This document shows, one piece after another, positions 1 to 47,448 of a stretch of 47,448 nucleotides of DNA. The stretch's first letter is position 1. Each line of letters starts with the position of its first letter. The position numbers were made by a program, and so were the translations under genes. The stretch lies in the NCBI GenBank assembly GCA_027483765.1, contig JAIXTW010000004.1, forward strand, positions 1 to 47,448. The letters are read 5' to 3'. This DNA is from Streptomycetaceae bacterium. Its GTDB lineage: Bacteria > Actinomycetota > Actinomycetes > Nanopelagicales > Nanopelagicaceae. Under the pieces are notes generated by a model, which saw only the letters and a list, made by a program, of their open reading frames with translations, ran no database searches and was not told the origin of the DNA.

Positions 1-34
1 AAAAGCCCCGAGTGTGAAAGGCACTCGAGGCTTA
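1..34 (-). terminator. Rho-independent terminator after tRNA-Arg
   Basis: Read on the minus strand this is a strong hairpin with arms AAGCCTCGAGTG and CACTCGGGGCTT (one mismatch) around a short loop, running into a T stretch (aaaa at 1-4 on the plus strand). It begins only a few bases past the 3' end of tRNA-Arg, so it most likely ends that transcript. Any genes to its left lie outside the window. Confidence 0.8.
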
Positions 35-39
35 ACTTG

Positions 40-112
40 TGCGCGCGAAGGGATTCGAACCCCTAACCTTCTGATCCGTAGTCAGATGCTCTATCCGTTG
101 AGCTACGCACGC
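40..112 (-). tRNA. tRNA-Arg (anticodon ACG)
   Basis: A complete 73-nt cloverleaf. The acceptor arms GCGTGCG and CGCGCGC pair with one G-U, the D-arm is GCTCAACGGATAGAGC, the anticodon stem CTGAC/ATCAG region presents ACG in the loop, and the T-loop is GGTTCGAATCC-like. The discriminator is A at position 40. The next template bases give CAA, so CCA is not encoded. The ACG anticodon (read as ICG after deamination) identifies the main bacterial CGN arginine tRNA. Confidence 0.95.
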
Positions 113-184
113 TTATTTAATTGTGTACTGCGAAAGCGAATACTACATGCTTTTTACGCTCCCGAAAAACGCAGAAATTAGCGC

Positions 185-1624
<1,440 letters not shown>

Positions 1625-2899
1625 CTAAATCCTACCGAGTTTCAAGAGCTCCTCGCGATCAACAGCCTTACGTCGCGGCTTGCCCAGAGGTTCACCTGCA
1701 GCAACTTCAGCCTCGTTAATCACCTGCCAATGAGCCTGGGTGACAACTCTGTTATGTGTAATTACATCAGTGATATCACCCGCGCCCTTAGGCACACCCA
1801 AATCTTCTACCAATAGCTTCATGACATCGGCGGCATCAGATTTATTGGTGCCGATAACTCCTGATGGCCCGCGCTTTGCCCAGCCAACAACATAAACGTT
1901 TTCCGCTACGCGCCCGTCGGTATTTACTACCTTGCCTTTTTCATAAGGCACACCCTCAAGTGCGGTTGCTTCATAACCAATTGCGGTGACAACTAGACCG
2001 CACTTAATACTGAATTTTTCTTCGCTGCCAGTTCTCTGAAATATAACTTCTTCCACGCGGCCATCGCCCTTGATTTCAATAGGTGTGGCTAAGAATTGAA
2101 ATGTCATAGTGCGATCGTGGTTAGTCGCTTCCTTTTCAGATATCAACAACATCGCATCAAGATTGCTCTTCACATCTTTTTCTGGTGCATCTCCCGCCCG
2201 CGAGATTGCATCGGTGATATCTGACTTATTCATAATGACATTGGTGTGGTCGAGCTTTGGCAGCTCGCGAAGTTCAGGTGAGGTAAAGGCAGCATGCTCA
2301 GGCCCACGGCGAGCACTGATTACAACGTTTCGTATCGCACTTGCTTTAAACGAATCAATTGCATGGTCTGCGGTATCGGTTGGATCGAGTTCACTTGGCT
2401 CAAGTGCCAACATGCGCGCAACGTCCATAGCAACATTGCCAGCGCCAATCACAACCGCGGTCTCGCAACTGAGATCAACTTCGTAATCCTTGAAATCTGG
2501 ATGGGAGTTATACCAAGGCACAAAAGTTGCGGCCGACATCGAGCCCGGCAGATCTTCGCCAGCAATTCCCAACTTCTTACCAACGGCTGATCCAGTTGCA
2601 ATAACAACGGCGTCGTACTTCTCTTTTAGCTGCTCGATTGTCAGATCCGAACCGAGTTCAACATTGGCAAATAATCTAAAGCCGGGTTCGGCTGCTATTT
2701 TTTCAAATACTTTAGCAACCGTCTTAATCTTTGGATGATCTGGCGCTACTCCGCTTCGTACTAGCCCCCACGGGGTTGGCAAACGTTCGATCATGTCGAT
2801 AGAAAATTGCAGCTCTTCGGTCTGCAGATTCTGTAGCGCTTGTGCCGCAAAGTAGCCGGCAGGACCAGCGCCAACGATTGCTACTTTGTAATGAGGCAT
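1625..2899 (-). CDS. fprA: ferredoxin/adrenodoxin-type NADP+ reductase (FprA family)
   Basis: 424 residues. It starts with an FAD-binding Rossmann motif (IVGAGPAG, residues 8-15) and has a second dinucleotide motif, VIGAGNVAMDVARM, near residue 150 for NADP. The segments PWGLVRSGVAPDHPKIK and GWAKRGPSGVIGTNKSDA are hallmarks of the adrenodoxin-reductase/FprA family. It should move electrons between NADPH and ferredoxin in the cytoplasm. It is slightly shorter than the mycobacterial protein (about 456 residues). The start has no Shine-Dalgarno but has a TAATCT box 6 nt upstream, consistent with leaderless translation. guaB1 follows 3 nt downstream, so the pair forms an operon. Confidence 0.9.
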   Translation of the reverse strand: MPHYKVAIVGAGPAGYFAAQALQNLQTEELQFSIDMIERLPTPWGLVRSGVAPDHPKIKTVAKVFEKIAAEPGFRLFANVELGSDLTIEQLKEKYDAVVIATGSAVGKKLGIAGEDLPGSMSAATFVPWYNSHPDFKDYEVDLSCETAVVIGAGNVAMDVARMLALEPSELDPTDTADHAIDSFKASAIRNVVISARRGPEHAAFTSPELRELPKLDHTNVIMNKSDITDAISRAGDAPEKDVKSNLDAMLLISEKEATNHDRTMTFQFLATPIEIKGDGRVEEVIFQRTGSEEKFSIKCGLVVTAIGYEATALEGVPYEKGKVVNTDGRVAENVYVVGWAKRGPSGVIGTNKSDAADVMKLLVEDLGVPKGAGDITDVITHNRVVTQAHWQVINEAEVAAGEPLGKPRRKAVDREELLKLGRI

Positions 2900-2905
2900 A
2901 GGCCA

Positions 2906-2911
2906 AGATTA
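2906..2911 (-). promoter_or_regulatory. -10 box of leaderless fprA-guaB1 promoter
   Basis: TAATCT on the minus strand lies 6 nt (TGGCCT) before the fprA ATG at 2899. No ribosome-binding site fits between, so transcription should begin at or next to the start codon. The call rests on the recurring spacing seen at many genes in this window. Confidence 0.55.
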
Positions 2912-2973
2912 CAGGGTCTTGCGAAAGTGTCCGACAGAAGATTTAGCCAGACTTCTAAGAGTGCATTCACAAC

Positions 2974-5900
2974 CTATTTCGCTTTGAACCCATCAATTCT
3001 GTAACTAACTCCAACCCACTGAGCTCCTGTTGCAGCCTTCGGCGCCTTCGTTGCTGGATAGACAACTACAGAAGTTTTCAACGTCTTGTTGGCCTTCTTC
3101 ATCAGCGCACAGACTGCAGTTGCTTGGCTCTTAGCAAGTGCATTTGCTTTCTTCACAGTTGTTTTCTTACTATAGCTATAGCCAATACAAGTCACAGATG
3201 CGCCGTTCCTCAGTGACTTCACGTACTTAGTAAGGTATGCAGTGTCATAGGCGCTCAACTTAAGTGTTGAAGAAAGTGAATAGAGAGTCACTGCAGGTTT
3301 AATCGCTTGAGCGGCCTTTGCTGCGGCAATCTCAGCATCCTTTGCAGCTTGTAGGGCAGCAGCAGCCTTTGCAGATGCATCTGCTGCATCTTGGGCTGCC
3401 TTAACTGCCGCGGCATCTGCCATCGCCTTTGCGTCAGCTAGCGCCTTTGCATCTGCAGCCATCTTCTCTTGAGCAGCCTTGAGTGCTGCCTTGGCTTCGG
3501 CAGCAATCTTGAGTGCTGCGGCTTCTTCTGCTGCCTTCTTATCTGCAAGTTCCTTGGCAGCCACAAGTGCTGCAGAGTTATCAACTGGTGTTGGTGCACT
3601 CACAAAAACTGGAGCTGCAACGACTTCAGGGTTAATAACTAATAGGACCGGATCTTCGGTGATGAGCGTTGTCACAGATCCGTCGGTTACGGCAGTTCCA
3701 AGAAGTCTGCTCTGGTTTCCGATGATGCTGTACACCTTCGCACCACTCTTAATGGCCGGATTCGTAAGCGTGACTGAGATGGCTTTGCCAGTATTGGTAT
3801 TTGGAACTGAGCCATCCGGTGCAACCCAGGAGACCACAACTGAAAGTACTGATGTGCCAGTTCCGCCGATCAATGTGCGTTGGTCAACTGAATCAGTGAG
3901 CAGGTGAATTGAGATTGGAACGATTGGGTCAAGAGCGCCTGCTGGAATTGCCACAGATGCGCCATTGTTACCACTGCTAAATGAGTAAGCCTGATCGACG
4001 CTGGCATGAGCAAAGAATGGCTGTCCCATGCTAACTAAATCGCTCTGGTCAATCCCCACCAACGATGTACTCAAGAGCGCAACTGTCACTGTGGTTGTCT
4101 CTGTGTGTTGAATAAAGTTTGTCGTAAGCGCAGTACTCATTGCAACTGGGCAACTTCCCGCTCCAAAGAGTGAAATTGCGCCCGTTGTCGTGTCGACAGT
4201 GCATATTGAACTTGCAGCACTTGTTGCAAAGGTGAGTGCGCCAGAACTTGAGCTCGTAGTAACTGTTGGTGTGTCAACGGCTCCTGGGCGCAGGATCGCA
4301 ACATTTGAATTTGGATAGGTGAGAACAAGAGCCGGTGTTGCACGTGTGATCGTCAGATCTGCTGCAACAAATGTAATTGCATACTTGGGATTATTTACAG
4401 TAGTCAATGTTCCTTGCTGAATTTGATATGTGCCGACATTGGTTCCGGCAGCTCTGGTTAGTGCTCCGGTGATTGCATCACCTAAAACGAGTGAACCAGT
4501 GGTGATTGTGTAGGTGAAGGTTGGGTCTGTGGCTCCGTACACCTTCGTCTTAACATCTGCAGTCACAGTGATTGCACGAGGATTGACGGCGAAATTCTGA
4601 GATACCGTGCTCGCCGCTGAGACATTTGCATCACCAATTTGATTGGCATGAATCACACATGTTCCGACGTTCAAAAGGGTAATTGTGCTGCCGGATGTGC
4701 CTGATGTCGTACAAACCGTTTGTGAGGCAGATGTAAAGACTACGGTCAGAGAAGCTGAAGAGGTAGCGCTCACTGTGAAAGTTTCAGCCGAATAACTCCT
4801 GGCTGAGAGTGCTCCAAAAGTAATTGTCTGACTTGCAAGACCTATTGAGAATGAAACGACATCGGTTCGAGAAAGATAATTGGTATCTGAAGTTCTAGTT
4901 ACAGAAATAACACAGGTTCCCGCCGTTGTGTAAGTAAGCGTTGAACTAGAGACCGAGCAACCAGGAGCGCTGTTGGTTGGATCTAGGGCATATTGATAAC
5001 TTCCTGTACCGGTGCCGCCAGAACCTGTCAGCGAGACGGACTTATTACTTGGGTTGTATGCAGTACTAAGCGATGACAAGCTAACCGCGGACTGCAGAGC
5101 CTTAGTTACAGTGAAGGTTTCAGATGCGAGAGTGATTGCGTACTTAGGGTTATTGGCGTTTGTGAGCGTCCCTAGAGTTATTGAGTATGCACCAGCATCG
5201 CTACCTACATAGGCAAGCTCTCCAGAAAGAGTATCTGAAAGCACCAAAGCACCTGAGGTAATTGAGTAAGTCAGCGGAGGATTGAGAGCACCAAAAATCT
5301 TTGTTAGGCCAGGGGTTGGAGTGATTGTTAGTGGAGACCTTGCAGATGTTGGAGTGATCGCTATTGCTGTTGAATTTGCATAGCCCACAATATTCGTTGG
5401 TGTTAACACCGCAGTCAAGGAGTAAGAGGCAACATCTAGTGGAATCCATGCACATGAGGCGGTGTATGGAGAGGAAACCGTAGTTGTAACAGTTTCACAA
5501 TAAGAAATGTTGGTTAGGCCACTCTTGAAAGTGACAGATCCTGGCGCAGACACCGTTGCCGTAATCGTATCTACAGCACCATAGGTTGGAGTAGGTGCAC
5601 TCAGGGCGAGTGAAGTTGTGGTGACGATTTTGGCCACACTGATAGTCAGTGCGGCTTGTGTGCTTAACGTCGAATATGGATTTGCGTTAAGACTAGACGC
5701 GTAAGAATTAGTATCCGTAGGAACCCAATCCGTGGTGAGATTGATCGAACCAGAAGTGCTAGGTGTCCAATTGCACGTAGCTTTCCATGGCGAAGCTGTG
5801 ACAGATATATCGGTACATCCAGTTATGAGTTCTCCACCTGCTCGGAAAGAGACCACGCCTGCAATTGTATTTAATGACTCAGATGTAATCTGAACTTGTG

Positions 5901-7350
5901 TTCCATACGTTGCAGTTGTTACACCACTTGGCAAAGACACTTTATTCTTGCTAAACGAGAATGACATAGTCAGAGAGAACGAGTCAGATGTGATTTGATT
6001 GTAATTTGTGTCACCGAGTTTAGTCGCGGTAAGAGTGCAATCTTTGGGACCGTTTGGACCCGTTGGATTTCCAGAAAGTATTCCTGATGAAATTGTGCAA
6101 GGTCCAGATGTCACGGTGTATTGCAAAGCTCCGGTTCCGGAGCCACCAGTTGGTGTCCATGAAGAAAGGGACACAGTTTGGTGTGCCCATAATGACTGAT
6201 TCGCCACTGATAAGGTGCCTTGATTCGCTTTCGAGACTGTAATTGAGATTGCAGTCGCCGTTGAACTTCCATAACCAGGCCCACCACTGTATTCAGCCGT
6301 CAAATTTGAAAAAGTTGAAGCAGATGCCGGAACAAATGCACATTGAGCAACACCATTTGTGATGGTCGATGTTGCGCAACCGGTGATTGATGTTCCATTA
6401 TTCTTAAAATTAACAGTTCCCATGGCACCTGTCGCAGTAGCGCCGCCATCTTTGATTGTTGCCGAGAGAGTTACGGTCTGGCCATACGTTGGTGTGTTTG
6501 AACTCGCTGAAAGCGTTGTCGTTGATGGCACGGATGGGAGAGTAAATGCGCGAATTGGTCTCGTTGCAGAGTAGTTGCCATCTTTATCTGATTGGCCAAA
6601 AATTCCTGTGCCAAAATTCTGGTTGTGAACTTTATAGCGATTAGGGTCTGCTCCAGTAATGGCAGAAAGAATCGTGTAATACCCTCCTGTTGCAAATCCA
6701 AGGGATGGTGTTCCTGACGATGAACAAAGAGTTTCATCCGAAGTCCAGGTCTGTCCCTTTACATACTTGCACAATTGATTGAGCTCGGCAGGTACTGGCA
6801 AATACCAATCTGTCTTACTTCCACCGCTATATTGGTCTACAGAGTTTGGTGCGAATTGGTATTGAGAAAAAGTGTAATACTGATTGTCTTGTGTAGTTTG
6901 TGCCTGAGTGAGTTTATGCCCTAATCCAATCATGGTGGAAGATAAACTTGCCGTAGCGGAGACATAGGACGAAGAAGCGGATGTTACAAACATGCGCGGA
7001 GTGAAATTTGACCATGTTAAAAAAGGATCCGCGCTCGTGCCAGCGACTGAAATTGTTGCAAACCAACCTGCAGGTGCGACTTCTAAGTAGTGACAAGTAT
7101 CAGTAAAGTTTGGACCACAGTTAAACCCGGAAGCCCTGTAGTAAAAGATTTTTCCTCCGCCAGGTCCTGTATCACCCAAAGCACACGGTCCACCTTGAGC
7201 ACATGTCAATGCAACAGCGGGCGGGGTTCCGATGACACTGACTCCTCCAGCAAGAAGCAGAGCAATGCATAGTCTTGAAACAAGACTTTGCAGCCATACA
7301 GATGCCGAGGTTACAGAAATAATTGCACGTGGCCTGAAGATAGATTTCAT
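2974..7350 (-). CDS. large secreted Ig-like/MBG-repeat surface protein
   Basis: 1458 residues. A signal peptide covers residues 1-48 (hydrophobic LCIALLLAGGVSVIG, cleavage near AVA). Residues 50-270 form a DUF1566/Lcl-like domain, with GDTGPGGGKIFYY and DWYLPVPAELNQLCKY. Stacked Ig-like repeats follow, starting at PSTTTLSASSNTPTYGQTV near 275, with two MBG-type modules at about 673-750 and 925-1003 (KIFGALNPPLTYSITSGAL and KVYGATDPTFTYTITTGSL). An Ala/Lys-rich probable helical segment spans about 1255-1350. The last 105 residues resemble a divergent OmpA/MotB-like peptidoglycan-binding fold. There is no LPXTG signal or C-terminal membrane anchor. The role is probably adhesion or envelope structure, which is inference. 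It is divergently transcribed from a two-component system. Confidence 0.8.
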   Translation of the reverse strand: MKSIFRPRAIISVTSASVWLQSLVSRLCIALLLAGGVSVIGTPPAVALTCAQGGPCALGDTGPGGGKIFYYRASGFNCGPNFTDTCHYLEVAPAGWFATISVAGTSADPFLTWSNFTPRMFVTSASSSYVSATASLSSTMIGLGHKLTQAQTTQDNQYYTFSQYQFAPNSVDQYSGGSKTDWYLPVPAELNQLCKYVKGQTWTSDETLCSSSGTPSLGFATGGYYTILSAITGADPNRYKVHNQNFGTGIFGQSDKDGNYSATRPIRAFTLPSVPSTTTLSASSNTPTYGQTVTLSATIKDGGATATGAMGTVNFKNNGTSITGCATSTITNGVAQCAFVPASASTFSNLTAEYSGGPGYGSSTATAISITVSKANQGTLSVANQSLWAHQTVSLSSWTPTGGSGTGALQYTVTSGPCTISSGILSGNPTGPNGPKDCTLTATKLGDTNYNQITSDSFSLTMSFSFSKNKVSLPSGVTTATYGTQVQITSESLNTIAGVVSFRAGGELITGCTDISVTASPWKATCNWTPSTSGSINLTTDWVPTDTNSYASSLNANPYSTLSTQAALTISVAKIVTTTSLALSAPTPTYGAVDTITATVSAPGSVTFKSGLTNISYCETVTTTVSSPYTASCAWIPLDVASYSLTAVLTPTNIVGYANSTAIAITPTSARSPLTITPTPGLTKIFGALNPPLTYSITSGALVLSDTLSGELAYVGSDAGAYSITLGTLTNANNPKYAITLASETFTVTKALQSAVSLSSLSTAYNPSNKSVSLTGSGGTGTGSYQYALDPTNSAPGCSVSSSTLTYTTAGTCVISVTRTSDTNYLSRTDVVSFSIGLASQTITFGALSARSYSAETFTVSATSSASLTVVFTSASQTVCTTSGTSGSTITLLNVGTCVIHANQIGDANVSAASTVSQNFAVNPRAITVTADVKTKVYGATDPTFTYTITTGSLVLGDAITGALTRAAGTNVGTYQIQQGTLTTVNNPKYAITFVAADLTITRATPALVLTYPNSNVAILRPGAVDTPTVTTSSSSGALTFATSAASSICTVDTTTGAISLFGAGSCPVAMSTALTTNFIQHTETTTVTVALLSTSLVGIDQSDLVSMGQPFFAHASVDQAYSFSSGNNGASVAIPAGALDPIVPISIHLLTDSVDQRTLIGGTGTSVLSVVVSWVAPDGSVPNTNTGKAISVTLTNPAIKSGAKVYSIIGNQSRLLGTAVTDGSVTTLITEDPVLLVINPEVVAAPVFVSAPTPVDNSAALVAAKELADKKAAEEAAALKIAAEAKAALKAAQEKMAADAKALADAKAMADAAAVKAAQDAADASAKAAAALQAAKDAEIAAAKAAQAIKPAVTLYSLSSTLKLSAYDTAYLTKYVKSLRNGASVTCIGYSYSKKTTVKKANALAKSQATAVCALMKKANKTLKTSVVVYPATKAPKAATGAQWVGVSYRIDGFKAK

Positions 7351-7357
7351 AAAAAGG

Positions 7358-7363
7358 ATAATA
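7358..7363 (-). promoter_or_regulatory. -10 box of the surface-protein gene (leaderless)
   Basis: TATTAT on the minus strand lies 7 nt (CCTTTTT) before the ATG at 7350. No Shine-Dalgarno is present in the 7-nt space. This matches the leaderless arrangement seen elsewhere in the window and is the closest to consensus of the leaderless -10 boxes. Confidence 0.55.
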
Positions 7364-7414
7364 AGAAAATTAGTGAACCTGTTTTGAATTAGACTAGAAA
7401 CGATACGAAATTAG

Positions 7415-7456
7415 GAACATCTGTGACTTCTTGGTAAAAAAGAGAACAAATGTGAC
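7415..7456. promoter_or_regulatory. two direct repeats GAACA-N2-TGTGAC in divergent promoter region
   Basis: GAACATCTGTGAC at 7415-7427 and GAACAAATGTGAC at 7444-7456 are identical at 11 of 13 positions and lie 29 nt apart start to start. They fall in the 133-bp gap between the giant surface-protein gene and the response-regulator gene. They could be sites for the adjacent NarL-type regulator or another transcription factor. No function is shown by the sequence alone. Confidence 0.4.
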
Positions 7457-7483
7457 AGATTCCTACTCTGATTTACTACCACT

Positions 7484-8164
7484 ATGAGAAACTCAAATAT
7501 GAGACCGACTCGAGTTCTTTATGTTGAGAATGACTCCGCACTGCGAAGAATTCTGGGCGAAATGCTCAGCAAGTCGAAAGAGTTGGAACTCCTAGGCAGT
7601 TATGCAAACTCTGATGATGTTTTAAATAGATCGTTAGTTCGCAAAGCCGATGTCGCATTAATCGATTTCTCTCTCGATCAAAATGGATTGAATGGAATTG
7701 AGTTAGGGATTGCTCTTCGAAACATCAATGAGTACATCGGAATTGTTATTTATTCTCAATACTCAGTTTCACAGATGGTGAGCCGAGTTCCAAAGAGTAT
7801 GCGTAGCGGTTGGTCATTCTTCGATAAATCTGCAGAGATGGAACTGGAAGACTATGTAAATATGATTAAGTTGACCGCTTCAGGTAAAGGTAATTGGGAA
7901 GAAGTTGCCGATGGAGAGGAAGAGAATAGCGAAATCCAATCCTCTATCTACTTCCAACTGTCTCCTCGTCAGCGATCCATCATGACTTTGAGCGCCCAAG
8001 GAAAGAGTGCGCAGGATATCGCCGAGCAGTTAGACCTTAGTTACTCATACGTGCGCAAGGAATTATCGCGCTCCTACGCTGTCTTGTTGCCTGATTCAAA
8101 ACCTAGCGACGATCTGAAAACTGCAGCTGTTTTGAGATATAGAGAACTGATGAGAATGTCTTAA
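7484..8164 (+). CDS. NarL/LuxR-type response regulator
   Basis: 226 residues. The N-terminal receiver has an acidic pair (VLYVENDSA, E15/D17), phospho-acceptor Asp61 (VALIDFSL), a switch Ser91 and conserved Lys115 (FFDKS). A short acidic linker leads to a C-terminal LuxR-type helix-turn-helix, LSPRQRSIMTLSAQGKSAQD then LSYSYVRKELSRSY. It should bind DNA when phosphorylated by the kinase encoded immediately downstream: its TAA overlaps the kinase ATG by one base. ATG at 7484 is used; Met6 (7499) is a possible alternative start, and neither has a clear ribosome-binding site. A target may be the divergent surface-protein gene, which is inference from context. Confidence 0.88.
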   Translation: MRNSNMRPTRVLYVENDSALRRILGEMLSKSKELELLGSYANSDDVLNRSLVRKADVALIDFSLDQNGLNGIELGIALRNINEYIGIVIYSQYSVSQMVSRVPKSMRSGWSFFDKSAEMELEDYVNMIKLTASGKGNWEEVADGEEENSEIQSSIYFQLSPRQRSIMTLSAQGKSAQDIAEQLDLSYSYVRKELSRSYAVLLPDSKPSDDLKTAAVLRYRELMRMS

Positions 8165-9270
8165 TGAAAGATTTTTTTCATAAATCTATAAAACTCGTTG
8201 GACCCTATCCATACAATCCGTATTTAATGTTTCTTTTCTTCTCCGCGATCTATATTTCTCGTTTTGCCCCTCTAGTTAGTGACCTTCCGGCTGGATCTGA
8301 GAGATGGAAGGCTGGTGGACTGGTGATCTTGGCGTCATCAATCCCGGGACTTTTTTTCGCGGGTAGTGGGTTTCTTCTTAACAAATACCGATTTTGGAGC
8401 CAGAAAAGCACTATTCTGTATGTATGTGAGGTTGCCTTCGCACAATACTTAAATCTGCTCATGCTTCGACCAATTATAAGTTTTCTTTCAGATCAACTTA
8501 AAGTTGCTTCTTTCGTGTCTCTTCCTTTGAATATCAACATGTTCATTGTCACGCTACTCCTAGCTTTAATCACTCTTGCTTTGATGCATCAAGCAGAAAG
8601 AAAAATTATTGAACGCTTATCCGCCGCTACTAATCTGGTCGCTAAGTTGGATGCAGAGCGTAAAGAACTGATCCAATCTGACGAAAGATTACGGCGCCAT
8701 ACATCCCAGTTCCTTCACGATCGAGTGCAATCAGATTTAATGGTTGTCGGAATGAAGTTGAAATCGGTTTCCGGTAAGTCCTCACCTGAAGTGAATGAAG
8801 TACTTGATCGAGCAATTACCCATCTTGAAAATACGCGCGCAACAGATCTTAAGAATTTGATTCAGGTTTTAACTCCTAATCTTGATGCTGGAAGTTTGTA
8901 CTCCGCTCTCGAAGTTCTGGCGGAGCAGTACCGGCCAAATATGGAAGTTTCAGTAAAAATTGATGATACGACTGAGGAATTAGATGCTGAAGTGTTACTG
9001 GGTATTTTCCGCATCATCGAGCAATCTATTCTCAATTCTCTGATGCACGGACCTGCTAATCGAGTTCAAATAACTGTAAGTACTGATTCTGTAGGCGTTA
9101 CGGACATCTTCATCTCCGATGATGGTCCAGGCATCTCAGTTAAGGAGATATCGGCGGGTGTTGGAACCGCAATTATTGATTCGTGGGTTGGAATCTTGAA
9201 TGGAAGTAAAGAGATTGATTCGGCACCAGGACACGGATATCAGCTGCACGTAACGTTTATTGCCCGTTAA
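8164..9270 (+). CDS. membrane sensor histidine kinase (NarX/DesK-type HisKA_3)
   Basis: 368 residues. The first 145 residues contain about four hydrophobic segments (near 21-33, 50-72, 83-105 and 120-141), followed by a probable coiled coil at 145-178. The phosphorylation motif FLHDRVQSD holds His185 in a HisKA_3-like dimerisation helix. The ATPase domain shows an N-box region (IEQSILNSLMHGPAN) and a G-box (DDGPGI, then GVGTAI). It forms a two-component pair with the preceding regulator and is translationally coupled to it (TAATG). The sensing part has little outside the membrane, so an intramembrane or lipid-linked signal is possible. The stimulus is unknown. Confidence 0.87.
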   Translation: MKDFFHKSIKLVGPYPYNPYLMFLFFSAIYISRFAPLVSDLPAGSERWKAGGLVILASSIPGLFFAGSGFLLNKYRFWSQKSTILYVCEVAFAQYLNLLMLRPIISFLSDQLKVASFVSLPLNINMFIVTLLLALITLALMHQAERKIIERLSAATNLVAKLDAERKELIQSDERLRRHTSQFLHDRVQSDLMVVGMKLKSVSGKSSPEVNEVLDRAITHLENTRATDLKNLIQVLTPNLDAGSLYSALEVLAEQYRPNMEVSVKIDDTTEELDAEVLLGIFRIIEQSILNSLMHGPANRVQITVSTDSVGVTDIFISDDGPGISVKEISAGVGTAIIDSWVGILNGSKEIDSAPGHGYQLHVTFIAR

Positions 9271-9271
9271 T

Positions 9272-9955
9272 TTATAGAGTTCCGAGCGTGCCGAGCGTGC
9301 CGAGTTGGACATTGGTCCCACGAAGAGTGACTGATAACCCTTGGGTGTTTAAAGATACAGAAATCAATTTCATTCCTTTCGGGATATCGAGTTGACGAAG
9401 ACTCTTATCCTTAATCTGGCTTTGAGCATCCGCCGGTAGTGAAGATGCTGATATTTCGTTTCCGAAGAGAGAGATCGCTTTGAGCTCAAAATAAATTTGA
9501 TTGTCGGAGAACTTGGGGACAAGGATTGCCGTACCCAATCCACCTGGACCTGCTGAGACCTGCAAAGTGTTATCCACAATTTCAGCATCTCCAAATTCTG
9601 CTGCTTGCAAAATAGTGTCTGCAGGGATTGTCGAGATTACTTTCAAAGAGCCAACGAGCGTTGGTTTTGCCTTACTAATATTTGATGCAGCGATGTTAAG
9701 TGAGGTCTTTGTTCCATTTTCCTTAAGCGTGAAGTTTTTAACATCGATATTTGCCGACTTAATTGAATCCGACGCAAGATTTCTTGGTATATCAAGAAAC
9801 GGAATCGATGCACTAACTCCTGATGCTTTTTGTAATTCACCTTGGACTCGAGATTCGATACGTGAAGTCATGAACGTCTGTGCGGTGAACACGCCACCAC
9901 CAGAGAGGGCGAGGGCAGAGGCGGTTGCGATAATTGCTAAGCGTTTTCTCTTCAT
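9272..9955 (-). CDS. LmeA/DUF2993 family secreted lipid-binding protein
   Basis: 227 residues. A basic N-terminus (MKRKR) and a hydrophobic stretch to about residue 26 form a signal peptide or anchor. The family core is SRIESRVQGELQKASGVSAS, followed by alternating beta strands. Members such as mycobacterial LmeA bind phospholipid and assist envelope glycolipid maturation, so an envelope role is likely. The last ten residues are LGTLGTLGTL, encoded by a 9-bp tandem repeat. Its stop is one base from the stop of the convergent sensor kinase. A TACCCT box 7 nt before the ATG suggests a leaderless mRNA. Confidence 0.75.
   Translation of the reverse strand: MKRKRLAIIATASALALSGGGVFTAQTFMTSRIESRVQGELQKASGVSASIPFLDIPRNLASDSIKSANIDVKNFTLKENGTKTSLNIAASNISKAKPTLVGSLKVISTIPADTILQAAEFGDAEIVDNTLQVSAGPGGLGTAILVPKFSDNQIYFELKAISLFGNEISASSLPADAQSQIKDKSLRQLDIPKGMKLISVSLNTQGLSVTLRGTNVQLGTLGTLGTL
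9282..9308. repeat. 9-bp tandem repeat CCGAGCGTG, 2 full copies plus a degenerate third
   Basis: CCGAGCGTG at 9282-9290 and 9291-9299, then CCGAGTTGG at 9300-9308. The repeat is in frame and encodes the Leu-Gly-Thr triplets at the C-terminus of the DUF2993 protein. Its length is a whole number of codons, so gain or loss of units would keep the frame. Confidence 0.85.
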
Positions 9956-9962
9956 TTAAGTG

Positions 9963-9968
9963 AGGGTA
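9963..9968 (-). promoter_or_regulatory. -10 box of the DUF2993 gene (leaderless)
   Basis: TACCCT on the minus strand, followed by 7 nt (CACTTAA) and then the ATG at 9955. It has the same geometry as the other leaderless promoters in this window. Confidence 0.45.
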
Positions 9969-10014
9969 TAGGAGGCAATCTGAGAGTTCCCATAGATAGG
10001 AACAATTGTGAATC

Positions 10015-10106
10015 TGGCGGAGACGAGGAGATTTGAACTCCTGAAGGCGATTAAACCTTACCTCGTTAGCAGTGAGGCGCACTCGACCGGGCTATGCGAC
10101 GTCTCC
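10015..10106 (-). tRNA. tRNA-Ser (anticodon GCU), CCA encoded
   Basis: A 92-nt type II tRNA with a long variable arm. The acceptor arms GGAGACG and CGTCTCC pair fully, the discriminator is G, and CCA is encoded at 10015-10017. The anticodon loop CTGCTAA gives GCU, reading AGC/AGU. The innermost anticodon-stem pair is an A-C mismatch (CCTCA against CGAGG). It is the only complete tRNA in the window with an encoded CCA. The 291-bp gap 9956-10246 holds this tRNA, the DUF2993 promoter and the start region of the next gene; I see nothing else there. Confidence 0.94.
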
Positions 10107-10246
10107 GAGTTGCAGGTAAAGTTTAGCGCCTGTCAAAGCCTAATTTTACTTCCGGATGAAGCCTGCTGCGCGCCTTTTGCTCCGGATTCCTGAGTACTAG
10201 ACTCTCCCGCACAGGTTTTTTGTCTGGAAGAAAAGAAGGTTAGCTG

Positions 10247-10558
10247 ATGATTGTCACCGCGATATTTAAGGCGAGAACCGGAATGGAAGCTGAGCTGCGC
10301 GCGCAGTTACACGCAGGGGCAGCGGCATCTTGGAAGGAAGAGGGCGTCCGCGGGTACTACGTACACGAACTAATTGATCAACCAGGAACTTTTATGAACA
10401 TCGAGGTTTACGACAACTCACAAGCATTCGCAGCGCATTTAGAAACAAGCCATGTGAAATCATTTCTTGGCAGACTTGATGAACTTCTGTCCGAGCCCCT
10501 CACTGTCTACCAAGGAAATCCACTTTTTAGTGGAGAGAATTCCAAAGCCGCTTTGTAG
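10247..10558 (+). CDS. ABM-domain protein (quinol monooxygenase/LsrG-like)
   Basis: 103 residues forming a single antibiotic-biosynthesis-monooxygenase (ABM) ferredoxin-like domain: MIVTAIFKARTGMEAELRAQ, a central YYVHELIDQPGTFMNIEVYD, and FAAHLETSHVKSFL with the common histidine motif. The family includes YgiN-type quinol monooxygenases and LsrG, an isomerase of phosphorylated AI-2. It has no cofactor motif. It is the first gene of the left arm of the sugar island, 21 nt before the DeoR-type regulator, preceded by an AGAAGG ribosome-binding site. A role on an unstable catabolic intermediate, as for LsrG, is attractive but unproven. Confidence 0.72.
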   Translation: MIVTAIFKARTGMEAELRAQLHAGAAASWKEEGVRGYYVHELIDQPGTFMNIEVYDNSQAFAAHLETSHVKSFLGRLDELLSEPLTVYQGNPLFSGENSKAAL

Positions 10559-10579
10559 TGCTTTGAGAATCCATTAACT

Positions 10580-11347
10580 ATGCGACGCTTACTTTCAGTT
10601 GAACGCCACCAAAAGATTCTCGAAAAAGTGGCTTCAGAAAGTGCTGTCGATTTTGCGAGCCTTGCTGAAGAATTAGGCGTTTCCTCCATGACAATCCGAC
10701 GGGATTTGCGAATACTTGAAGAGGGTGGCTATTTAAAGACAACTCGTGGAGGCGCATCGGCTCAATTACTTAATACTGAAGATATCTTGTTGCATCCCCG
10801 GGCAACCGACCAAACACTTGCGAAAACTCAAATTGGCCAATACGCCGCCTCGCTCATCGAACAAGGTGAGGTAATTTTTTTAGGACCGGGATCGACAACT
10901 GCCGTATTCGCACAATTTCTTCCTAGCAATTTGGAACTGACCGTCATTACATCTTCTCTCGCTCACGCATCATTGCTCTCGTCACGAGGAATTGAAGTAA
11001 TAAGCACCGGAGGCGTAGTGAGAGATCACTTAGCGCAGACAGGTGTGATCGCACAGGAAACTGTGAACCGCTACATTGCAACGCGCGCTGTTCTTGGAGT
11101 AGGTGGAGTTTCAAAAAAAGGTGGCTTGACCGAGCTGGTTGAGTCTGTTGCAGATGTCAGCCGCTCCATGATTGAGCGCAGTGAAGAAGTGATTGTTCTT
11201 GTCGATCCGTCCAAAAGTGGTGTCACTGCGAATTATCGAGTTGCTGGACTGGATGTCGTCGACGAATTCGTAACCTCCAGCGGTGGGTTTGATTCCCTCA
11301 AGCGCCATGCGGGCCCTGGAGCGACGATTTTGACTCCGAACGGGTAA
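10580..11347 (+). CDS. DeoR-family transcriptional repressor
   Basis: 255 residues. The N-terminal winged helix is typical of DeoR/GlpR regulators (LLSVERHQKILEKV, then GVSSMTIRRDLRILEEGGYL). From about residue 75 there is a DeoRC sensor domain with the sugar-phosphate-binding segment IFLGPGSTT. Such proteins repress sugar catabolism until a phosphorylated sugar binds. The next gene starts 57 nt downstream with its own promoter, and the operator half-site TAACA overlaps this gene's stop codon. The same operator recurs at the ABC-importer promoter. I infer that this protein controls the whole island. No such operator lies before 10247, so it does not appear to repress its own operon in the same way. 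Confidence 0.88.
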   Translation: MRRLLSVERHQKILEKVASESAVDFASLAEELGVSSMTIRRDLRILEEGGYLKTTRGGASAQLLNTEDILLHPRATDQTLAKTQIGQYAASLIEQGEVIFLGPGSTTAVFAQFLPSNLELTVITSSLAHASLLSSRGIEVISTGGVVRDHLAQTGVIAQETVNRYIATRAVLGVGGVSKKGGLTELVESVADVSRSMIERSEEVIVLVDPSKSGVTANYRVAGLDVVDEFVTSSGGFDSLKRHAGPGATILTPNG

Positions 11348-11372
11348 CATTTCATCACATTTATTGTGTTAC
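11344..11372. promoter_or_regulatory. operator GTAACA-N17-TGTTAC upstream of btpA-like gene
   Basis: GTAACA at 11344-11349 and its reverse complement TGTTAC at 11367-11372. Counting only the core, it is TAACA-N17-TGTTA, exactly the spacing found at 22332-22358. It overlaps the stop codon of the DeoR-type regulator and a likely -10 (TACATT, 11370-11375), so bound repressor would block the btpA operon. A good ribosome-binding site (GGGAGGA, about 11387-11393) follows. Confidence 0.6.
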
Positions 11373-11403
11373 ATTTTGTCCCTAGCGGGAGGAATTTTCA
11401 CAC

Positions 11404-12207
11404 ATGGCTATTGAACTGTCTTCAATTTTTAAATCTGAAAAACCAATTATCGGGATGGTTCATCTGCCCGCCGCGCCTGGGCAACCTCAGTTTAAGAGCA
11501 AACCAGACCTTCATGCGCTGGTTGATTCTGTCAAAGCTGATGTGAAAGCTCTGCAAGATGGGGGTATCGACGGGCTTCTCTTCTGCAATGAGAGCGACTT
11601 GCCTTATACAACTCGCGTGAATTCCGAAGTAGGAGCTTGGACGACTTTTATGATTGGCGTTGTTCACGATCAGCTTAAACTTCCTTACGGTGTAAATCTT
11701 TTATGGGACCCAATTGCTTCAATCGAAGCTGCTGCCGCCTCGGGCGCAGCATTTGTTCGCGAAGTTATGTGTGGCTCCTTTGCCAGCGAAATGGGAGTCC
11801 TAGCTCCAGATCCCGCACTTGTCGCACAAACTAGAACCCGGCTAAAGGCCGAACATATTGCTCTCTTTACAAATATAGTTCCAGAATTTGCATCAGCACT
11901 TGAAGGGCGCACTGTCCAACAACGAGCAAAAGCGGCTGAATACTTTGGCTTCGATGCGATCTTAATTTCTGGCCCAGTTGCCGGAGTTCCATTTAGTAGT
12001 GAAGATCTTCTTGCGGCGAAAGAAACCGCTAAGAAAATTCCAGTCTTCGCAAACACTGGCGTTAATGCAAAGACCATCGGAGATACGCTCAAGATTGCCG
12101 ATGGAGTTATTGCTGGAAGCAGTATGAAAATTGATGGAAAGACTTTTAATCCAGTAGATCCAAAGCGAGTCATAGAACTCGTCGAAGCTGCTAATAAGTC
12201 CCGTTAG
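11404..12207 (+). CDS. BtpA/SgcQ family TIM-barrel protein
   Basis: 267 residues. The start IIGMVHLPAAPGQP, then GIDGLLFCNESDLPYTTRV, YGVNLLWDPIASIEAAAASG and a phosphate-loop-like TGVNAKTIGD...GVIAGSSMK fit the BtpA family, which includes E. coli SgcQ of the cryptic sgc sugar operon. The fold suggests a phosphosugar ligand (standard phosphate-binding region near residues 215-240), but no reaction has been firmly assigned to the family as far as I know. A strong GGGAGGA site precedes the ATG. It leads a four-gene run with 9-nt, overlapping and 1-nt junctions. Confidence 0.85.
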   Translation: MAIELSSIFKSEKPIIGMVHLPAAPGQPQFKSKPDLHALVDSVKADVKALQDGGIDGLLFCNESDLPYTTRVNSEVGAWTTFMIGVVHDQLKLPYGVNLLWDPIASIEAAAASGAAFVREVMCGSFASEMGVLAPDPALVAQTRTRLKAEHIALFTNIVPEFASALEGRTVQQRAKAAEYFGFDAILISGPVAGVPFSSEDLLAAKETAKKIPVFANTGVNAKTIGDTLKIADGVIAGSSMKIDGKTFNPVDPKRVIELVEAANKSR

Positions 12208-12216
12208 GCGATAAAG

Positions 12217-13104
12217 ATGGCAAAGGTAAGTTTTATTGGTCTCGGAATCATGGGATCTGGAATGGTTGCTAATCTCGTAAAGGCCGGCCATGAATTAACG
12301 GTTTGGAATCGTTCACATAGCAAGTATTCGGAGATAGAAAAGGTCGGGGCGAAAACTGTCTCTGATCCCAATCAGTTGCTTCCTGGTGCTGATTTTCTTA
12401 TGTACTGCTTGGCAGATGATTCAGCCGTTGAAGCCATCTTCTTAGATGGCCCAGCTCTGGCTTCAAAAGTTGAAACTGGAACCATCGTCATTGATCTCTC
12501 AACAATTGATCCTGAAACTAGTGCTGCTGAAAGAAAAGTCTACGAAGACCGTGGAATTTCATTTTTAGATGCCCCCGTATTTGGAACCAAAGGCGAGGCG
12601 CGTGATGGAGGGCTCTGGATAGTTATTGGTGGGCCTAAAGAAGTTTTCGAAAAATCTCTTCCGGTACTCGAGCCAATTAGCGAGACACTTCATTACATGG
12701 GTGAGGGAGGCAATGGGACGAAGATGAAACTGGTTGGAAACCTTCTCGTTGCATCACAGATAGTCTCGATTGGTGAAGCGCTCTCACTCGCGAAAAAGGC
12801 TGGATTGAATCTTAACTCAGTTCTTGAAGTAGCGGCTGTTGCAGATTTTAAAACTCCAATTTATGCGGGCGTTGGAGCGGGAGTCATCAAGGGAGATTAC
12901 GAAGTTAATTTTCCGCTTAAGTTAATGCTTAAAGATGCCCGACTTATTCAAGCTTTTGCTAATCGCTTGGATACCCCTGCCTCGATTGCAATCACCACAG
13001 AGGAGCTCGCTAAAGCAGGTGTCGATGCCGGTATGGGTGAATTAAACGCGTCAGCTATTGTAAAAGTGATTTCTAACCGAGCAGGGGTGAACCTAAGTGA
13101 ATAA
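12217..13104 (+). CDS. beta-hydroxyacid dehydrogenase (3-hydroxyisobutyrate dehydrogenase family)
   Basis: 295 residues. The N-terminal NAD(P) Rossmann motif is FIGLGIMGSGMVANL, with a helical C-terminal domain. The catalytic Lys171 and Asn175 lie in GNGTKMKLVGNLL. The usual substrate-binding signature DAPVSGG appears here as DAPVFGT (residues 118-124), a change at the site that contacts the acid substrate, so the substrate probably differs from 3-hydroxyisobutyrate. NADP or NAD preference cannot be decided with certainty; the Asn-Arg (WNRS) after the second strand suggests NADP. It starts 9 nt after the btpA-like gene in the same operon. Confidence 0.85.
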   Translation: MAKVSFIGLGIMGSGMVANLVKAGHELTVWNRSHSKYSEIEKVGAKTVSDPNQLLPGADFLMYCLADDSAVEAIFLDGPALASKVETGTIVIDLSTIDPETSAAERKVYEDRGISFLDAPVFGTKGEARDGGLWIVIGGPKEVFEKSLPVLEPISETLHYMGEGGNGTKMKLVGNLLVASQIVSIGEALSLAKKAGLNLNSVLEVAAVADFKTPIYAGVGAGVIKGDYEVNFPLKLMLKDARLIQAFANRLDTPASIAITTEELAKAGVDAGMGELNASAIVKVISNRAGVNLSE

Positions 13105-13927
13105 GCGTTTAGAAGAAATGTTTAATCGTAAATCAGGAAAATGCATCAATATCGCGTTGGATCTTGGCGTATTTGGAGATAGGTCCTTTTCTAACGGAAT
13201 TGAAGATTTATCAAAAGCTCTTCCCGAGATTGTTAAGGGCAAGCCAGATGCTATTCAATTAAACCCTGGTGGTTTAAAGATTTATAATTCTTTGAAGTTA
13301 GAAGCTGATATCGCAATTGCCCTCCGTTTGGATGTCACAAATGTCTACGAGGCGCGAGATATTGAATATCCTTGGGATACGGCTAGCGTCGCAACACTAC
13401 GAGATGCCTTTGATAAAAATGTAAACGTTGTTGTTCTAAATCTTCTCAATCTCGATGAAAATTCTCGCCTACAAGAACAATGCATTCAAAATATTCAACT
13501 CATCGGAGCAAAATGCCGTGAAGAGAATATCCCTTTGATGATTGAACCCCTCGTTATGACTGCTAAGCCAGGTGCGGGCTCAGCGTCAGTTGGTGATGTC
13601 GATAAAATCGCTGCTCTTGTGCGCCAGGCTGTGGAGCTCGGAGCAGACCTGATCAAGGTCGACCCAACCAACCCAATGAGCGAGTTTGGGCAAATAGTAG
13701 AAATTGCCTCGGGTGTTCCAGTTCTAGTTCGCGGAGGAGGTTCCGTACCTGCGCGAGAACTCCTAGAACGCACTAGAACCGCAATAGATACTGGCGCTTC
13801 TGGAGTGGTTTATGGCAGAAATATCGTGCAACACCCAACGCCAGCAAAATTTATCCAAGCTATCCGCGCCATCGTTCATAAGGACGCTTCAGTGGACGAA
13901 GCTATGCTCGAGTTGGAAAAGAAATAA
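13097..13927 (+). CDS. class I aldolase, DeoC/LacD/FbaB (LsrF-like) family
   Basis: 276 residues forming a Schiff-base TIM barrel. The predicted catalytic Lys187 is in GADLIKVDPTNP, and the C-terminal phosphate-binding strands are VLVRGGGSVPARELL and GASGVVYGRNIVQHPTP, as in FbaB, LsrF and related aldolases. It should make or break a C-C bond of a phosphorylated sugar. It uses GTG at 13097, overlapping the preceding stop by 8 nt. Downstream, the dehydrogenase ATG overlaps its stop (TAATG). Which of the family reactions it performs (retro-aldol or LsrF-like thiolysis) is not determined by what I can see. Confidence 0.83.
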   Translation: MNKRLEEMFNRKSGKCINIALDLGVFGDRSFSNGIEDLSKALPEIVKGKPDAIQLNPGGLKIYNSLKLEADIAIALRLDVTNVYEARDIEYPWDTASVATLRDAFDKNVNVVVLNLLNLDENSRLQEQCIQNIQLIGAKCREENIPLMIEPLVMTAKPGAGSASVGDVDKIAALVRQAVELGADLIKVDPTNPMSEFGQIVEIASGVPVLVRGGGSVPARELLERTRTAIDTGASGVVYGRNIVQHPTPAKFIQAIRAIVHKDASVDEAMLELEKK

Positions 13928-14955
13928 TGGCAGCGAAAATGAAGGCTGCCGCCATCGCGGGTGTTAAGAAAATTGAAATTGTAGATATCCCGGTTCCTGA
14001 AATTGGCCCTCGCGATGTTCTATTAAAAATTAAATCTGCGGGGCTTTGCACATGGGAACAGCGCATATATACCGGGCAGGCAAAGGCTGACTATCCGCTC
14101 CTCGGCGGCCATGAGAATGCTGGAGAAATTGCCGCTATTGGTGACCTTGTAACAAATGTAAAAGTTGGCGACCGCGTGACTATGGGATCTTCCGCTTGCG
14201 GCAACTGTCGCGCTTGTCTCCGTGGTCAAGATAAAGGGTGCGTAGAGCACTTCCTAAACTTCTCTCTCAAGGGTGGTTTTTATGGCCCTGGCGGATTTGC
14301 TGAGTACAAAGTCCATCGCAGCGATGGAGTCTTTAATGTAGGCGATGCGCACTGGGACCAAGCGGCACTTGCAGAACCTCTTTCGTGCGCAATACATGCA
14401 GCACGACTTCTCGACGCGCGCCTTGGTGATACTGCTGTCATTTTTGGCGCAGGAACTATGGGACTCCTTAACTTGATGGTGTTAAAAATGTCAGGACTTC
14501 GCGTAGGTGTCGTTGATGTAAATGAAGGACGTCTTGCAAAGGCAAAGGCGCTAGGTGCTGACGTTATTCTAGAAGCTGGACCAGATATTCGCGATCGGGT
14601 AAAGGCTGCTTTTCTTGGCGGAGTTGATTTCTCAATCGCAGCCTACGGTAGTGAAGATGTGAATCAAGATGCATTAGATGTTCTTAATACCCGTGGAAAA
14701 ATATGTCTCTTTGCATCCGCGCATCCCGTGACTCCATTTTCAATCGACCCAAACCTTATGCATAATCGAGAAACTTCAGCAATAGGTGTCGTTAGCGCTG
14801 ACCGTAGAGATCATGCAGTTGCTACTGAGTTGATTGCAAACAAGCAGATTGATTTATCGCCAATAGTTGACAAGACCTTCGCGCTTGTTGATGCTGCGGA
14901 GGCATTTGATCGTGCGACCTCAGCTCCAAGTTATAGGGTGATGCTCCATCCTTAG
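13927..14955 (+). CDS. zinc-dependent medium-chain alcohol/polyol dehydrogenase
   Basis: 342 residues. The catalytic zinc site is built from GLCTWEQRIYTG and GGHENAGEIAAIGD. The structural zinc Cys4 lobe is intact (CGNCRACLRGQDKGC). The NAD-binding motif VIFGAGTMGLLNLM lies near residue 175. It belongs to the sorbitol/threonine-dehydrogenase-like branch and probably oxidises a sugar alcohol or related hydroxyl. It is the last gene of the left arm, ending 7 nt from the stop of the convergent FGGY kinase with no room for a terminator between them. Confidence 0.85.
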   Translation: MAAKMKAAAIAGVKKIEIVDIPVPEIGPRDVLLKIKSAGLCTWEQRIYTGQAKADYPLLGGHENAGEIAAIGDLVTNVKVGDRVTMGSSACGNCRACLRGQDKGCVEHFLNFSLKGGFYGPGGFAEYKVHRSDGVFNVGDAHWDQAALAEPLSCAIHAARLLDARLGDTAVIFGAGTMGLLNLMVLKMSGLRVGVVDVNEGRLAKAKALGADVILEAGPDIRDRVKAAFLGGVDFSIAAYGSEDVNQDALDVLNTRGKICLFASAHPVTPFSIDPNLMHNRETSAIGVVSADRRDHAVATELIANKQIDLSPIVDKTFALVDAAEAFDRATSAPSYRVMLHP

Positions 14956-14962
14956 GATGTAG

Positions 14963-16498
14963 CTAGTAATCCATCTCGTGAAGTTTGTGCATCTGCTCGC
15001 TAGTTGAAAGATAGAGTGAGCTGTAAATCTCGCTTAAAGGTGCATAAGTGGCAACAAGATCTACGTTCGGTTCAACGATCTTCGCCTTACCTTGCCACAC
15101 AAGAATCTCCTCTGGCCCGGAAACCAAACCCACTGCAACTCCTGCCAGAAGTGCGTCTCCATATGAAGCGCCAAAGGTTAATGGTGCCACTTCTTGAGGA
15201 ACACCGGAGATATCGCTGACCGCCTGGAGCCAAACAGAGTTTTTGGTTCCACCACCTACGGATTTGATTCTGCGCGGCCGCGCACCAATACCGGTAAAGA
15301 GATCAACGTGTTGCTTCACACCATGCCCCATTCCTTCCAAGACGCTTCTAAAAAGATGTCCACGAGTATGTGTCAGGCTTAATCCAAAAATCATGCCTCG
15401 CGCCCGAGGATCCATGATTGGCGTGCGCTCACCACTGAAATAAGGCAGAACAATGACTCCCTCGGCTCCTGCGGGCGTTGCTTGAGCTTCTCTTGCAAGA
15501 ACTGAATACGAATTTTCTCCACCGATCTCTTCCGCAGTAATTAACTCTTTTGCAAAGTTATCTCTAAACCATCGAGTAAGGGCTCCGCTCGTCGCCATGC
15601 CAGCAAGTAAGCACCAAGTATTTGGAAATAGGTACGGGGCTGCCCAAAGTCGTTTGTCACGTGCTTGATCGTTGTCGGTCACTTGAATCATAAAAATTGT
15701 CGAGCCGTACATCATCATCATCTCGCCAGGTTCGATAACACCCACACTCAGAGCTTCGGCTCCTGCATCAATCGTTCCCGTTGTGACCGGAGTACCAATA
15801 GCTAACCCAGTCTCTTGCGCCGCAGACTCGGTGATGTGTCCTGCAATCTCATGGCTCCACATAATTTCTGGGAGTTGTTCAATCTCCAAAATTCCAGCAG
15901 TAAATTTGGGGTTCCACTCTCGCTTCCATGGATCATACAAAGGAACCATCGCTCCCGCAGAAAAATGATCCACCACTACGCGTGAAGTAAGTCGAGCTAC
16001 GATAAATGTCGTTGCGTCAACGAACCACCGAGCCTTCTTATAGATTTCCGGTTCGTTCTTCTTGAGCCAAAGAATTTTTGGGCCAGTTGATTGTGAAGAA
16101 AGGCAATTAGCGGTCTCATTAAATATGACATCTTCACCATGCTTAGCATTTAACTCATCTATCTCCACCACAGCCCGGGTGTCTATGCCATAGAGGATTC
16201 CCATCCGAAGAGGGTTAAAATCTTCATCTATTGGAAGGACTCCCGGTCCGATGGCGCTCACTGCAATACCTTTTATATCCTCTGGAGATACACCATCGGT
16301 CGACAGAAGTAACTTTGATAAGCTACAGAAATCGCCCCACCAAGTTAATTCTGGATCGTGTTCGGCCCAACCAGCATGTGGAAAAAGCAACTTATGTGGA
16401 ATTGCTGCTTGTGCAACAACTTCACCTTTCGGGGTCGACAGCACACCTTTTGACTCGTAGGTACCAATATCTATTCCAAGAAGTAGCTCTTGACCCAT
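14963..16498 (-). CDS. FGGY-family carbohydrate kinase (xylulokinase-like)
   Basis: 511 residues with two actin-like ATPase domains. The phosphate-1 loop is LLGIDIGTYESKGVL (residues 6-20), the catalytic base is Asp244 (TTGTIDAGAEALS), and the ATP-binding part has YFSGERTPIMDP and KSVGGGTKNSVWLQ. It phosphorylates a sugar, ketose or polyol, but residues for a named substrate are not diagnostic. It is the last gene of the importer operon, 12 nt after the M42 peptidase gene. LsrK also belongs to this family, but its similarity to this protein is only general. It probably provides the phosphosugar used by the aldolase and sensed by the DeoR-type repressor. Confidence 0.86.
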   Translation of the reverse strand: MGQELLLGIDIGTYESKGVLSTPKGEVVAQAAIPHKLLFPHAGWAEHDPELTWWGDFCSLSKLLLSTDGVSPEDIKGIAVSAIGPGVLPIDEDFNPLRMGILYGIDTRAVVEIDELNAKHGEDVIFNETANCLSSQSTGPKILWLKKNEPEIYKKARWFVDATTFIVARLTSRVVVDHFSAGAMVPLYDPWKREWNPKFTAGILEIEQLPEIMWSHEIAGHITESAAQETGLAIGTPVTTGTIDAGAEALSVGVIEPGEMMMMYGSTIFMIQVTDNDQARDKRLWAAPYLFPNTWCLLAGMATSGALTRWFRDNFAKELITAEEIGGENSYSVLAREAQATPAGAEGVIVLPYFSGERTPIMDPRARGMIFGLSLTHTRGHLFRSVLEGMGHGVKQHVDLFTGIGARPRRIKSVGGGTKNSVWLQAVSDISGVPQEVAPLTFGASYGDALLAGVAVGLVSGPEEILVWQGKAKIVEPNVDLVATYAPLSEIYSSLYLSTSEQMHKLHEMDY

Positions 16499-16510
16499 GA
16501 TGCTGCTCCT

Positions 16511-17599
16511 TTAGCCTCGAGAGAAACTTTCCTCTACTGGAAATCTTTCGACGACCCCTATAAGTAATTTCTTCAATCCTTCAAGGTCATCGAGTGAACA
16601 CACTTCAACACCTGAGTGTGTGTAACGAGTAGGCCAGGCAACATCCACGCATGCAACACCTTCACCAACGAGCTGAACGTAAGAAGCATCTGTTAACAAA
16701 CCGATCGTTGCGTGGCGTTGAAGGTCTACCTTTTGGGTCTTTGCCGCATCTTCGATAAGGGAGAGTAAGCGTGGATGTGGAATTAGTCCATTGAGAGTCC
16801 CACGGCCATGGAATGTATATGTACCCACAACTGGTCCACTTCCAACTTTCACCGAGTTTCCACCGTCAATATCTGGCGTATCTGAAGCGGCTACAAGGTC
16901 AATGGAAATTGCCGCAGTCGGAAGAATTTGTTGGGCCGCCACCATCGCACCACGGAGATTAAATTCTTCTTGAACAGTACCGACAAGGTGAAGTGTTGCC
17001 TTTGGGCGGTGTTTCTTAAAATGATGAGCTAATTCGATTAGAATTGCACAACCACCGCGGTCATCGAGTGATGTCGCAGCAACACGATTATTGATTAAGC
17101 GCTCAAAGCTTGGGCGGTATAAAACCGGAGTTCCGATACGAATGCCAGCAGCTTCAACTTCTTTCAAGCTGGTCGCTCCAATATCTATATAGCAATCGCT
17201 GATTGGCTTCACAATATACTTATCTTCTGGAGGAGTCAGGTGATGGGAAACAAAACCGATGACACCATTAATGATTTTGCCTGACGAAGGCTGAAGAATG
17301 ACATTTGATGCGGCGAGGATTCGTTCTGGAACTCCTCCAACTCTTTCAATTCGGATAAAGCCATTCTCTTCTATGCCCTTTACAATCATCCCGAGTGAAT
17401 CAGTATGTGCAAAAATCATTAAATCCGAGCCTTCTGGCTCCGTTCCATTAATGGTTGCTATAACGTTTCCTAGAACATCGACGCGGATCTCATCGACATA
17501 ATCTTTAAGATCGTTCTTGAGATTCTTAATCATCTCTTCCTCAAATCCAGCCATGGCTGGTGTGAGGCAATACTTTTCTAGGCGCTCAATAAGTGTCAT
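16511..17599 (-). CDS. M42-family metallopeptidase-like protein (SgcX/FrvX type)
   Basis: 362 residues with all metal ligands of the M42 co-catalytic site: His in FAHTDSLG, bridging Asp in ATSLDDRGG, catalytic/ligand Glu pair in VQEEFNLRGA, Asp in VAASDTPDIDG and a final His in YTHSGVEV. M42 enzymes form large tetrahedral aminopeptidases, but members inside sugar operons (E. coli SgcX, FrvX) have no proven substrate. Here it sits between the permease gene (1-nt gap) and the FGGY kinase gene (12-nt gap). It may act on a sugar-amino conjugate or an acylated substrate, which is speculation. The intact site means it should be catalytically active. Confidence 0.85.
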   Translation of the reverse strand: MTLIERLEKYCLTPAMAGFEEEMIKNLKNDLKDYVDEIRVDVLGNVIATINGTEPEGSDLMIFAHTDSLGMIVKGIEENGFIRIERVGGVPERILAASNVILQPSSGKIINGVIGFVSHHLTPPEDKYIVKPISDCYIDIGATSLKEVEAAGIRIGTPVLYRPSFERLINNRVAATSLDDRGGCAILIELAHHFKKHRPKATLHLVGTVQEEFNLRGAMVAAQQILPTAAISIDLVAASDTPDIDGGNSVKVGSGPVVGTYTFHGRGTLNGLIPHPRLLSLIEDAAKTQKVDLQRHATIGLLTDASYVQLVGEGVACVDVAWPTRYTHSGVEVCSLDDLEGLKKLLIGVVERFPVEESFSRG

Positions 17600-18622
17600 C
17601 TATGATCTCAATGATTTCGAGATAGACCGGGAAACTCTTCGTCTCTCAAGAACGACGTTGAGAATCATAACGAAAATCAGGACCGCACCTTGAGCTGCAA
17701 GATAGAAAAATTGGCTGAAGCGCAATGCATTGAATCCTGACGAGACCATTTGTAGTACAGCAGTTGCAAGAATTACGCCGGTGATTGTTCCAAAACCACC
17801 ATTTGGGTTGATGCCTCCTAAAACCACAACAACAATTGCTAGCAGAATGTAAGAGGATCCAAAGTCAGGGCTTGCTGCAGAGGTTCGTGAAGCAATAATT
17901 AATCCCGCAAGAGATGAAAGCAAAGCGGAAATTAGATAGACCCAAGCTATTACCTTGCGATCGCCCATAACGCTGTATTGCGCGGCTTTCCGGTTTGTCC
18001 CGACTAGAAAAACTTTTAGTCCGAGAGTAGTTCGATTAATAAAGAATCCCACAATTAACGCGATGATTACCATCAACACAAAGGGAGTGGGTACTCCGAA
18101 GAAAGTACCATTGCCGACCCGCATAAAATTTTCCGGGAGACCAGAAACCGAAACACCATCAGTGACGCCGATTGCGATTCCGTTGAAAAGAGTTCCCGTA
18201 GCAAGAGTGGCAAGAATGGGCGTTACATTTAACTGAGCAATAACTAATGAGTTGATAGCACCCGCGGCGAGACCAACAATCGTGCCAACAACACAAGCGA
18301 TGATGATCCAGGCCGTGGATAAGGTCTCTGCTTCCCCCATCTTGCTCGTCATAATCCCTGCAGCAACGAGTGCCGCTGCATTTGAGATAGCAACTATTGA
18401 GAGATCGATTCCGCCTGTCAGCATAGACAGCATGACTGCAATGCTGAGAATAGCGATTTCAGGAATCTGATACGCCATCGAGGTAAAATTGGCAGACGAG
18501 AAGAAGATATCGGGAGAGACAAAAGAGAAGATTGCGAAAGTTGCAGCTGTTATAGCCATCAATTGGGTCACTTTACGGTCAGCCAATAGGCCAGTGTTTA
18601 ACTTGCTAAATCGCTCATTCAT
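17600..18622 (-). CDS. ribose/AI-2-type ABC transporter permease
   Basis: 340 residues and about eight to ten membrane helices of the BPD_transp_2 (RbsC/LsrD) family. The conserved segments are MLTGGIDLSIVAISN, a helix with ATLATGTLFNGIAIG, and VVVLGGINPNGGFG near the coupling helix. It forms a heterodimeric channel with the permease encoded just upstream, whose stop overlaps its ATG by one base. The C-terminus is basic (ERRRVSRSISKSLRS). It pairs with the double-ATPase and solute-binding protein of the same operon. Confidence 0.88.
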   Translation of the reverse strand: MNERFSKLNTGLLADRKVTQLMAITAATFAIFSFVSPDIFFSSANFTSMAYQIPEIAILSIAVMLSMLTGGIDLSIVAISNAAALVAAGIMTSKMGEAETLSTAWIIIACVVGTIVGLAAGAINSLVIAQLNVTPILATLATGTLFNGIAIGVTDGVSVSGLPENFMRVGNGTFFGVPTPFVLMVIIALIVGFFINRTTLGLKVFLVGTNRKAAQYSVMGDRKVIAWVYLISALLSSLAGLIIASRTSAASPDFGSSYILLAIVVVVLGGINPNGGFGTITGVILATAVLQMVSSGFNALRFSQFFYLAAQGAVLIFVMILNVVLERRRVSRSISKSLRS

Positions 18623-19644
18623 TATTCAGCTGCCTCATCACTTGTCGAAACTCTTCGGTTTTTGGCCTTCTTGCTTTCATTAATTGCTTGAACAGTGATA
18701 CCGATGAGGAGTAAAGCACCAATCGCCGCACGCTGCCAAGAGCCACTAACGCCGAGAAGAATTAGGTTTCCTTTAATTAGACTGATCAGGATTACGCCAA
18801 GAACCGTTCCAAAAACCGTGCCATATCCACCCATGATGCTTGCGCCGCCAAGAACCACTGCCGCAATGATGTCGAGTTCAGATCCAGCAAGATCGTATGG
18901 GTTTGCTTTCCGTTGAAGTGAAACGTAGAGAATCCCTGCGAGACCGGAGATGCCACCGACGAACATGTACACCTTTGCCTGAGTACGTTTAACCGAAATT
19001 CCCAAGCGACGCGTCGCCTCTATGCCACCACCAAGGGCATAGATAGATCGTCCAAACATTGTTCGATTTAACATGAGTGAGACGAGGATGGTGATGATGG
19101 CTATTGGAATTATCAATACATGCAAACGAGCAAGAGTGCCCTCCGCTGGTTGAATCTTAAGTAAATCTGCAGTCGCGAATTTATCCAGTGCTAGAGGTAT
19201 ATCGCTGATAAATGACGATCCAATAAATGTCAGCAGAATTCCACGGAAAATTCCAGACGTGCCCAGAGTTGCAATGAGTGTGGGTATCCCAAAACTCGCG
19301 ATTGCGATTGAGTTTAGTGCACCTAAAAGAATACCGATGAGAATTGCTAGTGCGACGGGGAGCAAGATATTTCCTGGATTCCATTCAAAGTGCTGCATGA
19401 GAACCACAGCTGAGTAGCCCGAAAAGATACCAACTACTGGGAAGGAAACGTCAATGCCCCCACTAATGATCACGACAAGGACACCTAAGGCGAAAAGAAG
19501 TTGGACAAATGATGAGCGAAAAACGTCGAAGAGATTAGCCAGCGTGAAGAACTCAGGGCTTTTTGCCCCGATAACCGCAGATAGGATCACAATTGCAATG
19601 ATGAGTGCGGTCTCATTTCGACGTAATAATTTCTTATAATTCAT
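18622..19644 (-). CDS. ribose/AI-2-type ABC transporter permease
   Basis: 340 residues in the same family as its neighbour. Typical motifs are VIISGGIDVSFPVVGIFSG, GIPTLIATLGTSGIFRGILL and AAVVLGGASIMGGYGTVFG. It is one half of a heterodimeric sugar permease. It starts 2 nt after the ATPase gene stop and overlaps the next permease by one base. The paired 340-residue permeases are similar in size to LsrC/LsrD and RhaP/RhaQ, which fits import of a small sugar or furanosyl compound. Confidence 0.88.
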   Translation of the reverse strand: MNYKKLLRRNETALIIAIVILSAVIGAKSPEFFTLANLFDVFRSSFVQLLFALGVLVVIISGGIDVSFPVVGIFSGYSAVVLMQHFEWNPGNILLPVALAILIGILLGALNSIAIASFGIPTLIATLGTSGIFRGILLTFIGSSFISDIPLALDKFATADLLKIQPAEGTLARLHVLIIPIAIITILVSLMLNRTMFGRSIYALGGGIEATRRLGISVKRTQAKVYMFVGGISGLAGILYVSLQRKANPYDLAGSELDIIAAVVLGGASIMGGYGTVFGTVLGVILISLIKGNLILLGVSGSWQRAAIGALLLIGITVQAINESKKAKNRRVSTSDEAAE

Positions 19645-19646
19645 AA

Positions 19647-21143
19647 TTAGCTTAACTCCTCATACAAAATTTCCTCATTAAGTTCCAACTCGTCAAAAGA
19701 CTTCGAAATTTTTCCATTCTTAATTACGAGAACTCGATGGCAGATCTGCACCAACTCTGGAATGTCATCTGAGACAACCAGAAAAGCCATTCCCTCTTGC
19801 GCGCGATCACGAATAATTTCTAGAATTTCACGCTTAGAACCGATATCTACCCCAACTGTAGGTCCATTGAGAATCATTAACTTTGGATTCATTGCAAGCC
19901 ACTTTGCAAGCACTACACGTTGCTGATTACCTCCAGATAGAGAAGTAACTGGGTTCGATGGATTCTTAGTCTTGATGCGGAGGTCCTTGATCCACTTCTC
20001 GCCTGCTTCAGTCAGGCGATTCTTGGAAAGTAGCTTCCCTTTGCCTTGGTACTGGTCAATTCCAACTGCAACAAGGTTCCGTAGAATTGATTGCTCAAGA
20101 AAGAGTCCTTGTGTCAGACGGTCAGGTGGCACGTAGCCGATACCAGCTTTCAATGCAGCAGATGAGGAATTCAATTGAATTGATTTTTCACCCACAATTA
20201 ATTCACCAGAGTCGATTGGATATTGACCGAAAATTGCCTCAGCAAGTTCAGTGCGTCCCGAACCGAGCAAGCCTGTGATTCCAAGAATTTCACCTGGGGC
20301 GATTGAAAAGGAGATATCTGAAAATGTTGGCTTCGTCTTGAGATTCTTTACTTCAATAACTTTTTCAGTAGTTTCCTTGAGTGGAGGAGCTATGCGTGTC
20401 TCTGAGATGTTTAGGCCGGTCATAGCTTCTGAGATTGAGTCACGCTTAAAGTCTTTCATTAATCCATCTGCAACAACTTCACCGTTTCGAAGAATAGTTA
20501 TTGTGTGACAGATTTCTTGAATCTCATCAATCTTGTGGCTAACGAAGACAGTTGCGACTCCTCGCTCTTTGAGTTGTTCTACAACTTTGAACAAATGTTT
20601 AATTTCTTTTCGGGTTAGAGCCGTCGTAGGTTCATCCATAAACAACATCTTCACGCCAAGATTCGTCGCACGAGCAATTGCAATAAGTTGCTTTGATGCT
20701 ATCGAAATATCCTCAACCGATGCGGTGATGTCAAGATCTACGCCAATGAGGTCGAGGGCACTTTCAGCAATCTTCTTAGTTTCTCGCTTGCTGAAGAAGA
20801 GCGAATTCCTAGATATGTAAGTTGGAATCGCAATATTCTCCGCAACGGTAAGGTTTGGAAGAAGCGAAAAATCTTGAAAAATAACTTGAACGCCTTCACG
20901 GACGGCTTCACGTGGAGAAAGTTCACTAAAGGACTTTTCTCCCAATCGTATCTGCCCGGAGTCCGGGGCATGCACACCGCTCATGATTTTTATGAGAGTT
21001 GATTTTCCAGATCCATTTTCACCAGCGATGCAGTGCACTTGACCACTTTTTACAGATAATGAGACGTCTGAGAGTGCCTTAGCGCCACCAAAACTTTTAA
21101 TAATATTTTTTACGCCATATTCGGCAGTGAGCAAAGTAGACAT
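19647..21143 (-). CDS. sugar ABC transporter ATPase with two nucleotide-binding domains
   Basis: 498 residues, an RbsA/LsrA-type tandem ATPase. Domain 1 has Walker A GENGSGKST and Walker B MLFMDEPT, but a weak signature (ISIASKQL). Domain 2 has the usual relaxed Walker A (GLLGSGRTE) and a good signature LSGGNQQ. Its Walker B reads LMILNGPTVGVD, so the Asp and catalytic Glu of LDEPT are replaced by Asn-Gly. The two domains therefore complement each other and one composite site is likely non-hydrolytic. It energises uptake through the two permeases downstream. A 115-nt gap containing a hairpin separates it from the solute-binding protein gene. Confidence 0.88.
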   Translation of the reverse strand: MSTLLTAEYGVKNIIKSFGGAKALSDVSLSVKSGQVHCIAGENGSGKSTLIKIMSGVHAPDSGQIRLGEKSFSELSPREAVREGVQVIFQDFSLLPNLTVAENIAIPTYISRNSLFFSKRETKKIAESALDLIGVDLDITASVEDISIASKQLIAIARATNLGVKMLFMDEPTTALTRKEIKHLFKVVEQLKERGVATVFVSHKIDEIQEICHTITILRNGEVVADGLMKDFKRDSISEAMTGLNISETRIAPPLKETTEKVIEVKNLKTKPTFSDISFSIAPGEILGITGLLGSGRTELAEAIFGQYPIDSGELIVGEKSIQLNSSSAALKAGIGYVPPDRLTQGLFLEQSILRNLVAVGIDQYQGKGKLLSKNRLTEAGEKWIKDLRIKTKNPSNPVTSLSGGNQQRVVLAKWLAMNPKLMILNGPTVGVDIGSKREILEIIRDRAQEGMAFLVVSDDIPELVQICHRVLVIKNGKISKSFDELELNEEILYEELS

Positions 21144-21206
21144 CGCTGAGATTCATGCCTTTCTTTTCTGTCCGTAGGCGACTTTACTTTAAATCCTGTT
21201 AAGTAA

Positions 21207-21236
21207 AAGTGGGGCGCAGTCTCCCGCGCCCCACTT
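21207..21236 (-). terminator. hairpin between solute-binding-protein and ATPase genes (attenuator or mRNA stabiliser)
   Basis: Perfect 11-bp arms AAGTGGGGCGC and GCGCCCCACTT enclose an 8-nt loop in the 115-nt gap. On the minus strand the stem is followed by TTACTTAAC, not a full T-tract, so termination would be partial. Such hairpins commonly raise the level of the binding-protein part of an importer mRNA relative to the membrane genes. Confidence 0.65.
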
Positions 21237-21258
21237 CATACAGCAATCTTCCCAATCT

Positions 21259-22257
21259 TTAGATTGGATACTTAGCCATATTGTTCTTATCAACAATAAC
21301 CCATGCAGCTCCTGCCCAACCCTTGGTTGTTCCAGGAATCTTCACGATCTTGTTGTAGCCAGGAACCTTGAGGTCCATTCCAGCTGTGATCTTTCCACCC
21401 TTATTAAGGATTTCGAGCATGTTGAGCATTGCTTGACCTGCAAGAGCTGAATCCCAGAAGAAGATCTTGTCGATAGCTCCGGTAGCTAGGTACTTGCTTG
21501 TCATTGAAGGAATAGATGTACCCATGACACAGACCTTGTCATTGAGTCCTAGTTCTTCTACAGCGCGGCCGATTCCGACCACGTCGTTAGCTGAAGAGCC
21601 TTCGATTCCCTTGAGGTCTGGGTACTTCTTGAGAAGTTCCTTGGTCTTGTTGTATGCAACATCTGCATCTTCCTTAGACTCAATTGGATCTTCGACACGT
21701 GTGATTCCAGAGTACTTCTTCTTTGCTTGTGCAAGTGCTCCGGCAACCCACTCGTTGTGGCTTCCATTTGTCAACGTTCCTACAAATGCAGCGTACTGGC
21801 CACTGCCGCCCATACAGGTTGCAAGGTTGTCCATCATCACTGCGCCGTATGCGGCGTTGTTGAATGCTTCAATATCTGCATCGGCATTCTTAATTCCTGC
21901 TGCCTCATGTGTAACGACCTTAATGCCAGCCTTCTTTGCTTTAGCAATAACGCCATCGATTGAAGCTACATCGTTAGGCACAATACCGATACCGGTAACT
22001 TTCTGTGCAATGAGGTCTTCAACCATCTTTGATTGCTTCTCCGGTGATGCATCTGTTGCGCCGGTCATAGTCGCATCAATCTTCTTGGACTTAGCCCAAG
22101 ACTTAATGCCTTTGTCCATGTTGTCGAACCAGCCAACTCCGATCAACTTAACGGAGACTACATAACGCTTCTTTGCCGCTGCTTGGCTCCCGTAGACGCC
22201 AGCTGAAACAAGTAGCGCGGTAGCAGCAACAACTGCTACGAGCTTGTACTTCTTCAT
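21259..22257 (-). CDS. periplasmic-type sugar-binding protein of ABC importer (LsrB/RhaS-like)
   Basis: 332 residues from the ATG at 22257, which has an AAAAAGGAGAACA ribosome-binding site. The longer frame to 22347 is rejected because the promoter lies inside it. A signal peptide ends near YGSQAAA (residue 28), without a lipobox Cys. The mature part starts RYVVSVKLIGVGWF and has the two-lobe type I binding fold. By eye it follows LsrB/RhaS along its length (KLIGVG..F, ALAGQAMLNMLEILNKGGK). The LsrB ligand Lys appears kept, while the other AI-2 contact positions appear changed, so AI-2 itself is doubtful. It is the first gene of the importer operon and is divergent from dhaK. Confidence 0.85.
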   Translation of the reverse strand: MKKYKLVAVVAATALLVSAGVYGSQAAAKKRYVVSVKLIGVGWFDNMDKGIKSWAKSKKIDATMTGATDASPEKQSKMVEDLIAQKVTGIGIVPNDVASIDGVIAKAKKAGIKVVTHEAAGIKNADADIEAFNNAAYGAVMMDNLATCMGGSGQYAAFVGTLTNGSHNEWVAGALAQAKKKYSGITRVEDPIESKEDADVAYNKTKELLKKYPDLKGIEGSSANDVVGIGRAVEELGLNDKVCVMGTSIPSMTSKYLATGAIDKIFFWDSALAGQAMLNMLEILNKGGKITAGMDLKVPGYNKIVKIPGTTKGWAGAAWVIVDKNNMAKYPI

Positions 22258-22317
22258 TTGTTCTCCTTTTTTACGTATGCCGGGAATCAGAAAAGGTTGA
22301 CCCCTTGGGTTAAGATG

Positions 22318-22347
22318 AATATATTCTGATTTAACAAATTCGGTCAA
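22318..22347 (-). promoter_or_regulatory. promoter of ABC-importer operon
   Basis: On the minus strand, -35 TTGACC (22342-22347), an 18-nt spacer and -10 TATATT (22318-22323). Transcription would start near 22311, leaving a 5' leader of about 55 nt with a normal Shine-Dalgarno. The operator arms at 22330-22338 and 22352-22360 flank the -35 element. Confidence 0.6.
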
Positions 22348-22360
22348 GAGTTTTGTTAAA
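22330..22360. promoter_or_regulatory. operator TTTAACAAA-N13-TTTGTTAAA
   Basis: A perfect 9-bp inverted repeat (22330-22338 and 22352-22360) straddling the -35 element of the importer promoter. Its core TAACA-N17-TGTTA has exactly the arm sequence and spacing of the site at 11345-11371 upstream of the btpA-like gene. The presumed ligand is the DeoR-family repressor encoded at 10580-11347. Confidence 0.65.
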
Positions 22361-22373
22361 AAAGTTAATTTCT

Positions 22374-22393
22374 TTATAACACTTTTGTTATAA
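22374..22393. promoter_or_regulatory. 20-bp palindrome TTATAACA-CTTT-TGTTATAA at the dhaK promoter
   Basis: Perfect 8-bp arms with a 4-nt spacer. It shares the TAACA/TGTTA half-site with the two N17 operators but not their spacing. It overlaps a consensus -10 (TATAAT, 22389-22394) for the plus-strand dhaK-dhaL genes, so it is well placed to block that promoter. Confidence 0.6.
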
Positions 22394-22394
22394 T
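22389..22394 (+). promoter_or_regulatory. -10 box of dhaK-dhaL promoter
   Basis: TATAAT, a perfect consensus, 30 nt before the dhaK ATG at 22425. The -35 region is poor. It lies inside the palindromic operator. A ribosome-binding sequence AAGGTGAG (22410-22417) follows. Confidence 0.55.
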
Positions 22395-22424
22395 TCGTTA
22401 ATTACCCGGAAGGTGAGCCCAAGA

Positions 22425-23426
22425 ATGCAGAAGATCCTAAATATCCCAACGGAATTTGTGAATGAGATGCTCGAGGGAATCCTTGAGGCCTACCCAACCC
22501 AGCTCGAATCTGTGGAGGGCGACAATCACGCCCTCGTTCGAGCGGGAGCCCCTGTAGCTGGCAAGGTGGGAATCGCCACCGGTGGTGGTTCGGGTCACCT
22601 GCCGCTCTTCCTTGGATATGTAGGCGAAGGGATGCTCGACGGCGTCGCCGTTGGTGATGTTTTTCAAAGTCCGACAGCCGAGCAAATGCTGGCTGTAACA
22701 AAGAAGATTGATTCTGGCGCCGGCGTTCTTTACATCTATGGAAACTATGGCGGCGATGTCTTCAATTTTGATTTTGCAACCGAACTAGCGGCAACTGAAG
22801 GAATACGCGTTGAAACTGTTCTCGGAGCTGACGATGTGGCATCAGCACCTAAGGGTGAAGAGGCTCGACGACGCGGTATCGCAGGGATTTTCTTTCTTTA
22901 CAAAGTTGCAGGTGCAGCAGCTGCAAAAGGACTCTCGCTAGATGATGTTGTCACAGTTACAAGGAAAGCTGCTACGCACACTCGAACAATGGGACTTGCA
23001 CTCAGCCCTGTCACGCTACCTGCTGTTGGACATCCAACTTTTGAAGTAAAAGCGGGCGAAATGGAAATCGGTATGGGAATCCATGGAGAGCCAGGAATTC
23101 GCAAGAGTAAACTTGAAACTGCTGACCAAATTACCGAAGAATTAGTCTCTGCAATTAAGGCTGATTTAGATTTGAAGTCTGGCGACAAAGTATGCATTCT
23201 GGTCAATAGCCTCGGGGCAACTCCACCTGAAGAGCTTTACATCATGTTCCGCCAAGCTAAGAAACTTCTGACTGGCTATGGCGTAAGCGTCGCGCGTGCC
23301 TATGTTGGTGAATTTGCGACATCTCTTGAGATGGCAGGAGCTTCGATTAGCATTATTAGAGTTGATGATGAATTGTTAAATTACATCAACACACCGGTTC
23401 ACACTCCGTTTTTTACTCAAGCATGA
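22425..23426 (+). CDS. dhaK: dihydroxyacetone kinase subunit DhaK
   Basis: 333 residues from ATG 22425. A GTG at 22413 is in frame, but it lies within the best Shine-Dalgarno match (AGGTGAG), so the ATG is preferred. The substrate domain has TGGGSGHLPLFLGYVG, and the catalytic histidine that binds the ketone covalently is in MGIHGEPG (His220 from this start). NSLGATPPEELYIM and GEFATSLEMAGASI are typical of the family. With DhaL it phosphorylates dihydroxyacetone or a related short ketose such as erythrulose. It is slightly shorter than E. coli DhaK (356). Its stop overlaps the dhaL ATG (ATGA). Confidence 0.9.
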   Translation: MQKILNIPTEFVNEMLEGILEAYPTQLESVEGDNHALVRAGAPVAGKVGIATGGGSGHLPLFLGYVGEGMLDGVAVGDVFQSPTAEQMLAVTKKIDSGAGVLYIYGNYGGDVFNFDFATELAATEGIRVETVLGADDVASAPKGEEARRRGIAGIFFLYKVAGAAAAKGLSLDDVVTVTRKAATHTRTMGLALSPVTLPAVGHPTFEVKAGEMEIGMGIHGEPGIRKSKLETADQITEELVSAIKADLDLKSGDKVCILVNSLGATPPEELYIMFRQAKKLLTGYGVSVARAYVGEFATSLEMAGASISIIRVDDELLNYINTPVHTPFFTQA

Positions 23427-24013
23427 GCTCATTTAGCGATTCGGTTGAGGCTGTTGCGATAGCCCTGGAAAGCAACTCGAAAAAGTTTGAAGAGTTAGAT
23501 TCCGTTGCTGGCGATGGAGACCTTGGAATCACTGCAGGCAATATCGCTAAAGGTCTGCGGGCAGGGGCGGCAGGAGCAACTGGTGATCTAAAGGCGGATT
23601 TAGCTTTGATTGGGCGTGAAATTGCTAAGAATGCCCCCTCCACATTTGGCACGCTATTTGCCACAGGGTTCATTAGGGCTTCTGCTGCTGTAACCGATGG
23701 CAATGCTCTGACAAACATGCAACTTGGAGTTGCGGCAGCCTTTGATGGAATCGCTGCTCGAGGTAAAGCCGCACTTGGTGAGCGCACTCTTCTGGATGCA
23801 CTTCACCCTGCCTCTGAAGCGCTAAGGAATTCACAGGATCTGCAATCTGGACTCAATGCAGCCGCTAAAGCTGCGCGTGCTGGAGCCACAGCGACTGCAT
23901 TAATGGCTCCAAAGCATGGAAGGGCTGGATGGATTGGCGAACGAGCTCAAGGCAACGAAGATGCAGGAGCAACTGTTATCGCGGTTGCGTTTGAAGCACT
24001 TCAAAATTCATAA
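23423..24013 (+). CDS. dhaL: dihydroxyacetone kinase subunit DhaL
   Basis: 196 residues of the nucleotide-binding DhaL domain. The Mg-binding signature is VAGDGDLGITAGNIAKGL, and the C-terminal family motif is KHGRAGWIGERAQGNEDAGA. In PTS-linked systems DhaL keeps ADP and is recharged by DhaM, whereas stand-alone kinases use ATP. No dhaM follows here: the next gene is putA on the other strand after 22 nt. An ATP-dependent two-subunit enzyme is therefore likely, though dhaM could be elsewhere. Translational coupling to dhaK is strong (4-nt overlap). Confidence 0.88.
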   Translation: MSSFSDSVEAVAIALESNSKKFEELDSVAGDGDLGITAGNIAKGLRAGAAGATGDLKADLALIGREIAKNAPSTFGTLFATGFIRASAAVTDGNALTNMQLGVAAAFDGIAARGKAALGERTLLDALHPASEALRNSQDLQSGLNAAAKAARAGATATALMAPKHGRAGWIGERAQGNEDAGATVIAVAFEALQNS

Positions 24014-24035
24014 ATTCGAAACATCGATTAATGAA

Positions 24036-27000
24036 CTAAGGAGCTGTCGAGAGCCCTGAACAGGCTGGTTTTGGCCCACCATTTGGGTTGCCGTAGCGGT
24101 GGTAGGTAATTGCAACTGATTGTTCAATCAGCCAACGGGAAGCTTCGATGTCACCTCGTTGCGCGATCGGTCTATGGTCAACCGAGATTCCTTTTTGTAA
24201 CTCCTCGTAAATCGGCGGCTTACTCGATGCCAACCAGCGAACGCGCGCATATTTCTCTTTCACATCGTTCAAGTCAGTTGTGAAGATAACTTTTGCGCCC
24301 GTGGTCTCAGCAATGTGATGTACCAAAGACTTTTCTACCTGTGTGGTTGATTCATCTACAACAACCACAATAGGTGCTACGTAATGGCGATAGCGCTGAA
24401 AGTTCTTCTCAACAATTAACCCGCTGCGATCGATTGCTTGTGAGCCAATCTTCTCCCACCAAGTGTTTACGCCATAAATCGCTGCCTCAAGATTTGTCGC
24501 TCTTGGCCAATTGCGAAGCGTATTGACGTAGTTAAGTCCGCCAGCTTTAGCGTTTGGCCCAACTGCAGAACGTTTCCAACCACCAAATGGTTGGCGATTA
24601 ACAATCGCGCCAGTAATTCCACGATTAACGTAAAGATTTCCTGCCTCAATGCGATTAATCCACACTTCACACTCTTGCTCATCAAGTGAGTGAATTCCGG
24701 CAGTTAATCCGAAATCGGTTTCATTCTGATACTCAATCGCAGTATCGAAATCAGGTGCCTCGATAATCGCAAGTACTGGGCCAAACCATTCATTGCGATG
24801 TGACCATGAACCAGCTTTCACGCCAATTTTCACACCGGGGCGCCACATTAATCCAGCTGTATCAATCTGCTTAGGTTCAACTAACCACTTCTCGCCATCG
24901 TCAAGCTCAGTGAATGCACGTGTCAGCGCGTTCTCTGCTGGGCGAATAATTGGTCCCACTGTTGTAGAAAAATCCCATCCGGCACCAACGTGAAGTGATT
25001 CAACGGCATCCTTTAATTGGCGCACAAAAGCCGGATCGTTATAGATATTGGTATCTACGATTGCAATTGATGCTGCCGAGCATTTCTGCCCCGCGTGGCC
25101 AAAGGCTGACTGAACGAGATCCTTGACCGATGCATCGATATCGGCGCAAGCCGAAATCAAAATCGCATTCTTGCCGCTGGTTTCGGCCATCAAATTGATT
25201 TCTGGGCGCCATGAAGTAAATAACGCAGCGGTATCAAATGAGCCAGTGAGAATTACGCCATCGATTCCTGGGTTGGTAACAAGATACTTTCCATCTTCAT
25301 CATCTCGCATCGGCAAGAACTGCAAGACATCTTTCGGTACTCCTCCTTTCCAAAGATGGCTGACAATCTCCCAAGCTGTGGCAACGGTTTCAGGTGCAGG
25401 TTTCAGGATGACTGTGTTTCCAGCTGCCAGGGCTGCACATACTCCGCCCACTGGAATTGCATACGGAAAGTTCCATGGTGGAATAACAAGAATTGTGCCA
25501 AGTGGAGTTGATTCACCAAAGTTCTGCGCCGTCGCTGCATAGAAGCGGGCGAAATCGATTGCCTCGGCAACCTCTGGGTCTGCTTCGGCAACTGTCTTGC
25601 CAGCATCGCGTGACATCACTGCAATAGTTTGGGTGGTTGCTTTAGCCATAACATCGGCTGCGGCATAAAGAATTTCTGTGCGCTCTTGAATGGAAAGTCC
25701 GCTCCACTTTTGCTGCGCCTGCTTTGCAGTGGAAATTGCGCCATCTACATCTTTTCTAGAGCCAACTGAGTAGTGATACCAAACTTTGCCATTTTCAGAT
25801 GGGTCAGTACCTTCTTGTAATTCCTTGGTGAAGATCTCTTTTCCATTGATAACAAGTGGAATCTCTTGGTCCTTGATTGCACGGACTTTCTTAATAGCAC
25901 TAGTTACAGCCGCGATGAACTGTGGTTCTGTGGGATCTGCATTGGGTTCATTCTCAAAGGTGTCACCTGTTAATTGCCCATGCTCAATGTGGCGAAGTGA
26001 CTCTGTTGTAATTGTGTGGCGCTCTGCGATGGACTTCAGGAATCGATCTTCTTGTTCCTTGAATTTCTTCGGGTTCTGCGATATTTCAAAGGCGGCTTTG
26101 AGGTAATTCTCATCTGAGGTATTTTCATCAAGTCGGCGCACCAGGTAGGCAACAGCGGCTGCGAAATCATCTTTGCGAGTTACGGGCGCATAGAGCAACA
26201 CGGGTTGGCCGGCACGAGTGACCGCGAGGGCCTCAGCGTTTGCCATTCCCTCAAGCATCTCAATATCAACTTGTTCTGAAACACTACGTGACTTTGCAAC
26301 TTCAAGTGCCCATGTCATATGAAATAAATTGTGGGAAGCAATACCAATACGCACGGCCTTCGCGTGTTCTGGTCGCAAAGCTGCATCGACGAGTCGAACA
26401 TAAGAAGCATCTACATCTGATTTCGAACGGTAAGGAGCTGGACTCCAGCCATGTAACTCTGCCTCTGCTCGCTCCATTGCCAAGTTGGCACCCTTAACAA
26501 GGCGAACTTTGATGCTGGCACCACTGCGTTCGTAGCGCTTCTTTGACCACTGAACGAGTTCGCCAAAGAAATGGTGCGCTTCCGGAAGATAAGCCTGCAA
26601 GACTATGCCGGCTTTCATCGCTGCAAATTCATCTTCATCGAGCACGCGCATAAATGCGGCAACAGTCATTGGTAGGTCGCGGTACTCCTCCATATCCAAG
26701 TTAACGAATACACCATGTTGCTGGGCTTCACGATAGAGAATGCGCATCTTTTCGGAGACACGATTTATTGAACCATCGATATCGATGATAATTAATTGAG
26801 CAACAATGGAGGAGAGTTTGACCGAAATGTAATTAACTTCCGGGCGGCGCATCATCTCCAGAATTGATTGGAATCGCTGCTCGGCTTCGTGATCACCTAG
26901 GACGGCTTCACCTAAGACGTTGATGTTAAGTGCAAGCCCCTTTTCGTTCCGCTTTCCTAAATGTTTAGCAAGTTTTTCAGACTCTGAGGCAAGAATTAAG

Positions 27001-27374
27001 TCTTTCGATAGCGCCCGTACTCGCTGATGAACGGCTGCAACAACGGGTTTAGGTAAAACGTTGGAGAGAATTCCAATGGCATGAAGCCCAATTCCATTGA
27101 TGGGCCCAAAGCCAACGATGCTCGCCTTCTTTGCTGCGCGTCTGAAAATTCGTGATGATGATGTTACAGATGAGATACGCATAACCTCATCGGTTAATGT
27201 AATTGTTGCTTCAATAGCCTTGGGGTCTTTAAAGAGGCGAGCAACCCGCTTTCGATTGGCCTTTTCGCGGCGATCACGTAACTTATCTGACTCTTTCATC
27301 AGCTCTTTTGTCCGCGCTATCGCAGTGGATGCTAATTGATCTAGGTTGACGTCAGTTTCAAATATCGAGGACAT
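24036..27374 (-). CDS. putA: bifunctional proline dehydrogenase / P5C dehydrogenase PutA
   Basis: 1112 residues. An N-terminal proline dehydrogenase barrel (about 75-430) shows KVRLVKGANLAMERAEAELH and LYAPVTRKDDF. An aldehyde dehydrogenase domain (about 500-960) follows, with nucleophile Cys in HAGQKCSAASIAIV, base Glu in LMAETSGKNAILIS and NRGITGAIVNRQPFGGWKRS. It oxidises proline to glutamate in two channelled steps, using FAD then NAD. There is no N-terminal DNA-binding domain, so it is not self-regulating. About 150 residues after the dehydrogenase domain have no motif I recognise. It is monocistronic, with a TAACCT box 6 nt before the ATG. Confidence 0.93.
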   Translation of the reverse strand: MSSIFETDVNLDQLASTAIARTKELMKESDKLRDRREKANRKRVARLFKDPKAIEATITLTDEVMRISSVTSSSRIFRRAAKKASIVGFGPINGIGLHAIGILSNVLPKPVVAAVHQRVRALSKDLILASESEKLAKHLGKRNEKGLALNINVLGEAVLGDHEAEQRFQSILEMMRRPEVNYISVKLSSIVAQLIIIDIDGSINRVSEKMRILYREAQQHGVFVNLDMEEYRDLPMTVAAFMRVLDEDEFAAMKAGIVLQAYLPEAHHFFGELVQWSKKRYERSGASIKVRLVKGANLAMERAEAELHGWSPAPYRSKSDVDASYVRLVDAALRPEHAKAVRIGIASHNLFHMTWALEVAKSRSVSEQVDIEMLEGMANAEALAVTRAGQPVLLYAPVTRKDDFAAAVAYLVRRLDENTSDENYLKAAFEISQNPKKFKEQEDRFLKSIAERHTITTESLRHIEHGQLTGDTFENEPNADPTEPQFIAAVTSAIKKVRAIKDQEIPLVINGKEIFTKELQEGTDPSENGKVWYHYSVGSRKDVDGAISTAKQAQQKWSGLSIQERTEILYAAADVMAKATTQTIAVMSRDAGKTVAEADPEVAEAIDFARFYAATAQNFGESTPLGTILVIPPWNFPYAIPVGGVCAALAAGNTVILKPAPETVATAWEIVSHLWKGGVPKDVLQFLPMRDDEDGKYLVTNPGIDGVILTGSFDTAALFTSWRPEINLMAETSGKNAILISACADIDASVKDLVQSAFGHAGQKCSAASIAIVDTNIYNDPAFVRQLKDAVESLHVGAGWDFSTTVGPIIRPAENALTRAFTELDDGEKWLVEPKQIDTAGLMWRPGVKIGVKAGSWSHRNEWFGPVLAIIEAPDFDTAIEYQNETDFGLTAGIHSLDEQECEVWINRIEAGNLYVNRGITGAIVNRQPFGGWKRSAVGPNAKAGGLNYVNTLRNWPRATNLEAAIYGVNTWWEKIGSQAIDRSGLIVEKNFQRYRHYVAPIVVVVDESTTQVEKSLVHHIAETTGAKVIFTTDLNDVKEKYARVRWLASSKPPIYEELQKGISVDHRPIAQRGDIEASRWLIEQSVAITYHRYGNPNGGPKPACSGLSTAP

Positions 27375-27380
27375 TAGGCG

Positions 27381-27386
27381 AGGTTA
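27381..27386 (-). promoter_or_regulatory. -10 box of putA (leaderless)
   Basis: TAACCT on the minus strand, followed by CGCCTA (6 nt) and the putA ATG at 27374. No ribosome-binding site is possible within 6 nt, which supports a leaderless message. Confidence 0.5.
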
Positions 27387-27443
27387 CCAAGCGACGCCGC
27401 AATCTGCAGAAGCAAGAGCTGGTTGAGAAAAGGGGATGGGAAA

Positions 27444-27471
27444 GGGCGGCCCACTGTGTAGTGAGCCGCCC
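27444..27471 (-). terminator. terminator hairpin after the PhoX-like gene
   Basis: On the minus strand, GGGCGGCTCACT and AGTGGGCCGCCC pair with one mismatch around ACAC, followed by TTTCCC. It lies between the stop of the PhoX-like gene (27507) and the putA promoter, so it probably insulates putA. Confidence 0.7.
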
Positions 27472-27506
27472 CCTGCCTTATTTAATTGCGAATCTCGATC
27501 TGCCTA

Positions 27507-29129
27507 TTAAGCAAATGTGACCTTTGTCCAGTCGACTGCGAGGTGGTAGTACTGACCGCCTTCAATCGCCTTGCTATCAAGTGCCATCACTTCAGTTGTT
27601 CCAAGACCTGCAACCAAGTCTGGGCGTGCTACTGAAAGCTTTGAGTGCACCTGTGCGTTTAGGAAGTAGTGTGACTTTGTATCGCCACTTGCCTTCAAGA
27701 ACTTATTGACGTTGATGATTCCTGAAGATTCTTCATCTTGGGTGATGAACTTTGCTGCACCTGTGATGAAGTACTGCTCGTCAAACTTTGCAATCTCTGC
27801 AATTTTTCCATCTGACTTGCGGTACGCAACTAGACGAGCGATGTGCGCGTTGTTGCCTGGATCTTCCTGGATCATGATGTATTCATCATCAATTGTGATG
27901 TTATCTGGCTTTGTTAGGTATGGAGCTTCTGTTCCATCAAGCAACATCTCCATCGTTGCACCCTTAAATGGATCCTTTGCATCAGCAAAAGTCATCTTCC
28001 AAAGTGCGCCACCATCACGTGAGTATGTAGCACCCGGACGTGGTGTTGTTGCTTTTGGATCCTTATTTGATTCTGTAGTTACGAAGTAGTAGACGTTTGG
28101 ATTCTTTGAATCAAATTCGCCATCTTCAACACGTGAGAATGTTGTTCCATTAGCTTGTGACATTGTGCCGAGCTTGCCGTACTTAGGGTTTGTGTTGATC
28201 TCGTTAAAGCCAACCTTGATCTTTGTGCCCTTTGGAGCTGTACGAACAGCGTTATCTGTACGGTAGTTCTCAAGTGCGATTGTGTAGAGCTTGCCGTTTG
28301 TGAGGCCAGCCTTCTCAGCGAAGTTCGCACCTGTAGTTTGCTTTGTACCGACGTACATGTAAAGCTGGCTATCTGTTGCATTGCCATCTTCGTTACCCAT
28401 AACGATTGTTGTCTTACCTGTTCCTGGCTTCGTTAGGAAGTTCTCCCATGGCGCAAGTCCTAGCTTTGGAAGCTGCATTCCGTTGCCATTGGCATCGAAT
28501 GCAAATGCGCGTGATGAATCTTCAGATCCTTCTTCACCTGTGAGGTAGACAGCATCCTTGTAACCATAGGTCACATTCTTCTTCGTCTTGGCATCCTTCT
28601 CGGTAAATGCGAAACCACCTGCAGCAACTAGGTCACCTGAACATAGGCGGTTGATGCCGTTAGTTCCGATGATTGCGCCGTAAGCATCAGTTGCAGGTGT
28701 TCCAACTGGAAGTGATTGCTCCCATGTTGAGCCCCACGTCTCTGTGGCGTAGTTGTAGTAAGTCATGCTCTTCATCCAGTTTTCCATCTTTGTAATCTTC
28801 TTGGTTGCTGGATCAAATGTCATCTTTGAAATCGATGATCCCCATGTGCCAATATCTTTCTTGCTTGCGATATCTGCGCTAGTTGAGATTTCATGGTTTG
28901 AGAGCAGTGTGAGTGTTCCGTCTGCATTCTTCATTGCGCCCATTCCATCTGGGACTCCACGAAGAACTTCACCAGAAATTGTGTCACCTGTTGTTGCAAT
29001 TACAGAAAGTGTTGCTCCGTCAGATGCTGAAATTAGATAAACTGGTGCATCTGCTGCATGTGCACTCTGAAGCACGAGTGATGATGCAATGACACCCATT
29101 GATAAAGCTGTGAAGAGTTTCTTCTTCAT
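27507..29129 (-). CDS. secreted PhoX/DUF839-like protein (putative phosphatase)
   Basis: 540 residues with a Sec signal peptide (LFTALSMGVIASSLVLQ, cleavage after AHA near residue 25). The mature chain has blade-like repeats with LTLLSNHEIS, RLCSGDLVAAGG, VYLTGEEGSEDSSRAFAFD, PDNITIDDEYIMIQEDPG and a QDEESSGIINV segment, which resemble PhoX/DUF839 beta-propeller proteins. PhoX enzymes are extracellular Ca/Fe phosphatases, so phosphate scavenging is possible. They are usually Tat-exported and this signal lacks twin arginines, so the family call is moderate. A good Shine-Dalgarno (CTAAGGAGT) precedes the ATG, and a strong terminator follows. Confidence 0.6.
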   Translation of the reverse strand: MKKKLFTALSMGVIASSLVLQSAHAADAPVYLISASDGATLSVIATTGDTISGEVLRGVPDGMGAMKNADGTLTLLSNHEISTSADIASKKDIGTWGSSISKMTFDPATKKITKMENWMKSMTYYNYATETWGSTWEQSLPVGTPATDAYGAIIGTNGINRLCSGDLVAAGGFAFTEKDAKTKKNVTYGYKDAVYLTGEEGSEDSSRAFAFDANGNGMQLPKLGLAPWENFLTKPGTGKTTIVMGNEDGNATDSQLYMYVGTKQTTGANFAEKAGLTNGKLYTIALENYRTDNAVRTAPKGTKIKVGFNEINTNPKYGKLGTMSQANGTTFSRVEDGEFDSKNPNVYYFVTTESNKDPKATTPRPGATYSRDGGALWKMTFADAKDPFKGATMEMLLDGTEAPYLTKPDNITIDDEYIMIQEDPGNNAHIARLVAYRKSDGKIAEIAKFDEQYFITGAAKFITQDEESSGIINVNKFLKASGDTKSHYFLNAQVHSKLSVARPDLVAGLGTTEVMALDSKAIEGGQYYHLAVDWTKVTFA

Positions 29130-29321
29130 TTATTACTCCTTAGGTAATCCCTCACGATGAGGTTTGCGCGCAGTCTTAAGGTGAAAGTTAGATTTCTGGT
29201 GACTACGAGAAAGATTCTTGTAGTCAATTACATGAATGAATGGTGTTGCTTTTTGGCTCTATTTATGAAGCGTTTTCTTGGAGTTCACTTTGTTAACCTA
29301 AAAATAGGGAATGATTTCAAT

Positions 29322-29915
29322 ATGTCTCATTTCTCGCGCAGACAGATTTTGCAGATTCTCGCTGGGGTAGCGCTGCTGGCAAATCCGCTTGCCGCCGAAG
29401 CGGCTCAGGTTCCAACACTTAAATGCACTCGGGTTGGGCAGACAATTGTCTGGCGCAATAAGAAGTACACATGTGTGAAATCAGGAAAAAAGTTGGTCTG
29501 GGATAAAGGTGTAGCAATCGCATCACCAAAACCATCTGCTACTCCAACAACTCCTGCTGCACCAAGTAGCACGCCGCGTCCGGCATACACACCACCGCCA
29601 GAGGAGTTTGCCGTCGGAAAGAGTTCAAATCTAAAGGTAAATCAACCTCTGGCGTTTAGTAATCCGTCACTTGATAAACCTTCTCGTGGTTACATCGTCA
29701 TCCGCCGCGACGATGGCGTGATCGCATTTAGCGATCGGTGCACGCATCTGGGTCGCCAAGTTGAGATTTCAGGCTCACAACTAGTCTGCAATGCGCACGG
29801 GTCTTACTTTGAAACGACTACCGGAAAGCCCACCGCTGGCCCAACAACGAGAAGCTTGGCTCAATTACCCACAGTTGAGAGAGATGGGATCATTTACATA
29901 ATCGATGCCGGCTAA
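29322..29915 (+). CDS. Tat-exported Rieske [2Fe-2S] protein
   Basis: 197 residues from ATG 29322; the upstream frame to 29157 lacks any family similarity and the signal peptide starts here. The N-terminus MSHFSRRQILQILAG is a twin-arginine signal, cleaved near AEAA. A proline/serine-rich linker (residues about 70-105) leads to a C-terminal Rieske fold with cluster ligands in CTHLG and CNAHGS. The GRQVEISGSQLVCNAHGSYF layout matches extracellular Rieske proteins. Tat export fits a protein that must fold around its cluster first. The partner is not evident from its neighbours, so it could serve an electron-transfer chain outside the membrane. Confidence 0.85.
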   Translation: MSHFSRRQILQILAGVALLANPLAAEAAQVPTLKCTRVGQTIVWRNKKYTCVKSGKKLVWDKGVAIASPKPSATPTTPAAPSSTPRPAYTPPPEEFAVGKSSNLKVNQPLAFSNPSLDKPSRGYIVIRRDDGVIAFSDRCTHLGRQVEISGSQLVCNAHGSYFETTTGKPTAGPTTRSLAQLPTVERDGIIYIIDAG

Positions 29916-29962
29916 TCAGCGGCTCCCTTTTCTGCTTGTGTTGCAGTTACACCTTAAAGTCG

Positions 29963-29968
29963 TAAGAT
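29963..29968 (+). promoter_or_regulatory. -10 box of pepP (leaderless)
   Basis: TAAGAT, then TTCGAT (6 nt) and the ATG at 29975. There is no ribosome-binding site, in keeping with the leaderless pattern in this window. Confidence 0.5.
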
Positions 29969-29974
29969 TTCGAT

Positions 29975-31384
29975 ATGAGCGCTGAAGGCACAGACATCTC
30001 GCAGGAAAAAACTGAACGTGTTCACGACCAGGGGCCTTCTTTAGCCTTCTCTGAGTTTATGAAAACAGGGTGGGCGCCAACAGAGTTTGCAGATCTTGAG
30101 CCATTAGAAGTTGTTACCTATGCATACTCGCGCAGACAAGCACTCTCTGCCGCTTATGTGGGTAAACGCTTAATCCTTCCAGCTGGTGCGCTCAAGGTGC
30201 GCGCGGGCGATACCGATTACAACTACCGTCCTGATAGCGCCTTTGCTTATTACAGTGGCGTGCAAGGTGCAGATTCCACTGCTGATGCTGTTCTAGTACT
30301 TGAGCCAAGTGGAGATTCACACATTACTTATCTCTATATGAATCCGCGCTCCACCCGAGATACTGAAGCTTTTTACCGCGACTCACGCTACGGCGAGCTG
30401 TGGGTGGGTCGACGCTTTACCTTGGCCGAAGCCAAGGCTCGCTACCAAATTGAAACCAGAAACCTGAGTGAACTGAAAGATTTACTCGCTGATGGAAAGA
30501 AATTACTTTCACTAGAAGATAAAGATTTCGCCACTTTCATCTCCGAACAACGCCTCTGTAAAGATGAATACGAAGTACGTGAACTACAGCGCGCAGTTAA
30601 TGCGACCGCACTTGGTTTTAACGACGTTATCAGATCCATACCTGCTGCAGTAAACACTCCTCGGGGTGAGCGAGTCCTTGATTCCGCTTTCTACGGTCGG
30701 GCACGTATCTTGGGAAATGATCTTGGATACAACACAATTGTGGGTGCAGGTTCGCACGCATGTGTATTGCACTGGACACGTAACGATGGCGATCTTTACC
30801 CAGGCGAACTTGTTTTAATCGATGCCGGTGTTGAGATGGAATCTTTCTACACCGCAGACATCACACGTACTTTTCCCATTAATGGAAAGTTTTCACCTGC
30901 TCAGCGTGCGCTTTATATGTTGGTCTATGAAGCCCAACTCGCTGGTTTCGCTGCCGTAAAGCCAGGAGCCCTTTTTTCAGATGTGAATAAGGCGTGCCAA
31001 GAAGTATTAGCGCGTGGTTTAGCCGATATGGGAGTACTCACTATCTCTGCCGAAGAATCAATGAAGCCTGAGGTAGGCCTACATCGTCGCTGGACTTTGC
31101 ACGGTTCTAGCCATCACTTAGGTATTGACGTTCATGATTGCGCACAAGCTCGCAAAGAGATGTACTCGGATGCACCGTTGCGCGAAGGAATGGTGCTCAC
31201 TGTCGAACCAGGACTTTATATCCAACCTGATGACGAGCTCTTCGCACCTGAGTATCGAGGTATCGGTATTCGCATTGAAGATGATGTACTTGTGACAGCA
31301 GACGGATATCTCAATTTCTCGGAGCGAATCCCGCGCCATCCTGATGATATTGAAACTTGGATGAAGCGAGTACTCGCTCAATAA
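29975..31384 (+). CDS. pepP: Xaa-Pro aminopeptidase (M24B)
   Basis: 469 residues. An N-terminal creatinase-like domain (about 50-190) is followed by the pita-bread catalytic domain. All five metal ligands are visible: Asp in LIDAGVEME, Asp in YTADITRTFP, His in SSHHLGIDVHD, Glu in LTVEPGLYIQ and Glu in GIRIEDDVLV. It cleaves the residue preceding proline at peptide N-termini in the cytoplasm, which fits the nearby proline oxidation gene putA, although they are not co-transcribed. It ends before a hairpin and the convergent crcB pair. Confidence 0.92.
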   Translation: MSAEGTDISQEKTERVHDQGPSLAFSEFMKTGWAPTEFADLEPLEVVTYAYSRRQALSAAYVGKRLILPAGALKVRAGDTDYNYRPDSAFAYYSGVQGADSTADAVLVLEPSGDSHITYLYMNPRSTRDTEAFYRDSRYGELWVGRRFTLAEAKARYQIETRNLSELKDLLADGKKLLSLEDKDFATFISEQRLCKDEYEVRELQRAVNATALGFNDVIRSIPAAVNTPRGERVLDSAFYGRARILGNDLGYNTIVGAGSHACVLHWTRNDGDLYPGELVLIDAGVEMESFYTADITRTFPINGKFSPAQRALYMLVYEAQLAGFAAVKPGALFSDVNKACQEVLARGLADMGVLTISAEESMKPEVGLHRRWTLHGSSHHLGIDVHDCAQARKEMYSDAPLREGMVLTVEPGLYIQPDDELFAPEYRGIGIRIEDDVLVTADGYLNFSERIPRHPDDIETWMKRVLAQ

Positions 31385-31398
31385 ATAGAAAGCAAAAA

Positions 31399-31429
31399 GT
31401 GGACGATTCCCTCGAAAATCATCGCCCAC
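31399..31429. terminator. bidirectional terminator hairpin between pepP and crcB
   Basis: GTGGaCGAT and ATCGcCCAC form a stem with one A-C mismatch around a 13-nt loop. On the minus strand it runs into TTTTT (31394-31398), so it is stronger for the sdh-crcB transcript. The plus-strand side is followed by TCTTTGTG. Confidence 0.55.
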
Positions 31430-31438
31430 TCTTTGTGT

Positions 31439-31477
31439 CCCGTTACACGCAATACACGCAATACACGCAATAACGGG
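31439..31477. repeat. three tandem copies of ACACGCAAT inside a 7-bp inverted repeat
   Basis: ACACGCAAT occurs exactly three times at 31445-31471. It is bracketed by CCCGTTA (31439-31445) and TAACGGG (31471-31477). It lies in the 178-bp gap between the convergent pepP and crcB genes. The rest of that gap (31478-31562) shows nothing I can interpret. Confidence 0.85.
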
Positions 31478-31562
31478 AGAAAAATAAGGTAGTAATCGGT
31501 CTAGAAAGTTAATGAAAAGTGAATTTCTGCCTGCCTGGCCCTAAATTAATGCGTGCTCTCGC

Positions 31563-31901
31563 CTAGCTGACGAGGTTGTATCCCAGGTAGGCGGCTAACA
31601 AGCCAAAACCGATGGAAGCTGCGAGGTTTAGGGCAACTACTTTGTACTTTTTTAATTCATAGCCAAGGTAGAGATCAACGATAAATGTTGACCACGTTGT
31701 AAAAGCTCCAGCAAAACCAATTGCTAAAAAGTCGTGCCAGCGTTCAGTGCTGCCAAAAGTCAATCCGATCAGAAATGAGCCCAGGATATTAACTGTAAAT
31801 GTGCCCACTGGTTTATCGGTGAACTTCCTAAAATACTGATCGACGAGGAATCTCGCGGGAGAACCAATAGCTGCTCCAATAATGACCATCAGAGTATTCA
31901 T
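31563..31901 (-). CDS. crcB: CrcB/Fluc fluoride channel subunit (canonical partner)
   Basis: 112 residues and four membrane helices. Family motifs are present: IGAAIGSPARFLVDQY at the N-terminus, GTFTVNILGSFLIGL with the pore Asn, and GFAGAFTTWSTF, the TTFST-like sodium/fluoride motif with Trp for Phe. Fluc channels export fluoride as dual-topology dimers, or as heterodimers when two genes are adjacent. Its ATG overlaps the stop of the other crcB by 4 nt, so a paired heterodimer is likely. Confidence 0.88.
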   Translation of the reverse strand: MNTLMVIIGAAIGSPARFLVDQYFRKFTDKPVGTFTVNILGSFLIGLTFGSTERWHDFLAIGFAGAFTTWSTFIVDLYLGYELKKYKVVALNLAASIGFGLLAAYLGYNLVS

Positions 31902-32251
31902 GCGCGGGCCTTAATTACTCTTCGCGCGATCTTGAGTGAGAAGTGAGCAACAATAAGTGAGGCGACGACATTGATAAGTAGGTACGAGATTCCCGCTTCA
32001 TCAGGAGCCACCGCATCGTATGTAACAGCCGAAAACGTGGAGAGCCCGGCACAAAATCCCGGAAGTAAGAAGTAGCGCAGTTCTGTAATCCCGCGACGTT
32101 CCATCAACACTAAAAAGATGACTGCCAGTGAAACTGAAAGCAGATTAGCTGCCAGCGTTCCATTTCCACTCTGAGGAATGGCTAGCGAGAGCCCCCAGCG
32201 GGTAAGGGAACCAAGAACCCCGCCCAGTGAAACAAGCCAAACGGCTTTCAG
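31898..32251 (-). CDS. crcB: CrcB/Fluc fluoride channel subunit with apparent CTG start
   Basis: 117 residues if read from CTG at 32251, only 2 nt after the sdhB stop. The frame from there, (M)KAVWLVSLGGVLGSLTRWG, is clearly the conserved CrcB N-terminus, yet no ATG, GTG or TTG exists between an in-frame stop at 32309-32311 and a GTG at 32110 that would delete the first helices. Later motifs are NGTLAANLLSVSLA, diverged from NxxGS, and GFCAGLSTFSAV. It is therefore either initiated at CTG by coupling with sdhB, or the start codon is altered. It is the more diverged member of the pair. Confidence 0.75.
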   Translation of the reverse strand: MKAVWLVSLGGVLGSLTRWGLSLAIPQSGNGTLAANLLSVSLAVIFLVLMERRGITELRYFLLPGFCAGLSTFSAVTYDAVAPDEAGISYLLINVVASLIVAHFSLKIARRVIKARA

Positions 32252-32253
32252 GG

Positions 32254-33012
32254 CTAGTTGCGCTTTTCTCGCTTGAGAAGTCCGGCGAACATGCGAGCTG
32301 GATCGTACTTAATATCAACAACACGTTCCTTCATTGGAATGATTGCGTTATCAGTGATCTTGATGTGCTCTGGGCAGACCTCAGTACAGCACTTTGTGAT
32401 GTTACACATTCCAAGGCCGTGCTCTTCTTGAGCTGTGCGCTTACGATTCTTCAACATATCAAGTGGGTGCATATCGAGTTCAGCGATACGGATAAAGAAT
32501 CGTGGGCCGGCAAACGATGGCTTGTTCTCTTCGTGATCACGAATAACGTGACATGTGTCTTGGCATAAGAAGCATTCGATGCACTTACGGAACTCTTGGC
32601 TTCGCTCCACATCGACTTGCTGCATGCGTGCTTCACCTGGTGCTAAATCTTTAGGTGGCTCGTACGCTGGAATCTCCATCGCCTTCTTGTAATTAAAAGA
32701 TACGTCGGTAACGAGATCTTTAATGACTGGGAATGCTCGAAGTGGAGTAACTGTGATTGTTTCATTCTCATCAAATGAAGCAACCTGTGTCATGCAAGCA
32801 AGGCGTGGCTTTCCGTTGATCTCCATAGAACAAGATCCACACTTTCCAGCCTTACAGTTCCAGCGGACCGCGAGGTCACCCATCTGTGTTGCTTGAACAC
32901 GGTGAATGACATCGAGCACTACTTCGCCTTCGTTGACATCAACCTGTACATCTTTGAGACCGCCGTCAGTTGCGTCTCCTCGCCAGATGCGAAGATTAAG
33001 TTTGCGTGCCAT
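32254..33012 (-). CDS. sdhB: succinate dehydrogenase iron-sulfur subunit
   Basis: 252 residues. The plant-type [2Fe-2S] ligands lie in CKAGKCGSCSMEING. The C-terminal 4Fe-4S/3Fe-4S cysteines are in CIECFLCQDTC and CNITKCCTEVCPEHIKI. It carries electrons from the flavoprotein to the quinone site of complex II. It starts at the base where sdhA stops (1-nt overlap). It closely follows the mycobacterial Sdh1-type subunit in layout. Confidence 0.93.
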   Translation of the reverse strand: MARKLNLRIWRGDATDGGLKDVQVDVNEGEVVLDVIHRVQATQMGDLAVRWNCKAGKCGSCSMEINGKPRLACMTQVASFDENETITVTPLRAFPVIKDLVTDVSFNYKKAMEIPAYEPPKDLAPGEARMQQVDVERSQEFRKCIECFLCQDTCHVIRDHEENKPSFAGPRFFIRIAELDMHPLDMLKNRKRTAQEEHGLGMCNITKCCTEVCPEHIKITDNAIIPMKERVVDIKYDPARMFAGLLKREKRN

Positions 33013-34919
33013 TAGTTGGATCCGCCTTTCGCAATTTCTTCCGGTGTCATGTACTTCTCTAGTTCATGCACATCAAAGAGGTCAAAGAGTTCTTTAGGAA
33101 GAACTGGCAGAGGCTGCGCTTTGATATTGACCTGATTGCCATCAAAACTGGCGATGTTATTCATCTGTCGCCACTTCATATTCATACCTGGGAAGTCATC
33201 GCGAGTATGTCCTCCGCGAGATTCTTCACGAAGGAGCGCGGATTTCGCAGTTGATTCAGCGACTAGCAACATATTGTCTAGATCGAAGGCCAAGTGGAAT
33301 CCTGGGTTGAATAACCGTCCGCCTGAAACCGCTACGTTCTTGCTGCGAGCGCGAATGTCAGCAATCTTGATAACTGCTTCTTCAATTTCGGTGCGTGTGC
33401 GGATGATGCCCACAAGGTTATGGGTAACTTCCTGAAGTTCAGCATGCAGTGCATATGAATTCTCGCCACCTGCGCGACTAAATGGAGCCTCGATGCGATC
33501 GGCAGCAGCCTTAATGGATGCATCAGAGACAGGATTAGCGCCCGCACTCTTCACATAATTAACAGCACCTTCGCCGGCACGACGGCCAAATACAAGAAGG
33601 TCTGTCAATGAATTTCCACCGAGGCGGTTTGAACCGTGCATTCCACCAGCAACTTCACCAGCTGCGAAGAGCCCTGGAACTCCAATTGCGGCTGCGGTAT
33701 CTGGCTCTACTTCAACGCCACCCATGACGTAGTGACATGTTGGGCCGACTTCCATCGCCTCTTTTGTGATGTCAACGCCAGCAAGTTCGTAGAACTGATG
33801 CCACATTGAAGGAAGACGCTTCTTAATAACTTCAGCTGGGATTCGCTTTGAAACATCGAGGAATACTCCGCCGTGTTCTGTACCGCGTCCTGCTTTTACT
33901 TCAGAGTTAATTGCGCGGGCAACTTCATCGCGTGGCAAGAGTTCTGGCGGACGACGGTTGTTATCTTGATCTAGATACCAACGATCTGCTTCTTCTTCAT
34001 TATCAGCGTACTTATCCTTAAATACATCTGGGATGTACTTGAACATAAAACGCTCACCGAGTGAGTTGGTAAGAATTCCGCCTTCACCGCGGACAGATTC
34101 GGTAACAAGAATTCCGCGCACTGAAGGTGGCCAGACCATTCCGGTTGGGTGGAATTGCAAGAACTCCATATCGACCAGATTCGCGCCCGCTTTGAGTGCA
34201 AGCGCGTGTCCGTCGCCGGTACCTTCCCAAGAGTTTGATGTAATTTTGAAAGTCTTTCCAACACCGCCGGTAGCAATCACGACTGCAGGTGCTTCAAAGA
34301 GAACTTCTTCTCCGCTTTCGCGCCAGTATCCGTACGCTCCAGCAATCTTTCCATTCTCTTTCAGAATTTCAGTGATTGTGCACTCCGCGAAAACCTTAAT
34401 CTTTGCTTCCATGTCACCGAATTCGCGGCCATCTTTCTGCTGCAACTGAACAATCTTTTGCTGCATGGTGCGAATAATTTCTAGGCCAGTGCGGTCACCT
34501 ACGTGTGCAAGGCGTGGATATTCGTGGCCACCAAAGTTGCGCTGTGAAATCTTTCCAGCTTGGGTGCGATCAAAGAGTGCGCCCCACATTTCAAGTTCCC
34601 AGATGCGATCTGGTGCTTCTTTGGCATGAAGTTCAGCCATGCGGTAATGGTTAAGGAACTTTCCACCACGCATGGTGTCGCGAAAGTGGACCATCCAATT
34701 ATCTTTATCGTTCACGTTACCCATTGATGCCGCAGCGCCACCTTCAGCCATCACTGTGTGAGCCTTGCCAAAGAGTGACTTACAGATAATTGCGACGCTT
34801 AAGCCAGCTTCGCGCGCCTCCACAGCTGCACGCAGACCTGCTCCACCTGCGCCAATAATAAGGACGTCGTACTTTTCTCTTTGCAGAGTTGATTCTTTCG
34901 CAGTCATATCTGTTGGCAT
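33012..34919 (-). CDS. sdhA: succinate dehydrogenase flavoprotein subunit
   Basis: 635 residues. The FAD motif is VLIIGAGGAGLRAAVEA, and the covalent-flavin histidine region is KAHTVMAEGGAAASMGN. Active-site blocks include LDVSKRIPAEVI, GPTCHYVMGGVEV and GSNRLGGNSLTDLLVFGR. It oxidises succinate in the TCA cycle and feeds electrons through SdhB to menaquinone or ubiquinone. It starts 3 nt after the anchor gene. The 30-residue C-terminal tail after the helical domain is specific and unremarkable. Confidence 0.94.
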   Translation of the reverse strand: MPTDMTAKESTLQREKYDVLIIGAGGAGLRAAVEAREAGLSVAIICKSLFGKAHTVMAEGGAAASMGNVNDKDNWMVHFRDTMRGGKFLNHYRMAELHAKEAPDRIWELEMWGALFDRTQAGKISQRNFGGHEYPRLAHVGDRTGLEIIRTMQQKIVQLQQKDGREFGDMEAKIKVFAECTITEILKENGKIAGAYGYWRESGEEVLFEAPAVVIATGGVGKTFKITSNSWEGTGDGHALALKAGANLVDMEFLQFHPTGMVWPPSVRGILVTESVRGEGGILTNSLGERFMFKYIPDVFKDKYADNEEEADRWYLDQDNNRRPPELLPRDEVARAINSEVKAGRGTEHGGVFLDVSKRIPAEVIKKRLPSMWHQFYELAGVDITKEAMEVGPTCHYVMGGVEVEPDTAAAIGVPGLFAAGEVAGGMHGSNRLGGNSLTDLLVFGRRAGEGAVNYVKSAGANPVSDASIKAAADRIEAPFSRAGGENSYALHAELQEVTHNLVGIIRTRTEIEEAVIKIADIRARSKNVAVSGGRLFNPGFHLAFDLDNMLLVAESTAKSALLREESRGGHTRDDFPGMNMKWRQMNNIASFDGNQVNIKAQPLPVLPKELFDLFDVHELEKYMTPEEIAKGGSN

Positions 34920-34922
34920 CCT

Positions 34923-35723
34923 TTAGAAGAAGTAGAAGTTTGTCCAGGCGCCAGTTGCAACTTGGCGAACGTAGATATCGGCGAAGGCAACGCCTGCAAG
35001 TGAGTACCACGCAAATTGCTGGTGCTTGTGATTAAGCGCTGATACCCAAGTCCATACCTTGTATCGAATTGGGTGCTTTGAGAAATGCTTAAGTCTTCCA
35101 CCAACAGTGTGGCGACATGTGTGGCATGACAATGAGTAGAACCAAAGAAGAGTCGAACTCACTACCAATACGAGCGAACCAACGCTCATATGTCCCCACT
35201 CGCCTTCAACGCTCTTGAAAGAGATGATGGCGTCATAAGTTAGGAATACGTTAAAGACAAGTCCGGCGTAAAAGAACCAGCGGTGTGCATTCTGCAAGAT
35301 AAGTGGTGCGCGTGTTTCACCTGTGTATTTGGTGTGTGGTTCGGCAACTGCACACGCAGGTGGTGAAAGCCAAAATGAGCGGTAGTACGCCTTGCGGTAG
35401 TAGTAACAGGTCATGCGGAAACCAAGTGGGAAGATCAAAATGATGAGGGCTGGTGAAAGTGCGAAGTTAAAAATTTCGGCGCTGACTGGTGTGAAACCAA
35501 AGATTGTTGCTTCAGGCACGCAGGCTTCTGATAAACACGGTGAATAGAAAGGTGAAATCAGGTGATCTTTGTAGTAGTTAGCACCCTCGAAAGCTCTAAA
35601 GGTTGCATAGATAACGAATGAGAAAAGAACTCCGAAAGTAATTGCGGGTTCTAGCCACCACTTATCTGTGCGAAGCGTGCGCTCTTTAATCTTGGCGCGC
35701 GTTGGAGAAAAAACTCCGGACAT
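34923..35723 (-). CDS. sdhC: succinate dehydrogenase membrane anchor (Sdh1-type, single large subunit)
   Basis: 266 residues from ATG 35723 with Shine-Dalgarno GGGGAG; a longer frame begins at 35789 but lacks a ribosome-binding site. About five hydrophobic helices are seen: near residues 30-45, 85-105, 150-170, 180-200 and 240-258. Conserved histidines such as LQNAHRWFF and SCHTCRHTVGG may ligate haem. An extracytoplasmic pair of cysteines occurs in YSPCLSEACVPEA. The single larger anchor, with no separate sdhD, is like mycobacterial Rv0249c of Sdh1. It leads the sdhC-A-B-crcB-crcB operon. Confidence 0.8.
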   Translation of the reverse strand: MSGVFSPTRAKIKERTLRTDKWWLEPAITFGVLFSFVIYATFRAFEGANYYKDHLISPFYSPCLSEACVPEATIFGFTPVSAEIFNFALSPALIILIFPLGFRMTCYYYRKAYYRSFWLSPPACAVAEPHTKYTGETRAPLILQNAHRWFFYAGLVFNVFLTYDAIISFKSVEGEWGHMSVGSLVLVVSSTLLWFYSLSCHTCRHTVGGRLKHFSKHPIRYKVWTWVSALNHKHQQFAWYSLAGVAFADIYVRQVATGAWTNFYFF

Positions 35724-35853
35724 GTCTGCTCCCCTAGTTTTCCCAAAATGGGTTGGTCTAATGAGAGAAGTGTGCGCTTTCATGCGCAAAGTCGCTAGGC
35801 AGTAGCCCGCATATGCCTTATGAAGTCAGCCACAAATAACTCCAGAAATGCAA

Positions 35854-35880
35854 AACCCGCCTCGGTATAAGAGGCGGGTT
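35854..35880 (-). terminator. terminator after tRNA-Ser(UGA)
   Basis: On the minus strand, AACCCGCCTC and GAGGCGGGTT form a perfect 10-bp stem with a 7-nt loop, ending in TTTT (35852-35855). It lies 12 nt downstream of the tRNA. The 312-bp stretch 35724-36035 contains only this terminator, the tRNA and the sdh promoter region. Confidence 0.85.
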
Positions 35881-35892
35881 CGGCGTTACGCG

Positions 35893-35975
35893 CGGAGGAC
35901 GTGGGATTTGAACCCACGAGGCTTTCACCTGCCGGTTTTCAAGACCGGTGCACTCGGCCGCTATGCGAGTCCTCC
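35893..35975 (-). tRNA. tRNA-Ser (anticodon UGA)
   Basis: An 83-nt type II tRNA. Acceptor arms GGAGGAC and GTCCTCC are fully paired, the discriminator is G, the anticodon loop CTTGAAA gives UGA, and the variable arm is about 14 nt. CCA is not encoded (CG follows). It reads UCN codons. It lies downstream of, and in the same direction as, the HAD/serS/pheA genes. Its terminator is at 35854-35880. Confidence 0.94.
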
Positions 35976-36035
35976 GTGGGAGAGATTACCCGAAAGTGGC
36001 CATCTTGAATAATTCAGTGAAAATTCAAGGAGCGC

Positions 36036-36866
36036 TTACGCAGGAAGTTCAAGCAACTGCTCGATGATGATTGCAACACCATCTTCTTCACACGGACCAG
36101 CAATTGCCTTTGCATACTTTGGTCCATCGGGATGACCATCTGCCATTGCAAATGATCGACCGCACCATTCGAGCATTGAGAAGTCATTTGGATTATCGCC
36201 AAATGAAACACATTCAGATGCATCAATACCCAGTCGACCCGCCATCTTTGCCAGAGTTTGTCCCTTTGATACATCTATTGCTGAAATTTCTAACAGTGAG
36301 TCATGTGGGTTTGAATGGGTAACAGTAACTAGTCCAGCTAATTCAGCTGAAGCGATAGCGAGCATCTCATCGGATGTGAGCTCTTGCTGTGAACAGCGCG
36401 CCAAGAGTTTGAGAGAAGGTGAAGTAATTACTTCTTCAATATTTTCTACTCCGATGTTATCTAAACCAACATCCCAACGCGGAATGTAAATTTTTTCTCT
36501 ATGAAAATAGTTATGCGACTCAACAGCAAATGAAATCTGTGGGATTGCAGTGCGTAAACGCTTAACTGCCTCCAAAATGTCTTCGGTGGAGATAAGCCAT
36601 TGTTCGAGAACTTTGTCATTGTGCAGGTCATAGAGCATCGCTCCGTTACCGCAGATAGCTTTACCAATTCCAAATGCTTCCTTGATTTCGGGCATCCAAC
36701 GAGGTGGGCGGCCAGTAACAAAGAAAATCTCAACTCCCATTGAATGCGCCTTGCGAAATGCATCAATAGTTCGCTGAGTGACACTTCCATAGTGGGCGAC
36801 GATTGTTCCGTCGAGATCTGAAGCAATGAGTTTTGGGCGACGCTGAGATTCTTGGTGAACGCTCAT
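36036..36866 (-). CDS. HAD-superfamily Cof-type phosphatase
   Basis: 276 residues. Motif I is [11 protein letters not shown] (nucleophile Asp), motif II is [10 protein letters not shown], the conserved Lys is in [12 protein letters not shown] and motif IV is [13 protein letters not shown]. The large cap between motifs II and III is the type IIB cap of Cof/YidA-like sugar phosphatases. It hydrolyses small phosphorylated metabolites; the substrate is unknown. It overlaps the serS stop by 4 nt, so it is co-expressed with serS and pheA. Confidence 0.88.
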
Positions 36867-38131
36867 GCAAGCTCAAACTTTTTTACGCCAAGAAATGGTT
36901 GCAGCGCGGCAGGGACGTTTACGGTGCCATCTGCATTCTGGTGATTCTCTAAAATCGCAACAATCATGCGCGGGATTGCAACAAGAGTGCCGTTAAGCGT
37001 GGCTAGTGCTTTAGTTCCTTCAGAATCTTTGTACCGAATATTGAGTCGACGCGCCTGGAACTCGGTGCAGTTTGAGGTACTTGTTACTTCGCGATACGCA
37101 CCCTGTGTAGGGATCCACGCCTCAATATCAAATTTGCGTGTGGCAGAAGAACCAAGATCACCTGATGCCACATCGATAACCCGAAATGGAATCTCCATCG
37201 CAATCAAGAAATCTTTCTCCCATTGCAGCAACCGAGCATGTTCAGCTTTTGCATCTTCAGGTTTGCAGAATGTAAACATTTCAACTTTATCAAATTGATG
37301 TACCCGAATAATTCCACGCGTATCTTTTCCATAGGTTCCAGCTTCCCGACGGAAGCAAGAGGAATATCCCGCGTAGCGAAGAGGCAACTTATCGGCTGGG
37401 AGTGTTTCATCCATGTGCATTGCAGCCAGTGGCACTTCAGAAGTTCCCACTAAATAAACGTCATCTTTTTCAATTCGATAGACATTCTCAGCTGCTTGCC
37501 CAAGGAATCCAGTTCCCTCCATCGCCGCCGGATTGACCAGCACTGGTGGAATAACCGGTGTGAATCCATTTTTCAGTGCGCTCTGAATTGCGTAATTAAC
37601 AAGTGCAAACTCTAAGAGCGCTCCAACTCCGGTCAGGTAGTAAGAACGAGATCCAGCAACTTTTGCACCGCGCTCAGTATCAATTGCACCCAGTAGCTTT
37701 CCAAGTTCAACATGATCTCTTGGTTCAAAACCATCTTTGCCAAAATCGCGTGGTGTTCCCACATGTTCTATGGTGACGAAATCTTCCTCGCCACCTATAG
37801 GTGCTTCTGTGTCCAATAGGTTTGAAAGTTGCAAAACTAATTGTTTTGTCTGCTCTTCTACCTCAGCGCGCTTGGAATCAGCTGCTTTCACTTTATCTGC
37901 TAACGCTTTCGCATTCTCAAGCAGCGCTGTTTTTTCATCACCTTTGGCAGCGCCCACGCTCTTAGAAAGCGCGTTCTGCTCTTGGCGTAGCGCTTCAAAT
38001 TCTGTTACTGCCGCACGCTTCTTCTCATCGATTGCAAGAATTTGATCTACAAGCTCGACGTTCTCGCCACGACCTTTTTGAGATGCACGTACGACATCAG
38101 GGTTCTCGCGCAAGAACTTGATATCAATCAT
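36863..38131 (-). CDS. serS: seryl-tRNA synthetase
   Basis: 422 residues. The N-terminal tRNA-binding coiled coil (about residues 25-100, heptad-rich [17 protein letters not shown]) is followed by the class II catalytic core. Motif 2 lies in [19 protein letters not shown], and motif 3 follows in the [16 protein letters not shown] region and the C-terminal segment. It charges serine onto tRNA-Ser; two tRNA-Ser genes are present in this window, one of them next to this operon. Its start overlaps the pheA stop by 4 nt. Confidence 0.95.
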
Positions 38132-38970
38132 GCCCGTACCTCTCGTGGATAAGACCCCAAAAATCTAATGTCATCGCAGATTTCGCGGAGCTCTTCCACG
38201 GATTTCCCGACTGGCGCATCTTTGATATGGCCTTCGACATCAATGATGAAATGGTAGTGACCAAGTTCGCGACCTGTTGGACGTGACTGGATGAATGTCA
38301 GGTTTACATCGTTCTTCGCAAAGACCTGCAGAATTTCAAGCAGGGCGCCGGCATGGTCAATATCAATGAATACCGCAATTGAGGTGCGGTCATGTCCGGT
38401 CGGCTCTGGCATCCACCCTGGCTTTTGCGCGGCGATAAACCGTGTAACGGCGCCACTGTTATCACCTATGTTTTCGGCAATTACCTCGAGGTTAAAGTGT
38501 GCGGCCGCGACACTTGATGCAATAGCAGCATCAAGATCGCCTCTGCTTACAGCTTCGGCAGCAGCAGATGTCGATGCAGTAGGAACAATTTCTGCGCGCG
38601 GATAATTCTGCGCAATAAATGCGCGGCACTGTGACTCTGCATGAGGATGTGTCCCAATGCGCTTAATTTCTTTAACTCCTGGTTTAACCATCAGCGCAAA
38701 GGTCACCGGAAGCGTAACTTCTCGAGCAATTGTGAGTGGCTCTCCAGTTGCGAGTTCATCAAGAGTGCGAGCGACAACACCTTCTACTGAATTTTCGATT
38801 GGAACAAGAGCGTAATCTGCTTTCCCAGAGCGCACGGCATCAAGAGCGGCGGTGACATTGGCAAAGGGAATTGTTACATCTGAATCAGTTGTGATTGTTT
38901 TCAGTGCAGCTTCGGTAAATGTTCCCACTGGTCCCAAGTAGGCGAAAGTATGGCTGTCTTGGGTACTCAC
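38128..38970 (-). CDS. pheA: prephenate dehydratase
   Basis: 280 residues starting at GTG 38970. The N-terminal catalytic domain starts [18 protein letters not shown] and has the Thr-Arg-Phe motif in [15 protein letters not shown]-terminal ACT domain spans about 195-275. It converts prephenate to phenylpyruvate for phenylalanine synthesis. In the ACT domain the usual ESRP signature reads QSRP ([14 protein letters not shown]), a Glu-to-Gln change at the effector-binding segment. A TATCCT box 6 nt before GTG lies within the end of the upstream gene, suggesting an internal leaderless promoter for pheA-serS-HAD. Confidence 0.92.
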
Positions 38971-38973
38971 TGG

Positions 38974-39669
38974 TTAAGGATACCTGAGTACCTCACGTGC
39001 ATGCGCCGGCTTATTTGTGATGAGAATGTCAACGCCCAACTTCTGGCATAACCGAATGTCCTCATCTTTATCAACGGTCCATACATTGAGCGAGCGCCCG
39101 AGTGATCGAATCTTTTTTGCTATCGCTGGCTCGGCACGAAGCTCATTGATTCCTGGTCCGATTGTGGCGGCGGAAGAGAAACGCGCTTGAAACCATGGTG
39201 TGTTTTTATGCATGAGAAATGTTGTACTGATAGTTGGATCAAGTCGGCGAATTTTCTCGACTGCAATCCAACTAAATGACATGACAGAGACCGGAATTTT
39301 GGTAAGCACTTTCTTTTCATGCAACGCCTGAACCAACAACTCTTCAATGCGATTTCCAGAAAAGACTGGGTGCTTGGTCTCTAAGAGCAGACCTTTCTTG
39401 TTGGCGATTGCATAATCTAAGAAATCATCGAGGGTCAGCACCTGCGGATATGCCCGCGATACCTCTTTATATGGCATCTCGGCAATCAGCCCTCGATTAC
39501 CTGCGCGTTCGAGCATCGATGCGTTATGCCACAAGATTGGTACTTCATCCTTGGTAATGCGCAGATCGCATTCGAAACCATCAGCGCCCTGTTCGACCGC
39601 CGCCTCGTAGGCGGCCATGGTGAGTTCTGGAAAATCCGCACTTGCACCGCGGTGCGCGTAGATGAGCAT
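38974..39669 (-). CDS. glycerophosphodiester phosphodiesterase (GDPD)
   Basis: 231 residues of the GDPD/UgpQ TIM barrel. Catalytic His/Arg are in IYAHRGASADFPE, metal ligands Glu-x-Asp in GFECDLRITKDEV, and a second His is at LWHN. The C-terminal VWTVDKDEDI and LGVDILITNKP complete the family pattern. It splits glycerophosphodiesters into glycerol-3-phosphate and an alcohol. No signal peptide is seen, so it acts inside the cell. pheA begins 3 nt downstream. It starts 36 nt from the divergent PP2C phosphatase gene. Confidence 0.9.
   Translation of the reverse strand: MLIYAHRGASADFPELTMAAYEAAVEQGADGFECDLRITKDEVPILWHNASMLERAGNRGLIAEMPYKEVSRAYPQVLTLDDFLDYAIANKKGLLLETKHPVFSGNRIEELLVQALHEKKVLTKIPVSVMSFSWIAVEKIRRLDPTISTTFLMHKNTPWFQARFSSAATIGPGINELRAEPAIAKKIRSLGRSLNVWTVDKDEDIRLCQKLGVDILITNKPAHAREVLRYP
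38977..38982 (-). promoter_or_regulatory. internal -10 box for pheA-serS-HAD (leaderless)
   Basis: TATCCT on the minus strand, then TAACCA (6 nt) and the GTG start of pheA at 38970. It overlaps the last codons of the GDPD gene, so the downstream trio can be transcribed independently. Confidence 0.5.
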
Positions 39670-39676
39670 GAGACCG

Positions 39677-39682
39677 AGAGTA
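39677..39682 (-). promoter_or_regulatory. -10 box of GDPD gene (leaderless)
   Basis: TACTCT on the minus strand, then 7 nt (CGGTCTC) and the ATG at 39669. It is only 10 nt from the opposite-strand -10 box of the phosphatase gene, so the two promoters overlap. Confidence 0.5.
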
Positions 39683-39692
39683 GCAAAGAGAT

Positions 39693-39698
39693 TAGTCT
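39693..39698 (+). promoter_or_regulatory. -10 box of PP2C gene (leaderless)
   Basis: TAGTCT, then 7 nt (TACCCCC) and the ATG at 39706. Its -35 region would lie in the coding start of the divergent GDPD gene. Simultaneous RNA polymerase binding at both promoters is unlikely. Confidence 0.5.
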
Positions 39699-39705
39699 TA
39701 CCCCC

Positions 39706-40482
39706 ATGAGTCAGCTCTACTTCGCAACCGCAGCACGTTCTGCAGTGGGTCTTATCCGAAAGGGCAACGAAGATAGCGCTCTTACGTCACCACATGTCAT
39801 CGCTGTCGCCGACGGAATGGGTGGACATGCAGCTGGAGAAGTTGCATCGAAGATTGCAATTTCTGCACTCGCCGAAATCACAACCGTTATTACTCATCCT
39901 GATATCGATTCTGACTCTGCCGATGATCTCTACGCAGAATCACTTCACACTATTGATGCCGAGATTAAGGGTGCATCTAACGAAAACCCTGAACTCTCAG
40001 GCATGGGCACTACCTTGACCTCACTTTTTATCTCGCAGGAAAAAATTGCGCTGCTCCATATCGGAGACTCACGTGCGTATCGCTTACGGGCAAACTCATT
40101 AGAGCAACTCTCACTGGACCACACGGTGATTCAGGAACTACTTAGCCAAGGAACTATCAGCGAAGCGGATATTGCTACCCATCCACAGCGCTCTGTTCTG
40201 ACTCAAGTCCTGATGGGTGATGGCATCACGCATGCACCACTTCTTATTCTCGAAGGAAAAGTTAAAGATCGCTACCTAGTATGTAGTGACGGATTGAGTT
40301 CTGTCTTGAGCGAGAAAGAGATTAAGTCGTTGATTAAAGGAAAAGATCGAAAAGAAGCTGTCGATGCATTAATCGATGCCACCTACATCAATGGCGCACC
40401 AGATAATGTCACTGTAATCATCGCCGATCTTGTTGAGACAGAACCAGATAACTCGGTACTCACGATTGGCGCTGCCCAATGA
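39706..40482 (+). CDS. pstP: PP2C-family Ser/Thr protein phosphatase (PstP-like)
   Basis: 258 residues from ATG 39706; a longer frame from 39526 runs antisense through the GDPD gene and is not real. PPM/PP2C motifs are all present: GLIRKGNEDSAL, VIAVADGMGGHAAGE, GMGTTLTSL, LLHIGDSRAYRL, VCSDGLSSVL and APDNVTVIIA. It should dephosphorylate PknB and its targets. Unlike mycobacterial PstP, it has no C-terminal membrane helix or extracellular part, so it is soluble. Its stop overlaps the pknB start by 4 nt. Confidence 0.9.
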   Translation: MSQLYFATAARSAVGLIRKGNEDSALTSPHVIAVADGMGGHAAGEVASKIAISALAEITTVITHPDIDSDSADDLYAESLHTIDAEIKGASNENPELSGMGTTLTSLFISQEKIALLHIGDSRAYRLRANSLEQLSLDHTVIQELLSQGTISEADIATHPQRSVLTQVLMGDGITHAPLLILEGKVKDRYLVCSDGLSSVLSEKEIKSLIKGKDRKEAVDALIDATYINGAPDNVTVIIADLVETEPDNSVLTIGAAQ

Positions 40483-42026
40483 TGAATTCATTACTTGGAG
40501 CTCGTTATTTACTAGGAGAGATGATTGGCACTGGCGGAATGGCCGATGTCTACCTCGCCCAAGATCAGCGCTTATCTCGTGAAGTTGCAATCAAAATATT
40601 ACGAAGTGATTTGGCGAAAGATCCACTATTTGTTGCACGATTTAGAAAAGAGGCTAAAGCAGCAGCTGGCCTCAACCACCCAGCAATTGTCGCCGTCTAT
40701 GACTCCGGCGAAGATCCAGCACCGTACATCGTGATGGAACTTGTCTCCGGACATACTCTTCGCGACTTGATCCACGATGGTGAACGACTTCCTTTGCAGC
40801 GAGCCTTAGAAATTGGTGAGGGTGTTCTTGCCGGTCTGGAGTATTCGCACGCACGTCATATTGTTCACCGCGATATCAAACCAGCAAATGTAATGATCAC
40901 CGAAAAAGGTGACGTCAAGGTGATGGACTTTGGAATTGCTCGCGCTATGGATGACCTAGGCGCCACGCTTACGAGTACGTGGAATGTCGTTGGAACTGCG
41001 CAATATCTTTCACCTGAACAAGCTGTCGGTGAGCCAGCAGATTTGCGAAGTGATATCTACTCAACTGGTTGCTTGCTCTTTGAATTACTTTCTGGACAGC
41101 CGCCATTTACTGGAGAAACACCAGTTTCGATTGCCTTTCAACATGCTTCAAGTACTGCGCCACTGATTCGCACCTTACAGCCAGAGCTTCCAGAAGGAAT
41201 CGAAACTATTCTTGCCGTTGCGTTAGCGAAGAAACCAGAAGATCGCTATCAAAGTGCCCAAGCGATGCTCGATGATATTGCTCGAGTACGTGCCGGTGAA
41301 AAAGTTTTAGCAAAGGTTGCAAATCCTCCGGTATTTACTCGCAAATCCGCCCTTATTTACGGTGGCGCCTTCTTCGCAGCAATTGCGCTAGCTATCGGTG
41401 GCTTTCTATTTAGTGGAAACTCAAATAACAACCTCGCTCAAATTCCTAACGTTGTTGGATTAAGTGAGGAACAAGCCCGCGCCCTCTTGAGCCAATACAC
41501 AATCACAATTAGGCGTGCAAACGATGGTGTAATTCCACGCGGCCGGGTCGCGAGTCAAATTCCACTGGCAACAATGAGTGCTCAACCTGGTTCATCGGTT
41601 GTACTCACGATTTCAGATGGGCCGGGAGAAGCGATTGTTCCTGATGATCTCATCGGCATGTCACTGATTGATGCACGTGCAGCACTTACCGCTGTTGGTT
41701 TACTCGTTTCGCAAACCATTGCCGCACCGTCAGATGAGCCACAGGGAACGGTGCTTGATGTCACCCCTGCAGTGGGTTCAGTCACCGATGCTGGCAGTGG
41801 CGTGATTCTCACTATTGCAAGCGGTGAAATCGTTGTTCCTAATTTGATTGGTGTTGAAGCAATCCAAGCTAAAACTTTACTAATCCAAGCTGGATTCCTT
41901 ATTAATGAATTCTTTGACTTTGATTCTGCGCAACCACTTGGTGTAGTTATTCGCCAAGCTCCAGAGGCAGAATCAACTCAGACAATCGGTAAATCGGTAA
42001 CGATTACCATTAACAAACAACCTTAA
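40479..42026 (+). CDS. pknB: membrane Ser/Thr protein kinase with three PASTA domains (PknB-like)
   Basis: 515 residues. The kinase domain (about 8-265) shows glycine loop GTGGMADVYLA, Lys in EVAIKILR, catalytic HRDIKPANVMI and VMDFGIARAMDD. A membrane helix lies at about 288-310. Three extracellular PASTA repeats begin at IPNVVGLSEEQARALL, IVPDDLIGMSLIDARAAL and VVPNLIGVEAIQAKTLL. It senses cell-wall precursors and controls growth and division. It forms an operon with the PP2C gene. The start may be the second of two adjacent ATG codons (40479 or 40482). It ends overlapping the convergent trpG stop. Confidence 0.93.
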   Translation: MMNSLLGARYLLGEMIGTGGMADVYLAQDQRLSREVAIKILRSDLAKDPLFVARFRKEAKAAAGLNHPAIVAVYDSGEDPAPYIVMELVSGHTLRDLIHDGERLPLQRALEIGEGVLAGLEYSHARHIVHRDIKPANVMITEKGDVKVMDFGIARAMDDLGATLTSTWNVVGTAQYLSPEQAVGEPADLRSDIYSTGCLLFELLSGQPPFTGETPVSIAFQHASSTAPLIRTLQPELPEGIETILAVALAKKPEDRYQSAQAMLDDIARVRAGEKVLAKVANPPVFTRKSALIYGGAFFAAIALAIGGFLFSGNSNNNLAQIPNVVGLSEEQARALLSQYTITIRRANDGVIPRGRVASQIPLATMSAQPGSSVVLTISDGPGEAIVPDDLIGMSLIDARAALTAVGLLVSQTIAAPSDEPQGTVLDVTPAVGSVTDAGSGVILTIASGEIVVPNLIGVEAIQAKTLLIQAGFLINEFFDFDSAQPLGVVIRQAPEAESTQTIGKSVTITINKQP

Positions 42027-42652
42027 TTACTTTTCCCAACAACGGGAGATAATCCGACTGCACGCTTAGGTGCATCTTGGTCGCCACATGTCACCAACCA
42101 ATTAGCTAACATCTGATGTCCATGTTCAGTTAAGACTGATTCCGGATGGAATTGCACGCCTTCGATTGGCAAGCTCTTATGTCGAAGTGACATAACTACT
42201 CCGGATTCGGTGCTTCCAGTAATTTCTAAAACTTCTGGAACGGTATCCCGCTCAACTGCAAGTGAGTGATAGCGCGTTGCGGTAAATGGTGATGGTAACT
42301 CTGCAAGAACTCCAGTTGCGTTATGGATCACCTGCGAAGTTTTTCCATGTAAAAGTTCTGGTGCACGTGAAACGGTTGCGCCAAATGCTTCGGCAATTGC
42401 CTGATGGCCAAGGCATACTCCAAATAACGGAATTGAATTCTCTGCGCAGTAATTAATCATTGCGATACTAACGCCGGCCTTCGCAGGAGTACCTGGGCCC
42501 GGGGAGATTAAAACCCCGTCATATCGTGACGCTTCATCGGCTGCGACTTCGTCATTTCGTACCACGGTGCACTCCGCCCCCAATTGCGCGAGATATTGCA
42601 CAAGGTTAAAGACGAACGAGTCGTAGTTATCGACGACGAGGATTTGAGCCAT
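42023..42652 (-). CDS. trpG: anthranilate/aminodeoxychorismate synthase glutamine amidotransferase
   Basis: 209 residues from ATG 42652 (MAQILVVDNYDSFVFNLVQ); an upstream extension to 42778 overlaps crgA and has no similarity to the family. Class I amidotransferase features are ISPGPGTP, catalytic Cys in LFGVCLGHQAIAEAFG, and the His-Glu pair in GVQFHPESVLTEHG. It supplies ammonia for anthranilate or p-aminobenzoate synthesis. In actinobacteria this gene (trpG/pabA) commonly lies next to pknB, as here, away from its large subunit. Which of the two partners it serves cannot be decided from the sequence. Confidence 0.9.
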   Translation of the reverse strand: MAQILVVDNYDSFVFNLVQYLAQLGAECTVVRNDEVAADEASRYDGVLISPGPGTPAKAGVSIAMINYCAENSIPLFGVCLGHQAIAEAFGATVSRAPELLHGKTSQVIHNATGVLAELPSPFTATRYHSLAVERDTVPEVLEITGSTESGVVMSLRHKSLPIEGVQFHPESVLTEHGHQMLANWLVTCGDQDAPKRAVGLSPVVGKSN

Positions 42653-42668
42653 GGTAGTAATTGTGCTG

Positions 42669-42674
42669 TAACCT
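42669..42674 (+). promoter_or_regulatory. -10 box of crgA (leaderless)
   Basis: TAACCT, then TGCCCCC (7 nt) and the crgA ATG at 42682. It lies in the 29-nt space between divergent trpG and crgA. Confidence 0.5.
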
Positions 42675-42681
42675 TGCCCCC

Positions 42682-42948
42682 ATGCCAAAGTCGAAATTGC
42701 GTAAAAAGGTTCAGGAGCAGCACGCTCACGAAGAGCAGGTTCACATCGATGCTGAGTCACCGCTGCTCGAAAGTCCATCGTGGTTAGCCCCAGTAATGAT
42801 TACCAACTTTCTGATTGGCCTCTTCTGGATTGTGATCTTCTACGTGAGCGAAACTCGCTACCCAATCCCCGGCATTGGCGCTTGGAACATGATCATCGGC
42901 TTTAGCTTTATTGCGGTGGGATTCTCGCTCGCAACTAAGTGGCGCTAA
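42682..42948 (+). CDS. crgA: cell division protein CrgA
   Basis: 88 residues from ATG 42682 (MPKSKLRKKVQEQ). A basic/acidic cytoplasmic head is followed by two membrane helices: WLAPVMITNFLIGLFWIVIF, then NMIIGFSFIAVGFSLATKWR. The middle segment with ETRYPIPGIGAWN is the family signature. CrgA is an actinobacterial divisome protein linking FtsZ and peptidoglycan synthesis enzymes. Its position beside trpG and pknB is conserved in Mycobacterium and Streptomyces. The next gene, lldD, starts 26 nt downstream. Confidence 0.9.
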   Translation: MPKSKLRKKVQEQHAHEEQVHIDAESPLLESPSWLAPVMITNFLIGLFWIVIFYVSETRYPIPGIGAWNMIIGFSFIAVGFSLATKWR

Positions 42949-42974
42949 GCAAGAATCGTTAGAGCGCTTCTCCT

Positions 42975-44204
42975 ATGGGCAAGAATGTAAAGCGACAGTT
43001 TCCAAATCCTTCTGAACTTGCCCCGCTGCTTAAGTTTTCACTGCCGACATTGCGGCGTAAAAAGCGTCGCTTAGAGAAGGCGTACACAATCTGGGATTTG
43101 CGTGAGATTGCAAAGAAGCGCACACCCAAGGGTCCATTCGATTACACCGATGGGTCGGCTGAAAGTGAGATAAGTCTTGAGCGCGCCCGCCAGGCATTTA
43201 CTGATCTTGAATTTATCCCAAGTATTTTGAAAGATGTTTCTACCGCTGACTTAAGTCGCACCTCACTCGGTGAAAAATTCTCAATGCCACTTGGTATCGC
43301 ACCAACTGGATTCACCCGCATGATGCAGACCGAAGGTGAAATTGCCGGAGCGCGCGCTTCCGAAAAATTTGGAATTCCATTTACTCTTTCAACTCTTGGC
43401 ACCACAACTATCGAAGATGTTGTAGCTGCTGCTCCTGGTGGTCGCAATTGGTTCCAGTTGTATATGTGGAAAGATCGCGAAGGAAGTATGGCGCTAGTCG
43501 AACGCGCACGTCGCGCGGGTGTAAAGAACCTCATGCTTACTGTCGATGTTCCAGCTGCTGGGCAGAGAATTCGTGATTCCCGAAATGGACTCACAGTTCC
43601 ACCGCGCCTAACCGCCGGAACTGTCATCAATGCTCTGCCTCGCCCAGCGTGGTGGGTTAACTTCCTGACAACTCCCGCCATCGAATTTGCATCGATGAAG
43701 AATTGGGAAGGCACTGTCGGAGAACTACTTGATTACATGTTCGATCCAACGATGACGTGGGAAGATCTAAAGTGGATCCGCGAGCAATGGGATGGAACCT
43801 TGACAGTTAAGGGAATTCAAAATCTTGAAGATGCCAAGATGGCGGCCAAATTAGGTGCTGATGCAATTCTTCTTTCAAATCACGGTGGTCGCCAGCTAGA
43901 TCGAGCCCCAGTAATGCTTCATCTGCTAAGCGATATCAGGAGTGAATTTAAGAAGGATTACGAGATTCATATCGATACCGGAATCATGCACGGGGCAGAT
44001 GTCCTTGCCGCCATCGCGCTCGGCGCCCAATTTACCTATGTCGGCAGGGCTTACCTCTACGGCCTCATGGCTGGCGGGCAAGATGGAGTCGAAAGGGCAC
44101 TCGAAATTATGCGCACCCAGATGGTTCGCAATATGAAGTTATTGGGCGTGAATTCACTCGATGAGTTAACGCCTAAGCATGTGCGCTTCCTAAATCGTCA
44201 GTAA
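42975..44204 (+). CDS. lldD: FMN-dependent L-lactate dehydrogenase / alpha-hydroxyacid oxidase
   Basis: 409 residues of the FMN TIM-barrel family. Features are FDYTDGSAESE, PLGIAPTGFTRMMQTEGE, WFQLYMWKDRE, and a catalytic His in ILLSNHGGRQLDR. The phosphate-binding stretch reads IDTGIMHGADVLAAI and then VGRAYLYGLMAGG, typical of the actinobacterial LldD branch rather than plant glycolate oxidase (DGGVRRG). It probably oxidises L-lactate to pyruvate. The next gene, 17 nt downstream, encodes a membrane Fe-S reductase that could take its electrons. Substrate choice (lactate against other 2-hydroxy acids) is inferred. Confidence 0.87.
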   Translation: MGKNVKRQFPNPSELAPLLKFSLPTLRRKKRRLEKAYTIWDLREIAKKRTPKGPFDYTDGSAESEISLERARQAFTDLEFIPSILKDVSTADLSRTSLGEKFSMPLGIAPTGFTRMMQTEGEIAGARASEKFGIPFTLSTLGTTTIEDVVAAAPGGRNWFQLYMWKDREGSMALVERARRAGVKNLMLTVDVPAAGQRIRDSRNGLTVPPRLTAGTVINALPRPAWWVNFLTTPAIEFASMKNWEGTVGELLDYMFDPTMTWEDLKWIREQWDGTLTVKGIQNLEDAKMAAKLGADAILLSNHGGRQLDRAPVMLHLLSDIRSEFKKDYEIHIDTGIMHGADVLAAIALGAQFTYVGRAYLYGLMAGGQDGVERALEIMRTQMVRNMKLLGVNSLDELTPKHVRFLNRQ

Positions 44205-44208
44205 CGAT

Positions 44209-44214
44209 TACCCT
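44209..44214 (+). promoter_or_regulatory. -10 box of Fe-S reductase gene (leaderless)
   Basis: TACCCT, then TACGCTT (7 nt) and the ATG at 44222. The gene can be transcribed independently of lldD despite the 17-nt gap. Confidence 0.45.
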
Positions 44215-44221
44215 TACGCTT

Positions 44222-46267
44222 ATGCAATTTGCGTTAGCGACAATCTCTTATCTCATCACCGCTTTTGCGCTTATTTTTCTCACCATCCGAGTGCGTCAAC
44301 TGATTGCGCTCTACAAGAAGCAGCAACCTGATCCAACTCGTAGTAACAATAAGTCTGCTCGTTTTACAAATATGCTCACCGAAGTTCTTGGCCATACCAA
44401 GATGCTTAACTTCACAGCTACCGGAATTGCGCACTGGTTTGTCATGATTGGCTTTGGCGCTCTCTTTGGCACTCTCGTTACCGCATACGGACAGGTTATT
44501 AATCCGGAGTTCGCACTTCCGATTATTGGGCACTTCGTTGGGTACGAACTTTTTTCCGAACTCATCGCAGCCCTTACTGGAATTGGAATCGTCACACTCA
44601 TCGGAGTCCGACAAGTAACTCGACTTCGCACACGTAATCGCTTTAGCGGTTCAAATATGGGTAAGGCGTATTACGTCGAAGCCACAATTCTCGTCATAGT
44701 TTTCTGCGTCTTTGCACTCCGCGGACTTGAAGGCACACTCGCAAATAAAGAGTCCTGGACCTGGCACTACGCAATTTCATGGCCAGCAGTTCTTGCATTT
44801 AATTCAATGTCAGTCGCTTCCCTAGAAAGCGCCATAGTTATTGTGGCAACGCTCAAGATTGTGACATCGATGGCCTGGTTTATTGTGATTGCCTCCGATT
44901 TCACCATGGGTATTGCTTGGCACCGATTCTTGGCCTTCTTCAATATTTATTACAAGCGCAATATCGACCAGCCTGCACTCGGTGCTCTTCCAGAAATGCT
45001 CTCTAAAGGTAAGCCGGTTAACTTTGAAGATCCGGCAGAAGATGATGTCTTTGGTCTGGGAAATCGCGCCGATATTTCTTGGAAGGGTCTGCTGGATATG
45101 ACCAGCTGTACCGAATGTGGGCGCTGCCAATCGCAATGCCCTGCTTGGCACACTGATAAACCACTTTCACCAAAGCTTTTAATCATGGCTATGCGCGATC
45201 ACGCGATGGCGAAGGTTGTTGATACCGAAAATATTGTTGGTGAAAACGCTCCAATCTCATTAGATGTCTTATGGTCTTGTACATCGTGCGGTGCATGTGT
45301 TGAAGAGTGCCCAGTTGATATTGAGCACGTTGATCACATCGTGAACATGCGCCGCTTCCAAGTTCTCGTTGAATCTGAATTCCCATCAGAACTTGGTGGC
45401 ACTTTCCGAAATCTTGAAAAGGCTGGCAATCCATGGGGGGCCAATAAAGCAGACCGCGAAAGTTGGATTGCAGAATGTGATTTCCCAGTTCGCGTTGTGA
45501 GCGGCGAACTACCCGAGGAAGTTGAATATTTATTCTGGGTCGGTTGCGCTGGTGCTTATGAAGAGCGAGCGAAGAAGACTACAAAGGCGGTCGCTGAATT
45601 ACTGCACATGGCGGGAGTTAACTTTGCCGTGCTCGGAAAGCGTGAGACATGCACGGGAGATCCAGCACGTCGTTCCGGAAATGAATTCTTGTATCAAATT
45701 CTTTCGCAAGAAAATATTGCAACCTTTAACGAGACCTTCGGTGATAGATCAAAGGGGAAGAAGAAGGTTGTTGTCACCTGCCCACATTGCTTCACAACTA
45801 TTGGCCGTGACTATGCGCAGAGTGGCTTTGAACTCGAGATGCTGCACCATACCCAACTCTTAAATACACTTATTAAAGAGGGGCGGCTAAAGCCAAGCCC
45901 TCATAAATCAGAGAAGAAGTTGACCTATCACGACCCTTGCTACCTCGGTCGTCACAATCAAATTTATGCACCACCACGCGAATTGCTAGAGGCAAGCGGT
46001 TGCGATGTGGAAGAGATGCCACGTAATAAAGAGCGCTCATTCTGCTGCGGTGGTGGCGGTGGTCGCATGTGGATGGAAGAAAAACTTGGAACCCGGATCA
46101 ACTTAAATCGCGTTGATGAAGCTATCGAAACAGGTGCTGCCGAAGTTGCAGTTGCTTGCCCATTCTGCCGAATCATGGTCGGCGATGGAATGGTGGCTCG
46201 TGAATCAGATGTTGAAGTTCTAGATGTTGCCCAGGTATTACTTAGAAGCGTGAAGGCCGCAGAGTAA
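44222..46267 (+). CDS. membrane-bound (Fe-S) reductase, HdrD-like with CCG domains
   Basis: 681 residues. The N-terminal 240 residues hold about five or six membrane helices of NarI/HdrE-like type. Two 4Fe-4S motifs follow: CTECGRCQSQC (near 296) and CTSCGACVEECP (near 357). Then come two CCG-type repeats with CAGAYEE, CPHCFTT, HDPCYLGRHN and FCCGGGGGRMW. This resembles the actinobacterial iron-sulfur reductase (Rv0338c-like), which probably transfers electrons from a soluble dehydrogenase to menaquinone. It follows lldD by 17 nt, suggesting lactate oxidation. Its 3' end overlaps the convergent rhomboid gene by 26 nt. Confidence 0.85.
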   Translation: MQFALATISYLITAFALIFLTIRVRQLIALYKKQQPDPTRSNNKSARFTNMLTEVLGHTKMLNFTATGIAHWFVMIGFGALFGTLVTAYGQVINPEFALPIIGHFVGYELFSELIAALTGIGIVTLIGVRQVTRLRTRNRFSGSNMGKAYYVEATILVIVFCVFALRGLEGTLANKESWTWHYAISWPAVLAFNSMSVASLESAIVIVATLKIVTSMAWFIVIASDFTMGIAWHRFLAFFNIYYKRNIDQPALGALPEMLSKGKPVNFEDPAEDDVFGLGNRADISWKGLLDMTSCTECGRCQSQCPAWHTDKPLSPKLLIMAMRDHAMAKVVDTENIVGENAPISLDVLWSCTSCGACVEECPVDIEHVDHIVNMRRFQVLVESEFPSELGGTFRNLEKAGNPWGANKADRESWIAECDFPVRVVSGELPEEVEYLFWVGCAGAYEERAKKTTKAVAELLHMAGVNFAVLGKRETCTGDPARRSGNEFLYQILSQENIATFNETFGDRSKGKKKVVVTCPHCFTTIGRDYAQSGFELEMLHHTQLLNTLIKEGRLKPSPHKSEKKLTYHDPCYLGRHNQIYAPPRELLEASGCDVEEMPRNKERSFCCGGGGGRMWMEEKLGTRINLNRVDEAIETGAAEVAVACPFCRIMVGDGMVARESDVEVLDVAQVLLRSVKAAE

Positions 46268-46799
46268 GTAATACCTTTGTAATTATCGCGCCCGCAATAA
46301 GACCACCTAGGTGTGCCCGCCAATCGACACCGCCAATAGTGAATCCAAGGGCGAAGTTCAGTCCAATGACAACGATGATGCTTTTGATCTCACCATTCAT
46401 ACGCTTACCAATAACAATGAAGGCTCCGAAGAGACCAAAGACCGCGCCTGATGCTCCAATTGAATATCCGTTATAACCAAGGCTGAACGCCGACAGTAGC
46501 GAGCCTCCGATGAGAGAGACAAAGAAGATAACGAGAAACTTCGTGCGTCCCATAAATCGCTCAATGGGTGTTCCCAGTGAGTGGAGTGCGAGCATGTTAA
46601 ATGCCAAGTGAATTGGAATTGTGTTCGAGTTGTCGTGAACGAGCGCGACAGTGACAAGTCGATACCACTCGTTAGTTGATTGCAGTAGCTCTATTCCGTA
46701 TAGACCAAATGTGCCAATGAGACCGGAATCAAAGAGTTCGTATAAATAAAACCCGCAGATAATCGTGATCAGCGATAGAACTGCTGAACGCGATTTCAT
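46242..46799 (-). CDS. rhomboid-family intramembrane serine protease
   Basis: 185 residues and six membrane helices. The catalytic Ser is in SIGASGAVFGLFGA and the catalytic His in GGVDWRAHLGGLIAG. The helix-2 motif is HLAFNMLALHSLG with the oxyanion Asn. It cleaves membrane proteins inside the bilayer. It lies 18 nt after ppiA, as in many actinobacteria. The last 26 nt overlap the end of the opposite Fe-S protein gene. No strong Shine-Dalgarno is seen before ATG 46799. Confidence 0.9.
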   Translation of the reverse strand: MKSRSAVLSLITIICGFYLYELFDSGLIGTFGLYGIELLQSTNEWYRLVTVALVHDNSNTIPIHLAFNMLALHSLGTPIERFMGRTKFLVIFFVSLIGGSLLSAFSLGYNGYSIGASGAVFGLFGAFIVIGKRMNGEIKSIIVVIGLNFALGFTIGGVDWRAHLGGLIAGAIITKVLLTLRPSRF

Positions 46800-46817
46800 C
46801 GGCTTTTTTGTAAGGAG

Positions 46818-47330
46818 TTAAGCGATTGTGACGCTGTTGATGACAACTGGCGTAACAGGCTTATCTTGCGCACCTGTTGGTGTTGAGCCAATTTTGTCGA
46901 CTACTGCCTGTGAGGCTGCATCTTTTACTTCACCGAAAATTGTGTGCTTACGGTTAAGCCATGTTGTTGGAGCAACGGTAATGAAGAACTGTGAACCATT
47001 TGTTCCTGGTCCTGAGTTAGCCATCGCCAGAATGTATGGGCGATCGAACTGTAGGTCGCCATGGAATTCATCTGCGAATTGGTAACCAGGTCCGCCGAAG
47101 CCTTGACCAAGTGGGTCGCCACCTTGCAACATAAAGCCGGCGATGACGCGGTGAAAGATGGTTCCGTCATACAAATTCTCATTAGATTTCTTACCCGTGC
47201 GAGGGTCTGTCCACTCTTTGGCACCAGTTGCAAGACCAACAAAGTTTTCTACAGTCTTTGGTGCGTGGTTAGGAAATAGCTCGATGACGATATCGCCAAG
47301 AGATGTGTGAAGGGTCGCAGTGTTTGACAT
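46818..47330 (-). CDS. ppiA: cyclophilin-type peptidyl-prolyl isomerase
   Basis: 170 residues of the cyclophilin fold: TSLGDIVIELFPNHAPKTVENF, catalytic Arg in IFHRVIAGFMLQGGDP, and NGSQFFITVAPTTWLNRKHT. It has no signal peptide, so it is cytoplasmic and assists folding. The ATG at 47330 lies one base after the 3' end of tRNA-Ala (47332), so no 5' leader can remain once the tRNA is cut out. The order tRNA-Ile, tRNA-Ala, ppiA, rhomboid parallels the gyrA-proximal region of mycobacteria. Confidence 0.94.
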   Translation of the reverse strand: MSNTATLHTSLGDIVIELFPNHAPKTVENFVGLATGAKEWTDPRTGKKSNENLYDGTIFHRVIAGFMLQGGDPLGQGFGGPGYQFADEFHGDLQFDRPYILAMANSGPGTNGSQFFITVAPTTWLNRKHTIFGEVKDAASQAVVDKIGSTPTGAQDKPVTPVVINSVTIA

Positions 47331-47331
47331 G

Positions 47332-47404
47332 TGGAGACCAGGGGAATCGAACCCCTAACCCCCGCCTTGCAAAGGCGGTGCTCTACCAATTGAGCTAGGT
47401 CCCC
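47332..47404 (-). tRNA. tRNA-Ala (anticodon UGC)
   Basis: A complete 73-nt cloverleaf. The acceptor arms GGGGACC and GGTCTCC pair with one G-U. The anticodon stem CCGCC/GGCGG holds loop TTTGCAA (UGC), and the T-arm is AGGGGTTCGATTCCCCT. The discriminator is A at 47332. CCA is not encoded: the next bases are C and then the A of the ppiA ATG. It follows tRNA-Ile by 13 nt. Confidence 0.96.
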
Positions 47405-47417
47405 GTATTAGAACGGG

Positions 47418-47448
47418 TGGGCCCAGGTGGACTTGAACCACCGACCTC
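47418..47448 (-). tRNA. tRNA-Ile (probable GAU), 3' part only
   Basis: Only the 3' third is inside the window: variable-region GAGGTC, T-arm GGTGG TTCAAGT CCACC, acceptor strand TGGGCCC and discriminator A at 47418. The anticodon is beyond the edge. The identity is inferred from the T-arm and acceptor sequence and from its place before tRNA-Ala, the usual Ile-Ala pair. Confidence 0.75.

Follow-up and report, generated by a model that had tools for sequence, protein, structure and literature searches.

Organization of the tRNA-Ala–ppiA locus

The window, that is, the whole 47,448-nucleotide stretch of DNA that was analyzed, ends on its right side with a group of features on the minus strand. 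Read along that strand, these are tRNA-Ile(GAT), tRNA-Ala(TGC), a single C, and the ATG of ppiA. The tRNA-Ile(GAT) gene is cut by the contig end, and its 3' part occupies positions 47418 to 47448. The tRNA-Ala(TGC) gene extends from the acceptor stem to discriminator A73 at positions 47332 to 47404 and was identified by Infernal (RF00005, 71.4 bits) and by ARAGORN, whose span (47331 to 47404) is one base longer. The additional base, C74 at position 47331, is the only one between the discriminator and the start codon and is the probable last base of the cut tRNA-Ala. The order of discriminator (47332), C (47331), and ATG (from 47330) that had been described in the earlier note was confirmed by the sequence and by Infernal. 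The CCA end is indeed not encoded at this tRNA, the discriminator being followed directly by C-ATG.

The ppiA gene (46818 to 47330, minus strand) encodes a cyclophilin-type peptidyl-prolyl isomerase of 170 amino acids, and its Pro_isomerase domain (residues 6 to 168; PF00160, 1.4e-45) spans the full protein. A gene for a rhomboid-family membrane protein of 185 amino acids (46242 to 46799, minus strand; PF01694, 4.6e-28) begins 18 bases past the ppiA stop codon and is probably in the same operon. A scan for terminator-like sites found none in the region 46200 to 47448. The PpiA protein is 90% identical to that of P. lacus (Candidatus Planktophila) and up to 96% identical to a MAG record, and the host, a tiny freshwater bacterium, resembles Candidatus Planktophila.

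No in-frame ATG, GTG, or TTG is present upstream of the ppiA ATG before a stop codon, and the next in-frame start downstream is the TTG of Leu53, which by eye lies past the conserved N-terminal strand. The start codon is therefore secure. A misassigned start was ruled out as the origin of the junction, since Leu53 is the first alternative in-frame start and other genomes show the junction as well.

The window ends 44 bases beyond the 5' end of tRNA-Ala. Its last 119 bases, which include the tRNA-Ile fragment, are also present at the end of contig C2, which carries a gyrA-like ORF (assigned by eye), tRNA-Ile, and tRNA-Ala in this order; the Infernal end of tRNA-Ile at C2:14357 corresponds to window position 47418. 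Because C2 ends in the same 119 bases, the end of the window is an assembly break. An assembly artifact as the cause of the junction was ruled out by two genomes assembled as single contigs (G079 and G097; PpiA 98% identical), in which tRNA-Ile, tRNA-Ala, C, and ATG follow each other uninterrupted. On its left side, too, the window breaks off at a tRNA, a tRNA-Arg at positions 39 to 112 whose counterpart lies at the end of contig C10 (G000:C10 161314 to 161386), and both ends look like assembly breaks at tRNAs. Separately, ARAGORN reported a permuted tmRNA at 46727 to 47421 (minus strand) with the PpiA C-terminus as its tag. This call is almost certainly false, as Rfam at the gathering threshold gave no tmRNA in the window.

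Spacing between tRNA-Ala and ppiA in the family

The distance between tRNA-Ala and ppiA was determined, with the use of tblastn, in 89 of the 99 genomes with a ppiA match; the other 10, with partial or weak matches, were left out, and two partial matches (G049 and G093) were kept. The spacing was measured to the in-frame start nearest to the conserved region, except in G022, where the start was taken from the motif-based census. In 26 of the 89 genomes, from six of 17 genera, ppiA starts exactly after C74, 21 times with ATG, 5 times with GTG, and never with TTG. The spacing is three bases in 1 genome, 37 to 150 bases in 36, and over 700 bases in 2, and 24 genomes have no tRNA-Ala in the DNA in hand. 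Spacings of 1 to 2 or 4 to 36 bases were not found in the 89 genomes when the start nearest to the conserved core was used. Conservation of the junction in relatives, which had been proposed as a check, is thus partial: the exact junction recurs, but not in all genomes.

Some uncertainty in individual starts applies to both groups. A second in-frame ATG is located 12 to 15 bases downstream in 6 of the 26 zero-spacing genes, and some ppiA genes with leaders have further in-frame starts upstream (15 in G016 and 11 in G028 and G085). The only short-spacer exception seen for ppiA was C-GTT-ATG, with three extra bases, in G067, L049, and L050. Among 80 named loci, mostly from Streptomyces and other distant genera, the exact ppiA junction was present in four (L048, L053, L059, and L054). 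The PpiA N-terminus of L054 is longer, yet its start codon still follows directly after C74.

Two genomes, G016 (L398) and G061 (L399), encode PpiA proteins with 98% and 97% identity and have 54 bases between tRNA-Ala and ppiA. By eye, this gap contains a hairpin with a T-run and a TACTAT box, for neither of which there is room in the species with the exact junction. Close relatives therefore look as if they differ in having either a terminator and their own promoter or an exact fusion to the tRNA. The switch of ppiA between these two arrangements is recent and could have gone in either direction.

Start codons directly after other tRNAs of the same genome

Infernal detected 42 tRNA hits in the genome to which the window belongs, among which two pairs look like one gene at overlapping contig ends (tRNA-Ala on C2/C9 and tRNA-Arg on C9/C10). 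The discriminator is directly followed by C in all 42 hits, and the full CCA is encoded in 10 of them. A start codon comes right after C74 at three of these tRNAs, belonging to ppiA (ATG), leuS (GTG), and pdtaR (ATG).

The leuS gene follows tRNA-Ala(GGC) as C-GTG (L003 1 to 1577; G000:C7, minus strand) and matches TIGR00396 with 1.9e-199 over the 501 codons in hand. Five further genomes of the genus have the tRNA-Ala(GGC) 3' end with GTG, and one of these cases was read as leuS (L392). Behind tRNA-Leu(CAA), C-ATG begins a response regulator of 199 amino acids (L038 987 to 1661; G000:C7, minus strand). This protein (P0001) contains a receiver domain (PF00072, 1.3e-24) and an ANTAR domain (PF03861, 6.3e-24), and we take it to be PdtaR. 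At the remaining tRNA hits, no same-strand ORF of at least 60 amino acids starts less than 19 bases after the discriminator, in a search that reached 80 bases downstream and had only 2 and 39 bases available at two contig-end hits.

Spacing between tRNA-Leu(CAA) and pdtaR

The tRNA-Leu(CAA)-C-ATG-pdtaR arrangement is the most conserved junction among those counted in the family. Of the 101 family genomes, 94 contain the tRNA-Leu(CAA) 3' end, with 96 occurrences in total. A start codon follows at zero spacing at 85 of the 96 ends, with 76 ATG (68 by matching places and 8 read), 9 GTG (8 read and one that was truncated in the fetched stretch and came from the GTG pattern count), and no TTG. At the remaining 11 ends, pdtaR was located at 37 or 48 bases in 2 cases, and no pdtaR start was present within 150 bases in 9. 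A tRNA-Leu(CAA)-pdtaR spacing of 1 to 36 bases was not found at any of the 96 ends.

Among 49 distinct contexts that were read, the pdtaR core was in frame at zero spacing in 36; a 37th, L158, differs from the motif in one residue. The other zero-spacing tRNA-Leu(CAA) places rest on the pattern alone. Both ATG and GTG are used in the 37 contexts, and in the 36 that were measured, 1 to 20 codons separate the start from the core. This indicates that the N-terminal length and the start codon of pdtaR vary while the position of the start is fixed to the tRNA.

The spacing of ppiA and of pdtaR across the family is sharply bimodal, with counts that come from related and not from independent genomes. 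Abutment through genome compaction alone, with no relation to the synthesis or translation of the mRNA, would be expected to leave intermediate gaps as well, and these are missing at 1 to 2 and 4 to 36 bases for ppiA and at 1 to 36 bases for pdtaR. The family genomes are small (0.9 to 2.2 Mb), C74 sets a minimum distance, and spacers of 1 to 6 bases do occur at some tRNAs, all of which speak for compaction. Exact junctions were, however, also found outside the family in genomes of 2.8 to 4.3 Mb, and we consider compaction alone a very unlikely explanation.

Frequency of the junction pattern

A pattern consisting of the T-arm, then C, and then ATG after 0 to 12 bases was counted in the 101 family genomes, with the reversed pattern as the control. 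The pattern gave 844 matches and the control 72. At zero spacing there were 171 matches (control, 4) in 91 of the 101 genomes, and the next 12 spacings together had 673; the zero-spacing count is about 3 times the mean of 56 per other spacing. With GTG at zero spacing, 77 matches (control, 25) were found in 50 of the 101 genomes.

Among the matches listed, 80 places from 10 genomes of two genera were read as a sample and contained 63 pattern-matching tRNAs. The sample included 20 ORFs of at least 150 amino acids that start with ATG 0 to 12 bases after C74, 15 of them at zero spacing, one each at 1, 2, and 3 bases, and two at 6 bases. The 15 zero-spacing ORFs represent three kinds of tRNA (ten Leu-CAA, three Asn, and two Leu-CAG) and the five ORFs at 1 to 6 bases represent four (Leu-TAG, Ala-GGC twice, Ala-TGC, and Pro). 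Counted by kind of tRNA, zero spacing does not dominate in the sample, with three kinds at zero versus four at 1 to 6 bases. Of the five short-spacer ORFs, two (L232 and L258) have an additional in-frame start further downstream. It is the ppiA and pdtaR censuses that support an exact rule.

In the class as a whole, the pattern matched in 187 of 296 genomes; many of the matches outside the family are not tRNAs, and a class-wide junction frequency was therefore not drawn from this count. As a separate observation, an identical tRNA 3' end is present three times at a 69-base spacing at G078:C40 9332 to 9505 and may be a tRNA fragment repeated in tandem.

Genes and sequence signals at exact junctions

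A total of 110 distinct exact junctions were read, covering 15 tRNA species by ARAGORN. Many were chosen by pattern match, so that 110 is not a frequency, and a few (e.g., L205) may not be true tRNAs. Neighboring genes were named by Pfam only where one was scanned. In the family, tRNA-Arg(TCT) is followed by an RNase_T-domain exonuclease (Orn-like), tRNA-Pro(GGG) by a CDP-alcohol phosphatidyltransferase, tRNA-Asn(GTT) by an ACT-domain or DoxD/DoxX-like protein, tRNA-Leu(CAG) by a GDPD-family protein, tRNA-Met(CAT) by a homocysteine S-methyltransferase family protein, and tRNA-Ala(GGC) by a short-chain dehydrogenase. Outside the family, tRNA-Gln(TTG) precedes a GlmU-like protein (nucleotidyltransferase and hexapeptide repeats) and tRNA-Val(TAC) a NIF3 protein. 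The tRNA-Ala–ppiA junction is thus one case of a recurring arrangement.

A promoter hidden inside the tRNA genes could start ppiA at or near its ATG and give an ordinary leaderless or short-leader mRNA. Promoter-made leaderless transcription is common in actinobacteria according to the available parts of the literature, and tRNA genes could conceal a weak promoter. However, TANNNT beginning at -13 to -11, the position expected of a leaderless promoter, was present at none of the 110 exact junctions, and a crude scan of the minus strand from 46200 to 47448 detected no sigma-70-like site. Since fifteen tRNA species carry such junctions, tRNA sequences would need to encode promoters repeatedly. 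An origin of the ppiA mRNA at an internal promoter is therefore rather improbable. Upstream of tRNA-Ile, the scan gave no promoter or terminator, a result of little weight because only the sigma-70 consensus was used.

A Shine-Dalgarno tetramer within -17 to -6 was likewise present at none of the 110 exact junctions. A GAGG in the acceptor stem of tRNA-Leu(CAA), at -7 to -4 and not covered by the tested window, could act as a close Shine-Dalgarno sequence if ribosomes initiated on the uncut tRNA-mRNA with the tRNA as a structured leader. Against initiation of this kind, no GAGG-like motif is present at the ppiA or leuS junction, the GAGG would be base-paired, and the exact spacing would be needless. 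We regard this possibility as extremely unlikely.

Probable position of the 3' cut and candidate nuclease

The C after the discriminator is not specific to the junctions. It was present in 30 of 30 tRNAs read in three distant actinomycetes and, with the own genome, in 72 of 72 tRNAs that were not selected for C, and C74 is encoded whether or not the full CCA is. A nuclease that cuts one base past the discriminator would require every tRNA gene to encode C at position 74, as was seen.

In Propionibacterium acnes and Streptomyces coelicolor, the cuts within an encoded CCA that are mapped in the available parts of two reports (PMC3848588, PMC4681348) fall between the two Cs. The same sources place the cut a few bases further downstream for other P. 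acnes tRNAs with an encoded CCA, and no more than a few bases past the 3' end for several CCA-less tRNAs of S. coelicolor. The simplest reading is probably that the tRNA keeps C74 and that the mRNA starts at AUG without a leader.

The main alternative is a cut between A73 and C74, by an enzyme of the RNase Z type or by a C-preferring RNase E, which would leave C as a one-base leader before AUG. The usual RNase Z cut follows the discriminator (PMC10673834, as far as its accessible text goes). An RNase E/G is present in the genome (504.7 bits), and the excerpts consulted state that mycobacterial RNase E cleaves immediately 5' of cytidines (PMC10641625) and that cleavage sites of Mycobacterium smegmatis have C at +1 in more than 90% of cases (PMC6448022). 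The C74 seen in every tRNA read would also follow from a cut that requires C at +1. On the other hand, no RNase Z was recognizable, the C74 found in 42 of 42 own and 30 of 30 other tRNAs is expected if the base stays on the tRNA, and mapping in P. acnes and S. coelicolor placed the cuts within CCA behind C74. A cut before C74 is thus unlikely, although it retains some weight.

The RNase Z model (TIGR02651) had only two weak matches in the own genome, which is 96% complete, and by eye these are ComEC-like and RNase J-like. In eight family genomes the best E value was 8e-6. Among 118 genomes of the class, 25 had hits of 244 to 293 bits, and none was above the curated cut-off. The absence of RNase Z is not proven by these results, and an actinobacterial enzyme below the reach of the model may exist; P. 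acnes, too, is reported, in the part of the source available, to be without an obvious RNase Z. The idea that C74 marks genomes that have lost RNase Z was rejected, because every tRNA read in two distant genomes carries C74 although their RNase Z hits score 265 and 282 bits.

Two proposals made before this analysis have to be revised. RNase Z was named as the cutting enzyme, which is probably wrong, as it is not recognizable in the own genome or in the seven other family genomes scanned; RNase E/G is a candidate for the tRNA 3' cut. One leader base was expected on the ppiA mRNA, which is probably wrong as well, because this base is most likely C74 of the tRNA, leaving a leader of zero.

Proposed origin of the leaderless mRNAs

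What was observed directly is that the junctions exist, that their spacing is exact, that they recur, and that promoter and Shine-Dalgarno sequences are lacking at the tested positions. The most plausible explanation, which we consider likely to be correct, is that the ppiA mRNA is freed leaderless at its AUG when the 3' end of tRNA-Ala is cut after C74. The tRNA-Ile, tRNA-Ala, and ppiA genes would be on one transcript, and the endonuclease that matures the 3' end of tRNA-Ala would cut this transcript just after C74. A73 and C74 would stay on the tRNA, with C75 and A76 supplied by the CCA-adding enzyme. The downstream product would be an mRNA with AUG as its first three bases, presumably read as a leaderless message, a mode of translation that is routine in actinobacteria. 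The same device would serve leuS (GUG) and pdtaR (AUG) in the own genome and other genes in relatives. The core idea of the earlier note, a ppiA message made leaderless by tRNA 3' processing, is supported by the bimodal spacing of ppiA and pdtaR and by the lack of promoter or Shine-Dalgarno sequences at the tested positions, the processing step itself being deduced.

In M. smegmatis, a 5' ATG or GTG is described, in the part of the source at hand, as necessary and sufficient for leaderless translation. This rule fits both the ATG and GTG starts and the empty class of 1 to 2 bases in the ppiA and pdtaR sets.

A broader proposition, which we hold to be about evenly balanced, is that tRNA 3' maturation in actinomycetes is a standing route to exactly leaderless mRNAs with 5'-monophosphate ends for housekeeping and regulatory genes (those of pdtaR, ppiA, leuS, and the CDP-alcohol phosphatidyltransferase, GlmU-like, and Orn-like genes). 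Selection would pin the start codon directly after C74 and thereby tie protein output to tRNA processing.

If this is true, leaderless mRNAs have a second, promoter-free origin, and any start codon placed right after C74 of a tRNA allows a leaderless gene to be predicted from the DNA sequence alone. A response regulator and a tRNA synthetase would also be coupled to tRNA maturation, and the actinobacterial tRNA 3' nuclease would become directly testable.

Comparison with known systems

Promoter-made leaderless mRNAs of Mycobacterium, Propionibacterium, and Streptomyces, as described in the sources available, are alike in that they begin with AUG or GUG, lack a Shine-Dalgarno sequence, and are served by a translation machinery competent for them. 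They differ in that the 5' end proposed here would come from RNA cutting and bear a monophosphate. The cleavage within CCA in P. acnes and S. coelicolor would be at the same bond, after C74, but it is discussed there for the tRNA, and the available passages of those reports mention no downstream leaderless mRNA.

Bacterial leaderless mRNAs arising from tRNA processing had no recognized description in the accessible part of the open-license PubMed Central literature, which is weak evidence since subscription literature is mostly outside it. In the available text of a 2022 review of leaderless mRNAs (PMC9031893), "tRNA processing" is not mentioned and MazF is the sole cutting enzyme. With CCA-less tRNAs processed by RNase Z, tRNA-Ala shares the lack of an encoded CCA; the difference is that an RNase Z gene was not detected.

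The thrU-tufB operon of Escherichia coli also places tRNAs and a protein gene on one transcript that is split by tRNA processing, and its mRNA keeps a leader with a ribosome-binding site. The likeness lies in the shared tRNA/protein-gene transcript, and the difference in the ribosome-binding-site leader that mRNAs of the thrU-tufB type retain.

In mitochondria, excision of tRNAs splits the polycistronic transcript into mRNAs with no or almost no leader, an arrangement known as tRNA punctuation. The junctions are similar in that the start codon directly abuts the tRNA 3' end, with the one base C74 between them, a likeness at the level of the DNA. In contrast to mitochondria, the host is a free-living bacterium, a minority of genes is involved, and C74 is encoded, with CA presumably added later. 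Ordinary genes with leaders and Shine-Dalgarno sites also coexist here, unlike in mitochondrial punctuation. The arrangement is probably a bacterial form of mitochondrial tRNA punctuation, and free-living bacteria would then share the expression logic of mitochondria.
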